This document shows, piece after piece, positions 1 to 64,000 of a DNA stretch of 64,000 nt. The DNA is from Agaricicola taiwanensis. Lineage in GTDB: Bacteria; Pseudomonadota; Alphaproteobacteria; Rhizobiales; Methylopilaceae. Numbering within the stretch: the stretch's first letter is position 1; each line of letters opens with the position of its first letter. The notes under the pieces are model-generated. The model made no database searches. It saw only the letters and a list, made by a program, of their open reading frames with translations, and was not told where the DNA came from. The stretch lies in assembly GCF_014635245.1 (NCBI RefSeq), contig NZ_BMCP01000001.1, positions 868,001 to 932,000 of the forward strand, in the 5' to 3' direction. Made by a program: the position numbers and the translations under genes.

Positions 1-579
1 AAGGTCCTTGCTGAGCACGTAGGACAGGCCGAGGTTCGACAGGATCGCCGGCTCGTTCGGCGCGATCTTGAGTGCCGTTTCGTAATAGTCGCGCGCGGCG
101 TGAGGGCGCCCCAACTGGTCGAGGATGGCACCCTGTGCGTTCAGGATGGTCCAGTCGGGCTTCGCGGGGCTGTGCGCTTGCTTGAGCACATCCAGCGCCT
201 GCTCCAGGCGGCCGGCGTCCGCCAGTGCGCGGCCGAAGGCGGCCAGGATGTCCTGGTTGCCCGGGTGGCGTATGGCCGCCTGTTGAAGCACCGCCACGGC
301 CTGTGCGCTTTGGCCGGTGGCGCGAAGGGCAGAACCATAGGCCAGCGCCACACCTGCGTCGGACGGATCGGCCTCATAGCGCCGGCTGGCACGTTCTGCC
401 AGCTGCCGCCACTCCTGCGGGCTGCGTTCCGCGGCGAGCGCACGCGAGACCGAACCGGTGGTCTCGGGGGATCGCGTGGTGGTACAGGCAGCAAGAAGAA
501 GCGCAGTGAGAGATACCGTTAAAAGGGAAAGCTGTGGCGTCCGCACGGCAGAACTCCAGGTCGAAGACACCGTAGTCAT
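1..579 (-). CDS. TPR-repeat lipoprotein, TadD-like (3' end cut by window)
   Basis: The frame is open from an ATG at 579 to base 1, giving 193 residues, and the C-terminus is outside the window. The N-terminus has a hydrophobic stretch ending in the lipobox LLAAC (Cys about residue 32), so it is a probable lipoprotein. Tetratricopeptide-like helical pairs follow, for example GRPHAARDYYETALKIAPNE and then AILSNLGLSYVLS. TadD proteins of Flp-type (Tad) pilus assembly have this layout (lipobox plus TPRs), and TPR lipoproteins often sit beside tad genes. The rest of the locus is outside the window, so TadD is inferred from architecture only. Transcription is divergent from the aminopeptidase gene at 688. 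Confidence 0.75.
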   Translation of the reverse strand, partial: MTTVSSTWSSAVRTPQLSLLTVSLTALLLAACTTTRSPETTGSVSRALAAERSPQEWRQLAERASRRYEADPSDAGVALAYGSALRATGQSAQAVAVLQQAAIRHPGNQDILAAFGRALADAGRLEQALDVLKQAHSPAKPDWTILNAQGAILDQLGRPHAARDYYETALKIAPNEPAILSNLGLSYVLSKDL

Positions 580-687
580 GAACTATTAACCTTAACGCCT
601 GATTAACCATGAGCGGGTGCGGCATCTGGCTCTGGAGGCGCGGGCCCCGGGACATGCTAGGGCGGACTGACAGCAGGAGATGCTTCC

Positions 688-2058
688 GTGACCGATCTGA
701 TCGCATCCGCCGGCAGCGGCGAAGACGCCACTCCCCTCTGGTTTGTGTCCAAGGGGGACGATCTTCCCGCCGATCTCCCCAAATTGGCGGCGGCCTGGAT
801 GAAATCGACGGGCGCTGAGGCGGAGCCTGGCCGTGCGGTCATGCTGCCGTCCGAGACGGGAGCACTCGCGGGTGTATTGTTCGGCGTCGATCCGAAAGGT
901 GATCCTTTCGCGCCGGGTGCCGTGGCCGCTTCGCTCGGCGCCGGTCTATACCGCTTTGCTCTTCCCCCGCAGGACCGTCGCCTCGCCGCGCTTGGCTACG
1001 TGCTGCACTCCTATCGCTACGACCGCTATTCGCGGGGCAAGACCACCCAGGCCCGGCTCGAAGTGCCGCAGGGCGTCGATGAGGCGTGGCTGCGCTACAC
1101 CATTGAGGCCGTCACGCTGGCGCGCGACCTCATCAACACGCCTGCGAACGATATGGGTCCCCAGGAGCTGGAAGATGCGGCCCGCCGTCTGGCCGGCAAA
1201 CATGAAGCCGATATTTCGGTAATCACCGGCGATGCGCTGCTGCAGCAGGGCTTTCCCATGATCCACGCAGTCGGCCGTGCCTCGGATCGCGCACCGCGCC
1301 TTATCGATATGGCCTGGGGGGCGGATGATGCGCCGAAAGTGACGCTGGTAGGCAAGGGCGTGTGCTTCGACACCGGCGGTGTCAACGTGAAGCCGGATGC
1401 CGCCATGCGCAACATGAAGAAGGACATGGGCGGCGCGGCCACCGTGCTGGCCCTGGCGCATTTGGTGATGGCGGCGAAACTGCCGATCCGCCTTCGGGTG
1501 CTCATTCCGGCGGTGGAGAACGCCATTGGCGGCTCATCCTTCCGTCCGGGAGACATTCTCCACAGTCGCAAGGGCCTCACCGTGGAGATCGGTCACACCG
1601 ATGCCGAAGGTCGGCTCGTGCTGGGCGATGCCCTCGCGCTTGCCGATGAAGAAGCGCCCGAGCTTCTGCTTGACTTCGCTACGCTGACCGGCGCCGCGCG
1701 TGTCGCGCTTGGACCTGATCTGCCGCCCTTCTACACTGATGACGATCAGGTGGCTGCGGATCTTGCCCGCCACGCCACCACCGAAAATGACCCCCTCTGG
1801 CGCCTGCCCCTCTGGCAGCCCTACAACAAGATGATCGAGCCGAAGATCGCCGATCTCACCAACTCCGCCAGCGGCGGCTTCGCCGGCTCCATCACGGCAG
1901 CCCTGTTCCTTGCGCATTTCGTCGAGAAGGCGAAAACCTGGGTCCATTTCGACGTGTTCGGCTGGACCCCGACCGCGAAACCCGGCCGTCCCGAGGGAGG
2001 CGAATGCCAAGGCGCGCGGGCAGCCTTCGCCCTGCTCGCGGAACGATATGGCCGCTGA
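688..2058 (+). CDS. leucyl aminopeptidase family protein (peptidase M17)
   Basis: 456 residues starting at a GTG with CAGGAG about 8 bases upstream. The C-terminal catalytic half has the M17 signatures: GKGVCFDTGG (metal-binding Lys/Asp, about residue 222), RNMKKDMGGAA, and TDAEGRLVLGDAL, which carries the Asp/Glu metal ligands and the catalytic Arg. The usual Asn before TDAEGR is His here (HTDAEGR), a small departure from PepA. The N-terminal half (about 170 residues) is the divergent domain seen in alphaproteobacterial paralogues. The expected role is cytosolic, metal-dependent removal of N-terminal residues from peptides. It is the first gene of a plus-strand run leading to a MarR regulator and a cell-wall hydrolase. 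Confidence 0.92.
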   Translation: MTDLIASAGSGEDATPLWFVSKGDDLPADLPKLAAAWMKSTGAEAEPGRAVMLPSETGALAGVLFGVDPKGDPFAPGAVAASLGAGLYRFALPPQDRRLAALGYVLHSYRYDRYSRGKTTQARLEVPQGVDEAWLRYTIEAVTLARDLINTPANDMGPQELEDAARRLAGKHEADISVITGDALLQQGFPMIHAVGRASDRAPRLIDMAWGADDAPKVTLVGKGVCFDTGGVNVKPDAAMRNMKKDMGGAATVLALAHLVMAAKLPIRLRVLIPAVENAIGGSSFRPGDILHSRKGLTVEIGHTDAEGRLVLGDALALADEEAPELLLDFATLTGAARVALGPDLPPFYTDDDQVAADLARHATTENDPLWRLPLWQPYNKMIEPKIADLTNSASGGFAGSITAALFLAHFVEKAKTWVHFDVFGWTPTAKPGRPEGGECQGARAAFALLAERYGR

Positions 2059-2116
2059 CCCCTTGCCGATCGCGGCGGAGACGTAAATAATACGCCTCCG
2101 AAACGATGGGGTCGGC

Positions 2117-2467
2117 GTGGCAACACACTTAAGACCGGCGCAGGCACTGCGGCTGTGGCACAATGTGATGATGGCGCAGGTGACGGACGGTGAGCCGGAC
2201 CTTTCCGCCCGCCAGACGGCAATCCTGCTGACCATTTACATGGATGCCCCGCCGCACACGGTCCGTGGCTTGGCAAAGAAGCTGAGTGTGACCAAGCCTG
2301 TCATCACCCGCGCGTTGGATACCATGGGCAAGATGGAACTGGTGGCGCGCCGCAGGGATGATGCGGACCGGCGCAACGTCATCGTGCAGCGGACGGTGAA
2401 GGGCGCACTCTTTGTCGAGCGCCTTGCCGATCTCCTGGTGCGCGAGGCTGCGGAGCTTCCGGCATGA
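2117..2467 (+). CDS. MarR-family winged-helix transcriptional regulator
   Basis: 116 residues from a GTG start. The winged-helix core is clear: a helical segment (RQTAILLTIYMD), a recognition-helix region (TVRGLAKKLSVTKPVITRALDTM), and a wing with the family's DxR motif (RRRDDADRRNVIV). It is shorter than typical MarR proteins (about 140-150 residues) because the N-terminal dimerisation helix is short. The stop overlaps the ATG of the following NlpC/P60 gene by four bases, so the two are translationally coupled. That suggests it regulates this operon or a cell-envelope response, but the ligand and operator cannot be read from the sequence. Confidence 0.85.
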   Translation: MATHLRPAQALRLWHNVMMAQVTDGEPDLSARQTAILLTIYMDAPPHTVRGLAKKLSVTKPVITRALDTMGKMELVARRRDDADRRNVIVQRTVKGALFVERLADLLVREAAELPA

Positions 2468-3309
2468 CACTTGATCGACGTGTGACACCGGCCCGGCCCG
2501 ATCTTGCCGCAGCGCATCTGCAAGGCGAGGTCACGGCGGCCCGCTATGTCGAGGGCAGAAACCAGCGGGTCGCGGTAGGGGCCGCTCCTTTGCGCGGAGA
2601 ACCGAGACCCGATGCTTCTCTCTTCACCGAGGCCCTCTTCGGTGAGACCTTCACGGTCTACGACGAGCATGAGGGCTGGGCCTGGGGACAGCTTGCCACC
2701 GACGACTATGTCGGCTGGTTGCCGCTTGCCGCGCTCACCGCGTCAGGAGCGGCGGCAACCCATCGGGTCGCGGCCCTCCGTTCGTTCGTTTTTCCGGGGC
2801 CGAGCATCAAGCTGCCTCCCGAGGATTTGCTGCCCTTCAATGCGCGCCTCACCGTGGTGCGGGAGGAGGGGCCATTCGCGATCCTCGATTCCGGCGGGTT
2901 CGTGCATAAGGCGCATCTGGCGCCGATCGACCGACGCGAGAGTGATATGGTCGCGGTCGCCGAACGTTTCCTCGGCACGCCTTATCTGTGGGGCGGTCGC
3001 ACCAGCGTCGGTCTCGACTGTTCGGCGCTTGTCCAGATGGCGCTGGACGCCTGCGGCCAGGCAGCTCCTCGCGACAGCGACATGCAGTTCGCCTCTCTCG
3101 GCCATGCCGTCGACATAAATCCAGCCGCGCTCCAGCGGGGCGATCTCGTGTTTTGGAAGGGTCATGTCGCCATCGCCCGTGGGGATGGCAACTTCCTTCA
3201 CGCCAATGGTTTCGCCATGGCCGTCACCATAGAAAATGTCGAGGCGACGATCGCCAGAATTGTCGCGGCGGGTGAGGGTGAAGTCCTGGGCGTTCGCCGG
3301 CTCGATTAG
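2464..3309 (+). CDS. NlpC/P60 family cell-wall hydrolase with SH3 domains
   Basis: 281 residues. The C-terminal papain-like NlpC/P60 domain shows the catalytic Cys in GLDCSALVQMAL (about residue 185) and the His in WKGHVAIARG (about 234), preceded by the typical FLGTPYLWGG. The N-terminal 150 residues resemble two bacterial SH3-type segments, as in DipM/YkfC-like endopeptidases that cut between D-Glu and diaminopimelate in peptidoglycan stem peptides. No signal peptide is evident from the chosen ATG, so it may act on cytosolic muropeptides or be exported non-classically. It starts inside the stop of the MarR gene (ATGA overlap). Confidence 0.88.
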   Translation: MTLDRRVTPARPDLAAAHLQGEVTAARYVEGRNQRVAVGAAPLRGEPRPDASLFTEALFGETFTVYDEHEGWAWGQLATDDYVGWLPLAALTASGAAATHRVAALRSFVFPGPSIKLPPEDLLPFNARLTVVREEGPFAILDSGGFVHKAHLAPIDRRESDMVAVAERFLGTPYLWGGRTSVGLDCSALVQMALDACGQAAPRDSDMQFASLGHAVDINPAALQRGDLVFWKGHVAIARGDGNFLHANGFAMAVTIENVEATIARIVAAGEGEVLGVRRLD

Positions 3310-3379
3310 ATCTGCGACGGATTTGCCGAAAGACGCCGTTGAACAGATGTCAGTTATCGAAACGGCGTGACCCTTCCAA

Positions 3380-4645
3380 GTGAACCAGCACACTCCACTT
3401 CCGGATAGCACATCCGAAACCGCTGCTCCTGTCGTGTTTCTGCCGAAAGGGCCGGAGACATTGACGAAACCGCGAGCCCCGCGGCTTAGGCGTTGGTGGC
3501 TTGGCGGGGCGGCTCTTGCCCTGCTCGCGGTGGCGGCGGCCGGCCTTGGTTATGGGTATTACGGCGCGACCGGCACACCGGGCTACCGGACCGAGACTGT
3601 CGTCATGGGGAATGTGGAGCGGAAGGTATCTGCCGTCGGCACACTGGAGCCCCGTGATTACGTGGACGTGGGCGTGCAGGTGTCCGGTCAGCTGAAGGTG
3701 CTCAACGTCGAGATCGGGGACGAAGTCAAGGCAGGCGATCTCCTGGCTGAGACCGACCCGACCGTGCATCAGACATCGGTCGCCTCCAACCGCGCCAAGC
3801 TGGCCGAACTCACGGCACAACGAGCACAGGTGCAAGCCGAGCTGGACCTCGCGAAGGCGCAGTTCGAGCGCACGCAAAGCCTGGCAGCACGCAATGTCTC
3901 GACCCAGGACGCGCTGGATATTGCCCGCTCCACCGTCGCCATTGCGGAGGCAAAGATCGGGGTGATCGATGCGCAGGTGCAGCAGGCGAGCGCTGCTCTG
4001 AAAGCGGCGGAAGCCAATCTCAACTACACTAAGATCTATGCGCCCATGGACGGCACCGTGGTCTCGCAGTCGGCCGTCAAAGGCCAGACCCTGAACGCAA
4101 ACCAGTCCGCGCCCATCATCGTCCGCGTCGCCGACCTGAAGACCATGACCGCGCAGGCGAAGGTTGTCGAAGCGGATGTCGTCTCGCTGAAGCCCAGGAT
4201 GAAGGCCTACTTCTCCACGCTGGGCATGCCTGATCGCCGCTGGGAAGGCACGGTGCGCCAGATCCAGCCGACGCCTGAGATCGTCAACGACGTGGTGCTC
4301 TATAAGGTGCTGGTAGACGTGTCGAACGAGGACGGCGTTCTGCTGCCCTCCATGTCGGCACAGGTCTCCTTCATCGAGGGCGCGGTGGAGAACGTGCCTG
4401 TTGTACCCCTCGCAGCTCTGCGCACCGGGCGCAACGGCGACCGCTTTGCGCGAGTGGCCACATCAGGCGGTGTCGAGACACGCAAGGTCGAGATCGGCTT
4501 CACCAACCGCACCCACGCCGAAATCAAAAGCGGCCTTGACGTCGGTGACAAGGTGATCACCGGCATGCTGAGCCCCGCAGCAGCCGATGGCGATGCGAGC
4601 CGTCAGGGAGGTATGATGCGCGGCGGCCGCGGACCACGTCCATGA
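3380..4645 (+). CDS. macA: MacA-like periplasmic adaptor of an ABC efflux pump
   Basis: 421 residues from a GTG. A basic N-terminus is followed by a membrane anchor (WLGGAALALLAVAAAGLGYGYYG, residues about 37-59). Then comes the HlyD/RND adaptor layout: a lipoyl half (VSGQLKVLNVEIGDEVKAGD), a long alpha-hairpin rich in Gln/Ala/Glu (about 130-215), the second lipoyl half (NLNYTKIYAPMDGTVVSQ), beta-barrel and membrane-proximal domains. The family links an inner-membrane MacB transporter to a TolC-type outer-membrane channel. It overlaps the macB start by four bases. The exported substrate (macrolide, lipopeptide or siderophore) is not determined, and no TolC gene is in the window. Confidence 0.9.
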   Translation: MNQHTPLPDSTSETAAPVVFLPKGPETLTKPRAPRLRRWWLGGAALALLAVAAAGLGYGYYGATGTPGYRTETVVMGNVERKVSAVGTLEPRDYVDVGVQVSGQLKVLNVEIGDEVKAGDLLAETDPTVHQTSVASNRAKLAELTAQRAQVQAELDLAKAQFERTQSLAARNVSTQDALDIARSTVAIAEAKIGVIDAQVQQASAALKAAEANLNYTKIYAPMDGTVVSQSAVKGQTLNANQSAPIIVRVADLKTMTAQAKVVEADVVSLKPRMKAYFSTLGMPDRRWEGTVRQIQPTPEIVNDVVLYKVLVDVSNEDGVLLPSMSAQVSFIEGAVENVPVVPLAALRTGRNGDRFARVATSGGVETRKVEIGFTNRTHAEIKSGLDVGDKVITGMLSPAAADGDASRQGGMMRGGRGPRP

Positions 4646-6588
4646 GCGCGCCCCTCATCGACATCCGCGATGTCTCGCGCGTCTATCACAGCGGCGAGGA
4701 TGAGTTGAGGGCCCTGGACAGGGTGTCGCTGACCGTCGAAGAGGGCGAGTTTGTCGCCATCGTCGGCCAGTCCGGCTCGGGCAAGTCGACGCTGATGAAC
4801 ATCCTCGGCTGCCTCGACCGGCCGACCGAGGGTCATTACTTCATTCGCGGTCGTGATGTAGCCGGGCTGGATCGCGATGCCTTGGCGTCGCTGCGTCGTG
4901 ACACCTTCGGCTTCGTCTTCCAGCGCTACAATCTCCTCGCCAACACCACGGCCATGGAGAATGTCGAGGTGCCGGCCATCTATGCCGGAAGGCCGAAGAA
5001 GGATCGCTGGACCCGCGCGGCGGAGCTGTTGACCCGGCTTGGCCTTGGCGACCGGCTGGATCACACGCCGGGGCAACTGTCAGGCGGACAACAGCAGCGT
5101 GTGTCGATCGCCCGCGCGCTGATGAACGACGCGCCGATCATTCTGGCCGATGAACCAACGGGCGCGCTGGACCGCACCAGCGGCGCCGAGATGCTCACTC
5201 TGCTGCAGGATCTCAACCGCGATGGCCGCACCATCATTCTTATCACCCATGATCCGGAAGTGGCGCGGGCCGCGCGTCGGGTGATCCGCATCGCCGATGG
5301 CCGGATCGTCTCCGATACCCGCACTGACGAAGCGCTCTTGTTCCGTCCGGGGTCCACGCACAAGGTCGGCGGCATGCACGCCGATGGTCGCCTCGGCTTT
5401 CTGCCCGATATGGGCGAGGCGGCGAAGCTCGCCCTGCGCACGCTGCGCACCAACATGTTCCGCACTTCGCTGACCCTGCTCGGCGTCGTCATCGGCGTCG
5501 CCGCGGTGGTGGCCATGCTCGCCATCGGCAACGGCAGCCAGCAACAGGTGATGCAGCGCATCTCCCAACTCGGCACCAATCTTCTGACCGTTCGTCCCGG
5601 CGCGCCGGGCACACGGCCCACCGGCGATATGGCAACCCTCGTGGTGGGCGATGCCGAGGCCATCGCGGGTCTTCCCAATGTGGAGGTCGTCGTGCCGCAG
5701 CGGTCCACGCAGAAGACCATGCGCGCCGGCAATATCGACTACAGGACACAGATCAACGGCGTGACGTCAGGCTTCCCGGCAGCGCAGGACTGGCAGATCG
5801 CCCAAGGCAGCTTCTTCGGCCCTCAGGAGGAGAAGGAACTGGCCGCCGTGGTGGTTCTCGGCGACACCGTCGCCCGCAACCTCTTCCCGGACAGCAGCCC
5901 CATCGGCAAGACGGTGCTGATCGCGTCGCAGCCATTCGAGGTCATCGGCGTGCTGGCGCCAAAGGGCGCCACCGGTGGCGGCAACGATATGGACGATATC
6001 GCGGTGGTTCCGCTGCGCAGCGCCTTCATGCGTGTGTTCGGGCGCGACTATCTCGGCTCCATCGTGGTGCGCATCAAGGATCTCGACAAGGCGAGCCAGA
6101 CCGAGGAGGCCATTACCTCGCTCCTCAAGGTCCGGCATGGCGTTGAGGATTTCCAGATCCGCAACACCGCTTCCTTCATCGCAACGGCGACAGAGACGCG
6201 GCGCACCTTCACCATGATGCTCGCCGCCGTCGCCATCATCTCGCTGATCGTGGGCGGCATCGGCGTGATGAACATCATGCTGGTGTCGGTCACCGAGCGA
6301 ACGCGCGAGATCGGCGTCCGCATGGCGACCGGCGCGCGCATGTTGAACATCCTGCTTCAGTTCAACACCGAGGCGGTTGTGGTCTGCGGTCTCGGAGGCC
6401 TCATTGGGGTTGGCCTCGGCTTCGCGGTCGCGGCCACCATGGAGTTCTTCGGCAATCCCGTCGCCTATTCCCTCGGCCCGCCTATCTTCGCCTTTGCCTG
6501 TGCCTTCCTGACCGGCGTCGTCTTTGGCTATCTGCCGGCCCGCAAGGCGGCGCGGATGGATCCGGTCGCCGCATTGGCGAGCGAGTAG
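4642..6588 (+). CDS. macB: MacB-like ABC transporter, fused ATPase and permease
   Basis: 648 residues, the usual MacB size. The ATPase comes first: Walker A GQSGSGKST (about residue 40), Q-loop FQRYNLL, signature LSGGQQQRV, Walker B IILADEPTGALD and H-loop ITHDPE. The transmembrane part follows: one helix near residue 275-300 (SLTLLGVVIGVAAVVAMLAI), a large periplasmic MacB domain, then three C-terminal helices (FtsX-like fold) including IISLIVGGIGVMNIMLVSVTERTREIG. It works as a mechanotransmitting dimer with the MacA-like adaptor encoded immediately upstream (ATGA overlap). It ends 25 bases before the convergent Nudix gene. Confidence 0.93.
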   Translation: MSAPLIDIRDVSRVYHSGEDELRALDRVSLTVEEGEFVAIVGQSGSGKSTLMNILGCLDRPTEGHYFIRGRDVAGLDRDALASLRRDTFGFVFQRYNLLANTTAMENVEVPAIYAGRPKKDRWTRAAELLTRLGLGDRLDHTPGQLSGGQQQRVSIARALMNDAPIILADEPTGALDRTSGAEMLTLLQDLNRDGRTIILITHDPEVARAARRVIRIADGRIVSDTRTDEALLFRPGSTHKVGGMHADGRLGFLPDMGEAAKLALRTLRTNMFRTSLTLLGVVIGVAAVVAMLAIGNGSQQQVMQRISQLGTNLLTVRPGAPGTRPTGDMATLVVGDAEAIAGLPNVEVVVPQRSTQKTMRAGNIDYRTQINGVTSGFPAAQDWQIAQGSFFGPQEEKELAAVVVLGDTVARNLFPDSSPIGKTVLIASQPFEVIGVLAPKGATGGGNDMDDIAVVPLRSAFMRVFGRDYLGSIVVRIKDLDKASQTEEAITSLLKVRHGVEDFQIRNTASFIATATETRRTFTMMLAAVAIISLIVGGIGVMNIMLVSVTERTREIGVRMATGARMLNILLQFNTEAVVVCGLGGLIGVGLGFAVAATMEFFGNPVAYSLGPPIFAFACAFLTGVVFGYLPARKAARMDPVAALASE

Positions 6589-6613
6589 CAGGCCCCGGCT
6601 TTAGAGCCGTTTG

Positions 6614-7207
6614 TCAGGCAAGGAGTTCGACCAGCCGCCTGCCGTGCCGCGCAATCCAATAGAGCGCGGTCAGCGTCAACCCGTTATGGATCTTGCCGGA
6701 ATCGAGCGCCTCCATGGCAGCAGTTCGGGAGATCACCAGCGGCTGTGTGCTTTCGCCTTCATGCAAGGCGCCCGCGGCCTCGGGCGCATCAAGCGCGTTG
6801 ACCTGCGCCAGGAAAACCGTCGTTTCCTCGTCGGTGTAGCCGGGGCTGGGAAGATAGGTGAAGAGCTTCACGAGCTTCTGCGGTGCAAGCCCGATCTCCT
6901 CCTCGCACTCGCGCCGCGCCGCCTCCTCGATATCCTCATCCTTCTCAACACGCCCAGCGACGATCTCGATCAATTCGCCATGGCCATTGGCGAGGTGCGC
7001 GGCCAAGCGGAACTGCCGTAGCATCACTAAGGCGTCCTGGTCAGGGTCATAGGCGATGACGGCAGCGACTCGGCCCGCGCGAACCACGTCGCGCGTCTGC
7101 TCCTTCCCGCCTTCTGGCGTCAGACGGAAGGTCTCCATAGAGCGTGGGCCCTTGTAGACCTCGCGTACCTCATGGATCTCAGGGCTGGATGTCTTGTCTT
7201 CGATCAT
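6614..7207 (-). CDS. Nudix hydrolase, ADP-ribose pyrophosphatase type
   Basis: 197 residues. The Nudix box GRVEKDEDIEEAARRECEEE, followed by IGL, matches the family pattern G-x5-E-x7-REUxEExGU and supplies the metal-binding glutamates. The sequence around it (VMLRQFRLAAH, and YTDEETTVFLA downstream) is typical of ADP-sugar pyrophosphatases (NudF-like), which hydrolyse ADP-ribose to AMP and ribose 5-phosphate. The ATG overlaps the end of yejF by four bases, so it is the last gene of the yej operon. Its link to peptide uptake is unknown and may simply be shared transcription. Confidence 0.88.
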   Translation of the reverse strand: MIEDKTSSPEIHEVREVYKGPRSMETFRLTPEGGKEQTRDVVRAGRVAAVIAYDPDQDALVMLRQFRLAAHLANGHGELIEIVAGRVEKDEDIEEAARRECEEEIGLAPQKLVKLFTYLPSPGYTDEETTVFLAQVNALDAPEAAGALHEGESTQPLVISRTAAMEALDSGKIHNGLTLTALYWIARHGRRLVELLA

Positions 7208-8832
7208 GATGAGACGGCCTCGGCGGCTGTGGCTTCGAGATTGAGCGCCGCTGCGATCAGCGCGCGGGTATAGTCGGTTTGCGGCGCTTCAAATATCTGC
7301 GCGGCAGGTCCGCTCTCCACCACCTTGCCGTGACGCATGACGATGACGCGGCTCGCCAGTGCCCGCACCACCTTCAGATCATGGCTGATGAAGAGATAGG
7401 CGAGGTTGCGTTTGGCCTGCAGGTCGCGGAGCAGATCCACGATCTGTGCCTGGATCGACATGTCGAGCGCCGATGTGGGCTCGTCGAGGACGATGAATTT
7501 CGGGTCCAATGCCATGGCGCGCGCGATGGCGATGCGCTGGCGCTGCCCGCCGGAGAACTCATGCGGATAGCGGTCCATGGCGGCGGGATCAAGACCGACA
7601 TCGGTGAGGGCTTCCGCCACCACGGCGCGGCGGGCTTCGGCCGACAGCTCGGGCTTCTGGATCTTCAAGCCCTCTTCGACGATCTGAGCCACCGACAGCC
7701 GGGGGCTGAGCGAACCGAAGGGATCCTGAAAGACGATCTGCATGTCCTTGCGCAGCGGGCGCATGTCGGACGCACTGAAGTCCTCGATGTTCTTGCCCAG
7801 AAAGACGATTGGTCCATCGCCGGAGATCAGTCGCAGGATCGCAAGCCCCAAGGTTGTCTTGCCGGATCCGGATTCGCCCACAACGCCAAGCGTTTCGCCG
7901 GCGCGCAGGTCCAGCGTGATGCCGTCCACGGCCTTGATATGACCGACGGTACGTTTGAAGAACCCACGCCTGATGGGAAACCAGACCTTGAGATCCTCCG
8001 CCGAAAGCACGACGGGCGCCTCGGGTTTCTCAGCGGGTGGTTCGCCCTTCGGCTCAGCGGCCAGCAGTTTCTTCGTGTAATCGTGCTCGGGCGCCTCGAA
8101 GACGCGGGCGGTATCACCACGTTCGACGATCTCACCCTTGGTCATGACACAGACGCGGTCCGCGAATTTTCGAACGATGCCGAGGTCGTGCGTGATGAAC
8201 AGCATGGCCATGCCGAGCCGGCTCTGCAGTTCCTCCAGCAGCTTCAGGATCTGTGCCTGGACCGTGACGTCGAGCGCCGTCGTCGGTTCGTCGGCGATAA
8301 GAAGATCCGGCTCGTTTGCCAGTGCCATCGCGATCATCACGCGCTGGCGCTGTCCGCCGGAAAGCTGATGCGGATAGGCGTCGAGCCGCTCCTTGGCATT
8401 GGCAATGCCCACCTGGTCGAGCAATTCCAGCACGCGCGTCCGCGTGGCGCCGCGGCCGAGGCCGCGGTGTATGCGCAGGATCTCTCCGACCTGCTGCTCG
8501 ATGGTGTGAAGCGGGTTCAGCGACGACATCGGCTCCTGGAACACCATGGAGATGTCGTTGCCGCGAACCTCGCGTAGTTCCGCGGCCGGAACGGTGAGAA
8601 GATCCCGGCCTTTGAAGAAGATCTGGCCGGAGGGATGATGCGCGGCCGGATAGGGAAGAAGCTTGAGAATCGATAGGGCGGTAACGGATTTGCCGGAGCC
8701 GGATTCACCCACCAGCGCCAGCGTTTCTCCCCTCGCGATATCGAAGGACACCCTGTCGACGGCAAGCGTATCCCGGCCGTCCTGGCGGAAAGCGACGGAG
8801 AGATCGCGGATGGAAAGAAGCGGTTCGGTCAT
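7204..8832 (-). CDS. yejF: peptide ABC transporter, double ATP-binding subunit (YejF)
   Basis: 542 residues with two complete ABC ATPase domains in tandem: first Walker [11 protein letters not shown] (about residue 40), first signature LSGGQRQRV, then second Walker [12 protein letters not shown] (about 318), signature FSGGQRQRI and Walker [14 protein letters not shown] fused pair of NBDs is the hallmark of YejF/DppDF-type importers. It energises the YejB/YejE permeases encoded just upstream in the same operon. In enterobacteria and rhizobia Yej systems import peptides, including antimicrobial peptides. The substrate here is inferred only from homology. Confidence 0.93.
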
Positions 8833-8842
8833 CGGGCGCGCC

Positions 8843-9985
8843 TCACTGGAACGTCTTGCGCGGGTCGAAGGCGTCGCGAACCGCCTCGCCGATGAAGATG
8901 AGAAGCGACAGCATCAATCCCGTGACCACGAAGCCGGTGATACCGAGCCATGGCGCCTGGAGGTTCGCCTTGCCCTGCGCCAGGAGTTCGCCCAGCGAGG
9001 GCGAGCCGGGCGGAAGCCCGAAGCCGAGGAAGTCCAGTGACGTCAGCGTTGTGATCGACCCATTGAGGATGAACGGCATGAAGGTGAGGGTGGCGACCAT
9101 GGCATTCGGCAGGAGGTGCTTGAACATGATCGTGGTATTCGGCAGGCCCAGCGCCCGCGCCGCCGTGACATATTCGAAGTTCCGACCGCGCAGGAATTCG
9201 GCGCGTACGACACCGACGAGCGACGTCCAGGAGAACAAGAGAAGGATGCCAAGCAGGATCCAGAAGCTCGGGATAAGGATCGAAGCAAGGATGATCAAAA
9301 GATAGAGCGTGGGAACGCTGGTCCAGATCTCGATCAACCGCTGCCCGATGAGATCGGTCCAGCCGCCGAAGTAGCCTTGAAGGGCGCCGACCAGGACGCC
9401 GATGACGGAAGAGAGGATGGTCAGCGTCAGCCCGAAGAGAACGGAGATGCGGAATCCATAGATGATCCGGGCGACCACATCGCGGCCCTGGTCGTCCGTT
9501 CCCAGCCAGTTCATTTCCAGGTTCGAGCATCCCTCGCCGCCGAAGCGCAGCGCGGCATCCGCGCATTGCTGATCCGTCAGGCTCCAGGTCGGTGGCGCCG
9601 GCGCCGGTACCGGCAGATTGAGGTTGATGGTGGAATAGCTGAAGCGGATCGGCGGCCAGATCACGGTGCCGTTCTTCTGTTTTATGAGGTCAGTCACATA
9701 AGGGTCGCGATAGTCCGCCTCGGTCTCGAAGTCGCCGCCGAAGGCGGTCTCGGGGTAAGTCTTGAAGACAGGGCTATAGATCCCGCCGTCGAACAGGATG
9801 AGGATCGGCTTGTCATTGGCGATGAGCTCGGCGCACATCGTCACGACGAAGAGGATCAGGAAGATCCAGAGCGACCAGTAGCCCCGGCGGTTGGCCTTGA
9901 AATTCCGCCAGCGCCGCTGGTTGAGGGGCGAGAGGATAAAACGGCGCGCCTTCGGGGTGACGGCTAGGGCGGCGGTCTGCTCCAT
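8843..9985 (-). CDS. yejE: peptide ABC transporter permease (YejE)
   Basis: 380 residues. One N-terminal membrane helix (WSLWIFLILFVVTMCAELIA), a periplasmic insertion of about 110 residues with YejE-type sequence (FGGDFETEADYRDPYV and FSYSTINLNLPVP), then five helices and the EAA loop (RNFEYVTAARALGLPNTTIM) that contacts the ATPase. Long for an OppC-like permease because of the insertion, as is usual for YejE. It lies three bases after yejB and ten bases before yejF in a tight operon. It forms the transmembrane channel with YejB. Confidence 0.93.
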   Translation of the reverse strand: MEQTAALAVTPKARRFILSPLNQRRWRNFKANRRGYWSLWIFLILFVVTMCAELIANDKPILILFDGGIYSPVFKTYPETAFGGDFETEADYRDPYVTDLIKQKNGTVIWPPIRFSYSTINLNLPVPAPAPPTWSLTDQQCADAALRFGGEGCSNLEMNWLGTDDQGRDVVARIIYGFRISVLFGLTLTILSSVIGVLVGALQGYFGGWTDLIGQRLIEIWTSVPTLYLLIILASILIPSFWILLGILLLFSWTSLVGVVRAEFLRGRNFEYVTAARALGLPNTTIMFKHLLPNAMVATLTFMPFILNGSITTLTSLDFLGFGLPPGSPSLGELLAQGKANLQAPWLGITGFVVTGLMLSLLIFIGEAVRDAFDPRKTFQ

Positions 9986-9988
9986 CCC

Positions 9989-11104
9989 TCAGACCTCTCG
10001 GCTTTCGAAGTCAATGCGCGGATCGATCCAGGTATAGGTGAGATCCGAGATCAACCCGACGATCAGGCCGACCAGCCCGAAGATATAGAGAGTGGCAAAG
10101 ACCACCGGGTAGTCGCGGTTGACCACGCTTTCGAACGACAGAAGTCCGAGGCCGTCGAGCGAAAAGATGGTCTCGATCAGAAGCACGCCGGTGAAGAAGG
10201 CCGAGATGAAGGCCGCCGGAAAACCGGCCACGACAATGAGCATCGCGTTGCGGAACACATGGCGGTAGAGCACGCGCCGCTCGGTCAGCCCCTTCATGCG
10301 CGCGGTCTGGACGTATTGCTTGCGGATCTCCTCCAGGAAGGAGTTCTTCGTCAGCAGCGTCGTGGTGGCGAAACCGCCCACCACCATCGCGGTCAGCGGC
10401 AACGCCAGATGCCAGAAATAATCGATGATCTTGCCGGCCAGCGAGAGGTTGTTCCAATTGTCGGAGGTGAGCCCGCGCAAGGGGAAGATTTGCAGGAACG
10501 AGCCGCCGGCGAACAGCACCACGAGCAGGATCGCGAACAGGAACGACGGTATCGCATAGCCGACAATGACGACGCCCGACGTCCAGGCATCGAAACGCGA
10601 TCCGTCGCGCATGGCCTTGGAAATGCCCAGTGGGATGGAGATGGCATAGGAAATCAGCGTCATCCAGAGGCCAAGCGAGATCGACACCGGCAGCTTCTCG
10701 GCAATCAGATCAACCACCGAGATGTCCCGGAAGTAGCTGCGGCCGAAATCAAAGCGGATGTAATCCCAGACCATCTTGAAGAAGCGCTCATGCGCGGGCC
10801 GGTCGAAGCCAAACTGCTTTTCCAGCTGCGCCACGAAGGCGGGATCGAGGCCTTGCGCGCCCCGATAGGTTCCCTGCGGCCCCTGCTGACCGCCGGAGGC
10901 CCCAGGCGCCGGCCGCGCGCCTGCCATGTCTCCGCCACCGCCGGAGAACCGGGCCGTCGCATCCACATTGGTGCCGGAGATCTGAGCCAGCACCCGTTCC
11001 ACCGGTCCGCCCGGGGCGAACTGAACGATGACGAAGGATATGAGCAGGATCCCGAGGATGGTCGGGATCATCAGGAGCAGTCGGCGGGCGATGTATGCGA
11101 GCAA
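9989..11104 (-). CDS. yejB: peptide ABC transporter permease (YejB)
   Basis: 371 residues. It begins with the DppB-family membrane helix (MLAYIARRLLLMIPTILGIL and following residues, ending ISFVIVQFAPGGP). A Gly-rich periplasmic loop of about 60 residues follows, then the conserved FGFDRPAHERFFKMVWDYIRF, five more helices and the EAA loop (KQYVQTARMKGLTERRVLYR). E. coli YejB also carries an enlarged first loop. It partners YejE. It is separated from the upstream solute-binding protein gene by 30 bases. Confidence 0.93.
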   Translation of the reverse strand: MLAYIARRLLLMIPTILGILLISFVIVQFAPGGPVERVLAQISGTNVDATARFSGGGGDMAGARPAPGASGGQQGPQGTYRGAQGLDPAFVAQLEKQFGFDRPAHERFFKMVWDYIRFDFGRSYFRDISVVDLIAEKLPVSISLGLWMTLISYAISIPLGISKAMRDGSRFDAWTSGVVIVGYAIPSFLFAILLVVLFAGGSFLQIFPLRGLTSDNWNNLSLAGKIIDYFWHLALPLTAMVVGGFATTTLLTKNSFLEEIRKQYVQTARMKGLTERRVLYRHVFRNAMLIVVAGFPAAFISAFFTGVLLIETIFSLDGLGLLSFESVVNRDYPVVFATLYIFGLVGLIVGLISDLTYTWIDPRIDFESREV

Positions 11105-11134
11105 GAGGGAACCGTCGTTTGCTGGCGGATGATG

Positions 11135-13018
11135 TTAGAGGCCGATCTTCTTCGCCTTATCGGGATTCCACCACCATGTCTCCAGTACCCCCCGGGCATA
11201 GGCAGGCTTGACCCCGGGTCGCTCGTAGACGTCCCAATAGGCGAGCCAGTGGCTGGGCTTGTACCAGGCGGGCACCCAATAGTGGCCAGCGCGGATCACC
11301 CGGTCGATCGCCTTGCAGGCGACCGTCAGATCATCGCGTGTCTTTGCCTTTATGGCGCTCTCGATCAGCGCGTCCACCGCGGGATCGGCGATGCCGGACA
11401 GATTGTTGGATCCCTTGGTCTTGGCCGCTTCCGACCCGAAGACAAGTCGCAGGCTCTCGCCCGGTGTCAGCGACATGACAAAGCGGCGGGACATGATGTC
11501 GAAGTCAAAATCCTGCACGCGGGCCTGGAACTGTGTCGGATCCACCCGCCGGATCGCCGCGGCGATGCCGAGCGATTTCAGATTGGCGATGAAACCGCTG
11601 AGATGCGGCTCAAGGCCGGGATCGAAATCCAGGAGTTCGATCGTGAAGGCCTCGCCCGTGGCATTGATGAGCTTGCCTCCATCGCTGGTCCAGCCGGCCT
11701 CGCGCAGAAGCTGGATGGCGCGGCGCAGGTTGTTGCGGTCACGTCCCGATCCATCGGAGGTGGGCGGCATGGCCGCTTCACCGAAGACGGCAGGAGAGAG
11801 CTTGTCCCGGAGCGGTTCGAGAAGGGCAAGCTCGCCCGCGCTCGGCGTGCCCTCCGCCTTCAGCGGCGAATTTTCAAAGAAGGAGGAGGTTCGCTGATAG
11901 GAACCGAACATGATGTTCTGGTTCACCCACTCAAAATCGAACGCCAGCGTGATGGCCTCACGGACGCGCACGTCCTTGAACTTGTCGCGGCGGACATTGA
12001 AGAACCAACCCTGCGCGCCGGATGGCGACCCGTCAGGGATCTCGTCCTTGACCACCCGGCCGTCCTTGACCGCCGGAAAGTCATATCCCCGCGCCCACTG
12101 ACGCGAGGTGAAATCCTCGCGGAAGAGATAGGCCCGCCCCTTGAAGCCTTCGAAAGCGACGTCCCGGTCCCGATAATATTCGTAGCGGATCGTCTCGAAA
12201 TTGTATTGGCCCTTGGCGATGGGCAGATCATTGGCCCACCAGTCCGCAACACGGGTGTATTCGATGAAGCGGCCGGCTTCGAAACGCCCGACCTTGTAGG
12301 GCCCCGACCCCAGGGGCGCCTCCAGGGTGGATTCCTCGAAGGGCTGCTTCGAATAATAGGTTTTCGAGAGGATGGGCAGGCCGGCGACCATCAGCGGGAT
12401 GTCGCGTGAGCGGCCCGCCTTGAACCGGACGGTGACGACATCACTCTCGGCGCTGGCATCCTCTACCCAGGTCAGCGGCTGCGACATGAGCGGGTGGCCC
12501 TTGTCGCGCAGTGTCAGGATCGAGAAGGCGGCATCCTCCGCACTGATGGCTGTGCCATCATGGAAGGCGGCGCCTTGGCGGATGCGGAAACGATAGGTCA
12601 GTCCATCCTCGGAAATGGCAACGGACTGTGCCACGAAGCCATAAAGCGAATCCGGCTCGTCGAGCGCGCTCGTCATAAGGCTCGCGAAGGTCAGCTGCAT
12701 CCCATGAGCGCCGCTGCCCTTGAGGATGAACATGTTCAGTGAGTTGAAGGTGTTGAATTCCTGGTTGTAGGCATTGGTCGAGCCCACATGGGACAGCGTC
12801 CCGCCCCGCGGCGCGTCCGGATTGACATAGTCGAAATGGGCGAAGTCAGGCGGATATTTGAGATCGCCGAAGGATGACATGCCGTGCCGCTCGACATCGG
12901 GTACGGCGACCTTGGCCTCGGGCACGGGCCCTTGCGCCCGCGCCAGATGAAGGGCGGGCAGGCTGCCCGCGAGGGCGCCGACGAAGGCGCGGCGGCTGAT
13001 CCGGAAGTCGCGGGTCAT
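11135..13018 (-). CDS. family-5 extracellular solute-binding protein with Tat-type signal (YejA-like)
   Basis: 627 residues. The N-terminus has a twin-arginine motif (ISRRAFVGALAG) and a hydrophobic core ending in HLARAQ, suggesting Tat export. The mature protein begins with the family-5 pattern GMSSFGDLKYPPDFAHFDYV, followed by the peptide-binding fold seen in DppA/OppA/YejA. It overlaps the stop of the second binding-protein gene upstream by one base. It is a paralogue of that neighbour: both carry FDYVNPDAP, the F-D-x-E and Y-x-R-x-x-S motifs, and a C-terminal WWNPDKA/WWYDEAKA. It presumably delivers oligopeptides to YejB/E. Confidence 0.9.
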   Translation of the reverse strand: MTRDFRISRRAFVGALAGSLPALHLARAQGPVPEAKVAVPDVERHGMSSFGDLKYPPDFAHFDYVNPDAPRGGTLSHVGSTNAYNQEFNTFNSLNMFILKGSGAHGMQLTFASLMTSALDEPDSLYGFVAQSVAISEDGLTYRFRIRQGAAFHDGTAISAEDAAFSILTLRDKGHPLMSQPLTWVEDASAESDVVTVRFKAGRSRDIPLMVAGLPILSKTYYSKQPFEESTLEAPLGSGPYKVGRFEAGRFIEYTRVADWWANDLPIAKGQYNFETIRYEYYRDRDVAFEGFKGRAYLFREDFTSRQWARGYDFPAVKDGRVVKDEIPDGSPSGAQGWFFNVRRDKFKDVRVREAITLAFDFEWVNQNIMFGSYQRTSSFFENSPLKAEGTPSAGELALLEPLRDKLSPAVFGEAAMPPTSDGSGRDRNNLRRAIQLLREAGWTSDGGKLINATGEAFTIELLDFDPGLEPHLSGFIANLKSLGIAAAIRRVDPTQFQARVQDFDFDIMSRRFVMSLTPGESLRLVFGSEAAKTKGSNNLSGIADPAVDALIESAIKAKTRDDLTVACKAIDRVIRAGHYWVPAWYKPSHWLAYWDVYERPGVKPAYARGVLETWWWNPDKAKKIGL

Positions 13019-14874
13019 CAGCGGCCTCCCACGGCTGCGGCCTTGGCCTCGTCATACCACCAGATGGTCGGGAACATGGACCCGCGCTTGGGCATGTTGT
13101 CGGGGTGGCCAAAGCGATCCCAGCGCGCGGTGCGGTCGGCATTGAGCGTCCAGTTCGGAACCACATAGTGGTTCCACAGCAGAACCCGATCAAGGGCACG
13201 GGTGGCTGCCACCAGTTCCTCGCGATTTTTGGCGTAGATCACCCGATCGATCAGCTTGTCCACGGCGGGATTCTTGATGCCGACGAAATTCTGCGATCCA
13301 GGGTCATCCGCAGCGCCCGAACCCCAGAAATACCTCTGTTCATTGCCGGGCGACAGCGATTGCGCCCAACCCGTGACGATGACGTCATAGTCCCGCCCGC
13401 GCACGCGGTTCACATATTGGCTGTCATCGACGATGCGCACGTTGACCTGGATACCGAGGCGCTCCAGCGATGGCTTCATGAACAGCACGACGCGCTCGAA
13501 GCTCGGCTGAACCAGCAGAAATTCAACCGTTAGAGGCTGTCCCTTGGCGTTCTTCAGCACACGTTCGCCATCGGGTATGTCCCAGCCGGCTTCCTTCAAC
13601 AGCCGACGCGCCTCCAGAAGATGTTCGCGCATGACCTCCCGGCCGGTGCCGGTGGGGTTGGTATATGGCTTGGTAAAGACCTCGGGCGGTATGTCGTCCT
13701 TGACCGTTTCGAGGATCTCCCTTTCCAGGCCCTGCGGAATGCCGCTGGAGGCAAGCTCGGTGCCGAAGAAGTAGCTGTCGATCCTTTTGTACTGGCCGTA
13801 GAACAGCGTACGGTTCATCTCCTCGAAATCGAGCGTGAGATTGAACGCGCGGCGCACACGCGGGTCGGCAAACTTTTCGCGTCGGATGTTGAAGGCAAAG
13901 GCCTGCATGATCCCCGAGCCGCTGTCCTCGAACATCTCCAGCTTCACCTTGCCCTGCTCCACGGCCGGGAATTTATAGGACGTCGCCCATTCTTTGGCGG
14001 ACGCCTCAAGGTTGTAGTCGAACTGATCCGCCTTGAAGGCTTCAAGCGCCACCGTCCGGTCGCGGAAATAGTCATAGGAGATTTCGTCGAAGTTATTGAT
14101 GCCGCGGTTCACAGGCAGATCCGCCGCCCAATAGTCTTTCACCCGCTCATAGGTGACGCTGCGGCCAGTCGATAAACTCTTGATCTTGTAAGGGCCCGAT
14201 CCCAACGGCGGCTCAAGGGTGCCACGCGTAACATCTCGCTTCTCTCCCTTGTCGTTCGTGCCCTCCCACCAATGCTTGGGCAGCACATAAAGCTGACCCA
14301 CGATCTGCGGCAATTCGCGATTGCCGCTCTGGTCGAAGGTGAAGGTCACCTCATGTTCGCCGGTGGCCTCCGCCTTGACCACGTTCTGGTAGTAGCGATT
14401 GAAGGTGGGGAAGATCTTCTTGAGCGTCTCGAACGACCAGATCACGTCTTCGGTGGTGATGGGCTTGCCGTCATGCCAGCGTGCCTCGGGCCGGAGGCGG
14501 AACGTGACCGAGGAATAATCCTCAGGGTACCGTGCCGCGTCGGCGATCAGGCCGTATTCGCTCGACGCCTCGTCGAAAGATGGCGCCATCAGCGTATCGT
14601 AGAGCAGCGCCACACCCGCGGCAGGATTGCCGGTGACGATGAAGGGATTGAAGCTGTCGAAGGTGCCGATGGCGGACAGGCGCACCCGGCCCCCCTTGGG
14701 GGCGTCTGGGTTCACATAATCGAAGTGCTTGAACCCTTCCGGATACTTCACGTCTCCCATCAACGAGAGCCCGTGCTTCCAGCCGCTGCCGTCGGGGGAG
14801 GGGGACTGTGCCGCGGCGGGAAGAGCCGTGGCCATGAGGATGGCCAGGAAACCGAACCAACGGCGATACATCAT
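13018..14874 (-). CDS. yejA: family-5 extracellular solute-binding protein with Sec-type signal (YejA-like)
   Basis: 618 residues. It has a conventional Sec signal peptide (RWFGFLAILMATALPAAAQS) rather than a twin-arginine one. The mature region contains KYPEGFKHFDYVNPDAPKGG and the SBP_bac_5 fold with the hallmark GSGPYKIKSLSTGRSVTYER. It is the first gene of the minus-strand yej operon (two binding proteins, YejB, YejE, YejF, Nudix). Tandem, differently exported binding proteins may widen the range of peptides accepted. The start is the second of two adjacent ATG codons in the stretch at 14869-14874; the upstream one is taken. Confidence 0.9.
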   Translation of the reverse strand: MMYRRWFGFLAILMATALPAAAQSPSPDGSGWKHGLSLMGDVKYPEGFKHFDYVNPDAPKGGRVRLSAIGTFDSFNPFIVTGNPAAGVALLYDTLMAPSFDEASSEYGLIADAARYPEDYSSVTFRLRPEARWHDGKPITTEDVIWSFETLKKIFPTFNRYYQNVVKAEATGEHEVTFTFDQSGNRELPQIVGQLYVLPKHWWEGTNDKGEKRDVTRGTLEPPLGSGPYKIKSLSTGRSVTYERVKDYWAADLPVNRGINNFDEISYDYFRDRTVALEAFKADQFDYNLEASAKEWATSYKFPAVEQGKVKLEMFEDSGSGIMQAFAFNIRREKFADPRVRRAFNLTLDFEEMNRTLFYGQYKRIDSYFFGTELASSGIPQGLEREILETVKDDIPPEVFTKPYTNPTGTGREVMREHLLEARRLLKEAGWDIPDGERVLKNAKGQPLTVEFLLVQPSFERVVLFMKPSLERLGIQVNVRIVDDSQYVNRVRGRDYDVIVTGWAQSLSPGNEQRYFWGSGAADDPGSQNFVGIKNPAVDKLIDRVIYAKNREELVAATRALDRVLLWNHYVVPNWTLNADRTARWDRFGHPDNMPKRGSMFPTIWWYDEAKAAAVGGR

Positions 14875-14980
14875 GCGCGACCGACCTTCCTTATGTGCGA
14901 CAGCAACAGTGGTTGTCGGAAATTATGACGCAAATGGGAAGGGCTTCCAGGCCTTTACGCGAACGTGACCGCCGGAAATG

Positions 14981-15005
14981 AAAACGCCGGGCACGAGGCC
15001 CGGCG
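14981..15005 (-). terminator. intrinsic terminator of the cytochrome c gene
   Basis: On the minus strand a 7-bp perfect stem (GCCGGGC / GCCCGGC, loop CTCGT) is followed by GTTTTC, twelve bases after the stop of the cytochrome c gene. Confidence 0.7.
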
Positions 15006-15016
15006 CGAAAGCGGTG

Positions 15017-15901
15017 TCAGTTGGCCGGAGGCGGCGGCGCGTCCGATGCCGGAGGTTGCCCCGTCTGGGCGGGAGAACTCGCCGGATTTTCAGACGGGTT
15101 CGGCGCCTGCTCCTGGGCGGGACCGCCCTGCGGGGCATTCGGCTGTTGGGGCTGCTGCGGCTGCTGGCCATCGTTGGTGGCCGGGCCGGGCTGCGTGCCT
15201 TCACCGCCGCCGGGAACATCCGCGCCTTGCTGGCCGGGTGCCGGGGTATCGGGGGATTGGCCGGCAGGTGCATCGCCACCGGCAGGCTGTGCTCCACCTT
15301 GAGCGGGCTGACCGCCTTCGGCCGGTGCCGCGCCTTCTGCCGGTGCCGCACCCTCGGCGGGAGCTTCCGGGATCGGCAGCGGGTTGTCCGAATTTTCGTT
15401 GAGGTAGACGAGAATGGCGGCGCGCTCTTCCGGCTTTTTCAGGCCGGCGAACGACATGGCCGTGCCTTTGATGGCCGCGCGCGGGTTCTCGAGGAAATGG
15501 CTGAGTTCATCCCAGGTCCACTCGCCGCCGGCTTCCTTCATCGCGCTGGAATAGCCGAAGGCGTCGTCCAGATGCGCCTTGTGATTGCCGACCACGCCAT
15601 AAAGATTGGGGCCAACCTTGTTGGCTCCGCCCTTCTCCACCGTGTGGCAGGAGGCACAGCGCTTGAAGATATCCGCACCCTTGGCCGCATCCGCCGAGCC
15701 CAGAAAGGCGGCGATCGGCTGCGGCGCGGCCGCTTCGGCGCCACCCCCGGCGGCGGTCGGTTCCGGCTCGGGCAGAGCGTAGCCCTGCTGTTCGGGCGCC
15801 GGATGATGGAAGACCATCTCCGACGCGATCGACAGGCCGAGCGTGAAGGTCATCGTGCCGAGGACGGCTCCAAGGATTTTATTGAGTTCGAACGAGTCCA
15901 T
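15017..15901 (-). CDS. membrane-anchored c-type cytochrome (CycM-like) with long low-complexity tail
   Basis: 294 residues. An uncleaved N-terminal helix ([18 protein letters not shown]) anchors it to the inner membrane. The haem-binding CASCH lies at about residue 81-85 and the Met ligand in GTAMSFAGL at about 143, giving a class I cytochrome c domain like CycM/cytochrome c552, which passes electrons to the aa3 oxidase. The final ~115 residues are Pro/Ala/Gly/Gln-rich with repeated [10 protein letters not shown] units, far longer than the usual family C-terminus. The neighbour order cytochrome / kdsB / pheA is common in Hyphomicrobiales. It is divergently transcribed from kdsB. Confidence 0.88.
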
Positions 15902-16065
15902 CCGCTTCCCGCCTGAGGGTCAGACAATAGGGCGCGCCCCCGAACGGGGACCGCGACAGAGCGGGCGGAACCTAGCCGCTTCCCCCCGCACCTGACAACT
16001 CGTATAGAGACCAGCGCGCTGCTACTTTTTGCCGCCTGAACCCCCGCGTCTCTTTTGGCTCCTTC

Positions 16066-16794
16066 ATGAAGTCCCTCGTTCTCATCCCCGCCCGCATGGC
16101 TTCGACCCGCCTGCCCGGAAAGCCGCTCGCCGATATCGCGGGGCTTCCAATGATCGTCCAGGTGTGGATGAGGGCTACCGAAGCCCATGTCGGGCCCGTC
16201 GCGGTAGCGACCGATTCGGCCGAGGTCGCGGAAGCCGTCCGCGCCGCCGGGGGAGAAGCGGTGATGACGCGCGCCGATCACCCCTCGGGATCGGACCGCA
16301 TCTTCGAGGCTTTGGAAAAGCTGGATCCCGCCGGTGAATATGATGTCGTGGTCAATGTGCAGGGCGATCTGCCGACCATCGACCCCAAGGTGATCGCCGC
16401 CTCGCTGTTGCCGCTCGGTGACGAAGCGGTGGATATCGCGACCCTTGCCGCCGAGATCACCCGCGACGAGGAGAAGGCAAACCCCAATGTGGTGAAGGCG
16501 GTCGCAACACCATTGGCGAAGAACCACCTGCGCGCCCTCTATTTCACGCGCGCGACGGCGCCTTATGGTGATGGGCCGCTCTACCACCACATCGGCCTCT
16601 ATGCATGGCGCCGCGCCGCATTGAAACGTTTTGTCGGCTTGCCGCCGTCAACGCTGGAGCAGCGCGAGAAGCTGGAGCAGCTTCGCGCCCTGGAGGCCGG
16701 TATGCGCATAGACGTCATGCTGGTGGGCGATGTCCCGCTCGGCGTCGACACCCCCGAAGACCTGGAGCGCGCCCGCGCCCGACTGGCGAAGTGA
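16066..16794 (+). CDS. kdsB: 3-deoxy-manno-octulosonate cytidylyltransferase
   Basis: 242 residues. It activates KDO with CTP to CMP-KDO for lipopolysaccharide inner core synthesis in the cytosol. The N-terminal nucleotide-binding signature ([21 protein letters not shown], residues 4-24) is diagnostic, with downstream [13 protein letters not shown] and [14 protein letters not shown]. The length matches the family (about 245). It is followed after 15 bases by pheA on the same strand. Confidence 0.95.
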
Positions 16795-16809
16795 CGGAAG
16801 GACAATCTC

Positions 16810-17664
16810 ATGGCCAAGCAGAAGATCGTGTATCAGGGCGAGCCGGGGGCCAATTCCCATTTTGCCTGCAATGATGCCTATCCCGATATGGAACCCTTGC
16901 CGCGTCCGACCTTCGAGGACGCGCTGGCGGCCGTCAGCGACGGAACCGCGGCACTGGGAATGATCCCCATCGAGAACACGGTCGCCGGCCGGGTGGCCGA
17001 CATCCATCACCTGATGCCGACGTCCGACCTGCACATCGTCGGAGAATATTTCCTGCCGCTGCAGCACCAGCTTATGGCGGCGAAAGGCGCTTCTCTCGAG
17101 ACCATCAGGACGGTGCAGAGCCACGTGATGGCCCTTGGACAGTGCCGCAATGTGATCCGCAAGCTTGGCCTCAAGGCCGTTGTCGCCGCCGACACGGCCG
17201 GTTCCGCGCGCGAGGTGGCGGAGGCGAAGGACCCGACCCGGGCAGCCATCGCCTCGACGCTCGCCGCCGAGATCTATGGTCTCGACATCCTGGCGCCCGA
17301 CATTGCAGACGAGGATCACAACACCACGCGCTTCGTCGTGCTCTCGCGTGAGCCGGAATGGGTGAAGGCGGGCAACGGCCCCGTGGTCACCACCTTCGTC
17401 TTCAAGGTGCGAAACGTGCCGGCCGCGCTCTACAAGGCAATGGGCGGCTTTGCCACCAATGGCGTCAACATGACGAAGCTGGAGAGCTATCAGCTCAACG
17501 GCGAATTCGTGGCGACCCAGTTTTACGCCGATGTGGAAGGCCATCCCGACGAGCGCAACGTGCAGCTGGCGCTGGAGGAACTGGCCTTCTTCTCCTCCGA
17601 AGTGAAGATCCTGGGCGTCTACCAGGCCCACCCGTTTCGCTTCGAAGCGCGCAAGGCAGGCTGA
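16810..17664 (+). CDS. pheA: prephenate dehydratase
   Basis: 284 residues, the monofunctional form without a chorismate mutase domain. The periplasmic-binding-like catalytic fold begins YQGEPGANSHFACND, with GMIPIENTVAGRVADIHHL and the SHVMALGQCRNVIR segment. A C-terminal ACT domain (from about residue 195, with GFATNGVNMTKLESYQ) provides phenylalanine feedback inhibition. It converts prephenate to phenylpyruvate. It is transcribed with kdsB and convergent with nudC, four bases away. Confidence 0.94.
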   Translation: MAKQKIVYQGEPGANSHFACNDAYPDMEPLPRPTFEDALAAVSDGTAALGMIPIENTVAGRVADIHHLMPTSDLHIVGEYFLPLQHQLMAAKGASLETIRTVQSHVMALGQCRNVIRKLGLKAVVAADTAGSAREVAEAKDPTRAAIASTLAAEIYGLDILAPDIADEDHNTTRFVVLSREPEWVKAGNGPVVTTFVFKVRNVPAALYKAMGGFATNGVNMTKLESYQLNGEFVATQFYADVEGHPDERNVQLALEELAFFSSEVKILGVYQAHPFRFEARKAG

Positions 17665-17667
17665 CCG

Positions 17668-18585
17668 TCAGCCTGCTCCGGCCCAATGCCGCAGCATGCC
17701 GCTGGCGATGGAGATCGGCGGCGGGATGCGAAGGCCGCCGGCATGGGTGCCGGCGATCATCTGGCGCAGTTCCTCGCGGGTGAACCAGCGCGCGTCCTCA
17801 AGTTCATCCCGGTCGATGGTGATGTCGGTGGAAAGCGCCTCGCCATGGCATCCGATCATCAGCGAATGCGGGAATGGCCAGGGCTGCGAGGCGAGAAAGC
17901 GAACGGCGCCGACCGTGACGCCTGCTTCCTCCTTGACCTCGCGGCGCACCGCATTCTCTGCAGTCTCGCCAGGTTCGATGAAGCCGGCAAGGCAGGAATA
18001 GGAGCCGGTGGCAAAGCGCGGCTGGCGCCCGAGAAGGCAGCGATCGCCCTCCGTCACCAGCATGATCGCCACCGGATCCACCCGCGGAAAATGCTCTGCA
18101 TTGCACGAGGGACAGTCACGCCGCCAGCCACCATGCACCGGGGCTGTCCGCTCTCCGCAATTGGCGCAGAAGCCGTGACGGCGGTGCCAGGACAGAAGGC
18201 TTTTGGCCAGGCCCAGAAGTGCCACCCCGGACACCTCGATTTGCCCTTCGATGGCGAGTGTCCTGAGGTCGGCAAGGGTGCCGTGCGAGGCTTCTCCGGA
18301 ATCCGGCTCCAGCTCGATGCGGCGCGCAAAGATGGGTGCGCCATCCTGGCGGCCGAGATAAAGCTCATCCGCCGCGATGCCGAGTGCTTCGGCGGTCTCC
18401 GGCGTGAAAAAGCAGCCCCCGTCCGTCGTGACGAGAGGCGCGTCGCCCGAGAAGACAACGAAACGCCGGTCGCCCCGCTCGGTCTCCGCCGTCAGGAAGG
18501 TTGCATCCGTCCGCTGCGCGGGCATCCGATCAAGCGCGCCGGCGGTAAAGCCAAGACGGGCGGAAAGGCCAGGATCATCGTTCAA
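17668..18585 (-). CDS. nudC: NAD(+)/NADH pyrophosphatase
   Basis: 305 residues. It carries the NudC-specific set: a zinc ribbon with two CxxC pairs (FCANCGER and DCPSCNAEHFPR), a Nudix box (GFIEPGETAENAVRREVKEE) and the SQPWPFPHSLM motif that defines NADH pyrophosphatases. It cleaves NADH/NAD to NMN(H) and AMP and can decap NAD-capped RNA in other bacteria. Its start overlaps the upstream HIT gene by 11 bases, so the two are probably co-expressed. Confidence 0.94.
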   Translation of the reverse strand: MNDDPGLSARLGFTAGALDRMPAQRTDATFLTAETERGDRRFVVFSGDAPLVTTDGGCFFTPETAEALGIAADELYLGRQDGAPIFARRIELEPDSGEASHGTLADLRTLAIEGQIEVSGVALLGLAKSLLSWHRRHGFCANCGERTAPVHGGWRRDCPSCNAEHFPRVDPVAIMLVTEGDRCLLGRQPRFATGSYSCLAGFIEPGETAENAVRREVKEEAGVTVGAVRFLASQPWPFPHSLMIGCHGEALSTDITIDRDELEDARWFTREELRQMIAGTHAGGLRIPPPISIASGMLRHWAGAG

Positions 18586-19093
18586 TGGTGCCGTCCGCTG
18601 CTGGTGGTTCCGTATCCAAGATCGTATCGGTCGAGGCCTGATCGTCGGTCGGCTCGGCGCTGAGGCCGCGCGGCTCCGCTGGGCCGTTCAACGCTTCGGC
18701 GAGCTTGTTGACCAACGCGTCACGTGCCGTCGGTTCATATTTCTCAGCCTCGCCGGAACCCCAGACCGGCCCAGGCCAGGCGGCATCGCCATGGCGCCGC
18801 CCCACCACATGGACATGAAGCTGGGAGACAATATTGCCGAGCGCGCCGACATTGATCTTGTCGACCGACACCGTGGTGCCAAGCACATGGGAGACGGTTG
18901 CGATCTCTTCCATGAGCGCGCCGCGCTCCAGCGGGGAAAGGTCCGTGAGCTCGGTCGCCTGGCTTTTCGGCACCAGCACCACCCAGGGGAATCGCGCATC
19001 ATCCATCAGGCGCACCTGGCTGAGGGCCAGGGTGGACACATAGACCGTGTCGGCGGCCAGGCGGCGGTCGATCTCGATGGTGGATTTCAGCAT
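18575..19093 (-). CDS. HIT domain protein
   Basis: 172 residues. The histidine triad appears as QLHVHVVGRR (HxHxx, about residue 93) preceded by KINVGALGNIVSQ, typical of nucleotide hydrolases or transferases of the HIT superfamily. The N-terminal IEIDRRLAADTVYVSTL and RFPWVVLVP match the short alphaproteobacterial family. A poorly conserved Pro/Glu/Asp-rich tail extends the C-terminus. Pairing with NudC suggests nucleotide or NAD metabolite clearance. The specific substrate is unknown. Confidence 0.88.
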   Translation of the reverse strand: MLKSTIEIDRRLAADTVYVSTLALSQVRLMDDARFPWVVLVPKSQATELTDLSPLERGALMEEIATVSHVLGTTVSVDKINVGALGNIVSQLHVHVVGRRHGDAAWPGPVWGSGEAEKYEPTARDALVNKLAEALNGPAEPRGLSAEPTDDQASTDTILDTEPPAADGTIER

Positions 19094-19146
19094 AAACTCT
19101 CACCCATAACGGTTGAACACGAGGCTCTATACCTCCATATTCGTGG

Positions 19147-19245
19147 CGGGAGGTTGGCGGTGGACGTTTCACTCGCCAACCGGGTCAGGTCCGGAAGGAA
19201 GCAGCCCTAACGAGATCGATGCGGGTTGCCGTTCCAACCTCCTAC
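19147..19245 (+). ncRNA. ffs: signal recognition particle RNA (4.5S-type)
   Basis: It contains the universally conserved apical domain GTCAGGTCCGGAAGGAAGCA (19185-19204), with the GGAA tetraloop and the asymmetric loop that binds Ffh. The ends pair as GGAGGTTGG (19149-19157) with CCAACCTCC (19234-19242), giving a single ~97-nt hairpin. The terminal helix followed by TACTTTTC can serve as terminator. A position just upstream of dnaX is usual in Hyphomicrobiales. Confidence 0.93.
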
Positions 19246-19272
19246 TTTTCTACGAGCCAATCGACAACCGTG

Positions 19273-21021
19273 ATGAATGACGTCCCACCCAGCGCCTCCA
19301 TGACGTCCGGCGCGGGCTATCGGGTCCTTGCACGCAAATATCGGCCTCAGAATTTCGATCATCTGATCGGTCAGGAGGCCATGGTCCGCACCCTGACCAA
19401 TTCCTTCGCCTCGGGCCGCATCGCGCAGGCCTGGGTGCTGACCGGCGTGCGCGGCGTGGGCAAGACGACCACAGCGCGCATCCTTGCACGGGCGCTTAAT
19501 TACGAGAAGGCGGACGGCTCCGTCAAAGGCCCGACGGTCGATCTTTCCGAACTCGGCGTTCACTGCGAAGCCATCATGGAAAGTCGCCATGTGGACGTGC
19601 TGGAGATGGATGCGGCTTCGCGCACCGGTATCGAGGACGTTCGCGAGATCCTTGACGGCGTGCGCTACGCGCCGGTGTCGGCACGCTACAAAGTCTATAT
19701 CATCGACGAAGTGCACATGTTGTCGGAGAAGGCGTTCAACGCTTTCCTCAAGACGCTCGAAGAGCCGCCGCCGCACGTCAAATTCGTCTTTGCCACCACC
19801 GAAATCCGCAAAGTACCCGTCACGGTGCTGTCGCGCTGCCAGCGCTTCAACCTGCGCCGTGTCGATGCGGCCATGCTGGTGGAGCATCTCGGCCGCATCG
19901 TCACCAATGAAAAGGTCGAGGCCGAAGCCGAGGCTTTGGCGCTCGTCGCCCGTGCGGCGGAAGGCTCGGTACGTGATGCCTTGTCGCTGCTCGACCAGGC
20001 CATCGCCCACGGGCAGGGCCGTGTTGAGGTCGAGGAAGTGCGCGCGTTGCTCGGTCTCTCCGATCGCGGCCGCATCGTCGACCTGTTCGAGACGGTGATG
20101 AGGGGCGATGCTGCCGGCGCATTGGCGGAGTTCCGCGATCTCTATGACGGCGGTGCCGATCCGGCCGTGGCTTTGACCGATCTCGCCGAATTCGTTCATT
20201 TCGTCACCCGGGTGAAGCTCTCGGAGGCCGCGCTGCAGGACCCGGCGGCCACGGAAGCGGAGCGCACGCGCGGCGCCGATTTCGCCGCGCGCCTTTCCAT
20301 GCGCGCGCTCAGCCAGGCCTGGCAGATCCTGACCAAGGGCATTCAGGAGGTACAGGTCTCCCCAAAGCCGGCCATGGCGGCCGACATGGTGTTGATGCGC
20401 CTTGCCTATGCCAGCGATCTGCCCACGCCCGACGACGCGTTGAGAATCCTGCGCGAGGGCGGCGCGGCCCCGGCAGGCGCGGCGCCTTCCGTGCCCTCCG
20501 GCGGAGGCGGTGGCCCGCGCGCGGCTCTTGCCTATCAGCAGGCGCCTCATGCCATGGCGCGGCCGCAGGCAGCACCGGCGCGGCGCATCGATACCTTCGA
20601 ACAGGCCATTGCCATGGCGGCGGAAAAGCGCGACATCGCCTTCAAGATCGCGCTGGAATGCGACGTGCGGCCGGTCCGGTTCGAGGATGGGCACATTGAA
20701 TTTGAGCCCGCGCAGACAGCCGCGCCCGATCTCGCCCAGGTCATCCAGCGCAAGCTGTCCGAATGGACCGGCCGCCGCTGGATCGTCTCGGTAGGGCGCG
20801 CTGAAGGCGTGCTGACGGTGCGCGAGCGCGAGGAGGCGGAGAAGCAGGAGAGGCGGCGCGGGGTCGCCGCGCATCCTCATGTCCAGGCCATCCTCGATAG
20901 ATATCCCGGTGCGCAGATCGTCGAGGTTCGCACCAACAAGCCGCCGCAGCCGGAGGCGGATGCCGTGGCCGAGCCCATGGACGCTGACGCCGTCATGGAC
21001 GATGATGACGATATTTTCTGA
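19273..21021 (+). CDS. dnaX: DNA polymerase III gamma/tau subunit
   Basis: 582 residues from ATG 19273. A longer frame from 19219 would overlap the SRP RNA and is not used. It has the clamp-loader AAA+ core: Walker A GVRGVGKTTTARIL (about residue 58), Walker B YIIDEVHML, sensor-1 FATTEIRKVPVTVLSRCQRF. The zinc-module cysteines of E. coli DnaX are mostly lost (a single Cys in GVHCEAIMESRHVD), as in other rhizobial DnaX proteins. The C-terminal region beyond about 410 is Pro/Ala-rich and then tau-like. It loads the beta clamp at the replication fork. It is followed by ybaB and recR in the usual operon. Confidence 0.94.
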   Translation: MNDVPPSASMTSGAGYRVLARKYRPQNFDHLIGQEAMVRTLTNSFASGRIAQAWVLTGVRGVGKTTTARILARALNYEKADGSVKGPTVDLSELGVHCEAIMESRHVDVLEMDAASRTGIEDVREILDGVRYAPVSARYKVYIIDEVHMLSEKAFNAFLKTLEEPPPHVKFVFATTEIRKVPVTVLSRCQRFNLRRVDAAMLVEHLGRIVTNEKVEAEAEALALVARAAEGSVRDALSLLDQAIAHGQGRVEVEEVRALLGLSDRGRIVDLFETVMRGDAAGALAEFRDLYDGGADPAVALTDLAEFVHFVTRVKLSEAALQDPAATEAERTRGADFAARLSMRALSQAWQILTKGIQEVQVSPKPAMAADMVLMRLAYASDLPTPDDALRILREGGAAPAGAAPSVPSGGGGGPRAALAYQQAPHAMARPQAAPARRIDTFEQAIAMAAEKRDIAFKIALECDVRPVRFEDGHIEFEPAQTAAPDLAQVIQRKLSEWTGRRWIVSVGRAEGVLTVREREEAEKQERRRGVAAHPHVQAILDRYPGAQIVEVRTNKPPQPEADAVAEPMDADAVMDDDDDIF

Positions 21022-21033
21022 AGGAAGCGTACC

Positions 21034-21354
21034 ATGAAAGACATGCTCAACATGCTGAAGCAGGCCCAGGCCGTTCAGTCGAAGATGAAGGAGATGCAGG
21101 CCGAGCTTGAGCAGCTTGAGGTGGACGGCGTCTCCGGTGCTGGCCTCGTCGCCGTGCGGCTTTCGGCCAAGGGCGAATTGCGCTCCATCGTCATTGATCC
21201 CTCCCTGGCAAAGCCGGAAGAGATCGAGATCCTGGAGGATCTCATCGTCGCGGCCCATGCGGACGCTCAGACCAAGGCCGCGCAGCTCATGCAGGAGAAG
21301 ATGCAGTCCGTCACCGGCGGCCTCCTGCCGCCGGGCGTGAAGCTGCCCTTCTGA
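21034..21354 (+). CDS. ybaB: YbaB/EbfC family nucleoid-associated protein
   Basis: 106 residues. A helical N-terminus ([19 protein letters not shown]) and central [20 protein letters not shown] are characteristic of this small dimeric DNA-binding family. It lies 12 bases after dnaX and 13 before recR, the conserved dnaX-ybaB-recR arrangement. The protein binds DNA and may assist RecR-dependent repair or act as a regulator; the exact role is unsettled. Confidence 0.93.
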
Positions 21355-21367
21355 GGCGTTCGGCTCA

Positions 21368-21973
21368 ATGCCATCCTCCGTCGCGGGCCCCGAGATCGAG
21401 CGCCTGATCCAGCTCCTCGGCCGCCTGCCGGGGCTCGGGCCTCGTTCGGCGCGTCGCGCGGCCTTGCAGCTCATCCGGCGCAAGGAGCAGCTTCTGACAC
21501 CCCTGGCATCCGCCATGGCCGAGGCGCGCGACAAGATCGTCGTCTGCTCCTCCTGCGGCAATGTCGATACCTCCGATCCCTGCACCATCTGCCGTGACGA
21601 GCGTCGCGATCCCTCGATCCTGGTCGTGGTGGAAGATGTGGCGGACCTTTGGGCGCTGGAGCGGGCAGGGGCCATCCGCGCCCGATATCACGTTCTCGGC
21701 GGGGTGCTCTCGGCCATCGACGGGCGACGACCCGAGGATCTCAACCTCGCAACACTCGCAGCCCGTGTGGCTGAGGGCAGCATTGGCGAGGTGATCCTGG
21801 CCCTCAATGCAACGGTGGACGGTCAGACGACAGCTCACTACATCACCGACCTCCTCGCGGCGCAGGGCGTGAAAGTCACCCGGTTGGCCCATGGCGTGCC
21901 GGTGGGAGGTGAGCTCGATTACCTCGACGAGGGGACGCTGGCCGCGGCGCTCAAGTCCCGCACCACCTTCTGA
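21368..21973 (+). CDS. recR: recombination mediator protein RecR
   Basis: 201 residues, full family length. The N-terminal helix-hairpin-helix ([22 protein letters not shown]), the C4 zinc finger ([16 protein letters not shown], about residue 58-73) and the Toprim domain beginning [16 protein letters not shown] are all present. RecR with RecO/RecF loads RecA at single-strand gaps. It is the third gene of the dnaX operon. Confidence 0.95.
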
Positions 21974-22045
21974 TCAGGCGCGGACACTGGACCCGCGCCG
22001 CGTCTGCCTTCAAGTTGGACGAGGGATTCGGCGAAAGGATGTGGC

Positions 22046-23758
22046 GTGCAGGGCAAGGGCGGTGAGACAGCGGAGCGGCGCAATGTGCTCTCGGATTTCC
22101 TGCAGCGCCGCACGCTCGTCATGCTTGCGCTGGGGTTTTCGGCGGGCCTACCCAATCTCCTGATCTTCGACACACTTTCCGCCTGGCTGCGGGGCGAGGG
22201 CATCTCGCTGGCGGTGATCGGCTTTTTCAGCCTGGCCACATTGGCCTATTCGGCGAAGTTTCTCTGGGCACCGCTGGTTGATCGCACGCGCGTGCCGCTC
22301 ATCACCGGCTGGCTGGGGCATCGGCGCTCCTGGATGCTGCTGGCGCAGGCGGCCGTCATTCTCGGGCTTTGGGCGATCTCCGGCAGTGATCCGGCAAGCC
22401 AGCTCGGTTTTGTCGCCACCGCGGCCGTCTTCGTCGGCTTTGCCGGCGCGACGCAGGACATCGTCATCGACGCTTGGCGCATCGAGGCCGCCGACGACAG
22501 CCAGCAGGGCATCCTCGCGGCGGCCTATCAGTGGGGCTATCGCGTGGCGATCATCACCGCCGGCGCGGCGCCGCTGGTCCTTGCCCAGGCCTACAGCTGG
22601 AACATCTCCTACGCCGTCATGGCCGCGCTCATGGGCATCGGTGTGCTGGCGGTCCTCGTCGCGCCGCGCGAAAGGGAACATGCGGTGCGGCCCATCCCCG
22701 CCGCCGACCTGCCGGCCCGCCCCTTCGCCGAGGCCGCCGAGTGGCTGGTGCGCGGCCTCCTCTTCATCACGGGCGCGTTGATCGCCGGCGCGGGATTGAT
22801 GGGCGATCCGACCCCACTGACGCTTATGACGGGGCTTGCCGGTTCAGCGGATGCTTTCGGCCTGGCACCGTTGTGGAAGGGCCAGTCCTACAGCATCGCG
22901 CTCCAGATCGGCGCGGTGGCACTCGGTCTTGCGATCATCGCCATGGGGTGCTGCGCCATCCCCGGTCATCGCACGCGTCCCGGCGTCTATCTCGGCGGCT
23001 CCTTCGGCGCGCCGCTGGCGGATTTCTTCCGGCGCTACGAGGGATCGGCCGCGCTGATCCTCGCCCTCATCTGCATCTACCGGGTGTCGGACTTCGTCCT
23101 CAACATCATGAATCCCTTCTATCTCGACCTCGGCTTCACCATGGTCGAGATCGCCGAGGTCCGGAAGATCTTCGGGGTCTTCGCATCGCTCGGCGGTGTC
23201 ATTCTCGGCGGCTATGCCATTGCCCGCTTCGGGCTGATGCGGTCGCTGCTGGTGGGGGCCTTCGCCGGCGCCATCAGCAATCTCGCCTTCGTCTTCCTCG
23301 CGACATCGGGGCATTCCCTGCCGGCGCTTTATGTGGCCATCGGCGTCGACAATGTCTGCGGCGGTTTCTCCGGCACCTGCCTCATCGCCTATATGTCGAG
23401 CCTGACCTCCTCAGGTTTTACCGCGACCCAATATGCTCTCTTCTCCTCGCTTTATGCCCTGCCGGGAAAGCTGCTTGCCTCGCAATCCGGCCGGATTGTG
23501 GAAGGGGCGGCGAGAGGCGCGGAAAGCGGCGGGCCCGTCGCGCCACTGATGGCGCTCTTTACCGGCACCACGCCGGAATCCTATGCGGCCGGCGCCGCCA
23601 AACTGGCGGTATCGCCGGCCGCCCTCGGCGTGGGCTACGTCACCTTCTTCCTCTATTCCGCTTTGATCGGCGTATTTGCCGTGGTGCTGACAGTCATGGT
23701 GATGATCAGGCCAACCCGAGGGGCCGCGCCCGCGCCTGAAGAGGTGCCGGCGCGCTGA
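22046..23758 (+). CDS. AmpG-like MFS muropeptide permease
   Basis: 570 residues from a GTG start with a GAAAGGA upstream. It is a polytopic protein with about 14 hydrophobic segments, as in AmpG. The conserved AmpG-type sequence GFSAGLPNLLIFDTLSAWLR opens the first helix, followed by KFLWAPLVDR and GFAGATQDIVIDAWRIE. AmpG imports GlcNAc-anhydroMurNAc peptides from the periplasm for wall recycling. It is 72 bases after recR and convergent with rmuC. A substrate other than muropeptide is possible, since MFS specificity is not read from these motifs alone. Confidence 0.85.
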   Translation: MQGKGGETAERRNVLSDFLQRRTLVMLALGFSAGLPNLLIFDTLSAWLRGEGISLAVIGFFSLATLAYSAKFLWAPLVDRTRVPLITGWLGHRRSWMLLAQAAVILGLWAISGSDPASQLGFVATAAVFVGFAGATQDIVIDAWRIEAADDSQQGILAAAYQWGYRVAIITAGAAPLVLAQAYSWNISYAVMAALMGIGVLAVLVAPREREHAVRPIPAADLPARPFAEAAEWLVRGLLFITGALIAGAGLMGDPTPLTLMTGLAGSADAFGLAPLWKGQSYSIALQIGAVALGLAIIAMGCCAIPGHRTRPGVYLGGSFGAPLADFFRRYEGSAALILALICIYRVSDFVLNIMNPFYLDLGFTMVEIAEVRKIFGVFASLGGVILGGYAIARFGLMRSLLVGAFAGAISNLAFVFLATSGHSLPALYVAIGVDNVCGGFSGTCLIAYMSSLTSSGFTATQYALFSSLYALPGKLLASQSGRIVEGAARGAESGGPVAPLMALFTGTTPESYAAGAAKLAVSPAALGVGYVTFFLYSALIGVFAVVLTVMVMIRPTRGAAPAPEEVPAR

Positions 23759-23761
23759 CCT

Positions 23762-24943
23762 TCACTCGGCGGCGACGCTGCGGGCGATGGGGTTCGGCAG
23801 TGCTTCCGGTGCGGCGCTGGAGCCGGAAAATTCCATCTGGTCGATGCGGGAGCCCCGCTTCTGGATCTTCGCGGCCGAGATGTCGATGTCGGAGAGATCC
23901 TGTTCCACCTGGCCGAAGTGGCTTTTCAGCTTGCCGGTCCGGTCGACAAGACGGCGCACGTCATCGAGCAGCTTGCGCACCTCGTCCTGGATGAGGTGGG
24001 CCTGCTCGCGCATGGCGGCGTCACGCACCAGCCCTTGCACCACCTGGATCGCCAGCATGAGCAGTGAAGGCGAGACCACCAGAACGCGCGCCTTGTGGCT
24101 GCGCTGCACCACATCCTCGAAGCGCTCGTTCAGCTCGGCATAGATGGATTCCGACGGCACGAAGAGAAGCGCGATATCCTGGGTTTCGCCGGGCACGAGA
24201 TATTTCTCCGACACATCCTTGATGTGCTTGCCGATGTCGGATCGCACCCGCGCTTCCGCGACCCGCTCCATCTCGGGGCCGCTGGCGAGCCGAAGCTGCT
24301 CGAAGGCTTCCAGCGGAAACTTCGCGTCGACGGCGAGCGCCCGCGCATCGCCGGGAAGATAGATGAGACAGTCGGGACGCACACCGGTGCCGAGCGTCGT
24401 CTGGAACGAATAGCCGCTCGGAGGCAGCGCATCCTTGACGATGGCTTCCATCCGGCCCTGGCCGAAGGCGCCGCGGGCCGGCTTGTTCGCAAGGATGGCT
24501 TTGAGGCCCGTGACCTGGTCGGTGAGGCTGGTGATGCTGTCCCGGGCCGCGTCGAGCACGGCGATGCGTGCCTCCAGCTTCTGCAATTGCTCGGTCGTGG
24601 CGGCGGTGCCGCGCGTCAGGTTCTCGCCCACGCGCTGCGTCACCTGATCGAGCCGTTCGGTGACGCTGCGGCCAAGATCGGCCTGCCGCTGGGCCAGTGC
24701 TTCCGCGAAGGCCTGAAGCCGTCCCGCCATCTCCGCATGGGCGCGTGTGAGATCGGCGATATGGCTGTCCGCGGCCTGCGCCCGCTCACCATGGCTCGCG
24801 GCCTCCAAAGCCCGCTGCCGCGACATCCGTCCCAGCGCCACAAGGAGCGCGACGAGCAGAAGCAGCACGAGGAGACCTAGACCGGCCATGGCTTGGCTGG
24901 CGGTGACGACGGTGTTGCCAATGGTAAGGATCGGAGTTTCCAT
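23762..24943 (-). CDS. rmuC: DNA recombination protein RmuC
   Basis: 393 residues from the ATG at 24943, which has AAGGGA six bases upstream; an earlier in-frame ATG at 24994 lacks a good ribosome site. A single N-terminal helix (AMAGLGLLVLLLLVALLVAL) is followed by a coiled coil (Ala/Gln/Glu-rich, about 45-140) and the RmuC nuclease-like domain (LPPSGYSFQTTLGTGVRPDCLIYLP is the entry, continuing AVDAKFPLEAFEQL). RmuC limits inversions between short inverted repeats in E. coli. It is convergent with the AmpG-like gene. Confidence 0.92.
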   Translation of the reverse strand: METPILTIGNTVVTASQAMAGLGLLVLLLLVALLVALGRMSRQRALEAASHGERAQAADSHIADLTRAHAEMAGRLQAFAEALAQRQADLGRSVTERLDQVTQRVGENLTRGTAATTEQLQKLEARIAVLDAARDSITSLTDQVTGLKAILANKPARGAFGQGRMEAIVKDALPPSGYSFQTTLGTGVRPDCLIYLPGDARALAVDAKFPLEAFEQLRLASGPEMERVAEARVRSDIGKHIKDVSEKYLVPGETQDIALLFVPSESIYAELNERFEDVVQRSHKARVLVVSPSLLMLAIQVVQGLVRDAAMREQAHLIQDEVRKLLDDVRRLVDRTGKLKSHFGQVEQDLSDIDISAAKIQKRGSRIDQMEFSGSSAAPEALPNPIARSVAAE

Positions 24944-25487
24944 GCCGTCCCTTAGCAGGATTCGCATCACCTTTCGAGAACAAAAAAAGAACATTTGCTG
25001 ATAAAGGCGTGCCCGATATGGGCATCGGGGCGCTTTCGAGACCTTTGTTGCGAGGTGTTTGGCTCATGAGTCACAGAATATGGCGCCGCCCTGCGCAGAG
25101 GCAGCCAGTCTTGAAGGGTGCTTCTAGATGTAATGTTTTGCGGCGCAACAATTCCGGATCGGGCGTGGAGCCGTGCGCAAGGCAGTATAGATCGCCCAAT
25201 GTGATCAACGATCTTTGTTGGTGGGTGAGTAGGACTCTGGAAACAGGCGGATTTTCCGCCAAACTTCTTCGAAGAATAGAAGGAATCCATACAATAATAA
25301 ATTGGTAATTTCTGAAATAGATGCACCTACACCAAGAATAAAATTGCGATTTTATTCAAACATTAATCAAATTTTAGTCACGATGGCGAGAATGAGGAGC
25401 ATAGCTCTAGGCGCTCGCCAGCAGGATGGCTGGTCGAGGCGAGAGTGAGAAACCCCGGTCGGCGACAGAAGGTCGTCGAGGAGCCAA
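24944..25487. other. 544-bp intergenic region, AT-rich toward its right end
   Basis: No convincing gene is seen. A 99-codon frame at 25009-25308 has no recognisable domain and no ribosome site. The last ~200 bases become strikingly AT-rich (25240-25390) compared with the GC-rich flanks, just upstream of the chemoreceptor gene. This may reflect a promoter region or decayed foreign DNA. Confidence 0.4.
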
Positions 25488-27197
25488 ATGATGTCTTTTC
25501 TTTCACATTTTCGCATTCTCACGAAGATCATCGCGTTGATCCTGTTCCTGTCTGGAGTGACAGTGGGCGTTGCCGTGATGGGCACCAGTTCGCTGAGCAG
25601 TCTCAATGATGCAACGGACCGCATGGAAGTGGCCGCCGCGAACGCCCTGACCGCAGGACGCCTCAACACCAATCTGGTGGCGATCAACCGTGGCGAGTTT
25701 CGCATCGCCATTGATCCAAGCCCGGAAAATCTCAAGCAGGTTCAGACACAGATCGACGAAGAGGCGGCTCTTTTCCAGAAACGTCTCGATGAAATGAAGA
25801 GCAGCGAAAATAGACTTGTGAAAGGGCACATCGAGAAAATCGAGCGTCAGTGGCTAACCTATCGCGGCGAACTCGAGGGGACGATCAAGATCGCCAAGGA
25901 TGTCGGCAACTTTGAGATCGGTGAAGAAACCCGTCGCCTCCGTGATAGCGCCATGGCCAGCCGCCAGGCGGCGGAGGATCTCAGGGCCTCCCTTCGCACG
26001 ATGGCCACGGAACTGGATGATCGAGTCTCGACGGTTTCGGCTGAAGCGACGGCAGAATACGAAGCGACCTCCGGCCTAATGATCGGCGTATCCGCTGCGG
26101 GCATCGTTCTTGGACTTGTGTTCGGCTTTGCCATCGGTCAGTTCGGCGTTGCGAAACCCATCCGCATGATCGTTGACCTGCTTCAGCGCTTGGCTAATGG
26201 CGAGCTGAACGTCGATGTCACCGGCACCGAGCGTAAGGATGAGGTCGGCGACGTCGCCCGTACCGCGCTCACCTTCAAGCAGAACGGTCTCGACAAGATC
26301 CGTCTCCAGCAGGAGCAGGAAGAAAGCAAGCGGCTTTCGGAGGAACAGCGCAAGAAGGAGATGATGAAGATGGCGGATGATTTCGAAAACGCCGTCGGCG
26401 CCATCGTTCAAACCGTTGCTTCAGCCTCGCATGAACTTGAAACCGCGGCCTCCACGCTGACCCAGACCGCCGATCGCACCCAGCAGCTCTCCGTTCTTGT
26501 GGCGAGCTCCTCTGAGGAGGCGTCGTCCAACGTTCAGTCCGTGGCGTCCGCTTCTGAGGAACTGGCGACATCGGTACAGGAGATATCCCGTCAGGTTGCC
26601 GAATCCTCGCGGATAGCACGCGATGCGGTGGATCAGGCCGACAGGACCGACACGCGTATCAATGAGCTTTCCGAAGCGGCGGACCGCATCGGTGAAGTGG
26701 TCCAGCTCATCACCGCCATCGCGGAGCAGACCAATCTCCTGGCTCTCAACGCCACGATTGAAGCCGCACGTGCCGGTGAGGCGGGTAGAGGGTTCGCCGT
26801 GGTCGCCCAGGAGGTCAAGGAACTCGCAAGCCAGACCTCCAAGGCAACTGACGAGATCGCATCCCAGATCAGCGGTATCCAGAAGGCGACGCAGGATTCG
26901 GTTGGGTCGATCCAGGAGATCAGCACCACGATCAAGCGCGTGGCGGAAATCGCCTCCTCGATTGCAGCAGCCGTCGAGGAACAGGGGATCGCCACGCAGG
27001 AGATCGCACGCAACGTTCAGAATGCCGCGATCGGCACGTCCGAGGTTGCCTCGAACATCGGCGAGGTCAACAACGGCGCTGCGGACACGGGCAGCGCCTC
27101 GACCCAGGTCCTTTCCTCCGCGCAGGAGCTTTCCAGAGAGGGCAGCCGATTGAAGATGGAAGTCGATGGCTTCCTTCAGACGGTGCGTGCGGCCTGA
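25488..27197 (+). CDS. methyl-accepting chemotaxis protein
   Basis: 569 residues (two adjacent ATGs; either could start). Membrane segments lie at about 9-31 and 191-215 and flank a periplasmic four-helix-bundle-like sensor of ~155 residues. A HAMP domain follows ([21 protein letters not shown]), then the signalling domain with the highly conserved hairpin tip [25 protein letters not shown] (split here only for context). It relays ligand binding to CheA/CheW. No CheR/CheB pentapeptide tether is at the C-terminus (ends FLQTVRAA). It stands alone, with its own terminator, so it is an orphan receptor. Confidence 0.94.
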
Positions 27198-27229
27198 ATC
27201 CCGCAGATAAGGTTTGATTACGACAGGGG

Positions 27230-27260
27230 CCATCGGCGATGAATATCGCCGGTGGTTTTC
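27230..27260 (+). terminator. intrinsic terminator after the chemoreceptor gene
   Basis: An 11-bp stem (CCATCGGCGAT with ATCGCCGGTGG, one G-T pair, loop GAAT) is followed by TTTT, 33 bases after the stop of the chemoreceptor gene. Confidence 0.8.
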
Positions 27261-27361
27261 CATTAAGCCAAAATAGCACGCGGATCGGGTCGCGAATTTT
27301 TCAGGGCAAACGGGGTGTATTGTTGACGGGGCGCGAGGCGCCGCTTATCTCCGCGAGCATC

Positions 27362-27916
27362 ATGTCGATCTTGCCCATTCGCATCATTCCCGACTCCGTT
27401 CTGCGCCAGAAGGCCGAGCCCATCGCCGCGGTCGACGACGATGTGCGTCGGCTGATGGATGATATGCTGGAGACCATGTACGACGCGCCCGGCATCGGTC
27501 TTGCCGCACCGCAGATCGGCGTCCTGAAGCGCATCGTCGTGCTCGACGTCTCGCATCGCGAGCAGGACGATGAAGAAGGCGAAGGGGACGAGGCGGCGGA
27601 AAAGCCGGTCGATCGCAAGCCCATGTTCATCGCCAATCCGGAGATCGTCTGGGCGTCCGAGGAAACCAGGACCTACGATGAAGGCTGTCTCTCGATCCCC
27701 GATTACTACGAGGAGGTCGAGCGGCCGGCACGTGTGCGGGTGCGGTACCTCGATCGTGACGGCAAGCAGCAGGAGGTCGATGCCGATGGCATTCTGGCCG
27801 TCTGTCTCCAGCATGAGATCGATCATCTCGACGGCGTGCTCTTCATCGACCACCTGTCGAAGCTGAAGCGTGACCGGGTCACCAGGAAGTTCGCCAAGCA
27901 AGCCAAGCGCGGCTAG
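27362..27916 (+). CDS. def: peptide deformylase
   Basis: 184 residues from ATG 27362. A longer frame beginning at 27239 would start inside the preceding terminator and is rejected. The three metalloprotease motifs are present: [17 protein letters not shown] (Cys metal ligand) and QHEIDHLDG (two His ligands and catalytic Glu). A Glu/Asp-rich insert (about 68-84, [15 protein letters not shown]) is larger than in E. coli Def. It removes the N-formyl group from nascent proteins and is paired with fmt, which adds it. Confidence 0.95.
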
Positions 27917-27947
27917 CCCTCGCACAGCGCTCCGAAAGGGCTTCAAC

Positions 27948-28877
27948 ATGCTTCGGGTCGTTTTCATGGGAACGCCGGATTTTGCGGTTCCCACGCTCTC
28001 CGAGATCATCGGCACCGGCCACGATGTCGTCGCGGTCTATACGCGTGCGCCCAAGCCCGCCGGGCGCGGCATGGAGCTGACCAAGACACCCGTGCACCGC
28101 TTCGCGGATGGCTTCGGCATCCCGGTTTTCACGCCGAAGACACTGCGCGATGCCGATGCGCAGGAGATCTTCGCAAGCCATGGTGCCGACGTGGCCGTGG
28201 TGGTGGCCTATGGCCTTATCCTGCCGCCGCCGGTGCTCGCCGCTCCCGCGCACGGCTGTCTCAATCTTCATGCCTCCATTCTGCCGCGCTGGCGCGGCGC
28301 GGCGCCCATCAACCGCGCCATCATGGCCGGAGATGCCGAAACGGGCGTCGGCATCATGCAGATGGAGGAGGGCCTTGACACCGGCCCCGTCGCCATGGAG
28401 GAGCGGATCGAGATCGGACGCGATGACGCCGCCGGCGATCTTCACGACCGTCTTGCGCGCCTGGGCGCCGATCTGATGCACCGCGCCCTCGGCGCCGTCA
28501 TGCGCGGCGGCCTGACCTTCCGCCCTCAGCCGGAGGAGGGCGTCACCTATGCCGCCAAGCTGACCAATGCCGAGACCAGGATCGACTGGCAGCGGCCGGC
28601 GGCGGAGATCCACGATCATATCCGGGGCCTCAGCCCCTTCCCCGGAGCCTGGTGCGAAGCCGATCTCGGCAAGGGGCCGGAGCGGCTGAAGATCCTGCGC
28701 AGCGCGGCCGGCATGGGGGGCGGCGCGCCCGGCACGCTTCTGTCGGAAGCAGGCGATATCGCCTGCGGCGCGAGCGCGGTGAAGCTGCTGCAGGTGCAGC
28801 GCGCCGGCAAAGGCCCCATGGCCTGGGACGACTTCCAGCGCGGCGCGCGTCTTGCCCTTGGCACGAGCTTCGGCTGA
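27948..28877 (+). CDS. fmt: methionyl-tRNA formyltransferase
   Basis: 309 residues from ATG 27948, where homology begins ([17 protein letters not shown]). The N-10-formyl-THF-binding catalytic core has [14 protein letters not shown] and [16 protein letters not shown], and the C-terminal tRNA-binding OB domain ends near [16 protein letters not shown]. It formylates Met-tRNAi using 10-formyl-tetrahydrofolate. It lies 31 bases after def and shares one base with truA (TGATG). Confidence 0.95.
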
Positions 28878-29623
28878 TGCCGCGCTACAGGCTCCTGATC
28901 GAATATGACGGCACCCACTTTTCCGGATGGCAGCGCCAGGAGAATGGGCCCTCCGTTCAGGGCGCCATTGAAGCCGCCATCGCGGCCTTTACCGCCGAGG
29001 ATGTGAAGATCCGCGGCGCTGGCCGCACCGATGCCGGCGTACACGCACGCGGACAAGTCGCACATGTCGACATCGTCAAGGATTGGCGAACCGATACCGT
29101 ACGCGATGCCACCAATGCCCATCTCCGCGGGGCCGGCGTGGTGATCTTGGCGGCCGACAAGGTCGAGGACGACTTCGACGCCCGCTTCTCGGCCACCGCC
29201 CGGTCCTATGAATATCTGATCCTCGATCGCCGCACACCGCCCGCTCTTGATCGCGGCCGGGTCTGGCACGTACCGGTCAGGCTCGACCATGAGGCCATGC
29301 ACCAGGCGGCAAAGGTCCTGCTTGGCCGCCACGACTTCACGACATTCCGCGCCTCCGAGTGTCAGGCCAATTCGCCGGTGCGGACACTTGATCGTCTCGA
29401 CGTCAGCCGCGAGGGCGAAATGGTGGTGGTGCGGGCGAAAGCGCGCTCTTTCCTGCACAATCAGGTGCGCTCCATGGTCGGTTCGCTGAAGCTCGTCGGC
29501 GAGGGCAAGTGGACCGCCAAGGATCTGCGCGCAGCGCTTGAGGCGGCCGACCGCAAGGCCTGCGGACCGACCGCGCCAGCCGCGGGGCTCTGCTTCATGA
29601 GCGTCGACTATCCGGAAAAGTAG
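28877..29623 (+). CDS. truA: tRNA pseudouridine(38-40) synthase
   Basis: 248 residues from ATG 28877, overlapping the fmt stop by one base. The catalytic Asp lies in [17 protein letters not shown] (about residue 52), and the N-terminal [18 protein letters not shown] is the TruA signature. It isomerises U38-40 in the anticodon stem of many tRNAs. The 3' end overlaps the convergent dapE gene by 16 bases. Confidence 0.95.
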
Positions 29624-30762
29624 AGCTCCAGGATGCGGCTGTAGAGCCGCGTCAGGGCTTCCAGCTCATCCACCGGCACATGTTCGTCCGCCTGATGCAT
29701 GGTGGTCCCGACAAGGCCAAGTTCAACCACGGGACAGTAGTCCTTGATAAAGCGGGCGTCCGATGTACCCCCGCCGGTCGATAGCTGCGGCATCCGGCCC
29801 GTCTCAGCCTCAACAGCCTTTTGCAGCAGGTCGACAAAGGGGCCCGGCGCGGTGAGGAAGGCTTCCGAATTGCTGGATGCGAAGGTGAGCTCGAATGGGA
29901 TCCCGCCGGCCGCCTTCGCAACACGGGCACGCAAGAGCGCCTCCAGGGAGGTCAGCGTGTGGAGGTCGTTGAAACGGGCGTTGAAAAGCGCCGTCACACT
30001 GGCGGGGATCACGTTGGAAGCCGGATTCCCGACGTCGACGCTGACCACCTCCAGGTTGGACGGCTGGAAATGCTCATTGCCCTCGTCCAGCGGCTGCATG
30101 AGCGCGGCGAGAACCGGCAGCGCCGCGCGGATGGGGTTCTGTGTCTTCTCGGGATAAGCGACGTGCCCCTGCTTGCCGTGGATCGTCAGGCGGCCGGTGC
30201 AGGAGCCGCGGCGCCCGATCTTCAGCGTATCCCCCATGGCCCCGACGCTGGTCGGCTCGCCGAGCAGACAATGGTCGAAACGCTCGCCCTTCTCCTGTGC
30301 CCAGGACAGCAGCTTCTTCGTGCCGTTGATGGCGGGGCCTTCCTCGTCGCCGGTGATGAGGAAGACGATGGACCCTTGGAAGGGCCCCTTGCGGACCTGT
30401 GACAGGGCCGCGGCAACCATGGCGGCGACGCCGCCCTTCATATCTACGGCGCCGCGCCCCCAGAGCTTTCCATCGGACACGTCACCTGAAAACGGCGGGT
30501 GGGTCCAGCCGGCCTCATCGCCCGGCGGAACCACATCGGTATGTCCCGCCAGCACGAGAACAGGTCCCTCTGTTCCGATCCGGGCATAAAGATTCTCGAC
30601 GTCGGGTGTATCCGGCGCGGAAAAGACAGGGCGGTGTACGGAGAAACCGGCCTGTTCCAGCACGCTGGCCAGCAGGGCGATGGCGCCGCCCTCATCAGGC
30701 GTTACGCTGGCGCAGCGCAGGAGATCGCGGGCCAGCGTAAGCACGTTCACCTCGCCGGCCAT
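29608..30762 (-). CDS. dapE: succinyl-diaminopimelate desuccinylase
   Basis: 384 residues. M20 metallopeptidase motifs: [12 protein letters not shown] (metal His/Asp), [28 protein letters not shown] (catalytic and metal Glu), and the C-terminal metal His in [12 protein letters not shown]. It hydrolyses N-succinyl-LL-diaminopimelate to LL-DAP in lysine and peptidoglycan synthesis. It is five bases after dapD, another enzyme of the same succinylase branch. Confidence 0.95.
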
Positions 30763-30767
30763 GATGT

Positions 30768-31610
30768 TCAGTCCCTGAGGAGTTCGTTGATCGATGTCTT
30801 CGAGCGGGTCTTCTCATCCACCCGCTTCACGATGACGGCGCAGGCAAGGTTCGGGCCGGGCGTGCCGTCGGCCAGCGGCTTGCCCGGCAGCGCGCCGGGA
30901 ACCACGACGGAATAGGCGGGCACTTCGCCGATGAAGGTCTCGCCCGTCGTGCGATCCACGATCTTCGTGGAGGCGCCGAGGAAGACGCCCATGGAGAGCA
31001 CCGACCCCTCGCGCACGATCACGCCTTCCGCCACTTCCGAGCGGGCGCCGATGAAGCAGTTGTCCTCGATGATGACGGGGCCGGCCTGCAGCGGCTCCAG
31101 CACGCCGCCGATGCCCGCGCCGCCGGAGATGTGCACATTCTTGCCGATCTGGGCGCAGGAACCGACGGTCGCCCAGGTGTCCACCATGGTGCCGCTGTCA
31201 ACATAGGCGCCGATGTTGACGAAGGAAGGCATCAGCACCACGCCCGGCGCGATGAAGGCCGAGCGGCGCACGATGCAATTGGGTACGGCGCGGAAGCCGG
31301 CGGCGCTGAACTCCTTGTCGGTCCAGCCGTCGAACTTGGAGGCGACCTTGTCCCACCATGAGGAGCCGCCGGGGCCGCCGCTGATGGTGACCATGTCGTT
31401 GAGGCGGAACGACAGCAGCACGGCCTTCTTCAGCCACTGATGGACGGTCCAGTCGGACCCAACCTTCTCCGCAACACGCGCCTTGCCGCTGTCCAGAAGC
31501 GCCAGGGCCTGTTCCACCGCCTCACGCACCTCGCCGGTCGTCTTGGCGGAGATATCGGCACGTGCCTCCCATGCGGCGTCGATGGTTGATTGCAGGTTCG
31601 CGTCAGTCAT
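30768..31610 (-). CDS. dapD: 2,3,4,5-tetrahydropyridine-2,6-dicarboxylate N-succinyltransferase
   Basis: 280 residues. An N-terminal helical domain ([20 protein letters not shown]) is followed by the left-handed beta-helix of hexapeptide repeats ([20 protein letters not shown] and [21 protein letters not shown]). The sequence [22 protein letters not shown] with a conserved [25 protein letters not shown] block (positions about 130-157) is diagnostic. It transfers succinyl from succinyl-CoA in DAP/lysine synthesis. First gene of the dapD-dapE pair. Confidence 0.95.
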
Positions 31611-31673
31611 GGGAGGTCCTCGGAAAACAACAGGAAAGATCAGGCGTCGGTGTGTCCGGGACGAGGCCTGCTG

Positions 31674-32873
31674 TCAAGACTTGCGAACCTGGGTCTTGAT
31701 GCCGAAGGCAACAGCCACCGCACCCAGAAGCGCGACTGCGACGAAGGCGAAGGCGCTGGAGGGCTCGCCATGGTCGAGAATGCCGCCGATGACGAGCGGT
31801 GCCAGGGTCGAGCCGAGATCAAGCCCCGAGTAGACAAAGCCGAAGACCTTGCCGGTGGAGCCGGGAGGTGTTGCGGCCCGCACCATCATGTCGCGCGATG
31901 GGCTTGTGGAGCCCACGGCAAAACCGGCCAGGATCACGAAGAGGAAGACGAGCGGCACCGGCAGCGGCAGATAGCCGATGGCCAGCAGCATGAATCCTGC
32001 GAAAAACAGACCCACCGCGATGATACGGTCATGGTTGGGGGTCTTGTCGGCAAGAATGCCGCCGCCGAGAGCGCCGACGGCACTGCCAACGAGATAGAGG
32101 GTGGTCGCCAGCGCCGCCAGGGTCAGCGAGACATATTGCACCTTCGGCAGAAGTGTCGGCAGGAAGCTCTGAACGCCGGACATGGCCAGGGCAACCATCG
32201 CGAAATAAGCGAAGCAGATGAGGATCGGGCGTGACAGCAAGGCGATGGCCGGCGCGCCTGCGCTCGTCGGCGCGGCATGACTGTTCTGCACATGAAGATA
32301 GTTGCGCTCGGACAGGATGAGAGCGGCGAAGACCAGGCCGGCAAGCCCGATGATGATGAGCGCGGTGCGCCAGCCGAAGGCGCCGGACAGAGCCAGCACC
32401 ACCACAGGTGCGGCGGCCCAGCCGAGACTTCCGCCGATGTTGTGAACGCTATAGGCGCGTGCCATGCGGCTGGGTGTCACGCGCGCCGTGAGGATGGAAT
32501 AATCAGCCGGATGGAACACGCTGTTGCCGAGCCCGGCAATGACGGCGACGGGCAGGAAGAACCAGTAGGACGGGGCAAGGCCGGCAATCACCATGGACAG
32601 CCCGAGAAGCGCGATTCCTATGCAGAGGACCCGATGCGGACCGAAGCGGTCCACCACGAAGCCCGCCGCCACCTGGCCGAAGCCTGAGGTGGTGAAGAAC
32701 ACGGACATGATGAATCCGAGCTCGACATAGCCGACGCCGAACTCCGTTCGAAGGATCGGAAACAGCGGAGGCAGCACGAGATGGAAGAAGTGGCTGGAAA
32801 AATGGGCGCCGCCGATCAGGCTGATGACACGGCCGTCGCGGTAGGGCAGCGCTGCTGCGGATATCTCACTCAC
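31674..32873 (-). CDS. MFS transporter
   Basis: 399 residues with about 12 hydrophobic segments. The loop 2-3 motif appears as DRFGPHRVLC, and a second one between helices 8 and 9 as DKTPNHDRIIAVG. The N-terminal HFSSHFFHLVLPPLFPIL resembles Fsr/fosmidomycin-resistance-like and sugar-efflux-like members. The substrate is unknown. It is transcribed toward dapD with a 63-base gap, so it may be upstream in the same transcript, and divergent from the small stress-type genes at 33080. Confidence 0.8.
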   Translation of the reverse strand: MSEISAAALPYRDGRVISLIGGAHFSSHFFHLVLPPLFPILRTEFGVGYVELGFIMSVFFTTSGFGQVAAGFVVDRFGPHRVLCIGIALLGLSMVIAGLAPSYWFFLPVAVIAGLGNSVFHPADYSILTARVTPSRMARAYSVHNIGGSLGWAAAPVVVLALSGAFGWRTALIIIGLAGLVFAALILSERNYLHVQNSHAAPTSAGAPAIALLSRPILICFAYFAMVALAMSGVQSFLPTLLPKVQYVSLTLAALATTLYLVGSAVGALGGGILADKTPNHDRIIAVGLFFAGFMLLAIGYLPLPVPLVFLFVILAGFAVGSTSPSRDMMVRAATPPGSTGKVFGFVYSGLDLGSTLAPLVIGGILDHGEPSSAFAFVAVALLGAVAVAFGIKTQVRKS

Positions 32874-33028
32874 TTCAACCTCCGCCTGGGACTGCCGGAG
32901 GCACCCGAAAGCGATGAACTGTCAACAATGGCGGCGGACCATATCGCGACCCGGAGCGCGAGGAAATCGCCCTGCTGTGATCTGGTCCATGACGAAATGT
33001 GATGGGGTGCCGCGAAGTCAAGATTTCC

Positions 33029-33053
33029 GGAACCGCTCCTGCCGCCGCTCGTT
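33029..33053 (+). promoter_or_regulatory. EcfG-type general stress promoter
   Basis: GGAAC (33029-33033), a 16-base spacer and CGTT (33050-33053) match the consensus GGAAC-N16/17-CGTT recognised by EcfG, the alphaproteobacterial general stress response sigma factor. It lies 26 bases upstream of the ATG at 33080. A short hairpin (CTCGTTGT / ACAACGAG, 33048-33070) overlaps the -10 and runs to the ribosome site. Confidence 0.7.
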
Positions 33054-33079
33054 GTCCTTGAAACAACGAGGAGGAAGAC

Positions 33080-33265
33080 ATGAGCAGCAAAGCTCCACCG
33101 GTGCCGCCCGAAAACGCGAACCAGAAGGGGCCGGCACAGCCGCAGACGACCTCCACCGATGATACCCAGAAGGGGCAGGTCCGTACGCAGAACCTCGCAG
33201 AGCAAGGCCGCCAGGGAAACATCAAGCAGAACACCACCAACCAGGGCTACCAGCAGGATCGCTGA
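33080..33265 (+). CDS. small disordered protein, probable general stress protein
   Basis: 61 residues, starting after a strong GAGGAGGAAG ribosome site. The composition is almost entirely Pro, Gln, Asn, Lys, Gly and Thr with no hydrophobic core, so it is predicted intrinsically disordered. It ends NIKQNTTNQGYQQDR, a C-terminus I recall from small conserved rhizobial proteins. The function is unknown. The EcfG-type promoter just upstream and the similar small gene following suggest expression in stress or stationary phase. Confidence 0.75.
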   Translation: MSSKAPPVPPENANQKGPAQPQTTSTDDTQKGQVRTQNLAEQGRQGNIKQNTTNQGYQQDR

Positions 33266-33282
33266 TCGGAGGGTAGAGAGAG

Positions 33283-33483
33283 ATGTCGACATCAACCAAA
33301 TCGCCCAACACGATCCGGCAGGGCGGTCCCGGCGCATCCCATGAGAATGCCAAGGCACCGCTCGACATCCCGAAAGGAGCCGCGGACAGCGATGCGCGCC
33401 AGCGCAGCAAGGTATCCGGCGGCGGTGGCGAGAAGGACAGCCATCACACCCATGACGCCGAGCGAAAAGGAGGTGGCTCCTGA
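33283..33483 (+). CDS. small hydrophilic protein, second gene of the stress-type pair
   Basis: 66 residues with a GAGGGTAGAGAG ribosome site. It is rich in Gly, Ser, Lys, His and Asp (GGGGEKDSHHTHDAERKGGG at the end) and lacks hydrophobic segments, so it is probably disordered. It begins 17 bases after the preceding small gene and likely shares its EcfG-type promoter. Its stop lies inside a hairpin that serves as the thiC terminator on the other strand. No function is recognised. Confidence 0.65.
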   Translation: MSTSTKSPNTIRQGGPGASHENAKAPLDIPKGAADSDARQRSKVSGGGGEKDSHHTHDAERKGGGS

Positions 33484-33493
33484 GGCCACCTCC
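33465..33493 (-). terminator. intrinsic terminator of thiC
   Basis: On the minus strand a perfect 9-bp stem (GGAGGTGGC / GCCACCTCC, loop CTCAGGA) is followed by TTTTC, 19 bases past the thiC stop. It overlaps the last codons of the convergent small gene. Confidence 0.75.
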
Positions 33494-33511
33494 ACTCAAC
33501 GAGCCACCTTC

Positions 33512-35371
<1,860 letters not shown>

Positions 35372-35408
35372 TCAGCGAATCGCGGTGCGCTTTTTTGGAT
35401 GTGCGCGG

Positions 35409-35514
35409 TGTCCGTCCCTTCGCCGGTATGACCCGGATCAGGTTCTAAGGGTCACCGCGGCGTCCTGATGGACCGTCGGTATCTCAGCCCCTTCACGGGG
35501 CCCCCCTCGGAATA
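35409..35514 (-). promoter_or_regulatory. TPP riboswitch (THI element) of thiC
   Basis: Read on the minus strand it contains the conserved pyrimidine-sensor GGGGCTGAGATACCG and the pyrophosphate-sensor ACCCTTAGAACCTGATC followed by CGGGTCATACCGGCGAAGGGA elements of the thi-box. It lies 77 bases upstream of the thiC ATG. TPP binding would repress thiC. Confidence 0.95.
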
Positions 35515-35545
35515 GCGGGAAGCATCCGCCCCTTGGGCGACGCTG

Positions 35546-36262
35546 TCAACGGTTCAGCAGGATCTCTTCCAGGAAAGCGGTCAGATCGTCGGTCACATGG
35601 TCCACATGCGGACCCTTCACCGCGTCTTCGGCATGGCGCATGCGTTCCGAAACGTCCTCGCCATCAGGTGTCACGAGAACGGTGGTCATGCCCAGCTGGT
35701 GCGGCACGATGAGGTTGTGGGCGAGATCCTCGAACATGGCCGCACGTTCCGGCGCCACGCCGAAATGCGCGAGGAAACGCTCATAGACCACGCTTTCCGG
35801 CTTGGGTACGAAATCGGCGGCGGCGATGTCGAAGATGCCATCGAAAAGATCGCGTATGCCGATGGCCTTCGCGACATCTTCCGCGTGCTTCACCGATCCA
35901 TTGGTGAGGATGAAGCGCTTGCCGGGTAGCCGTTCGATGGCAAGCGCCAATGCCGGATTGGCGGTGATGCGGCCATGGTCGATCTCATGGACGAAATCCA
36001 TGAACTCATGCGGATCGATGCCGTCGACCGTCATCAGACCGCGCAGGGTCGTGCCGTGCTTACGGTAGTAGTGCTTCTGCAGCGCGCGAGCGGATATGCC
36101 GTCGATGCCGAAGCGGTCGGCGATGAACAGCGACATGCGCTGGTCGATCAGCTCGAACAGCCGGCTCGACGGCGGATAGAGCGTGTTGTCGAGGTCGAAG
36201 ATCCAGGCCTCGACCGTCTTGAAGGAGCGCGGCTCAGCGCCGGATGAGGGTTCCGGCGCCAT
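35546..36262 (-). CDS. HAD-family hydrolase, pyrimidine 5'-nucleotidase type
   Basis: 238 residues from ATG 36262, chosen because homology begins soon after and an earlier frame runs deep into argB. HAD motif I is [11 protein letters not shown] (nucleophile Asp about residue 20), motif II is FILTNGS, and motif III/IV includes [13 protein letters not shown] and FEDLAHNL. The SDT1-like subgroup (DLDNTLY start) dephosphorylates UMP/CMP or related compounds. Its 5' end overlaps the end of argB by 29 bases, so the two are cotranscribed. The substrate is not certain. Confidence 0.88.
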
Positions 36263-37130
36263 GATCCGTGAGGAGTTCGAGCAGTACGGCATGGGGCACC
36301 TTGCCATCCAGGATGACCACGGCCTCCACGCCGCGTTCCAGCGCATAGATGCAGGTCTCGACCTTGGGGATCATGCCGCCGGTGATGGTGCCGTCGGCGA
36401 TGAGGTCGCGGCACTGGTCCACGGTGAGCTCTGGGATCAGCTCCTTGTCCTTGTTGAGGACGCCTGGAACGTCGGTGAGGAGAAGGAGGCGCTTGGCGTT
36501 CATGGCCCCGGCGATGGCACCCGCGAAGGTATCGGCATTGACGTTATAGGTCTGGCCGTCGCGGCCGATGGCGACCGGCGCCAGAACGGGCGTGATCTCA
36601 GCATTGAGCACCGCGTCCAGCACCGTGCGGTTGACCGTCTCCGGCTCCCCGACGAAACCGAGGTCGACGATCTTCTCGATGTTGGAATCCGGATCGACCA
36701 CCGTGCGCGAGACCTTGCGCGCCGTGACCATGCCGCCGTCCTTGCCGCAAAGCCCGATGGCCTTGCCGCCCTCGGCTGCGATGGTGCCGACGATCTGCTT
36801 GTTGATGGAGCCCGCCAGCACCATTTCCACGATCTCGACGGTGGCCTTGTCCGTGATCCTGAGCCCTGCCGCGAATTCCGATTTGACGCCCAGTTTCTCC
36901 AGCATCTTGCCGATCTGGGGGCCGCCGCCGTGCACCACGATGGGCTTCACGCCCGACTGCTCCAGCAGCACCACGTCCTCGGCGAAGTCTTCGGCTGCCG
37001 CCGGGTCGCCCATGGCATGGCCGCCGTATTTGATCACCACGATCTCCTGGTCGTAGCGCTGCATGTGCGGCAGCGCCTGGACGAGGGTTTCAGCCTGGGT
37101 CTGAACGTCGGGCAGGGTGATGTCGGGCAT
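36234..37130 (-). CDS. argB: acetylglutamate kinase
   Basis: 298 residues. The amino-acid kinase fold has the phosphate-binding [13 protein letters not shown], the acetylglutamate-binding [12 protein letters not shown], and the C-terminal [22 protein letters not shown]. It phosphorylates N-acetyl-L-glutamate in arginine synthesis; the long form (about 300 residues) with an N-terminal helix ([16 protein letters not shown]) is usually arginine-inhibited. engB lies upstream and the HAD phosphatase downstream, as in many Hyphomicrobiales. Confidence 0.96.
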
Positions 37131-37232
37131 GAGGCAACCTGTGGCGGGAGCGGGAATTCGAGCTGTTTCTAGCCCCCGAATGCGTCAGGGAAAAGACCCC
37201 CGCTCGCAAACTGTCGACGGCATCGGCGCTTT

Positions 37233-37874
37233 TCAGGCGCCAAGCTCGGTCATTAGACGCACGATGGAGGCCCGAAGCGCGGGAATGCCGTCGCCGGTGC
37301 GCGATGAGGTGGCCACAATCTCCGGATAGGCCGCCGGCCGTCGCGACAGCTGCTGCAGCACCGTCTCGCGGCGCGCATCAAGTTCCGCCGGGCGCAGCTG
37401 ATCGGTCTTGGTGAGCACGATCTGGTACGACACCGCGGCCTTGTCCAGCTCGTCGAGGATCTCGGTATCGGCGGTTTTCAGCCCGTGCCGAGAGTCGATC
37501 ATGACAAAGATGCGCGCGAGATTGGCGCGGCCTGCAAGGTAGGAGCGGATCAGCCGGGTCCAGGCCTTGACCTTTGCCTCAGGCGCCTGGGCGAAACCAT
37601 AGCCCGGCAGGTCGACAAGCTTCAGGGCGCCGTCGAGGTCGAAGAAGTTGATCTCCTGCGTCCGGCCGGGCGTGTTCGACACCTTGGCCAGCGTTTTCCG
37701 GTAGGTCAGCGCGTTGAGGAGGCTGGACTTCCCTGCATTGGACCGGCCGGCAAAAGCGATCTCCAGCCCCTCCATGGGTGGCAGCTGGTCGAGTTTCACC
37801 GAACCCTTCATGAAGGTGCAGGGGCGGGCGAAGAGCTTGCGACCGGCTTCGGTCAGGGGATCCGTTTCGATCAT
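37233..37874 (-). CDS. engB: ribosome biogenesis GTP-binding protein YihA/EngB
   Basis: 213 residues from ATG 37874. An in-frame extension upstream lies inside the acetyltransferase gene and is not used. G-domain motifs: G1 GRSNAGKSSLLN (about residue 44), G2 region SNTPGRTQEINFF, G3 DLPGYGFA, G4 TKTDQL, G5 ATSS. An essential GTPase in 50S subunit assembly. The ATG overlaps the stop of the upstream hexapeptide acetyltransferase by four bases. Confidence 0.95.
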   Translation of the reverse strand: MIETDPLTEAGRKLFARPCTFMKGSVKLDQLPPMEGLEIAFAGRSNAGKSSLLNALTYRKTLAKVSNTPGRTQEINFFDLDGALKLVDLPGYGFAQAPEAKVKAWTRLIRSYLAGRANLARIFVMIDSRHGLKTADTEILDELDKAAVSYQIVLTKTDQLRPAELDARRETVLQQLSRRPAAYPEIVATSSRTGDGIPALRASIVRLMTELGA

Positions 37875-38524
37875 GGTGTCTGGTTCCGTGCCGCCCTGAG
37901 AGCGGCGATGTTCGCGCCCCGGATGGCGGCAAGATGTTCTGTAATGGTCTCCGGAGGCCAGTTCCACCAGGCGATGGAAAGCAGTTCATCGATCGTGGCG
38001 GGATCAAACCGCGTGCGAAGCACCCGGCCCGGATTGCCGGCAACGATGGCATAGGGCGGAACGTCCGATCCGACCACCGCCTCTGTGCCGATGATGGCGC
38101 CGTCGCCGATGCGCACGCCCGGCAGGATGGTGGCCCGTGCGCCGATCCACACGTCGTTGCCGATGACGGTGTCACCCCTCACATTCGCCGTGTAGCTGGC
38201 GATGTCGAAACCGGCTTCCCAGCCCCTGCCGAAGATGTTGAACGGAAAGGTCGAGAAACCGGCCATCGCATGGTTTGCGCCGTTCATGATGATGCGGGCG
38301 CCGGTGCCGATCGCGCAGAAGCCGCCGATCTCCAGGCGGTCTCCTAGGAAGTCGAAATGATAGAGCACATTCCGCTCGAAGAAGGCCTCCGGCGCATCGG
38401 GGTCATCGTAGTAGCTGTACGCCCCGACGCCGACATTGCCGCGACCTTCCGCCAGAGGCTTCAGAAAAACGATCCGCGAATGCTCCGGCACCGGGTGAAG
38501 CGTGTCGGAATCGGGGCCGTGCAT
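37871..38524 (-). CDS. hexapeptide-repeat O-acetyltransferase, CatB/Vat-like
   Basis: 217 residues. Left-handed beta-helix hexapeptides (IGGFCAIGTGARIIM and VIGNDVWIGARATILPGVRIGDGA), and the catalytic His in NGANHAMAGFSTFP typical of xenobiotic acetyltransferases (CatB chloramphenicol, Vat streptogramin). The C-terminus carries VAGNPGRVLRTRFD. Chromosomal members between engB and yidC are not proven antibiotic resistance genes, so the acceptor substrate is unknown. Coupled to engB by an ATGA overlap. Confidence 0.85.
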   Translation of the reverse strand: MHGPDSDTLHPVPEHSRIVFLKPLAEGRGNVGVGAYSYYDDPDAPEAFFERNVLYHFDFLGDRLEIGGFCAIGTGARIIMNGANHAMAGFSTFPFNIFGRGWEAGFDIASYTANVRGDTVIGNDVWIGARATILPGVRIGDGAIIGTEAVVGSDVPPYAIVAGNPGRVLRTRFDPATIDELLSIAWWNWPPETITEHLAAIRGANIAALRAARNQTP

Positions 38525-38602
38525 GGGCGTGCCTCCTTGTCAGCGAAACAGTCGACGAGGCAGGCATGAGAAGCGAGGCATTCAGCCTCGCCTCAAGCGC
38601 CC

Positions 38603-40387
38603 TCAGCTCTGCGTCTTCTTCTTTCGATCGAATATGCCCTTCAGATTGTCGAACAGTTCGATCTTGGCGCCCTGGCGCTTCATGATCAGGCCCTGCTGCA
38701 GGATCGACAGGAAGTTGTTCCACGACCAGTAGATCACGAGACCCGCCGGGAAGGATGCCAGGAGGAAGGTGAAGAACACCGGCATCCAGGTGAAGATCAT
38801 GGCTTGCGCCGGATCGGGCGGCGTCGGGTTCATGCGCATCTGCAGGAACATCGTGATGCCCATGATGATGGGCCAGATGCCGATCATCAGGAAGGTCGGC
38901 GGATCCCAGGGGATGAGGCCGAACAGGTTGAAGATCGTCGTCGGATCCGGTGCGGACAGATCGCGGATCCAGCCGAAGAAGGGCGCGTGGCGCATTTCGA
39001 TGGTGACGAACAGAACCTTGTAGAGCGCGAAGAACACCGGGATCTGGATCAGCACGGGCCAGCAGCCGGCCACGGGATTGATCTTCTCCCGCTTGTAGAG
39101 CTCCATCATCTCCTGCTGCTGCTTGACGCGGTCGTCCTTATAGCGCTCCCGCATCTTCATCATTTCGGGCTGCACCATCTTCATCTTCGCCATGGACTTG
39201 TAGGACTGGTTGGCCAGCGGCAGGAAGATGAGCTTGACGATCACGGTCACGACGAGGATTGCGATGCCGAAATTGCCGAAGAAGTGGAAGAAGAAGTCGA
39301 TGGCATAGAACATCGGCTTGGTGATGAAGTAGAACCAGCCCCAGTCGATCATCAGCTCGAAGCGGGGGATCGACTGCTCGTTCTCGTAGCGGTCGAGGAT
39401 GTTGGTTTCCTTCGCGCCGGCGAACAGGCGGGTGGAGACTTCGGCCGTCGCGCCGGCCGCAATATCCTGCGCCGGCATCAGGTAATCGGCCTGATAGGTC
39501 GGAGTTCCGCCGGCGGTGCCGGTGATGAAGCGGCCGGTGAAGTCCTGCTGGGGGGGCACCAGCGCCGCTGCCCAATATTTATCGGTGATGCCGAGCCAGC
39601 CGCTGTTCGACTGGTAGGTGAAGGCCTTCTGGTCTTCAAAGTCCGAGTACTTCACCTCCTGCAGGCCCTGATCGCCGAGGACGCCGATCATGCCTTCGTG
39701 CAGGATGTAATAGCCGGCCGTTTGCGGCAGCCCGTGGCGGGACACCAGCGCATAGGGGAAGAGCTGAACCGCGGCGGCACCGTTGTTGGTGACGCTATCC
39801 TTGACGGTGAACAGGTAATCGCGGTCGACGGAAATCTCGCGGCGGAAAGTGAGGCCTTGCCCGTTATCCCAGGTCAGCGTGACCGGGGTGTCCGGGGTCA
39901 GCGTGCCCGAGCCTTCCTGCGTCCATACGGTTGACGCGCTCGGCAATGCATCGGCCGGCACCCCCTGCGAGCCCACCCAGCCGAATTCGGCATAATAGGG
40001 ATGCGCGCTGCCAACCGGTGAGAGCAGCACGATGTTGGAACTGGAGGGGTCTACCGTCTCGCGATAATCCTTCAGCGCCAGATCATCGATGCGGCCACCC
40101 GTGAGCGCGACGGAACCGCGAACGCGCGGCGTGTCGATGGTGATGCGCTGGCTGCGGGCAAGCGCCTCTTCGCGGCTCGCGGCGGGCGCGATGGCGGGTG
40201 TTACCTGCGGTGTGGTTGCGGGCGTCTGCGGCTGGGCGCCTTGGCCCGGCTGTCCGGCGGTAACGGAATCGGCCGGCGTGTCTTGAACCGCGGCCTCACG
40301 CGTCGGTGTCCCGACGAAATATTCCCATCCAACGAGCACGCCGATCGACAGCACGATGGCGATGATGAAGTTACGATTGTGGGTCAT
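38603..40387 (-). CDS. yidC: membrane protein insertase YidC
   Basis: 594 residues from ATG 40387. An N-terminal helix ([20 protein letters not shown]) and a large periplasmic beta-supersandwich domain (about 60-370) are followed by five conserved membrane segments, including the cytoplasmic loop [20 protein letters not shown] and the hydrophilic-groove helix with [20 protein letters not shown] Pro/Gln/Thr-rich linker after the first helix is variable. It inserts and folds inner-membrane proteins with or without SecYEG. The 5' end overlaps rnpA by 17 bases. Confidence 0.96.
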
Positions 40388-40787
40388 CACTCTTGTCTTC
40401 CCGTGGATGTACGGCTTTGGCCCGTCCAGCGCCGTTCTTGTGAACGCGCGCGAAGGCGGCTGCAAGGTCTGAAAGCATGGTTTCAAACGGTGCGTCGATA
40501 AGACCGCGCCGTGCGACGATCACATAATCATGACCGGGACGCGCATTTGTATCCGCGACGCGAGGCACCGCCACGCGCAGCCGGCGCCGGATGCGGTTCC
40601 GCTCGACGGCATTTCCGACTTTGCGCGTGATGGTGAAGCCGAGCCTGATCAGGGACACGCCGTCAGCGCGGTCGCGGGCCTGAAGCGTCAGGAGGTCGGC
40701 ATGGGCGCGCCTGCCGCTGGAAGCGGCCTTGAAGTCCGCGCGCCGTCTCAAGCGATCGAGCCGCGGGGCCTCTGAGGGGTCCCGCAC
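40371..40787 (-). CDS. rnpA: ribonuclease P protein component
   Basis: 138 residues from a GTG. It has the RNR signature [16 protein letters not shown] (about residue 56-71), the leader-binding FTITRK and the VIVARRG strand. It assists the catalytic RNase P RNA in 5' maturation of tRNAs. It starts 11 bases after rpmH and overlaps yidC, the conserved rpmH-rnpA-yidC order. Confidence 0.94.
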
Positions 40788-40798
40788 GGTCGTTATCG

Positions 40799-40933
40799 TC
40801 AGGCCGACAGGCGCTTCCGTCCGCGGGCGCGGCGAAGAGCGATGATCTTACGGCCGTTTTTGGTCGCCATACGGGCGCGGTAGCCGTGGCGGCGCTTGCG
40901 CACGAGCTTGCTCGGCTGATAGGTGCGTTTCAC
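40799..40933 (-). CDS. rpmH: 50S ribosomal protein L34
   Basis: 44 residues from a GTG ([20 protein letters not shown], continuing [20 protein letters not shown]). Highly basic and of exact family length. A component of the large ribosomal subunit. First gene of the rpmH-rnpA-yidC run. Confidence 0.97.
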
Positions 40934-41070
40934 GGGTCGTCTCCGTCGGCGTCAACGCGGGCTGTCGCGCGCGCCGTTACAAGCTGTCAAACATAAGGAG
41001 GGCGCCCGCCACTTCCGCGGACGCCCGATGTCGGGGGCTTATAAGGGACAGCCGGAGGTTTCGTCAACGC

Positions 41071-42519
41071 ATGACAGGAGGTCATGTGCGAGGCGAGACA
41101 AAGACGACAGGAAACGCAGGGCGGGGCATGAGCGGTTTATTGACACCAGACGTCTGCATCATCGGCGGCGGCGCTGCGGGCACGACAGCGGCCCTCGCCC
41201 TAGCCGCCATGAACATACCCACCGTTCTTGTGGAACGGGGCGAGGTCGGGCGTGGTGCACAGGCCCAGACGGAACACGCCGCATTCCTCGCCGCGGCCGC
41301 CCGGGCCCATGTGGTGCGGACGGCGCGGCGGTTCGGTATCTCCTCGTCCGCTCCCAAGGTGGATTGGCCGGCGGTGAGGGCCCATGTCGCGCAGGCGGCC
41401 GAGGCCTTGGCGCCAAACACCAGCGCGGCGCGCCTGACAGCGCTCGGGGTTCAGGTGATCGCCGCTGATGCCTCCTTCGTTGATCACCGTACGGTTCAGG
41501 CGGGCAGTCACACCATCAGGGCGCGCCGCTTTATCCTGGCCACCGGTGTTCGCGCGCTGCTGCCGCCGGTGCCGGGGCTCTCGGAGACACCCCATCTGAC
41601 GCTTGACTGCGTCATGACGCTCGAGGAAATGCCAAAGAGGCTGCTGATCCTGGGGCAGGGACCTCGTTCGATCGAACTTGCTCAGGCCTTTGCGCAGTTG
41701 GGATCCCGGGTCGCCATCGTGGGGGCATCCCCGCTTGCCGATCTCGCCGTTGAATGGCGCGAACCCATCCTGGCGAGCTGCCGCCGCGACGGCGTCATGT
41801 TTCATGAGGCCGCCGTCGCCTCGGTCCGGCTGGAGAAGAGCGGCATCAAGGCCGAATTGGCGGATGGCACGCAATTGACCGCCGGCCATCTTTTGGTGGA
41901 AGCGGAAACATCGCAGGAGATCGAAGCGCTGCGTCTCGATCTGGCCGGTGTCCGGCATGATGACAGGACGATCGAGGTCGATCAGAGGCTGCGCACCAGC
42001 AACCGCCGCGTCTTTGCCATCGGCTCCACGGCCGGAAATCCCGCCGCCGAAGCCGCCGACGCGGCGATCGTGATCCGGAACATCATATTCCGGCAGCCGG
42101 CGCGCCGGACTGATGAGCACCTGCCATATCTGATAGCAACCGACCCTCCTTACGCCAGCGTTGGCTTGGATGAAGAAGCAGCGCACCGCCGGGCCGGTGT
42201 CATCAGGATCTTCCGCTGGCCCTATCATGACAACGCCCGCGCGCAGGCCGAAGCCTCTACCAGCGGCCATATTCGCATCGTCACCGATGCCAGGACACGT
42301 GTTCTTGGCGTGTCGATCGTCGGGCATGGCGCCGGAGAGTTGATCCATACATGGGCCGCTGCCGTAAAACATCGCCGATCGCTGGCCGAGGTCGCGGACG
42401 TGCTCGCAACCTATCCGGCTTTCAGCGATCTCGGACGTCAGGCCGCAGCGGTGCTGCAGGTCGAACATTTGACGAACCCGAGAGTGCAACGCATCATCAG
42501 ATTTCTGCGCCTCGGATAA
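41071..42519 (+). CDS. FAD-dependent oxidoreductase of the disulfide-reductase fold, lacking the redox cysteines
   Basis: 482 residues (463 if started at ATG 41128, which is also well placed). The N-terminal FAD-binding VCIIGGGAAGTTAALALA, the second ATG/FAD motif FILATGVRALLPPVPG and the NAD-binding LLILGQGPRSIELAQAFAQL are clear, with a C-terminal dimerisation domain (from about 345). Where mercuric reductase or dihydrolipoamide dehydrogenase has CxxxxC, this protein has GRGAQAQTEHAAF, with no cysteine. It is therefore not a dithiol reductase and may act as a quinone or FAD-NADH oxidoreductase. Followed 28 bases later by a histidine kinase. Confidence 0.8.
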   Translation: MTGGHVRGETKTTGNAGRGMSGLLTPDVCIIGGGAAGTTAALALAAMNIPTVLVERGEVGRGAQAQTEHAAFLAAAARAHVVRTARRFGISSSAPKVDWPAVRAHVAQAAEALAPNTSAARLTALGVQVIAADASFVDHRTVQAGSHTIRARRFILATGVRALLPPVPGLSETPHLTLDCVMTLEEMPKRLLILGQGPRSIELAQAFAQLGSRVAIVGASPLADLAVEWREPILASCRRDGVMFHEAAVASVRLEKSGIKAELADGTQLTAGHLLVEAETSQEIEALRLDLAGVRHDDRTIEVDQRLRTSNRRVFAIGSTAGNPAAEAADAAIVIRNIIFRQPARRTDEHLPYLIATDPPYASVGLDEEAAHRRAGVIRIFRWPYHDNARAQAEASTSGHIRIVTDARTRVLGVSIVGHGAGELIHTWAAAVKHRRSLAEVADVLATYPAFSDLGRQAAAVLQVEHLTNPRVQRIIRFLRLG

Positions 42520-42547
42520 CGGCGCGCAACTCCGGTGATGGAGTATC

Positions 42548-43984
42548 ATGAGGAATTTCCCGAGGTTGGGCCTTTCCGGAAAGCTTCTCGGCCTCACCAT
42601 CCTCTTCGTGATGGTGGCGGAAATCCTGATCTATGTGCCTGCGATTGCCAACTATCGCGAGCGCTGGCTTGAGGACCGTCTCGGCCGCGCACGTTCTGTT
42701 GCGCTCGTTCTTGAGGCCGCACCCGCTGAAATGGTCTCGCCCGCGCTGACGCGTGAGCTCCTGCACAGCGTGGGCGCGAAGGCGGTGGCGCTGAAGCTCA
42801 GCGGTGCACGCAAGCTCCTTGCCATCTCCGACACGCCGGAGGAGGCCTCTGAACTGGTCGACCTGCGTGAATCCCGCTTCTGGACAGCGATTCCGGAAGC
42901 GCTCGGCACCTTGCTGGCGCCACCAGGCCGCACCATCCGTGTGGTGGGAGCCGCGGATCGGGGCGAATTCGTCGAAGCCGTGCTCGAGGAATCCGCCCTG
43001 AAGGCGGCCATGCTGAACTTCTCGGTCAATCTGTTGCTTGTTTCGCTGCTGATTACCGCGATCACCGGTGCCATGCTCTACGTCTACCTTGACCGCATGA
43101 TCGTGCGGCCGGTGCGACATCTGACCGGCAGCATGACGCGCTTCCGTTCCGACCCCGAGGGTGAGGGTATCGCCGAAAGCTCGGATCGCGATGACGAGAT
43201 CGGCATCGCCGAGCGCGAACTTGCAGCTCTTCAGCATCAGCTTCGCGGACAGTTGCAAAGCAAGGCACGCCTGGCGGCGCTGGGCCTTGCCGTGTCGAAA
43301 ATCAATCACGATCTGCGCAACCTTCTGGCCTCGGCCCAGCTCCTCTCCGAGCGTCTGGAGGATTCCTCCGATCCCATGGTGCGGCGCGTGGCGCCCAAGC
43401 TTCTCAGCACCATCGAGCGCGCGGTGGATTATTGCCGATCGGTGCTCGCCTATGGCCGGGCCCAGGAGCGGACGCCGGAGCGCGCCCGCGTGCTCCTGTC
43501 CGATGTCGTCGATGATGCCGAGGAGGCTGTGACACTAGGACGCCCCAGTGGCATCGCCTGGATCAGCGCCATTGAGAGGGGTCTTGAGATCGATGCCGAT
43601 CCGGACCAGCTCTTCCGCGTGCTTGTCAACCTCACCGGCAACGCGGTGCAGGCGCTGGAATCCAAGGGCGACCTTGATCCGGCGCGTGATCAGATCCGCA
43701 TTTCCGGACGGCGCGAGGGCGGCCTTGTGATCATCGAAGTCTCCGATACCGGCCCCGGCCTGTCGGAAAAAGCACGGCAACATCTCTTTGAGGCCTTCCA
43801 CGGCTCGACGCGGCAGGGCGGAACGGGCCTCGGACTGGTCATTTCTCACGAGATTATCCGCGCTCATGGCGGCGAAATCCGTCTTGTGGAGGGCACGCTC
43901 GGCGCCACCTTCCGCATTGTTATTCCCGACCGTCCACTCGATCTTGCCGCACATGCGCGCGAAAGGAAGCGAGCTCGGACTTGA
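42548..43984 (+). CDS. sensor histidine kinase
   Basis: 478 residues. Membrane helices at about 13-35 and 162-182 flank a periplasmic sensor of ~125 residues without recognised fold, followed by HAMP (RPVRHLTGSMTRFR). The phospho-acceptor His is in SKINHDLRNLLAS (about residue 254), N-box VNLTGNAVQAL, G1 DTGPGL and G2 GTGLGLVISHE. No receiver-domain gene is adjacent, so it is an orphan. It follows the oxidoreductase closely and ends 53 bases before tRNA-Arg, the last host gene before the island. Confidence 0.9.
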   Translation: MRNFPRLGLSGKLLGLTILFVMVAEILIYVPAIANYRERWLEDRLGRARSVALVLEAAPAEMVSPALTRELLHSVGAKAVALKLSGARKLLAISDTPEEASELVDLRESRFWTAIPEALGTLLAPPGRTIRVVGAADRGEFVEAVLEESALKAAMLNFSVNLLLVSLLITAITGAMLYVYLDRMIVRPVRHLTGSMTRFRSDPEGEGIAESSDRDDEIGIAERELAALQHQLRGQLQSKARLAALGLAVSKINHDLRNLLASAQLLSERLEDSSDPMVRRVAPKLLSTIERAVDYCRSVLAYGRAQERTPERARVLLSDVVDDAEEAVTLGRPSGIAWISAIERGLEIDADPDQLFRVLVNLTGNAVQALESKGDLDPARDQIRISGRREGGLVIIEVSDTGPGLSEKARQHLFEAFHGSTRQGGTGLGLVISHEIIRAHGGEIRLVEGTLGATFRIVIPDRPLDLAAHARERKRART

Positions 43985-44037
43985 AATGCGCGCGCTGACC
44001 GATTAATCAGGCGCACCAACGCGGATCACCGCGCTGC

Positions 44038-44114
44038 GCGCCCGTAGCTCAGCTGGATAGAGCACCAGACTACGAATCTGGGGGTCAGAGGTTCGAATCC
44101 TTTCGGGCGCGCCA
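44038..44114 (+). tRNA. tRNA-Arg (anticodon ACG)
   Basis: 77-nt cloverleaf with encoded CCA. Acceptor GCGCCCG pairs with CGGGCGC, D arm GCTCAGCTGGATAGAGC, anticodon stem CCAGA/TCTGG around CTACGAA (ACG), and T loop TTCGAAT. It marks the left border of the accessory region: the adjacent serine recombinase ends inside its 3' half on the opposite strand. Confidence 0.97.
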
Positions 44115-45740
44115 CTTACGAACAAAACTGGGCACTCCTGCCGGAGTAGCCCCTCCACCCATCACAAGCCGCTCCAGAACGTCGCGCCGTCCGTGGATGC
44201 GGATTTCCGTGTCATCGACTTCGACCTGATCGATGACGGAGCGCAGGTAGGCGCGGCGGAACGGGATGGCACCGTTCGCCACGTTCTCGCGCATCAAGGC
44301 GGCGAAGGCGTTGATTTTATCTTCGGTGATGCGAGTATCTGGCTGGAGTTCGGCGAAAACGCGGTCTTTGGCTACCCGAGCCTGATCGCGTTCGCCTTTC
44401 AGAGCTGCCAACCGGTCCTTGAGCGTTGGATCAGATGCGTCGGCGATGCCGTTTTCAATTGCCAGATACAGCCGCGATAGGCGGTTCTCGCAGTCGGCAA
44501 CCTTGTTCTGTAGAGCCGTGAGACGTTGCGCATGGTCTTCGCTGCGCGAGGCCTGCCGGGACAGCAGCCCGCCGAGGAGAGCCCGCACTCTTTCCGGAGT
44601 GAACAGGGAGGCGTTGAGCTGGTCCGTGACCAGTTTGTCGAGCTTGTCCATCGGGACGGACCGTCCCGGGCAGGCAGACTTTCCCTGCTGGGCGCAGGTG
44701 GCGCAGGTGTAGTAGCGATAGCGCCCGGACTTGCCCGTCCGCAGCGTCATGCCGCCCCCACAGCTGGCGCAGGTCGCAAGGCCAGTCAAGAGGATCGGGC
44801 CGGTGACGACGCGAGGCGGCGTCTGTTTGGGATTGCGGGACTTTAGCCGGGCCTGAACGGCGTCGAACAAGGCGGGGTCGATGATAGGGGCGACCGCGAC
44901 CATGACCTGGTCGGCCATGGGCTTATCTTCCTTCGTCTTCCAGACTTTGCGGTTGAACCGATACTCGCCCTTGTAAGTGGGGCTGGTGAGAAGGCTGTGC
45001 AGCGGGCCGATACCCCAGCGCGCGCCGCGCCGCGTGCGGTAGCCGCGCTCATTGAGGTAGGAGACAAGGGCCTTCACGCCGAGGGGGCCGCTCGTGCCAT
45101 TGCCTTCATGGGCCAGTTTGAACATGAGCCGCACCACTTCCGCCTCCACGGCATCGATGGCGAGGCGTTTCTTGGTCTTTGCTCCCCGCTGCTCCGCAGC
45201 CACGATGGCATAGCCGTACGGGGCGACAGCGCCATTCCAGAAGCCTTGACGGGCATTCTCTTGCATGGCGCGGAGAACATGCTTTGCGTTCTCTTTTGAC
45301 TGGTATTCATCGAACAGAGCGAAGACCTGCCGGACCATGACGCTCATGGGGTCATCGCCAAGGTCCTGGGTGATGCTGACCAATTTGACGCCGTGCTTGC
45401 GCAGGCGGCGCACATTGTATTCGAGCGCGAAATGGTCGCGGGCAAAACGGCTGAAGGAATGGACGATGACGACGTCGAAAGGGGAGTCCCCGCCCGCCGC
45501 AAGTTCCAGAAGACGCTGAAGTTCGGGGCGCCGGTCGTCGGTGCCGCTCAGTCCCGCGTCAACGAACTCGATAACGACCTGCCAGCCGCGTGCCTTACAG
45601 AAGTCCTGTGCCTGACGGCGCTGGTCAGGAATGGAGAGATCGTTCTCGGCCTGCCGGCCGGTGGAAACTCGCAAGTAGAGGGCAGCACGCACGGTTGCCG
45701 CGTCTTTCTCCTCCAGGTTCGTCCGGTTGAGCAACTTCAT
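44085..45740 (-). CDS. large serine recombinase (integrase) ending inside tRNA-Arg
   Basis: 551 residues. An N-terminal resolvase domain with the nucleophile in ALYLRVSTGRQAEND (Ser about 26) and SFSRFARD, then a recombinase domain (about 165-270), a zinc ribbon (CASCGG and YTCATCAQQG, about 333-362), a coiled coil (about 395-470) and a C-terminal basic region. Full length for the phage-type family. It catalyses site-specific integration and excision with few host factors. The last residues, RARKDSNL, and the stop codon are encoded by the complement of the tRNA-Arg 3' half. The gene upstream overlaps its ATG by four bases. Confidence 0.93.
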   Translation of the reverse strand: MKLLNRTNLEEKDAATVRAALYLRVSTGRQAENDLSIPDQRRQAQDFCKARGWQVVIEFVDAGLSGTDDRRPELQRLLELAAGGDSPFDVVIVHSFSRFARDHFALEYNVRRLRKHGVKLVSITQDLGDDPMSVMVRQVFALFDEYQSKENAKHVLRAMQENARQGFWNGAVAPYGYAIVAAEQRGAKTKKRLAIDAVEAEVVRLMFKLAHEGNGTSGPLGVKALVSYLNERGYRTRRGARWGIGPLHSLLTSPTYKGEYRFNRKVWKTKEDKPMADQVMVAVAPIIDPALFDAVQARLKSRNPKQTPPRVVTGPILLTGLATCASCGGGMTLRTGKSGRYRYYTCATCAQQGKSACPGRSVPMDKLDKLVTDQLNASLFTPERVRALLGGLLSRQASRSEDHAQRLTALQNKVADCENRLSRLYLAIENGIADASDPTLKDRLAALKGERDQARVAKDRVFAELQPDTRITEDKINAFAALMRENVANGAIPFRRAYLRSVIDQVEVDDTEIRIHGRRDVLERLVMGGGATPAGVPSFVRKWRARKDSNL

Positions 45741-46000
45741 GACAGTGCCCCTTCAGTTTCCGGCACTATCTCATCCGTTTTGGGCCGTTTCGAGTCGTCT
45801 GTTGTGCAGCGGCCTGTTTCCAGCAGGAGAAGTATCTGCGGCATCAGGAAGGATTCGATAGCGTCCAGCTCTTCTGGCGTGACGGGCAGATTCTCAAGGT
45901 CGTCTGAGATGACCGCAGGGCGCGAACTGTCCCCGCTGCCAGCCTGTCGGCTGGGAGCAGAGCGCAGCAATTCACGATGGCTGGACTTGCGTCCGCGCAT
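45737..46000 (-). CDS. small hypothetical protein coupled to the serine recombinase
   Basis: 87 residues. It begins basic (MRGRKSSHRELLR) and continues with a helical acidic region (VTPEELDAIESFLMPQILLLLETG). The stop overlaps the ATG of the recombinase (4 bases), so translation is probably coupled. A role as a recombination-directionality or accessory factor is possible from position and size alone. No domain is recognised. Confidence 0.55.
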   Translation of the reverse strand: MRGRKSSHRELLRSAPSRQAGSGDSSRPAVISDDLENLPVTPEELDAIESFLMPQILLLLETGRCTTDDSKRPKTDEIVPETEGALS

Positions 46001-46047
46001 CTCCGCGTCCTCTGGATGGGGTTGGTTTTGGTAGTCACGATGACGGC

Positions 46048-46461
46048 TTAGATCTGGCCGTCATCGTCATGGCGTCGGTCCTTCAAGCCGCCGCCGGGAT
46101 CAAACGCGGCTGATTCATCGCCGCGTCGGGTGTCTTCAAACAAGAGCTCAAAGCCAGGCCGCTGCACGGCATCTTTGAGAAAGGTGAGGAAGGCACGGCC
46201 GATGGCCTGTGCCTCGGGTGTGACCTTGCGACCATGGCCCCAGGCAAAGAAGCTGTCTTCCATCTGCTGGTGGTACCGCGGGTCGTCCAAGTCCGGGCCA
46301 TGGCGGCCGGACAGGAGAATGGCCATGAGGTTGACGATCTCCTGAAACGCCGCCGTGGTCTGCTCGGACGTGGCATTTTCGAGATCTAGCCGGTCATGCC
46401 CTTCAGCGATAAAATGCTGGAAAGGGTCCGGCATCATGATTGTAATCTTTGGATTCGCCAT
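46048..46461 (-). CDS. hypothetical protein of the island
   Basis: 137 residues from ATG 46461 (start MANPKITIMMPDPFQHF). Mostly helical and acidic, with ATSEQTTAAFQEIVNLMAILL in the middle and a hydrophilic Arg/Asp-rich end. No domain is recognised. It is transcribed in the same direction as the small gene and recombinase downstream and may be part of their transcript. Confidence 0.5.
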   Translation of the reverse strand: MANPKITIMMPDPFQHFIAEGHDRLDLENATSEQTTAAFQEIVNLMAILLSGRHGPDLDDPRYHQQMEDSFFAWGHGRKVTPEAQAIGRAFLTFLKDAVQRPGFELLFEDTRRGDESAAFDPGGGLKDRRHDDDGQI

Positions 46462-46551
46462 AGCCGAAACCTTTACGATCGAGCCATTTGTGCTGGCTTT
46501 GTAGCAGGCCAGCCACAAGCTGTTCCACGCGGAAACCTCGCGTCCTGCCGA

Positions 46552-46743
46552 CTAGCCCATTCGTGGGCCAGTCGCGCGCTGCCGGATGACGCGGTTTACG
46601 GCATCGAGGCTGGCGAAGGTCTGTCGGGCGTCCTCCGAGTGTGGAGGGGCCAGGGCCAGCTCGCGGTAGAGCGTGCCACGCAGTGCGTGCAGTTCGGACA
46701 GGGTCAGGGCTTGAAGGTCTTGAAGGGTGTAGGTGCGAGACAT
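46552..46743 (-). CDS. small hypothetical protein
   Basis: 63 residues with a GAAAGGA ribosome site 8 bases before the ATG. The sequence SRTYTLQDLQALTLSELHAL resembles the start of short proteins found on plasmids and islands; the rest is helical. Function unknown. It is the first gene of a minus-strand series leading to the recombinase. Confidence 0.6.
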   Translation of the reverse strand: MSRTYTLQDLQALTLSELHALRGTLYRELALAPPHSEDARQTFASLDAVNRVIRQRATGPRMG

Positions 46744-46926
46744 CGCATTTCCTTTCTCTCGCGGCCCCGCCAATCGGGGCCTTTGAGCCCCACACACAGA
46801 TCATCGGCAGAAGGACCGATGGCGGGTTGCGGAAGAGAAGGGAAAAGTGGCCTGCACGGCGCACGAGAGGGCTGCGTCCGGAACAGCCGAACGCAAAGCA
46901 AGGCGTTGCAATCTTCGCAGAAATGT

Positions 46927-46956
46927 TTGCTGGCGGAGAAACGCGCGTGCTAAAAT
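46927..46956 (+). promoter_or_regulatory. possible promoter for the gene at 46992
   Basis: TTGCTG (46927-46932), 18-base spacer, TAAAAT (46951-46956), 36 bases upstream of the GTG at 46992 in a locally AT-rich stretch. Confidence 0.35.
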
Positions 46957-46991
46957 AGGCTTATATTGGAGAGACTATTTGAGAGATTTAC

Positions 46992-47237
46992 GTGTCTATT
47001 TTGATCAGCGTACGGGGCGATCTGACGATGGCTCAGGTACGGCAAGCTATATTTGAGGCTCTTGGAGAAATCGAAGACGAACACAATCTGCGCCATTCGC
47101 GCAACGTAACGGTTTTCGTAAACCCCATCGACGAATTCGGCGAGAAGGTTGTCCTGCGTGACGAGCGCGGCAAGGTGCTTTCGCGCGTGACCAAAAAGGG
47201 TCCTTACCAGTCAGCGGCCGACGAATACAAAATCTAA
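46992..47237 (+). CDS. small hypothetical protein
   Basis: 81 residues from a GTG. A mixed alpha/beta small protein: helical MAQVRQAIFEALGEIEDEHN followed by strands (NVTVFVNPIDEFGEKVVL). No family recognised. It opens a plus-strand run of two small genes and the tyrosine integrase, and is divergent from the gene at 46743. Confidence 0.6.
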   Translation: MSILISVRGDLTMAQVRQAIFEALGEIEDEHNLRHSRNVTVFVNPIDEFGEKVVLRDERGKVLSRVTKKGPYQSAADEYKI

Positions 47238-47265
47238 ATGCCGGGCTGAAAGGACGAAGGAAAGG

Positions 47266-47517
47266 ATGTGCGGCATGAAACTGCCGCCCTGTTACATCGG
47301 GCTTGAGCAGGCCCGCCAGGTGCTGGCTGAGATCGGCGTCGAGCTGACGCCGCGCCAGATGAAACGTGCAGCGGACCGTGATGCGCATGGCCACAGAAAG
47401 CTACCGTTCTTCGTGGACCCGGTGGAAGGCACACTAAAGATCGAGAAAGGCACGCTTGTTGCCATCTATCAGCAACTACAGAATGATGCCGTCCGCGACT
47501 TCAACAATAGTGATTGA
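47266..47517 (+). CDS. small hypothetical protein, possible excisionase-type factor
   Basis: 83 residues. It contains helix-turn-helix-like ELTPRQMKRAADRDAHGHRK followed by KLPFFVDPVEGTLKIEKGTL, a pattern resembling a small winged-helix protein. Its position directly upstream of the tyrosine integrase and its size suggest a recombination directionality factor. This is an inference, not a recognised family. Confidence 0.5.
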   Translation: MCGMKLPPCYIGLEQARQVLAEIGVELTPRQMKRAADRDAHGHRKLPFFVDPVEGTLKIEKGTLVAIYQQLQNDAVRDFNNSD

Positions 47518-47574
47518 CTTCGATGTTCATATTTTGTTCTATACTTGAAACAACAATAAAAACAATGAATTTGA

Positions 47575-48756
47575 ATGGCAGATATAAGGAAACGCACGGG
47601 CAGTAACGGCACGAACTACCAGGTCCGGTATCCCAGCAAAAATACAAAGAGCGGCTACGCGTATGCCACCTTCGACACGTTGAAGGAGGCGCGCGCCTTT
47701 ACCGAGAATCTCGGGGGCCTGAAGCATATAGCCGGCGGACGGAAGGTCACCGTGCCAGAGGCGGTGCAAATCTGGCTCGACACCTGCGAGAAGATTGGGC
47801 GCGATGGACGGGAGAAGGTGGAAACCACCACCCACGTGGAGTACCAGCGCCGGGGTTCTATTATGAAGGCGTATGCATGGGAAAAGCACCTGCACGAGCT
47901 TGAGGCTTCCGATGTCGTGCATTTTCGAAACTGGCTTCTTCAGCATAAGAGCCGTGATCTGGCTCGCCGCACACTTTCCTCCTTCCATTCGGTTATTATC
48001 GAGATGAGGCTGCAGGGCCTTATCAAGGACGATCCTGCCGCCGGCATCACCATCCGCGCCGACGGACGATATGAAGAGGATGACAGGGAAGTCCGTATCC
48101 CGACAGATGAAGAGGTTCGGGCGCTCCTGAAGGCGGCAGATGCCATGGGTGAAGGGTCCGAACAGCTGGCGAAAGCTTGGCGTCGCTATCGCCCGATGAT
48201 CTACCTCGCCGTGTTTTCCGGTATGCGCCCGTCCGAGTATCGCGGCCTCGCATGGAGCAACATTGCCATGGACCGCGTGCACGTCCGGCAACGCGCAGAC
48301 CGCCTCAACCAGATCGGGCCGGTCAAGTCGCGCGCCGGCCGGCGCACTATCTATCTTCCCGAAGCCGTCGGGAGGATGGTCATGGACTGGCGCCAGCATT
48401 GCCCCGCGTCAACGCTGGGCCTCGTGTTCCCCACTGCGCATGGCAAGCCGATGGCGCTCAACAATTTTGCACGGCGCTGCTGGGAGCCCCTGATGAAGGC
48501 GGCGCAACTGATGGAGCTCGACCCAGATGGGGAAGGTGGAGCCATGCGGCCTCGTTTCACGCCGTATGGCTTAAGGCACTATTTCGCTTCCAAGCTGATT
48601 GCCAAGGGCGAGGACTTGAAGTTCATCCAGACCAGCATGGGTCATGCCGACATTCAGATCACCCTGAACGTCTACGGACATCTGCTGAAGGATAAAGAAG
48701 CCAGGCATCAGCGGACGGCCGAAGAATTCGCCGCCGAGTTGATGGCGGCCGAGTAG
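47575..48756 (+). CDS. tyrosine-type site-specific integrase
   Basis: 393 residues. N-terminal arm-binding domain (MADIRKRTGSNGTNYQVRYP), SAM-like core-binding domain (about 75-160) and the catalytic domain: Arg in FSGMRPSEYRGLAW (about 222), box II YGLRHYFAS with Arg, a second His region GHADIQ and the nucleophile Tyr in NVYGHLL (about 373). The first His of the common HxLR box is Tyr (YGLR), a tolerated substitution in some families. It is preceded by AT-rich, promoter-like DNA and followed at once by arm-type repeats and a tRNA-Gly 3' half, its probable attachment site. Confidence 0.93.
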   Translation: MADIRKRTGSNGTNYQVRYPSKNTKSGYAYATFDTLKEARAFTENLGGLKHIAGGRKVTVPEAVQIWLDTCEKIGRDGREKVETTTHVEYQRRGSIMKAYAWEKHLHELEASDVVHFRNWLLQHKSRDLARRTLSSFHSVIIEMRLQGLIKDDPAAGITIRADGRYEEDDREVRIPTDEEVRALLKAADAMGEGSEQLAKAWRRYRPMIYLAVFSGMRPSEYRGLAWSNIAMDRVHVRQRADRLNQIGPVKSRAGRRTIYLPEAVGRMVMDWRQHCPASTLGLVFPTAHGKPMALNNFARRCWEPLMKAAQLMELDPDGEGGAMRPRFTPYGLRHYFASKLIAKGEDLKFIQTSMGHADIQITLNVYGHLLKDKEARHQRTAEEFAAELMAAE

Positions 48757-48790
48757 ATTTTAGCTAGTAAGAACAAAAGGAGAAAATTGA

Positions 48791-48809
48791 TGTGGCAAAT
48801 ATGTGGCAA
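48791..48809 (+). repeat. arm-type integrase repeats, left pair
   Basis: TGTGGCAA occurs at 48791-48798 and 48802-48809, 11 bp apart (one helical turn), between the integrase stop and the tRNA-Gly fragment, as expected for integrase arm-binding sites. Confidence 0.65.
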
Positions 48810-48841
48810 ATCGGCTGGAGCCCGCAGAAATGCTGGTTTCT

Positions 48842-48894
48842 TTCTCAGCTTCCCAAGCTGAATGTCGCGGGTTCGACCCCCGTCGCCCGCTCCA
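48842..48894 (+). repeat. tRNA-Gly(CCC) 3' half, probable attachment-site core
   Basis: It starts at the anticodon stem (TCAGC, loop TTCCCAA, GCTGA), followed by variable loop, T arm (GGGTTCGACCCCC) and acceptor GCCCGCTCCA with CCA. The 5' half of the tRNA is absent. Tyrosine integrases commonly use tRNA 3' ends as core, so this is a truncated copy and not a functional tRNA. Confidence 0.85.
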
Positions 48895-48954
48895 GTTTAA
48901 ATTCAATAACTTAGCAGGTTTCGTATTTGCATAATCCGCGTAATTCGCCTGTAC

Positions 48955-49042
48955 TTGCCACAAATCGAGAGTCCGCTGTAACCCGCAGAAATCCTCGATT
49001 GTCTGGCGTGGCCCGTCTGGGCTTGTGGCAAGCTTGTGGCGA
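48955..49042 (+). repeat. arm-type integrase repeats, right cluster
   Basis: TGTGGCAA occurs inverted at 48955-48962 and direct at 49024-49031, with TGTGGCGA at 49035-49042 (again 11 bp apart). Together with the left pair, arm sites flank the tRNA-Gly core on both sides. Confidence 0.6.
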
Positions 49043-49070
49043 ATCGCGTTTTGTCACTGCCCCCGCTGCA

Positions 49071-49086
49071 GTCAAGAATTCTTGAC
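49071..49086. promoter_or_regulatory. perfect 16-bp palindrome overlapping a -35 box
   Basis: GTCAAGAATTCTTGAC is a perfect palindrome. TTGACA (49082-49087) overlaps it and lies 17 bases before GCTACG (49105-49110), a possible promoter whose transcript would start at or next to the ATG at 49119. This looks like an operator with a leaderless mRNA. Confidence 0.55.
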
Positions 49087-49118
49087 AGCGCCCCGGCTTG
49101 TTTAGCTACGTTGAAGCG

Positions 49119-49886
49119 ATGAGCCAGGCTGATCGGATACGTCAAACCGCTATCGAGAAGTATATTCTGCCCGCCCGCGCGGCCGGGCAAACAGATGTCA
49201 TAATTCGTGCCGGCGATCTCCACAGTGAGGTGGGGCTCACGAACGCCATGCCTGCCATCTGCAGCGTACTGCGCGGGGGCAGGTTTGAACAATTGGCAGG
49301 CGTGAGAAGGGCTGACGTCGCCGGTCCGGTCAACGGGGCAAACGTATATTTTCGATTTGACCTCATCCAGCGAAGCGATGCGTCTGGTCCACTGCTTTCC
49401 CAGCCTCCCGTACCTGCGTCTCGAACCGCGACACGACCCGCTACGGCAGGGCACGACGGCTTGGACCTGAGCGATGCGCTCGTGCTGGTGTCGTGCGTAA
49501 AAAGCAAGCTGTCCCGGACTGCTCCGGCCCGGGAGCTTTACTGTTCCGCCTGGTTTGCCAAAGTGCGGCGCCTGATCGAATCTCAGAATGCCCATTGGTT
49601 CATCCTGTCCGCCTTGCATGGCCTCGTGAAACCAGACAGGAACATCGCTCCCTATGAGGAGACATTGAACAAGTTTGGCGTTGCAGATCGCCGGAAGTGG
49701 GCCGCACACGTTTACGAGGCCCTTGAGCCTGAACTTGGCGCTTACCCGCGCGTCGTATTTTTCGCCGGTCTCAGGTATCGCGAGTTTCTTATCGGGCCAG
49801 TTCTAAGCACCGGTCGACAAGTCGATGTCCCCATGGAAGGGCTGGCCCAGGGAGAGCAACTCTCTTGGCTTGGTAATCATCAATGA
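49119..49886 (+). CDS. DUF6884-like protein with N-terminal DNA-binding-like domain
   Basis: 255 residues from ATG 49119 (a TTG at 49098 is in frame but unlikely). The N-terminal ~65 residues (IRQTAIEKYILPARAAGQTD and VIIRAGDLHSEVGL) resemble a small DNA-binding or effector-associated domain. A Pro/Thr-rich linker follows. The C-terminal domain (from about 118) has LVLVSCVKSKLSRTAPAREL and WFILSALHGLVKPDRNIAPY, which I recognise as DUF6884-like, a domain common in phage and defence-associated proteins. No catalytic function is established. The ATG of the next gene overlaps the stop by four bases, forming a two-gene operon. Confidence 0.7.
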   Translation: MSQADRIRQTAIEKYILPARAAGQTDVIIRAGDLHSEVGLTNAMPAICSVLRGGRFEQLAGVRRADVAGPVNGANVYFRFDLIQRSDASGPLLSQPPVPASRTATRPATAGHDGLDLSDALVLVSCVKSKLSRTAPARELYCSAWFAKVRRLIESQNAHWFILSALHGLVKPDRNIAPYEETLNKFGVADRRKWAAHVYEALEPELGAYPRVVFFAGLRYREFLIGPVLSTGRQVDVPMEGLAQGEQLSWLGNHQ

Positions 49887-50599
49887 GCCGATTGGAGGAT
49901 TTAACCCGGCTTTACAGTCTGCTCGGCCGATTGGAGACCGCCGGCGGGAAACGGACGCTGAACGGCCTTGGAACAACGCGAGACTGGCCGCGCCGCGGAG
50001 TCTACTTCTTCTTTGAATCTGGCGAAGAAAGATCCGAAAGTGGAACGGGACCACGTTTGGTTCGGATCGGAACCCATGCTCTGGGAGCCGGCGCCCAATC
50101 GACCCTGCGCCAACGTTTGCGGCAGCATGGCGGTCGTTCTGCCGGAGGGGGCAATCACCGCGGTTCGATCTTCCGTCTTCTTGTCGGCGAGGCACTTTTG
50201 ACCCGGGATGCATGTCCATCCTGTCTGTCCTGGGGGGTCAAAGGCGATATCGGTAAGGCCGCAGCGTTGCTGGCCAGAAGCCGGATCGAGCTATCAGCGT
50301 TGGAAGCGCCCGTTGAAATCGCCGTTAGCACCTATCTGAGGGCGATGCCTTTCCTCTGGCTCTCTGTTGATGACGATCCGGGGCCTGACAGCTTGCGGGG
50401 CGTCATCGAGCGCAATTCGATAGCGCTGCTCAGCAATTTTAATCGACCGCCACTGGACCCGCCGTCGGACGACTGGCTCGGCCGCCTGTCCGGCAGGGAG
50501 AAGGTGCGCCGATCCGGCCTGTGGAATCAGCGCCATGTTGACGAGGACTATGACCCTGCCTTTCTCGATGTCCTTGAGGATGTGATTTCCCGCGCATGA
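49883..50599 (+). CDS. GIY-YIG-like nuclease domain protein
   Basis: 238 residues. The central region RRGVYFFFESGEERSESGTG, then LVRIGTHALG and STLRQRLRQHGG, fits a degenerate GIY-YIG core: GVY for GIY, RIG for YIG and an Arg helix (LRQRL). The C-terminal ~110 residues are unrecognised and include EAPVEIAVSTYLRAMPFLWL. Likely a DNA-cutting or DNA-binding partner of the DUF6884-like protein, translated by coupling (ATGA). A defence role is inferred from the mobile-element context, not shown. It overlaps the convergent gene at 50548 by 52 bases. Confidence 0.65.
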   Translation: MSRLEDLTRLYSLLGRLETAGGKRTLNGLGTTRDWPRRGVYFFFESGEERSESGTGPRLVRIGTHALGAGAQSTLRQRLRQHGGRSAGGGNHRGSIFRLLVGEALLTRDACPSCLSWGVKGDIGKAAALLARSRIELSALEAPVEIAVSTYLRAMPFLWLSVDDDPGPDSLRGVIERNSIALLSNFNRPPLDPPSDDWLGRLSGREKVRRSGLWNQRHVDEDYDPAFLDVLEDVISRA

Positions 50600-50865
50600 T
50601 TGCCAGCCGTTCGCTCTTTGCGCGCAGGGCTTGGGAAAAACGAGGCAGGCAGTTCTCCCCGTACGACCCGAAGTGCCGTGATGACCGCTTCTTCCAGATC
50701 GCCTGAGAACGATGATCGGCCCACGACGTCGTTTATGAGCCACTCCGCAAGCTCACTGTCGATGCTGATTGTCACTTTGTGCTGACGTTGTAGGTAGGCC
50801 TTCATGTCGCCGGGCCAGAGAGCCTTGCGTCTTGCCGAATGGGTCTTCCAGCGGTGATAGCCCAT
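50548..50865 (-). CDS. small hypothetical protein
   Basis: 105 residues from ATG 50865 (AAAGGA seven bases upstream). Basic N-terminus (MGYHRWKTHSARRKALWPGD) followed by TISIDSELAEWLINDVVG, a segment resembling ribbon-helix-helix or antitoxin-like sequences, and a basic C-terminus. Its 3' end overlaps the GIY-YIG-like gene by 52 bases, so one of the two ends may be wrong. No function recognised. Confidence 0.4.
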   Translation of the reverse strand: MGYHRWKTHSARRKALWPGDMKAYLQRQHKVTISIDSELAEWLINDVVGRSSFSGDLEEAVITALRVVRGELPASFFPSPARKERTAGNHAREITSSRTSRKAGS

Positions 50866-51012
50866 GACCAATCCTTTCTCTGTCATCCGGTTAGATTTGC
50901 GTTCGCGTTAGCAACCGCGGTGACCTTGGGGCCGCGTGTGACCGCCTCTGTGGCGGGTTTCCTCAAACATTGACGCTGAGTTCTGGCCGGGCGCGCCGTC
51001 TGGTCAAACCCC

Positions 51013-51029
51013 GCCCGCACCACTCCCGC
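51013..51029 (+). repeat. 17-bp repeat, copy 1
   Basis: GCCCGCACCACTCCCGC is repeated exactly at 55850-55866. The 3' half of this copy forms a hairpin (TCCCGCC / GGCGGGA, 51024-51044). It lies upstream of ardC; the second copy is upstream of the gene at 55979. Confidence 0.55.
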
Positions 51030-51131
51030 CCTCAAGAGGCGGGACCGTGTTAGGGCCTGACCCGCCGGCTTAATCCCCCGGCCTTCCTTGCCCGCGTCTT
51101 GAGGAAAACCCCGACGCAAAGGAGCAAGGTC

Positions 51132-52046
51132 ATGTCGGCCAACAACGAAACCCCGCGGCAGGATGTCTACAGCCGCATCACCAACCAGATCATCGAAGCC
51201 CTTGAGCAGGGCGTGAAACCCTGGACCCAGCCTTGGAACGCCGCCCATGCTGCCGGTCATGTCTCCCGGCCTCTGCGCCACAACGGCCTGCCCTATGCGG
51301 GCATCAACGTCCTGACGCTCTGGGCGTCGGCAATGACGGCGCACTATGCGGCGCCTATCTGGATGACCTTCAAGCAGGCCATCGAACTGGGTGGCCATGT
51401 CCGCAAGGGCGAGAAGGGCTCGCCCGTCGTCTACGCCGACACGATGCGCCGGACCGAGGCCGACGAGGCCACCGGTGACGAAACTGAGCGCGCCATCCCG
51501 TTCCTGAAGGCCTACACGGTCTTCAACGTCGAGCAGATCGAAGGGCTGCCGGAGCATTTCCACGCGCTGGCACACGCCAGCCGCAATCCCGACTAGCGGA
51601 TTTCCGAGGCCGAGGCCTTCTTCGGAGCCACCCGCGCCGATATCCGACACGGCGGCGACTGTGCCTACTACAGCCCTGCGCTGGATTACATCCAGATGCC
51701 GCCCTTCGAGGCCTTCCGCGACGCGCAGGCCTACTACGCGACGCTGGCCCATGAAGCGACCCACTGGACGCGCCATGCGACCCGGCTGGACCGGGACTTC
51801 GGGCGCAAGCGCTTCGGCGATGACGGCTATGCCCGCGAAGAGCTCGTGGCCGAGCTGGGCGCGGCCTTCCTGTGCGCGGACCTTGGGCTGTGGCTGGAGG
51901 ACCGGGCCGACCATGCCGCCTATATCGGCCACTGGCTGTCTGTCCTTAAGGAAGACAAGCGGGCCGTCTTCGCTGCTGCGGCTCACGCGCAGCGTGCCGC
52001 CGACTATCTCGGGCGATACAGTCGCCCGGTGGAGGCCGCCGCGTGA
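51132..52046 (+). pseudogene. ardC-like antirestriction gene interrupted by an in-frame amber stop
   Basis: The frame from ATG 51132 (AAAGGAG upstream) encodes the ArdC-type N-terminal ssDNA-binding domain (QDVYSRITNQIIEALEQGVK and PLRHNGLPYAGINVL). A TAG at 51594-51596 follows ASRNPD, and the same frame continues at once with RISEAEAFFGATRADIRHGG and the zincin metalloprotease domain (LAHEATHWTRH, HExxH) to 52046. The stop is probably a GAG-to-TAG change. As a whole protein it would be ~304 residues, the normal size. ArdC proteins protect incoming plasmid DNA from restriction. The separate C-terminal part has no ribosome site. Confidence 0.8.
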
Positions 52047-52107
52047 GCGGGGGCCTTTCTCTCCTGAAGCGAAATGGGTCGTCATCGGAGGTGATCCTTC
52101 TCGCACG

Positions 52108-52800
52108 CTATTGCGGGAGCGAGCCGGTCGGCCCGGACCATTCGTCCTCCGCCCGCATTGAAAGCCCCTTCCGGGCATCGGCCAGGCCGTCCATGTACTT
52201 GTCGCAAAAGGTCAGGCGATCGACGATGGCGTGAGCCCGGCGCTCGCCCATGACCTCAGCGATGTCAAAGCGCTGGCCGAGATATTCGAGGACCACGTAC
52301 CAGGAATCACCGTAGTAGCGCGTCACCCGGGCACCGGGTTTAGTCCGGGTCAGGAAGTCAATTTCGTCTTTTTCCGCCCGCGCCCTATCGTGGGAGATCA
52401 ACACGAAACGATGATCATGGGCGCGGTCGAACCGCAGCCATTCCGGTTCGGGCTCCCAGTACGGTGCCTTTTGAACCCTCTGTAGGAAAATACAGTCATC
52501 GGTAAACTTGATGTTCGCTGTGACCTGCCCGATCAGGCGCAGCTTCTTCTGCACGAACGGGCGGCCGCACAGTCCACCGAGAAAGAGCGCGACTGCCGGG
52601 ACGGTGACGTCCATCGAAGCATAGCTGATCCAGCCCGCGAGGCCGAAAGCGGCAATCGCGAGCCAGCTTGTGACTTCATCGGCGCTTTGCGCATCGTACG
52701 GCCGGAGGTGACGCATGGCGACCGCGATGGTCGTGCGTCCGCCCTCGGCAGAGACCTCGGTCTTCGGTTCACCATCGAATACTTTTGCCAGCGCGTTCAT
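52108..52800 (-). CDS. hypothetical membrane protein of the mobile element
   Basis: 230 residues from ATG 52800. Two adjacent hydrophobic helices (WLAIAAFGLAGWISYASMDV and TVPAVALFLGGLCG, about residues 48-85) anchor it, followed by a soluble C-terminal domain with KFTDDCIFLQRVQKAPYWEP and HDHRFVLISHDRARAEKDEI. No family recognised. An upstream region with two CGAGGA repeats 11 bp apart is shared with two other genes of the element, implying co-regulation. Confidence 0.6.
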   Translation of the reverse strand: MNALAKVFDGEPKTEVSAEGGRTTIAVAMRHLRPYDAQSADEVTSWLAIAAFGLAGWISYASMDVTVPAVALFLGGLCGRPFVQKKLRLIGQVTANIKFTDDCIFLQRVQKAPYWEPEPEWLRFDRAHDHRFVLISHDRARAEKDEIDFLTRTKPGARVTRYYGDSWYVVLEYLGQRFDIAEVMGERRAHAIVDRLTFCDKYMDGLADARKGLSMRAEDEWSGPTGSLPQ

Positions 52801-52873
52801 GGCGATCTCCCTGCGGTAGCGCCTTGTTCGGCGCGGCCCTGCGTGAGAATGTGCCACTCGGAGCAGCGCTTTA

Positions 52874-52890
52874 TCCTCGCGCTTTCCTCG
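52874..52890 (-). promoter_or_regulatory. tandem CGAGGA motif, copy 1
   Basis: On the minus strand CGAGGA occurs twice, 11 bp apart (52885 and 52874), 74 bases upstream of the ATG at 52800. The surrounding AAACGAGGAAAGCGCGAGGA is almost the same as at 58680-58699. Confidence 0.5.
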
Positions 52891-52894
52891 TTTG

Positions 52895-53770
52895 ATGGAC
52901 CGGATCATGGAGTATTCGGACGATATACTGTCAAGAATTCAGGCGGCGCTGATCGACTTTCACGCCGCCACGCATACCAATGGCCGCAAGCGGACTTGGT
53001 CTGTGATTGCGAGAGAGCTGTACAATTCTGCGATCGACTCGCTCGACTCTGATGATGACGGCCAATCTGGCGATCCTTACAAAGCGCTTGCCGAGGCTTT
53101 GCGGCGTTTCGCGGCAGGATCACAAACGCCAAGTAAGGAGCGCCTTGATGCGCTCTGCTCCTATTTGAAATCCAAATCTTTTCTCACCGACGCTGACCTC
53201 CGGCCTGCTGAGGTCGGTAGTCCCTTGGTTCACGCTCTGACAGCCTTCTTTGGCGGGGACGAGGAGAGAAACGCGCTGGCTGTCGTGGCCGGGCGCTTTG
53301 CGGCGAGCCGCAAGCTACCCTCCGGCCGGACGGAGCTGTCCGTCGTGACCGTCCGCAACGCCGGTGTCCGTGTTCCGATTGTTGAGGACAAGCTTTACAG
53401 CCTGCCCGCCGCTCCACAGTCGGTGACGCGCGACGCGCTCGCCCGTGTCTTAAAGAGGTTGGGCGGCAGTGAGCAGCGCTATGATGGCTGGCTCTTCCAC
53501 AAGAAGGGGCAGACGTGCCTTGTCGTGCAGGACAGTTTGCGCGGCGAGCCAGCAATCTACACGGTCCTCGACCGCAAGGTCGCCGCAGGCGACATTCCGG
53601 CTGTCATCCTCCTGGTTAAGTCGCGGGATTTCGGCGCGCCCGCGCCGGGATACGAGAAGGGGAGGATGAGCCTCGTCCCGGATGACGCGAGCACGCGGGA
53701 AATGGCCTTCTCGAAGATCAAAGAACGGATTTGGGAGTACCGGCAGGAGGGCGATCCCGATGCCCAGTGA
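52895..53770 (+). CDS. unrecognised protein, first gene of a two-gene cargo unit
   Basis: 291 residues from ATG 52895 (a TTG is immediately before). An N-terminal helical segment (SDDILSRIQAALIDFHAATH) is followed by a Lys/Arg/Trp-containing stretch (NGRKRTWSVIARELYNSAID) that may bind DNA. A middle region has GRTELSVVTVRNAGVRVPIV and a C-terminal region YDGWLFHKKGQTCLVVQDSL. No known family seen. Its stop lies 11 bases inside the ankyrin gene. The pair is inserted between minus-strand conjugation-type genes, so it is probably cargo. Confidence 0.6.
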   Translation: MDRIMEYSDDILSRIQAALIDFHAATHTNGRKRTWSVIARELYNSAIDSLDSDDDGQSGDPYKALAEALRRFAAGSQTPSKERLDALCSYLKSKSFLTDADLRPAEVGSPLVHALTAFFGGDEERNALAVVAGRFAASRKLPSGRTELSVVTVRNAGVRVPIVEDKLYSLPAAPQSVTRDALARVLKRLGGSEQRYDGWLFHKKGQTCLVVQDSLRGEPAIYTVLDRKVAAGDIPAVILLVKSRDFGAPAPGYEKGRMSLVPDDASTREMAFSKIKERIWEYRQEGDPDAQ

Positions 53771-54152
53771 GCCAATCCAACCAAATGAACGCGAACGGCA
53801 GCGGCTGCATGCGGCATTCCTCGAAGCGGTTAATATCGGCGACATAGCCGCTGTCCGCCAAGCGCTCGGCAACGGCGCAATTGACATCAACTACGCCGAA
53901 CCCGGGACCGGACTTACGGCCTTGCACATTGCGGCGGGACGCAACGCTGTTGCTGTCCTGCGCCTTCTTATTGGGACCGGAAGCTGCGACCTTCGCGTCA
54001 AGGATGCTCAAGGGCGGACGGCGGCGGCGATCGCCGTCACCGTTGCACGCAATCCCGTCGTCGGGCGCTATCTCGCCGACCTGCAGCATGGGACCGGGAT
54101 AGCAGCAGCCCCGCAACGACGCCGGCCGGGCGAGCAGACCGACTTAGGGTGA
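53760..54152 (+). CDS. ankyrin-repeat protein, second gene of the unit
   Basis: 130 residues from ATG 53760, which overlaps the preceding stop by 11 bases. Two to three ankyrin repeats: AFLEAVNIGDIAAVRQALGN, then TGLTALHIAAGRNAVAVLRL and DAQGRTAAAIAVTVARNPVV. Ankyrin proteins mediate protein-protein contacts. Co-translation suggests it binds the upstream protein, as an antitoxin, inhibitor or scaffold might. This is an inference. The 3' end overlaps the convergent coupling-protein gene by nine bases. Confidence 0.7.
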   Translation: MPSEPIQPNERERQRLHAAFLEAVNIGDIAAVRQALGNGAIDINYAEPGTGLTALHIAAGRNAVAVLRLLIGTGSCDLRVKDAQGRTAAAIAVTVARNPVVGRYLADLQHGTGIAAAPQRRRPGEQTDLG

Positions 54153-55676
54153 TGCGTACTTTCCGGCGAAAGCCCCGTGAACCGGGCTGCTTTGGTCGAA
54201 ATACTCCACCCGCTGCAGCATCAGCGGATTGTAGCCTGCCCATAACACCAGTTGGCGCTTCAGCCGGTCATCGCGCGAGAACTGGCGGCTGACTTCATCC
54301 GGCGTGAGCAGGTCATATTGCTCCAGCGACTCTGACCGGCCCGTGATGCCGGACGCTCTCTGATCGGTCGCAGCATCGCCCTCGCGCATGACCTTCACCA
54401 CGGTTTTGCCGAGGCGCTTGGAAATGTACTCGGTCGTCAGCAGGTCATTGTTACCGAAGAACTGCAGGATACCGGCATTGCCCGCAAACGTTTCCCAGCG
54501 CTCTTTGTAAAGCGCCTTGCCCTGACCCCAGTCCTGCAGGATCACCCAGAGCTTCACCCCGAAGGATGCGATCTGACCGGCCGCATCCTCAAGCTGTTTC
54601 ATATGCCCCAGGACAGGGAATTCATCGAGACAAGCGAGGACCGGGACGGCAGGCTTTGCCTTCTCCCGCTCCATCGCATCGAGCAGCAGGTTGATGAACA
54701 GGCGCAGCCACCTGTTGCACTGTCTCATGCGGTTAGCCGGTAAACACAGATAGATGGTCATGCCGCGCGGCGCCGTTTTCAACTCCCGCAGGTCAAAGTC
54801 GTGACCCTCAAGAACGCGGGCCATCGCACCGTAATCCAGTAGCTGCGCATGACGCCGCGCATTTGATAGAACATTGCCGCGTTCGTTCGCAGGCTTCTCG
54901 TAGAAACCGCGCGCGGCTTTCTCGATAGCCTTTCCGACATAGGCTGTGGGGGCGCTGCGCTTAAGCCGTGTTGCGTTCGTCAGCATGGCCAGTTCAAGGG
55001 CGTAAGCATCGCCTTCATCATCGGCCGGGACCAGCACCTCTCCCAGGAGGTCGCCCAGCGTTATGAGATGGCGGTGGCCTTCAAAATGAGGATCAGTGGC
55101 AATGTGCAGCAGCAGTCCTTCGATCAGGTTCTGCGCGCTTTCATCCCAATGCGGGTCCTTTCCGGCGCCAATCACCAACGCATCGGAAATCAGGCGCGTG
55201 TCCTCGATCATCGTGTCACTAGCGGTGTCGAGCAAAGTCAGGGGATTGTAGCGCACGCGGTAGGGCTTGAGGCGCTCGGGAGTAATGTTGAACGGGTCAA
55301 GGACGCAGACCTTCTGGTCTAGCGCCGCACGCCGCTCCGCCGTAATCGCCGCGAGTTCGCCCTTGGGATCAAGGGCAAGCACGCTCCCCCGATAGAACAG
55401 GAGGTTGCTGACGAGCGTGACCGATTTGCCGGTGCGCGACCCCGCCACCGTCATGACGTGGCGATTGTCATCAATGCCGATGAGGCGGTCCCCCAGCGCC
55501 CCGACAAGAATTTTGCGCCCGGGATTCGCGGTATCATACGCGAGGGGACGGCTGCTTCGGATATTCTCCAGCGGCTCCCAGCGCGATTGAGGTACAGCCT
55601 GCTGATCAAGGAAGCGGGTCGTTACGCCCCGCGCAACATCGCTCATAAACTCTTTGCTGAAGGCGCTCACGGCCAT
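54144..55676 (-). CDS. type IV coupling protein (TraG/VirD4-like) without membrane helices
   Basis: 510 residues. Walker A TVAGSRTGKSVTLV (about residue 80), Walker B VLACLDEFPVLGHM, and the RecA-like motor fold with DPKGELAAIT typical of VirD4 family ATPases. Ordinary VirD4 proteins (600-700 residues) begin with two membrane helices that dock at the secretion channel; this one starts directly with a soluble region and lacks them. It would couple the relaxosome to a type IV channel encoded elsewhere or by a helper. It starts 51 bases downstream of a tandem CGAGGA motif. Confidence 0.85.
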   Translation of the reverse strand: MAVSAFSKEFMSDVARGVTTRFLDQQAVPQSRWEPLENIRSSRPLAYDTANPGRKILVGALGDRLIGIDDNRHVMTVAGSRTGKSVTLVSNLLFYRGSVLALDPKGELAAITAERRAALDQKVCVLDPFNITPERLKPYRVRYNPLTLLDTASDTMIEDTRLISDALVIGAGKDPHWDESAQNLIEGLLLHIATDPHFEGHRHLITLGDLLGEVLVPADDEGDAYALELAMLTNATRLKRSAPTAYVGKAIEKAARGFYEKPANERGNVLSNARRHAQLLDYGAMARVLEGHDFDLRELKTAPRGMTIYLCLPANRMRQCNRWLRLFINLLLDAMEREKAKPAVPVLACLDEFPVLGHMKQLEDAAGQIASFGVKLWVILQDWGQGKALYKERWETFAGNAGILQFFGNNDLLTTEYISKRLGKTVVKVMREGDAATDQRASGITGRSESLEQYDLLTPDEVSRQFSRDDRLKRQLVLWAGYNPLMLQRVEYFDQSSPVHGAFAGKYASP

Positions 55677-55726
55677 CTCCTGATCGAACTTTTGTTCGTC
55701 AATCTGGAGCGCTCAGGAACGCGTTT

Positions 55727-55743
55727 TCCTCGTGGCTTCCTCG
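55727..55743 (-). promoter_or_regulatory. tandem CGAGGA motif, copy 2
   Basis: On the minus strand CGAGGA occurs at 55738 and 55727, 11 bp apart, 51 bases upstream of the coupling-protein ATG. Confidence 0.45.
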
Positions 55744-55849
55744 CGCACAGGCACGGCGCACTGCCTACGGCTGGCTTTCTCTTCGTCCGTCACGCGCCCT
55801 CGGTTCATTGCCGCGAACCTGCCGGTCGTCGCCTTGCCGTCAATGACCG

Positions 55850-55866
55850 GCCCGCACCACTCCCGC
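55850..55866 (+). repeat. 17-bp repeat, copy 2
   Basis: Exact copy of the sequence at 51013-51029, 113 bases upstream of the gene at 55979. Confidence 0.5.
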
Positions 55867-55978
55867 GCATCTTAGATTGATGCGGCGGACCGAGTTGGTC
55901 ATGACGGCGGCGGCTGATGCCGACCGGCCTTTCGTTCGCGTCCCTCGGGACACGCAACAACGAACGGAAGGAACTCCC

Positions 55979-56344
55979 ATGGGCCTGGATATGTACGCCT
56001 ACGCCATCCCCGAAACCCCGGCTGCGCCGGTCGATTTCGATACTGATGCGCACAATGAACTGCACTACTGGCGCAAGCACCCGAACCTGCATGGTTGGAT
56101 GGAAGCGCTCTACCGCCAGAAGGGCGGCAAGGATGACGTCTTCAACTGCGTCAACCTGCAGCTCACTTCCGAAGACCTCGACCGGCTCGAAGCCGATATC
56201 CGCGGCCGCAACCTGCCGCCGACATCCGGCTTTTTCTTCGGAGCCTCCGACGGCACCGAGCGCGCAGACGATCTGGCCTTTGTGAAGAAGGCGCGGGACG
56301 CCCTCGCTGACGGCATGACTGTCTTTTACACCTCGTGGTGGTAA
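55979..56344 (+). CDS. plasmid-type conserved hypothetical protein
   Basis: 121 residues from ATG 55979 with GGAAGGAAC upstream. It begins MGLDMYAYAIPETPAAPVDF and has HYWRKHPNLHGWMEALYRQK and TSGFFFGASDGTERADDLAF, ending TVFYTSWW. I recognise this as a small conserved protein common on alphaproteobacterial plasmids and islands, sometimes mislabelled in databases. Biochemical role unknown. Confidence 0.7.
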   Translation: MGLDMYAYAIPETPAAPVDFDTDAHNELHYWRKHPNLHGWMEALYRQKGGKDDVFNCVNLQLTSEDLDRLEADIRGRNLPPTSGFFFGASDGTERADDLAFVKKARDALADGMTVFYTSWW

Positions 56345-57009
56345 GGCGTTCCGCGGCGGCCCGGGGGCCGCCGCGGTTCTGGTTTTTGGCGGCGCTCGCG
56401 GTGGCAATGCCCAGCAGCGCGGTGATGGTTCCTATCTGTTGCGAGAGGTACGGGTCCGGTCTCACGCCAGGGCACGAATCACCGCTATCTGGCAGCGGGC
56501 GCACCTGACTATGGCGTTTGTCATTTTCGATTGTGGGGCTGCGCAGCCTTTCCTTCGGCGGTGGAGCGGGGGGCATCTCACGGCACGTAGGATCTTTGCA
56601 CCGCCGGTGGGTATCAGGCGGGGAAGGGTGTCCTTTGCCCCCTATGTTCATCAGTACGGCGTTGAGGCTCCAGACGTCTTGCCGCATTCATAGCCTGACG
56701 GCGTTCTTGGCGGATGGGCTGCTTTCTGCATGGGCGTGCCTTGCCGGATTGATGTTGCGCCTGACGCCCCGCTCATTCGCTGAGAAGGGATTTTCCTCGA
56801 CAATAACCGCCACAGTCCTGATCGGGCGCGCCGCCGGTTCAAGGCCAAGCCCCTGCGGGGTGGCACGGGGGTATCCCCAACTTTCGCTCGCTGCGCTCCC
56901 TGCAAGCCGGGTGATTCCCCACCCCCGCACCAGCCATGAACCGCCCGCTTTTCCGCCCGCTCCTGAATGAGGCGTGTCGAGGAAAACCCATAGCGAAAGG
57001 AGCTACATC
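56345..57009. other. 665-bp intergenic region with hairpins
   Basis: No supported gene. It contains short hairpins (CCCC-TGC-GGGG about 56856 and GGGG-GTAT-CCCC about 56871) and, at its right end, a leader GAGGAAAACCC (56979-56989) with GCGAAAGGAGC, shared with the ardC leader (GAGGAAAACCC at 51101). Confidence 0.5.
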
Positions 57010-57264
57010 ATGACACGCAACACCAACCTGACCCGCAAGCCCGCCCGTGAATTCACGCCCCCGGCCTATATCGCCTGGCACGTCGATGAGAAGGGCACCA
57101 AGAAGTACTGGACCCGCATCGGCGCCGCCTGGCGGCATCAGAAGGGCGAAGGCCTGACCCTCCAGCTCGACCTGGTCCCGGTCACCGGCGGCCGCATCGT
57201 CCTCCGCGTCCCGAAGGTCGATGACGCCTCTCCCGAAACCACCCACGAGGAGGTGGGCGCGTAA
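57010..57264 (+). CDS. small plasmid-type hypothetical protein
   Basis: 84 residues with a GAAAGGAGC ribosome site. It contains PPAYIAWHVDEKGTKKYWTR and GEGLTLQLDLVPVTGGRIVL, a small beta-rich domain found in many proteobacterial plasmid genes. It opens a three-gene plus-strand run ending at a strong terminator. Function unknown. Confidence 0.7.
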   Translation: MTRNTNLTRKPAREFTPPAYIAWHVDEKGTKKYWTRIGAAWRHQKGEGLTLQLDLVPVTGGRIVLRVPKVDDASPETTHEEVGA

Positions 57265-57295
57265 GCGCCCCCTCCCACCTGAAAGGAGACACGCC

Positions 57296-57505
57296 ATGAC
57301 ACCCATGCGCCGTATCGAAGCCGCCCGCGCCGCGCTCGCCCGCGCGGCCTGGACGAGAGGGACCTCGCCCGCCTACGCCGAGGACCAAGTCATCGACCTG
57401 CTGGTCGATATCCGTCACCTCTGCGACGCCGCCGGGCTGGATTACACCCGCTGCAACTATCTGGCCCGCGGCCACTACCACCACGAAACCGGGGGCGCGT
57501 CATGA
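57296..57505 (+). CDS. small hypothetical protein
   Basis: 69 residues with GAAAGGAG upstream. Helical (RIEAARAALARAAWTRGTSP; VIDLLVDIRHLCDAAGLDYT). Overlaps the next gene by four bases. Plasmid-type, function unknown. Confidence 0.6.
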   Translation: MTPMRRIEAARAALARAAWTRGTSPAYAEDQVIDLLVDIRHLCDAAGLDYTRCNYLARGHYHHETGGAS

Positions 57506-57810
57506 CGCGCTCCCTTCAAAAATCCACCATCATCTGGCGCGGCTTTGAAATCGAAATCCGTTACGAGGCCACCTGGCTCTGCTGCGCGCAGGACGACCGC
57601 ATTGGCCACTTGGCCATCAAAATGGTCGAGCCCGAGTCCATGCGGCTTCCGATTTCGCACACCGGGTACCGGTCGTATTTTGCGAACCCGGTCGAAGTCG
57701 ACGCGGCCGGCGGACCGGTCGCGTTTGTCACGGATTGGCTGAACGAAGCCGCACAGGCACCAGCCTGGCAGGAACAGTCCCAGGACCCGCGGCAGTGCGC
57801 GCTCACCTGA
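57502..57810 (+). CDS. small hypothetical protein
   Basis: 102 residues. Beta-rich N-terminal half (STIIWRGFEIEIRYEATWLC) and a helix near the end (VAFVTDWLNEAAQAPAWQEQ). Coupled to the preceding gene by an ATGA overlap and followed by a bidirectional terminator. No family recognised. Confidence 0.6.
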   Translation: MTRSLQKSTIIWRGFEIEIRYEATWLCCAQDDRIGHLAIKMVEPESMRLPISHTGYRSYFANPVEVDAAGGPVAFVTDWLNEAAQAPAWQEQSQDPRQCALT

Positions 57811-57824
57811 GCGCGGCCGCGGCG

Positions 57825-57866
57825 CAAAACAAAGACGCGGACCTAACGGTCCGCGTCTTTGTTTTG
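57825..57866. terminator. bidirectional intrinsic terminator
   Basis: A perfect 19-bp stem (CAAAACAAAGACGCGGACC and its complement, loop TAAC) with A-rich and T-rich ends, between convergent genes ending at 57810 and 57884. Confidence 0.92.
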
Positions 57867-57883
57867 TCGAAGAGGACGGAGGG

Positions 57884-58570
57884 TTACGCGCTGGCGACCA
57901 TCAGCGTCTGGTCGTCAGCGCACATCAGGCGGGCCTCATGCTTCGCCCACGCCTTCAGGTCACAGTCCGGGCAGCTATAGCGCACGCGCTTGCCGCTCTT
58001 CTGCACGATCTCTGGCTCGGCTGCGCCCTCGCCTTTTGTGGCGGGGCGTGCCGCTGGCGGTGCTTCCTTCCAGATGATGGTGAAGCCCTTACCCAGCAGC
58101 CTGTCAGCGGCCTCGTCGAAGGGCCCGCCCTCGACAATCACATGGCTGACGGACTCGCCCGTCTCCTTGCCGCCTTCGGCGCCGTTGTCGGTGGGCTGAA
58201 GGCCGACCTTTTTCATCTGGTCGGCCCATTCGCGGTTGTGGTAGCGCCCGCGTCCCGGCTCGCCCTTATGGTGCTGCCAGAGATGCACCATCTCGTGAAC
58301 TAGGGTCGCCAGAACCTCCTTGTACGGGCGATCCGTGAAGGTCGCCGGGTTCAGGGCGATCTCGTCGGCCATGCGGCCGTCCTCGTGCCTGAACCGCGCC
58401 CCGGCAAAGTACCCATAGGTCCCTTTGCGGCGCTGAAGGGTAATCAGCGCGTTCGGCAGCGTGCCGCCGAACAGCGCCTTGTTGAAATGATCATAAGCCT
58501 GCTGGAACCGGTCGTAGGTTTCCTTGGTGGGTTTGATCTGCAGCGTTGAGGGATCAAGAGCGGCATTCAC
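57884..58570 (-). CDS. SprT-like zinc metalloprotease
   Basis: 228 residues from a GTG at 58570 (AAAGGA nine bases before); an ATG at 58615 is an alternative. The SprT fold carries the zincin motif TLVHEMVHLWQHHKG (HExxH, about residue 90) and the third-ligand region RYHNREWADQM. A C-terminal zinc ribbon is formed by YSCPDCDLKAWAKHEA and LMCADD. Related eukaryotic Spartan proteins cleave DNA-protein crosslinks. On a mobile element it may free transferred DNA from bound proteins, but that is inference. A tandem CGAGGA motif lies 110 bases upstream. Confidence 0.8.
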   Translation of the reverse strand: MNAALDPSTLQIKPTKETYDRFQQAYDHFNKALFGGTLPNALITLQRRKGTYGYFAGARFRHEDGRMADEIALNPATFTDRPYKEVLATLVHEMVHLWQHHKGEPGRGRYHNREWADQMKKVGLQPTDNGAEGGKETGESVSHVIVEGGPFDEAADRLLGKGFTIIWKEAPPAARPATKGEGAAEPEIVQKSGKRVRYSCPDCDLKAWAKHEARLMCADDQTLMVASA

Positions 58571-58679
58571 AGTGGACCATCCTTTCCACCGGCTCTCTTC
58601 GTTTGGAATGCACATTACAAAGAGAATGAAGGTGCCGGTTGTTGATGGCTCTTTATGTAGACGGCATCGTCTTCCGCAT

Positions 58680-58696
58680 TCCTCGTGCTTTCCTCG
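58680..58696 (-). promoter_or_regulatory. tandem CGAGGA motif, copy 3
   Basis: On the minus strand CGAGGA occurs at 58691 and 58680, 11 bp apart, 110 bases upstream of the SprT-like start; the core AAACGAGGAAAGC matches copy 1. Confidence 0.5.
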
Positions 58697-58824
58697 TTTC
58701 TGCTGCAGTTGAAAATGCAATGGCAGAGCGGTCATTCTGTCATTATGCTGCGATGTACATCTCAAATTAGCCCCGCCTCATGGCATAATTATAGAGAGGG
58801 GCAAAGGCGCAGTAGGGAAGAGTA

Positions 58825-58857
58825 CAAGGTGTGCGCGGTACTACCGCGCTCACCTTG
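58825..58857 (+). other. candidate origin of transfer (oriT) inverted repeat
   Basis: CAAGGTG-T-GCGCGG-TACTA-CCGCGC-T-CACCTTG is a 13-bp, near-perfect inverted repeat with one T-T mismatch. It lies upstream of mobC and the relaxase gene, the usual place for an oriT with nic nearby. The nick position is not identifiable from the sequence alone. Confidence 0.5.
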
Positions 58858-58860
58858 CCG

Positions 58861-59275
58861 GGGGAACTCTCCGGTTCCCCGCGGACCCCCTCAGGGCATC
58901 CCTAAAGCCGATGAGTCCGTCCTTGTGACGGCCTATGCGGCAAGGGATGCGGTCAGCCGCCTGCGGGCATCGAGCCCGCGCGGCTGAAGGCAACGTTTCG
59001 GCGTTGCATCCCGACCAAGGGAGACTGCGCTCTCCCTGGACCCATCGCGCAAAGGGGCTGGCCGCGCCCCCTTGCAACCCACGGCCGGGGCTGTCGCGCC
59101 CCGGACCACGACCGGTGTGTCGGCACCGGCTTCGAGCAAAAGGGAGACTTCGGCTCTCCCTTTGCAAACCCATCGACCGGGGAATGGCGCTCCCCGGAAC
59201 CCTCGCAATTTGCGCGCGGGCGATGGCGGCGGCAGCGTCCCGATCACGGCTATGCGCGCGCGTGGAAAGCGCGCG
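58861..59275 (+). repeat. array of about ten consecutive hairpins
   Basis: Short stems with mostly 5-7-nt loops follow one another: 58861-58880, 58917-58931, 58954-58986, 58990-59007, 59018-59037, 59049-59075, 59085-59104, 59112-59129, 59136-59165, 59177-59197 and 59255-59275. Stem sequences differ but several units are followed by a GGACCC/GCAACCC/GGAACCC-like trailer. Examples: CCGGGGC-TGTCGC-GCCCCGG and CCGGTG-TGTCGG-CACCGG. Confidence 0.75.
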
Positions 59276-59309
59276 GATCGGGGCGGCATTGCGACGCTAT
59301 CGATGAGGC

Positions 59310-59636
59310 ATGACGGAGAAGAAACGCGAAGCCCCGATCTCTTACCGGCCCCCGTATGAACTGCGGGAGCAGTTCCGGGCGCGGGTCGCCGACTCGGGGC
59401 TCTCCGTCAATGCCTTCATCACCGCGGCCGTGTTCGGCGATACTGCGCCGAAGCTTGCCCGCCGGACGTCCGCGCCGCGCGCGGACGTGGCCCGCCTGCT
59501 GGCCGAGACCGCGCTCTTGAACGAGCGCCTGAAGGGTCTCGCGGGCGATGCCGATCCGGCGCTGCTGGCGGACGCCGCGCGCGATCTTCGTGAAATCCGT
59601 GCCGCCTGTTTGAAGGCGCTGGGGCGATCACCATGA
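59310..59636 (+). CDS. MobC-like plasmid mobilisation relaxosome protein
   Basis: 108 residues. The N-terminus (REAPISYRPPYELREQFRAR) and NAFITAAVFG suggest a ribbon-helix-helix DNA-binding domain; the C-terminal half is helical (LLAETALLNERLKGLAGD). Small RHH proteins at this position bind near oriT and assist the relaxase. It lies seven bases before the relaxase gene. Confidence 0.75.
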   Translation: MTEKKREAPISYRPPYELREQFRARVADSGLSVNAFITAAVFGDTAPKLARRTSAPRADVARLLAETALLNERLKGLAGDADPALLADAARDLREIRAACLKALGRSP

Positions 59637-59643
59637 GGCTCAC

Positions 59644-61413
59644 ATGATCCCCAAGGGGAGCCAGCGCGGCGGCGGCAAAGACCTCGCCACCCATCTGCTG
59701 AACGCCTTCGACAACGAGTATGTCGAGGTGGCCGAGGTCTCGGGCGCGATTGCGCCGGATTTGCACGGGGCCTTCGCCGAGTGGGAGGCCATCGCCACCG
59801 GTCTCACCAAGTGCCGCAACTATCTCTACAGCCTCTCGGTCAATCCGGACCTCGGGCAGGGTCAGCTGTCGCGGGCACAGTACATGGATTATGTCGACCG
59901 GGTGGAGAAGGCGCTTGGCCTCGAAGGCCAGCCGCGGGCCATCGTCTACCACATCAAGGACGGCCGGGAGCATTGCCATGTCGTCTGGTCGCGCATCGAC
60001 TACCAGACCGAAAAAGCCGTCCATCTCGCGTTCGACCGCGAGAAGCTGATGATGGTGACGCGGCAGTTCGCGCGCGAGCACGGGCTGGAACTGCCGGAGG
60101 GATATGGGCCATCGCGCTTTGACGAGCGGCGGCGGCAGACCTCGCTCTATGAGCGGGCGCAGGAGCGGGTCACCGGCATCAGCAAGCAAGAGCGCGCGGC
60201 GCAGGTCACGCAGGCCTGGGCGCAGAGTGATACCCCGAAGGCCTTTGTCCGGGCGCTCGAAGACCTCGGCTATATGCTGGCGACGGGCTACCGGCCTTAT
60301 GTGCTGGTCGACATCTATGGCGGGAAGAATGCGCTACCCAAGCTGATCGACGATCGCAGCGTGCGCACCAAGGATATCCGTGAATTCCTTGCCAAGGATT
60401 TTCCGCCGGAGTCGCTGCCCACCGTGGACGAGGCGAAGGCGCTGGTGGCGCAGCACCGCAAGGCGCGCGAGCAGTTCGCCAAAGCGCAGGAGGATAGAAA
60501 GCAGGATGAGGCGCTCGCGCGGGCGCAGGCGGCGCGGCGGGAGAAGGTAGAGGCCGAGCGCGCGGCGATGCTGGCGCGTCAGGAGCAGGAGCATGAGCGT
60601 GAGTCGCTCGCCCGGGAGCAGTTGGCGGCGCGGCAGGGGCTGCGGGCCTTGTATCTGGCGGAGGTGGCGCGGGTCAGGCAGCAGCGTGATGAGGCGCGGC
60701 CCACGGGGCTGGCTGCGTTCCTGGGGCGCGTGACTGGCGTGTCGGCGATCATTCACCGGGTGCAGCGCTACAAGGATGCGAAGAGGTATCTAGCGTTCCG
60801 GGAGACTAAGCAGGGGCTTGCGGCAGGGCAGAGAGATGAGGCCGCATCGCTGCAGCACCGGCACACGCTGCAGGCGCTTGATATGAACCGGGAGGTTAAG
60901 GCACTCGCAGCCGTCGAGGCGCGGGAGCGGAAGGCGCTGGCGGAATCCCGTTTGCGCGAGCGGCGGATCGTGAGCCGCGGCGAGAACGGGCATATGCCGG
61001 CGCTCGCGCCCGGCTTGAAGCCGCGCGGGCGCGGGGCGGCGGTGCGCCGTGCTAAAGACAGATATCGGGACCGGTCCGGGCGCGACGAACGGGTCAATCC
61101 GGAGCGGGTCATCCAGCAGCAAGAGCGTGCCGAAGAGCGCGTCATGCGCGCGCAGATCGCGCAGGAGGAACAGCGTCAGGCGCCGGAGATCGACCTGACG
61201 GACGCGCACCGGGAAGCACGGGAGCGGCAGCATCCCTGGAAGAAGGTCGATCTCGCGGAGGAATTTGCGAAAGCGGCGGCTGACGGGACGGGCGGCGAAG
61301 GCGGCGGGGATGATGGAGCGCCCGCGCCGCGGATATCGCGGGCGGAGCGACCGAGCGAGCGGGCGCGCACGAAGCGGCGGGGACGGGATGATGATTTTGA
61401 GCGGGAGCGGTAA
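59644..61413 (+). CDS. MobP-type relaxase/mobilisation nuclease
   Basis: 589 residues. N-terminal relaxase domain (to about 230): candidate nucleophile Tyr in NAFDNEYVEVAEVSG (about residue 27) and the metal-binding histidines in VYHIKDGREHCHVVWSRID (about residue 100-118), the 3H-type motif of MOBP relaxases. The remaining ~360 residues are a charged, Arg/Glu/Gln-rich coiled coil with a Gly-rich disordered end (ARTKRRGRDDDFERER). It nicks oriT and pilots the strand to the recipient. Downstream of mobC, with no visible T4SS genes, suggesting mobilisation by a helper. Confidence 0.9.
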   Translation: MIPKGSQRGGGKDLATHLLNAFDNEYVEVAEVSGAIAPDLHGAFAEWEAIATGLTKCRNYLYSLSVNPDLGQGQLSRAQYMDYVDRVEKALGLEGQPRAIVYHIKDGREHCHVVWSRIDYQTEKAVHLAFDREKLMMVTRQFAREHGLELPEGYGPSRFDERRRQTSLYERAQERVTGISKQERAAQVTQAWAQSDTPKAFVRALEDLGYMLATGYRPYVLVDIYGGKNALPKLIDDRSVRTKDIREFLAKDFPPESLPTVDEAKALVAQHRKAREQFAKAQEDRKQDEALARAQAARREKVEAERAAMLARQEQEHERESLAREQLAARQGLRALYLAEVARVRQQRDEARPTGLAAFLGRVTGVSAIIHRVQRYKDAKRYLAFRETKQGLAAGQRDEAASLQHRHTLQALDMNREVKALAAVEARERKALAESRLRERRIVSRGENGHMPALAPGLKPRGRGAAVRRAKDRYRDRSGRDERVNPERVIQQQERAEERVMRAQIAQEEQRQAPEIDLTDAHREARERQHPWKKVDLAEEFAKAAADGTGGEGGGDDGAPAPRISRAERPSERARTKRRGRDDDFERER

Positions 61414-61506
61414 GGAAAGTTGGCCGCCCGGCAGGCAACGCAGTGCCGCTTGTTGACCGGGCCTGCCGTCAGGATGAGCATGTCGCCAAAGATGGCGGGG
61501 GGATGG

Positions 61507-61836
61507 ATGAGCGAGGATTTCGATAAGGAACGGCTGGCGGCGCTGGCGGCGCGCCGGGCGGCGGAATTTGAGGGGCCGGATCACCGGAGTCTGGAGGCGC
61601 GTTACGGGCCCGGGTCGTTCGGGTGTCATGAAGCTCTGCATGTCACCAACCTTGTGGTTGAATTGATGGAGCGGGAACTGGCGGGGCATGGCGCGGTGCT
61701 GCTGGATGCCTTCTGGTACGGCAAGGTGCGTGAGGCGCAGGCGCTTCTTTACAGCGCCTACAGTCAGGTGGCGCAGGTTCATCTGGCAGCGCCGTTGCCG
61801 GAAGAAGAGTCTTTGGACAGCGGCAGTGCGCACTAA
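61507..61836 (+). CDS. small hypothetical protein after the relaxase
   Basis: 109 residues from ATG 61507, with a GGGGGGA upstream; a start 29 codons earlier is possible. Helical, with a characteristic segment GSFGCHEALHVTNLVVELME and LLDAFWYGKVREAQALLYSA. It resembles small proteins that commonly follow mobilisation genes on plasmids. Function unknown. Confidence 0.6.
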   Translation: MSEDFDKERLAALAARRAAEFEGPDHRSLEARYGPGSFGCHEALHVTNLVVELMERELAGHGAVLLDAFWYGKVREAQALLYSAYSQVAQVHLAAPLPEEESLDSGSAH

Positions 61837-61853
61837 AGGCAAATCCCCGGCGC

Positions 61854-62174
61854 TTACGAGTCGGCTTGGCAGCTGATCGCGGTCGCACGCGCAATGGCCG
61901 CGCACGCGGCTTCGACTTCACGGGCGCGGGTCAGCGGGTCATGGATATCGAGGGCGCGGCGGAAGCGGGTTATCACGGAAGTGCGGTCGGCATTGCGTTC
62001 AAGATAGGTCAACGCCTGCTGGACCTGCGGGCAAGTCCTCAGGTCGAGATCGATGCAGCGCTCTGCGGCTTCGATGCAGATACGCAGCGCCTCCTTGCGG
62101 TAAGAGCGGTCCCGGGCACTGTCCGCCCACATGCCGAAATAGGCCACTTTGTCGTCTTTGCTGCTTGAGAACAT
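61854..62174 (-). CDS. small hypothetical protein
   Basis: 106 residues from ATG 62174 (MFSSSKDDKVAYFGMWADSA). Helical with conserved-looking cysteines (CIEAAERCIDLDLRTCPQVQ). No family recognised. Convergent with the preceding gene (18-base gap). Confidence 0.5.
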   Translation of the reverse strand: MFSSSKDDKVAYFGMWADSARDRSYRKEALRICIEAAERCIDLDLRTCPQVQQALTYLERNADRTSVITRFRRALDIHDPLTRAREVEAACAAIARATAISCQADS

Positions 62175-62517
62175 ATATAGAACATAGCTTAGAGCCGGTG
62201 ACAGGGCCAAGGAGGACGTATTCCTAGGGCGCGTGGGGCGCGTCCTTTCGGATCAGGCTCTACGGTCCGCTTCCGCCTAAGCTACAGCGCGACCCCCGAG
62301 CCCTGCATCGCCCGGGCTTTGCAGGGTCTCGGCCCATGCGGGTGACGATCCTTCGCGCGCACTCAGGAGGGCTCGGGAGCCCACCACCAAAGCAGGCCTT
62401 GGCTTCGGCTGTTTCCGCCGTCGCCCCTCAGCTGGTGAGGGCGACGGACGGCTCCAGACGAAGCAGGCATTTCGCAGCTGGACCAATTCAAAGATTGGCC
62501 AGCGCGGTTGTCTTGCT
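62175..62517. other. 343-bp intergenic region with hairpins
   Basis: No gene seen. It contains inverted repeats: CCGAG-CCCTGCA ... TGCAGGG-T-CTCGG (about 62297-62334), GGGCT-CGGG-AGCCC (62369-62382), GTCGC ... GCGAC around 62422-62447 and CCAAT ... ATTGG (about 62483-62498). Their function is unknown. Confidence 0.45.
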
Positions 62518-63678
62518 CTAGGGCAGGAAGTCGAAACTGGCTGGGGGGTCGTTCTGCGCCAGACAGCGCGCGCGCAGCGATGCATCGGCGCCGGCATAAC
62601 CTGCCTTCAAAAGTAGACGCTGTTCGTCCTCGGAGAACGGGTTGAGCCGGGTCCGCATAGAAGCGGCCTCTGCGGCCTCTTCAGCGGAGATCAGCAAAGC
62701 GTCCGGCAGGGCATACATCGTGGACGCCGTATCGATGCTCCAATAAGCAACCTGCCGGTCTCCCCGATTGGCCATTCCGAACAGGATACGACGCCTTGAA
62801 TTCTCCGCTTGCTGCTGGATGAGAGCGAGAGTGCGAAACAACTGACCGATCCAGCGTCCGGTCGGACGGCCAACTTCGGGGATCGTGCGACCGGCATTGC
62901 TGACCAGAATGGTCCGGCACCGCTTCCAGACGCGTTCGAGCCCGAGATTATCGTAGACGCCGCCATCCGCAAGAACAGCGGTGGTGATGAACGGCTCCCG
63001 ATGCAGGTCGGCCCCGGCAGTGGACTTCACGGTTTCGCCGGACAGGTCGATGCGCACTGGTGACAGGATCGGAGGGAATGCCGAGGACGCCGCTACGACC
63101 CGCGCCAAGGGGATTGCCGGACGGTCTATCAATCCCACACGGTAATCAGCCGCGTAGCTTTTGGCGAACCGCCAGCCGCTGCCGGTTTGCAGGTTCGTCG
63201 CCATGAAGGTGAAGCGCGGGGTATCTGTGATGTCCTGTAAGCACGCACCGTGAAAGAGATGGCGATCGTAGGCGCGGACAAGGCTGTCAGCCGCGCTGCA
63301 CCCCGGTAGAAGGCCGTAGAGCACAGCCTTGATATCGATGCCTGCCCGCGCGAACCGCAGCAGGGGTGAAACGAACAGCTCGTCGAGATTGACCGCGCGG
63401 CCGTTAGTGTCAAAACGCAGTTGCGACCAGCGCAGGGCCAGAAGCCCGGCTGTGATCGAGCCGCCGGAGACGCTCGCAACCTCGGCCAAACGGGGGAGGA
63501 AACCGAGCTCGTTCATGCGGATGATTGCGCCGACATGATAGATCATGGCGCGGTAGCCGCCGCCTGAAAGGCAAAGGCCTATCGTGTCGTCGAGCTTGCG
63601 GGCCTGCAGGAAATCGCCCTCCGCAGCGTTTGCCGCAAAGAGGCTCTGAATGTCCTGCGCCGCGGCGTGATCATTCAT
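62518..63678 (-). CDS. patatin-like phospholipase (CapV-like effector candidate)
   Basis: 386 residues. It has the anion-hole loop GLCLSGGGYRAMIYH (about residue 34), nucleophile elbow SVSGGSI (Ser about 71) and the catalytic Asp in LADGGVYDN (about 238), the complete patatin Ser-Asp dyad. The start overlaps the stop of a JAB/MPN-peptidase gene by four bases. In CBASS systems, CapV-type patatins degrade membrane phospholipid on cyclic-nucleotide activation. A defence effector is thus likely but inferred, as no CD-NTase gene is visible before the window edge. Confidence 0.85.
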   Translation of the reverse strand: MNDHAAAQDIQSLFAANAAEGDFLQARKLDDTIGLCLSGGGYRAMIYHVGAIIRMNELGFLPRLAEVASVSGGSITAGLLALRWSQLRFDTNGRAVNLDELFVSPLLRFARAGIDIKAVLYGLLPGCSAADSLVRAYDRHLFHGACLQDITDTPRFTFMATNLQTGSGWRFAKSYAADYRVGLIDRPAIPLARVVAASSAFPPILSPVRIDLSGETVKSTAGADLHREPFITTAVLADGGVYDNLGLERVWKRCRTILVSNAGRTIPEVGRPTGRWIGQLFRTLALIQQQAENSRRRILFGMANRGDRQVAYWSIDTASTMYALPDALLISAEEAAEAASMRTRLNPFSEDEQRLLLKAGYAGADASLRARCLAQNDPPASFDFLP

Positions 63679-64000
63679 GGCGTATCTCCTGCGGGCGCGG
63701 TGATGCCTCGTCCCGCAAGCAGTACGCTGAGCTGTCCGCCGTCGCCTGCAATCGCCATAAGGGCCGGGACGCCCTCGCTCTCCAGCTCTTCAGTGAGCCA
63801 GCACAGCTGCTTGATGTCCGTAACGCTGGGCCGCGTTGATGAGCCTCGCGGGTGGGAATGCCATTCACCGACATAGCGCACCTGGTGGAGTGAGCGCGCC
63901 GCCGCTTGCTCGGCCGCGGCGGCGAGCCCTGCAACGCCGCGCTCAAAGGCGGTGACGCTCCCAGAGCTGTCCGCCGGTGCCGGCAAGGCCGAGACGATGT
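63675..64000 (-). CDS. JAB/MPN (Mov34)-domain peptidase, 5' part beyond the window
   Basis: At least 107 codons, open to the edge. A TTG at 63986 could start it, but the frame continues upstream, so the gene likely begins outside. It contains the JAMM zinc site in VGEWHSHPRGSSTRPSVTD (HxHx8SxxD). JAB domains that accompany E1/E2-like proteins cleave ubiquitin-like conjugates (Cap3 in CBASS type II). The patatin gene is translationally coupled downstream. The upstream portion may be fused to a ThiF/E1 domain, which cannot be seen. Confidence 0.75.
   Translation of the reverse strand, partial: IVSALPAPADSSGSVTAFERGVAGLAAAAEQAAARSLHQVRYVGEWHSHPRGSSTRPSVTDIKQLCWLTEELESEGVPALMAIAGDGGQLSVLLAGRGITAPAGDTP

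Follow-up and report, generated by a model that had tools for sequence, protein, structure and literature searches.

The window, by which we mean the whole stretch of 64,000 nucleotides from Agaricicola taiwanensis that was analysed, contains a dense run of short hairpins placed between an SprT-like gene on the minus strand and a mobC-like gene on the plus strand. The hairpins follow one another almost end to end. The genes of the surrounding element that bear on this array are listed below.

44088..45740, minus strand: large serine recombinase, abutting tRNA-Arg (44038-44114)
54144..55676, minus strand: VirD4/TraG-type coupling protein of the element (PF02534)
57884..58612, minus strand: SprT-like metallopeptidase gene (PF10263), on the leading side of the predicted nick
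59310..59636, plus strand: mobC-like gene of 108 aa, with no Pfam match, named by its position and by annotated MobC in syntenic plasmids
59644..61413, plus strand: relaxase (PF03432, MobA/VirD2-like)

The large serine recombinase is the probable integrase and marks the probable left end of the element; a tyrosine integrase gene lies nearby at 47575-48756. The candidate attR, 40 kb to the right, has only 13 bp in common with the tRNA-Arg end, which leaves the element's right end unproven. A patatin-like phospholipase is found near an E2-ThiF-JAB fusion, a CBASS-like accessory set (window 62518-63678 and L237 176-2449), and no CD-NTase was identified among the proteins checked around these genes. 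To the right of the window (L237 4687-15767; G000:C1, about 936-947 kb) are the Hma defence genes HmaA, HmaB and HmaC, which probably belong to the same island as the array. A TPP riboswitch (Rfam RF00059) is located at 35398-35517 on the minus strand. An SprT-like (Spartan-family) gene is annotated at the same place in locus L038, and similar coding sequence is present there in the near relatives L002-L006. Spartan-type proteases act on DNA-protein crosslinks, which raises a possible role of the SprT-like protein on relaxase-DNA adducts.

Hairpins of the array

Thirteen stems of at least 6 Watson-Crick pairs were found at 58825-59278, where the initial annotation had counted about eleven hairpins, together with a larger composite fold at 58896-58950. 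Individual features, all assigned to the minus strand, are as follows; helix numbers refer to the alignment of homologues described below.

58825..58857, minus: H1, predicted oriT hairpin, with the inner inverted repeat GCGCGGTAGTACCGCGC and then ACACCTTG (from sequence and conservation)
between 58825 and 58824, minus: predicted nick of H1, CACACCTTG^TAC (from the MOBP nick consensus of PMC3772185)
58858..58884, minus: H2, second hairpin, conserved in both sequence and shape
58896..58950, minus: H3, composite stem GCATCCCT/AGGGATGC around CCGTC/GACGG (helix 4, with double changes in 4 of 7 pairs)
58953..58987, minus: H4, stem CAGCCGC/GCGGCTG with cap GCGGGC-ATCGA-GCCCGC (helices 5 and 6)
58990..59007, minus: H5, GCAACG-TTTCGG-CGTTGC (helix 7)
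59018..59037, minus: H6, AGGGAGA-CTGCGC-TCTCCCT (helix 8), the most stereotyped repeat hairpin
59049..59075, minus: H7, GCAAAGGGGC-TGGCCGC-GCCCCCTTGC
59085..59104, minus: H8, CCGGGGC-TGTCGC-GCCCCGG (helix 9)
59112..59129, minus: H9, CCGGTG-TGTCGG-CACCGG (helix 10)
59139..59163, minus: H10, AAAGGGAGA-CTTCGGC-TCTCCCTTT (helix 11)
59177..59197, minus: H11, CCGGGGA-ATGGCGC-TCCCCGG
59200..59220, minus: H12, weaker, at the far end of the array
59252..59278, minus: H13, GCGCGCGC hairpin close to mobC, in near relatives only

Folded as DNA, the segment 58825-59275 reaches -140.3 kcal/mol on the plus strand (z -6.4) and -143.4 kcal/mol on the minus strand (z -6.8). None of 100 dinucleotide shuffles was as good on either strand, and shuffled controls do not reach as many hairpins. 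Seventeen homologues of the array give z values from -3 to -12 on both strands.

The wider comparison rests on 88 related loci, nearly all from alphaproteobacterial IMEs and plasmids, plus the Acidithiobacillus plasmid pTF4.1; a Xanthomonas plasmid with a relaxase relative was left out. Across this set, most stems measure 6-7 bp, most loops 6 nt and most centre-to-centre spacings 25-39 nt, in agreement with the earlier description of stems that differ in sequence and repeat in size and spacing. Perfect hairpins beyond H1 number 0-1 in 29 of the 88 loci, many distant loci having few strong ones. Chaining of hairpins with a gap limit of 45 nt split the arrays after H2, and the limit was dropped.

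No match over the array was obtained with Rfam 15 at gathering score, and relaxed thresholds gave only weak, chance-like matches. A hammerhead-like reading of GATGAGTCC at 58910 was rejected, as no GAAA core was seen and Rfam gave no match, and so was a CsrB-type GGA-loop sponge, since GGA lies mostly in linkers and not in loops.

The predicted transfer origin and its linked relaxase

In 86 of the 88 loci the minus strand of H1 consists of an inner inverted repeat and, after it, an arm that resembles a nick site and is close to CACAYCTTG^Y. The end of the inner repeat, GCG..GTAnTAC..CGC, is 8 nt ahead of the predicted nick, and thus an inverted repeat stands directly 5' of that nick on the strand predicted to be cleaved. 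The CAYCTTG arm is exact in 77 of the 86 loci, and its partner arm is off the complement in 52. Published MOBP nicks follow (C/T)ATCCTG(C/T), with an inverted repeat immediately 5' (PMC3772185), a consensus from which the arm CAYCTTG^Y is one position off. We infer the position and strand of the nick from this consensus and from the asymmetric conservation of the two arms. H1 is almost certainly the oriT itself, with both the inverted repeat for the relaxase and the predicted nick on its minus strand. The minus strand would then be the T-strand, with the SprT-like side leading and the array forming the trailing end just 5' of the nick. A departure from this pattern is seen in L004 (Reyranella soli, 3237-3305), where the array is kept, the nick arm reads CACACCCCACG instead of CACACCTTG, and there is no clear nic.

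The MOBP oriTs of RP4, the VirD2 border and H. pylori tfs4 share with H1 the inverted repeat directly 5' of a (C/T)ATCCTG^(C/T)-like nick, a relaxase of the MobA/VirD2 nuclease family, and an oriT that adjoins mobC-relaxase, as it does in the window and in 10 further array-relaxase pairs of the 58 described below. H1 differs from them in that ATCTTG or ACCTTG replaces ATCCTG, in the pairing of its nick arm with the hairpin's far arm, and in the up to a dozen extra hairpins that come after it. About 13 stem-loops in series beside the predicted nick bear out the earlier remark that these are oriT-associated and too many for an oriT. A possible relative is pPDL2 of Sphingobium, the oriT of which has been likened to that of pLB1 (PMC3516476).

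All relatives of the relaxase at 60-88% identity have the array upstream of mobC. They come from Rhizobium, Mesorhizobium, Reyranella, a Rhizobiaceae bacterium, Sinorhizobium pSymB and two alphaproteobacterial MAGs. PLSDB assigns most of the plasmids with relatives to type MOBP, and one of them, S. meliloti pSymB, to type MOBQ. With a covariance model of the first two hairpins, matches were found in 46 of 347 genomes from the same order, and in 21 of 385 from the class. Arrays are also present on plasmids: Sphingopyxis pSREG01, Frigidibacter pcai42B, Bradyrhizobium pCC829_1, Tritonibacter p2 and pTF4.1. Searches of viral contigs with the exact H1 pattern, and of phage records, gave none. Judged by eye from the translations, several array-bearing elements also encode large serine recombinases, VirD4-like proteins, and cargo of the defence or toxin-antitoxin kind.

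H1 and H2 form a minimal core that is present even on Acidiphilium pACMV8, on pTF4.1 and on the Desulfosarcina plasmid Do28_2, which has the first hairpins of the array. Plasmid pACMV8 (L243, 1729 bp) is typed non-mobilizable and has H1 and H2 only; this pair is likely a copy of an oriT that is mobilised in trans. Given that there are only two or three hairpins on small plasmids such as pTF4.1 and pACMV8, the long form of the array may not be essential. In another genome (L160/L170; G433:C6 373051 and 374587), two copies of H1 and H2 lie in opposite orientation 1.5 kb apart, and no relaxase was detected there.

A relaxase was detected in 55 of 65 array-positive genomes, the window's own genome excluded (24, plus 28 of 38, plus 3); the ten without one are among the 38. 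Array and relaxase (PF03432) share a contig, at most 32 kb apart, in 58 pairs. The relaxase is adjacent and co-oriented in 11 of these (0.5-1.1 kb), to the right and opposed in 38, to the left and co-oriented in 9, and to the left and opposed in none; in 47 of the 58 it is 1.3-32 kb away. The array is thus an autonomous module that is often not beside mobC. Because it keeps to nic as the distance to relaxase and mobC varies, it belongs to the transfer origin and not to a mobC leader. The initial placement of the array between an oriT and mobC therefore stands as to its association with an oriT, but the first hairpin is itself the likely oriT, and adjacency to mobC is not general.

Conservation, one-sidedness and alternative explanations

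An alignment of ten homologues contains 78 local pairs, which are 93.5% paired. Double-sided changes were seen in 28 of the 78, compared to 9.9 in shuffles (none of 500 as high) and 5-11 when the partners were slid. Close relatives also gain or lose whole hairpins: L002 and L038 each have a different extra one, that of L038 preceding H11, and L006 has a different hairpin at the position of H11. These compensatory changes and whole-hairpin gains and losses indicate that shape and spacing are under selection, and not the letters of the stems.

The array is also one-sided. Taken over 86 loci, the frequency of perfect hairpins with 6 bp or more is 0.34-0.50 per 50 nt in the region 100-400 nt to the right of the nick, compared to 0.07-0.08 in shuffled sequence. 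Their density is several-fold over background for about 450 nt and near background beyond about 500 nt; on the leading side of the nick it is near background throughout. The initial annotation had offered small mobile palindromes as one origin of the hairpins. Neutral build-up of such palindromes, or a by-product of GC-rich composition, would fit the insertion or loss of whole hairpins between close relatives (L002, L038). However, stems kept by compensation, the shuffled controls and one fixed place beside nic over 86 loci make this explanation extremely improbable.

The linkers are more constrained than the stem letters. On the minus strand, TCGATGG was seen 32 times and GATGGGT 29 times across 83 non-redundant arrays, with 2.3 expected for each, and GGTGCAG was seen 34 times with 3.2 expected. 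The trailers that had been noted after several hairpins are thus real. Such linkers, conserved between variable stems and regularly spaced at 25-39 nt, are what would be expected if MobC, the C-terminal region of the relaxase or another protein of the element bound the hairpins (as ssDNA or extruded from supercoiled DNA) or the linkers, either building a large relaxosome or holding the 3' end of the T-strand for the closing cleavage. The constant place of the array beside nic, and the sequence of H2, kept even in Desulfosarcina, point the same way. We nevertheless regard a landing platform of this kind as doubtful, given that stem sequences vary, that whole hairpins come and go, and that nicking in MOBP plasmids such as RP4 takes far less DNA.

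Mismatches within the stems carry information on the folding strand. In a strand-neutral stem search, plus-strand A.C mismatches, which are G.T on the minus strand, outnumber G.T mismatches by 34:17 inside stems and by 44:25 at stem ends (p about 0.01 for each), and the ratio is about 1:1 in both flanks. This modest asymmetry agrees with folding of the minus strand and with the predicted nick. In the window-type alignment folded as plus-strand RNA, G.U is about as frequent as A.C, in a fold that favours plus-strand G.U by construction. As RNase P RNA gives a similar ratio, the wobble ratio cannot part ssDNA from RNA.

The same bias, with the strong folding as RNA, would suit a structured non-coding RNA, needed for mobilization in trans or as a leader. 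There is precedent in SGI1, which requires the sgm-sRNA encoded beside its oriT (PMC9299015). Both are structured non-coding segments beside an IME oriT, but sgm-sRNA is a transcript acting in trans, whereas the array is known from DNA alone and is likened to it by description. An RNA appears unlikely for several reasons: no Rfam family covers the array, the number of hairpins varies widely, and position is tied to nic and not to any gene. In addition, a scan for sigma-70-like promoter sites found none at 58600-59400, where alphaproteobacterial promoters may deviate from the consensus scanned, and no terminator-like site was found at the array in the same scan.

Single-stranded promoters, another of the roles proposed initially, are not favoured. 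Frpo and ssi elements are known (PMC11541004) and, like the array in its predicted form, are folded ssDNA near oriT; Frpo-like promoters could here drive mobC-relaxase or cargo genes from the incoming strand. A minus T-strand would template rightward transcription into mobC, and the genes that come after the array in L061, L062 and L066 are of methylase, HigBA-like and AbiEi-like types (named by eye from translations). However, the next gene on the array side is co-oriented in 45 of 75 loci (30 minus), a share no higher than that on the opposite side (51 of 73; 22 minus), and this near-indifference to gene orientation argues against a promoter for the next gene. Frpo and ssi promoters are promoter-like folds of the leading region with -35/-10 elements, whereas the array lies at the trailing end and the sigma-70-like scan found no -35/-10 pair in it. 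We therefore consider this role very unlikely.

Proposed action as single-stranded DNA

The module, as defined by its hairpins, their compensation, its one-sidedness and its linkage to relaxases, is well supported. It probably contributes to the function of the transfer origin while the DNA is in single-stranded form. Its fixed position trailing the nick, its indifference to the orientation of the next gene and the lack of promoter- or terminator-like sites make an ssDNA element the best reading of the array. Our favoured interpretation, held at just short of even confidence, is a cis-acting MOBP oriT module with a minus T-strand, in which the array folds as ssDNA and serves as a start site, sso-like or G4-type, for the complementary strand. 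We infer both the single-stranded action and the priming role.

In the favoured interpretation, the relaxase would nick H1 on the minus strand, and this strand would be transferred. The ~450 nt of hairpins directly 5' of the nick would be displaced, and would reach the recipient, after all the rest; H2 onward would fold as ssDNA and start complementary-strand synthesis. The trailing 3' position would let one primer copy the whole transferred strand, and the start zone would become active only once displacement is nearly complete, as in most rolling-circle plasmids.

This 3'-end position favours an sso-like or primase-type start zone, as do the upstream location of the sso in RCR plasmids and the precedence of structure over letters in sso. 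In most RCR plasmids the sso lies upstream of the dso and is exposed last, and it consists of stem-loops whose sequence is replaceable if the structure is kept (PMC4595007). The array likewise comprises several stem-loops on the predicted displaced strand, strand-specific and 5' of the predicted nick on the predicted T-strand, as with the pBAA1-type sso; it is likened to known sso by structure and position, not by sequence, and has about four times as many hairpins. In ICEBs1 the sso is on the other side of oriT, and an upstream sso has been argued to be a hazard for integrating elements (PMC4595007). The orientation of the array is thus opposite to that of ICEBs1 sso1, which it resembles in its several strand-specific stem-loops. 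The ICEBs1 arrangement counts against the favoured interpretation, as do the small plasmids that have just two or three hairpins, the many distant loci poor in strong hairpins, the modest size of the wobble asymmetry, and L004, whose array lacks a clear nick. For a known sso such as the one in pBAA1, about three stem-loops are needed, and priming by itself does not account for a dozen. G4-type and n'-pas single-strand initiation sites are clusters of short hairpins on ssDNA that direct priming; the array shares this clustering with them but is much longer, modular and located at an oriT. Priming and relaxosome sites, both named initially, were apt as candidate roles.

The components are of known kinds, a MOBP oriT and ssDNA hairpins, and the long modular array is absent from Rfam. 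No description of a long hairpin array was found in the literature searches, which covered an open-access library. We tentatively propose, as a possibility and no firmer than that, a new class of ssDNA element: modular hairpins, conserved in structure and variable in sequence, on the trailing side of a MOBP nick in alphaproteobacterial IMEs and plasmids, serving as a second-strand start zone or as a scaffold for an ssDNA-binding protein.

Beyond a few model systems, little is known about second-strand synthesis on the transferred strand of an IME or plasmid in the recipient, and the array provides a conserved, well-delimited candidate for its start. The array also marks candidate oriT copies where no relaxase was detected, as on pACMV8 and in the ten genomes, and can serve in practice as an oriT signature for a family of elements that carry defence genes.
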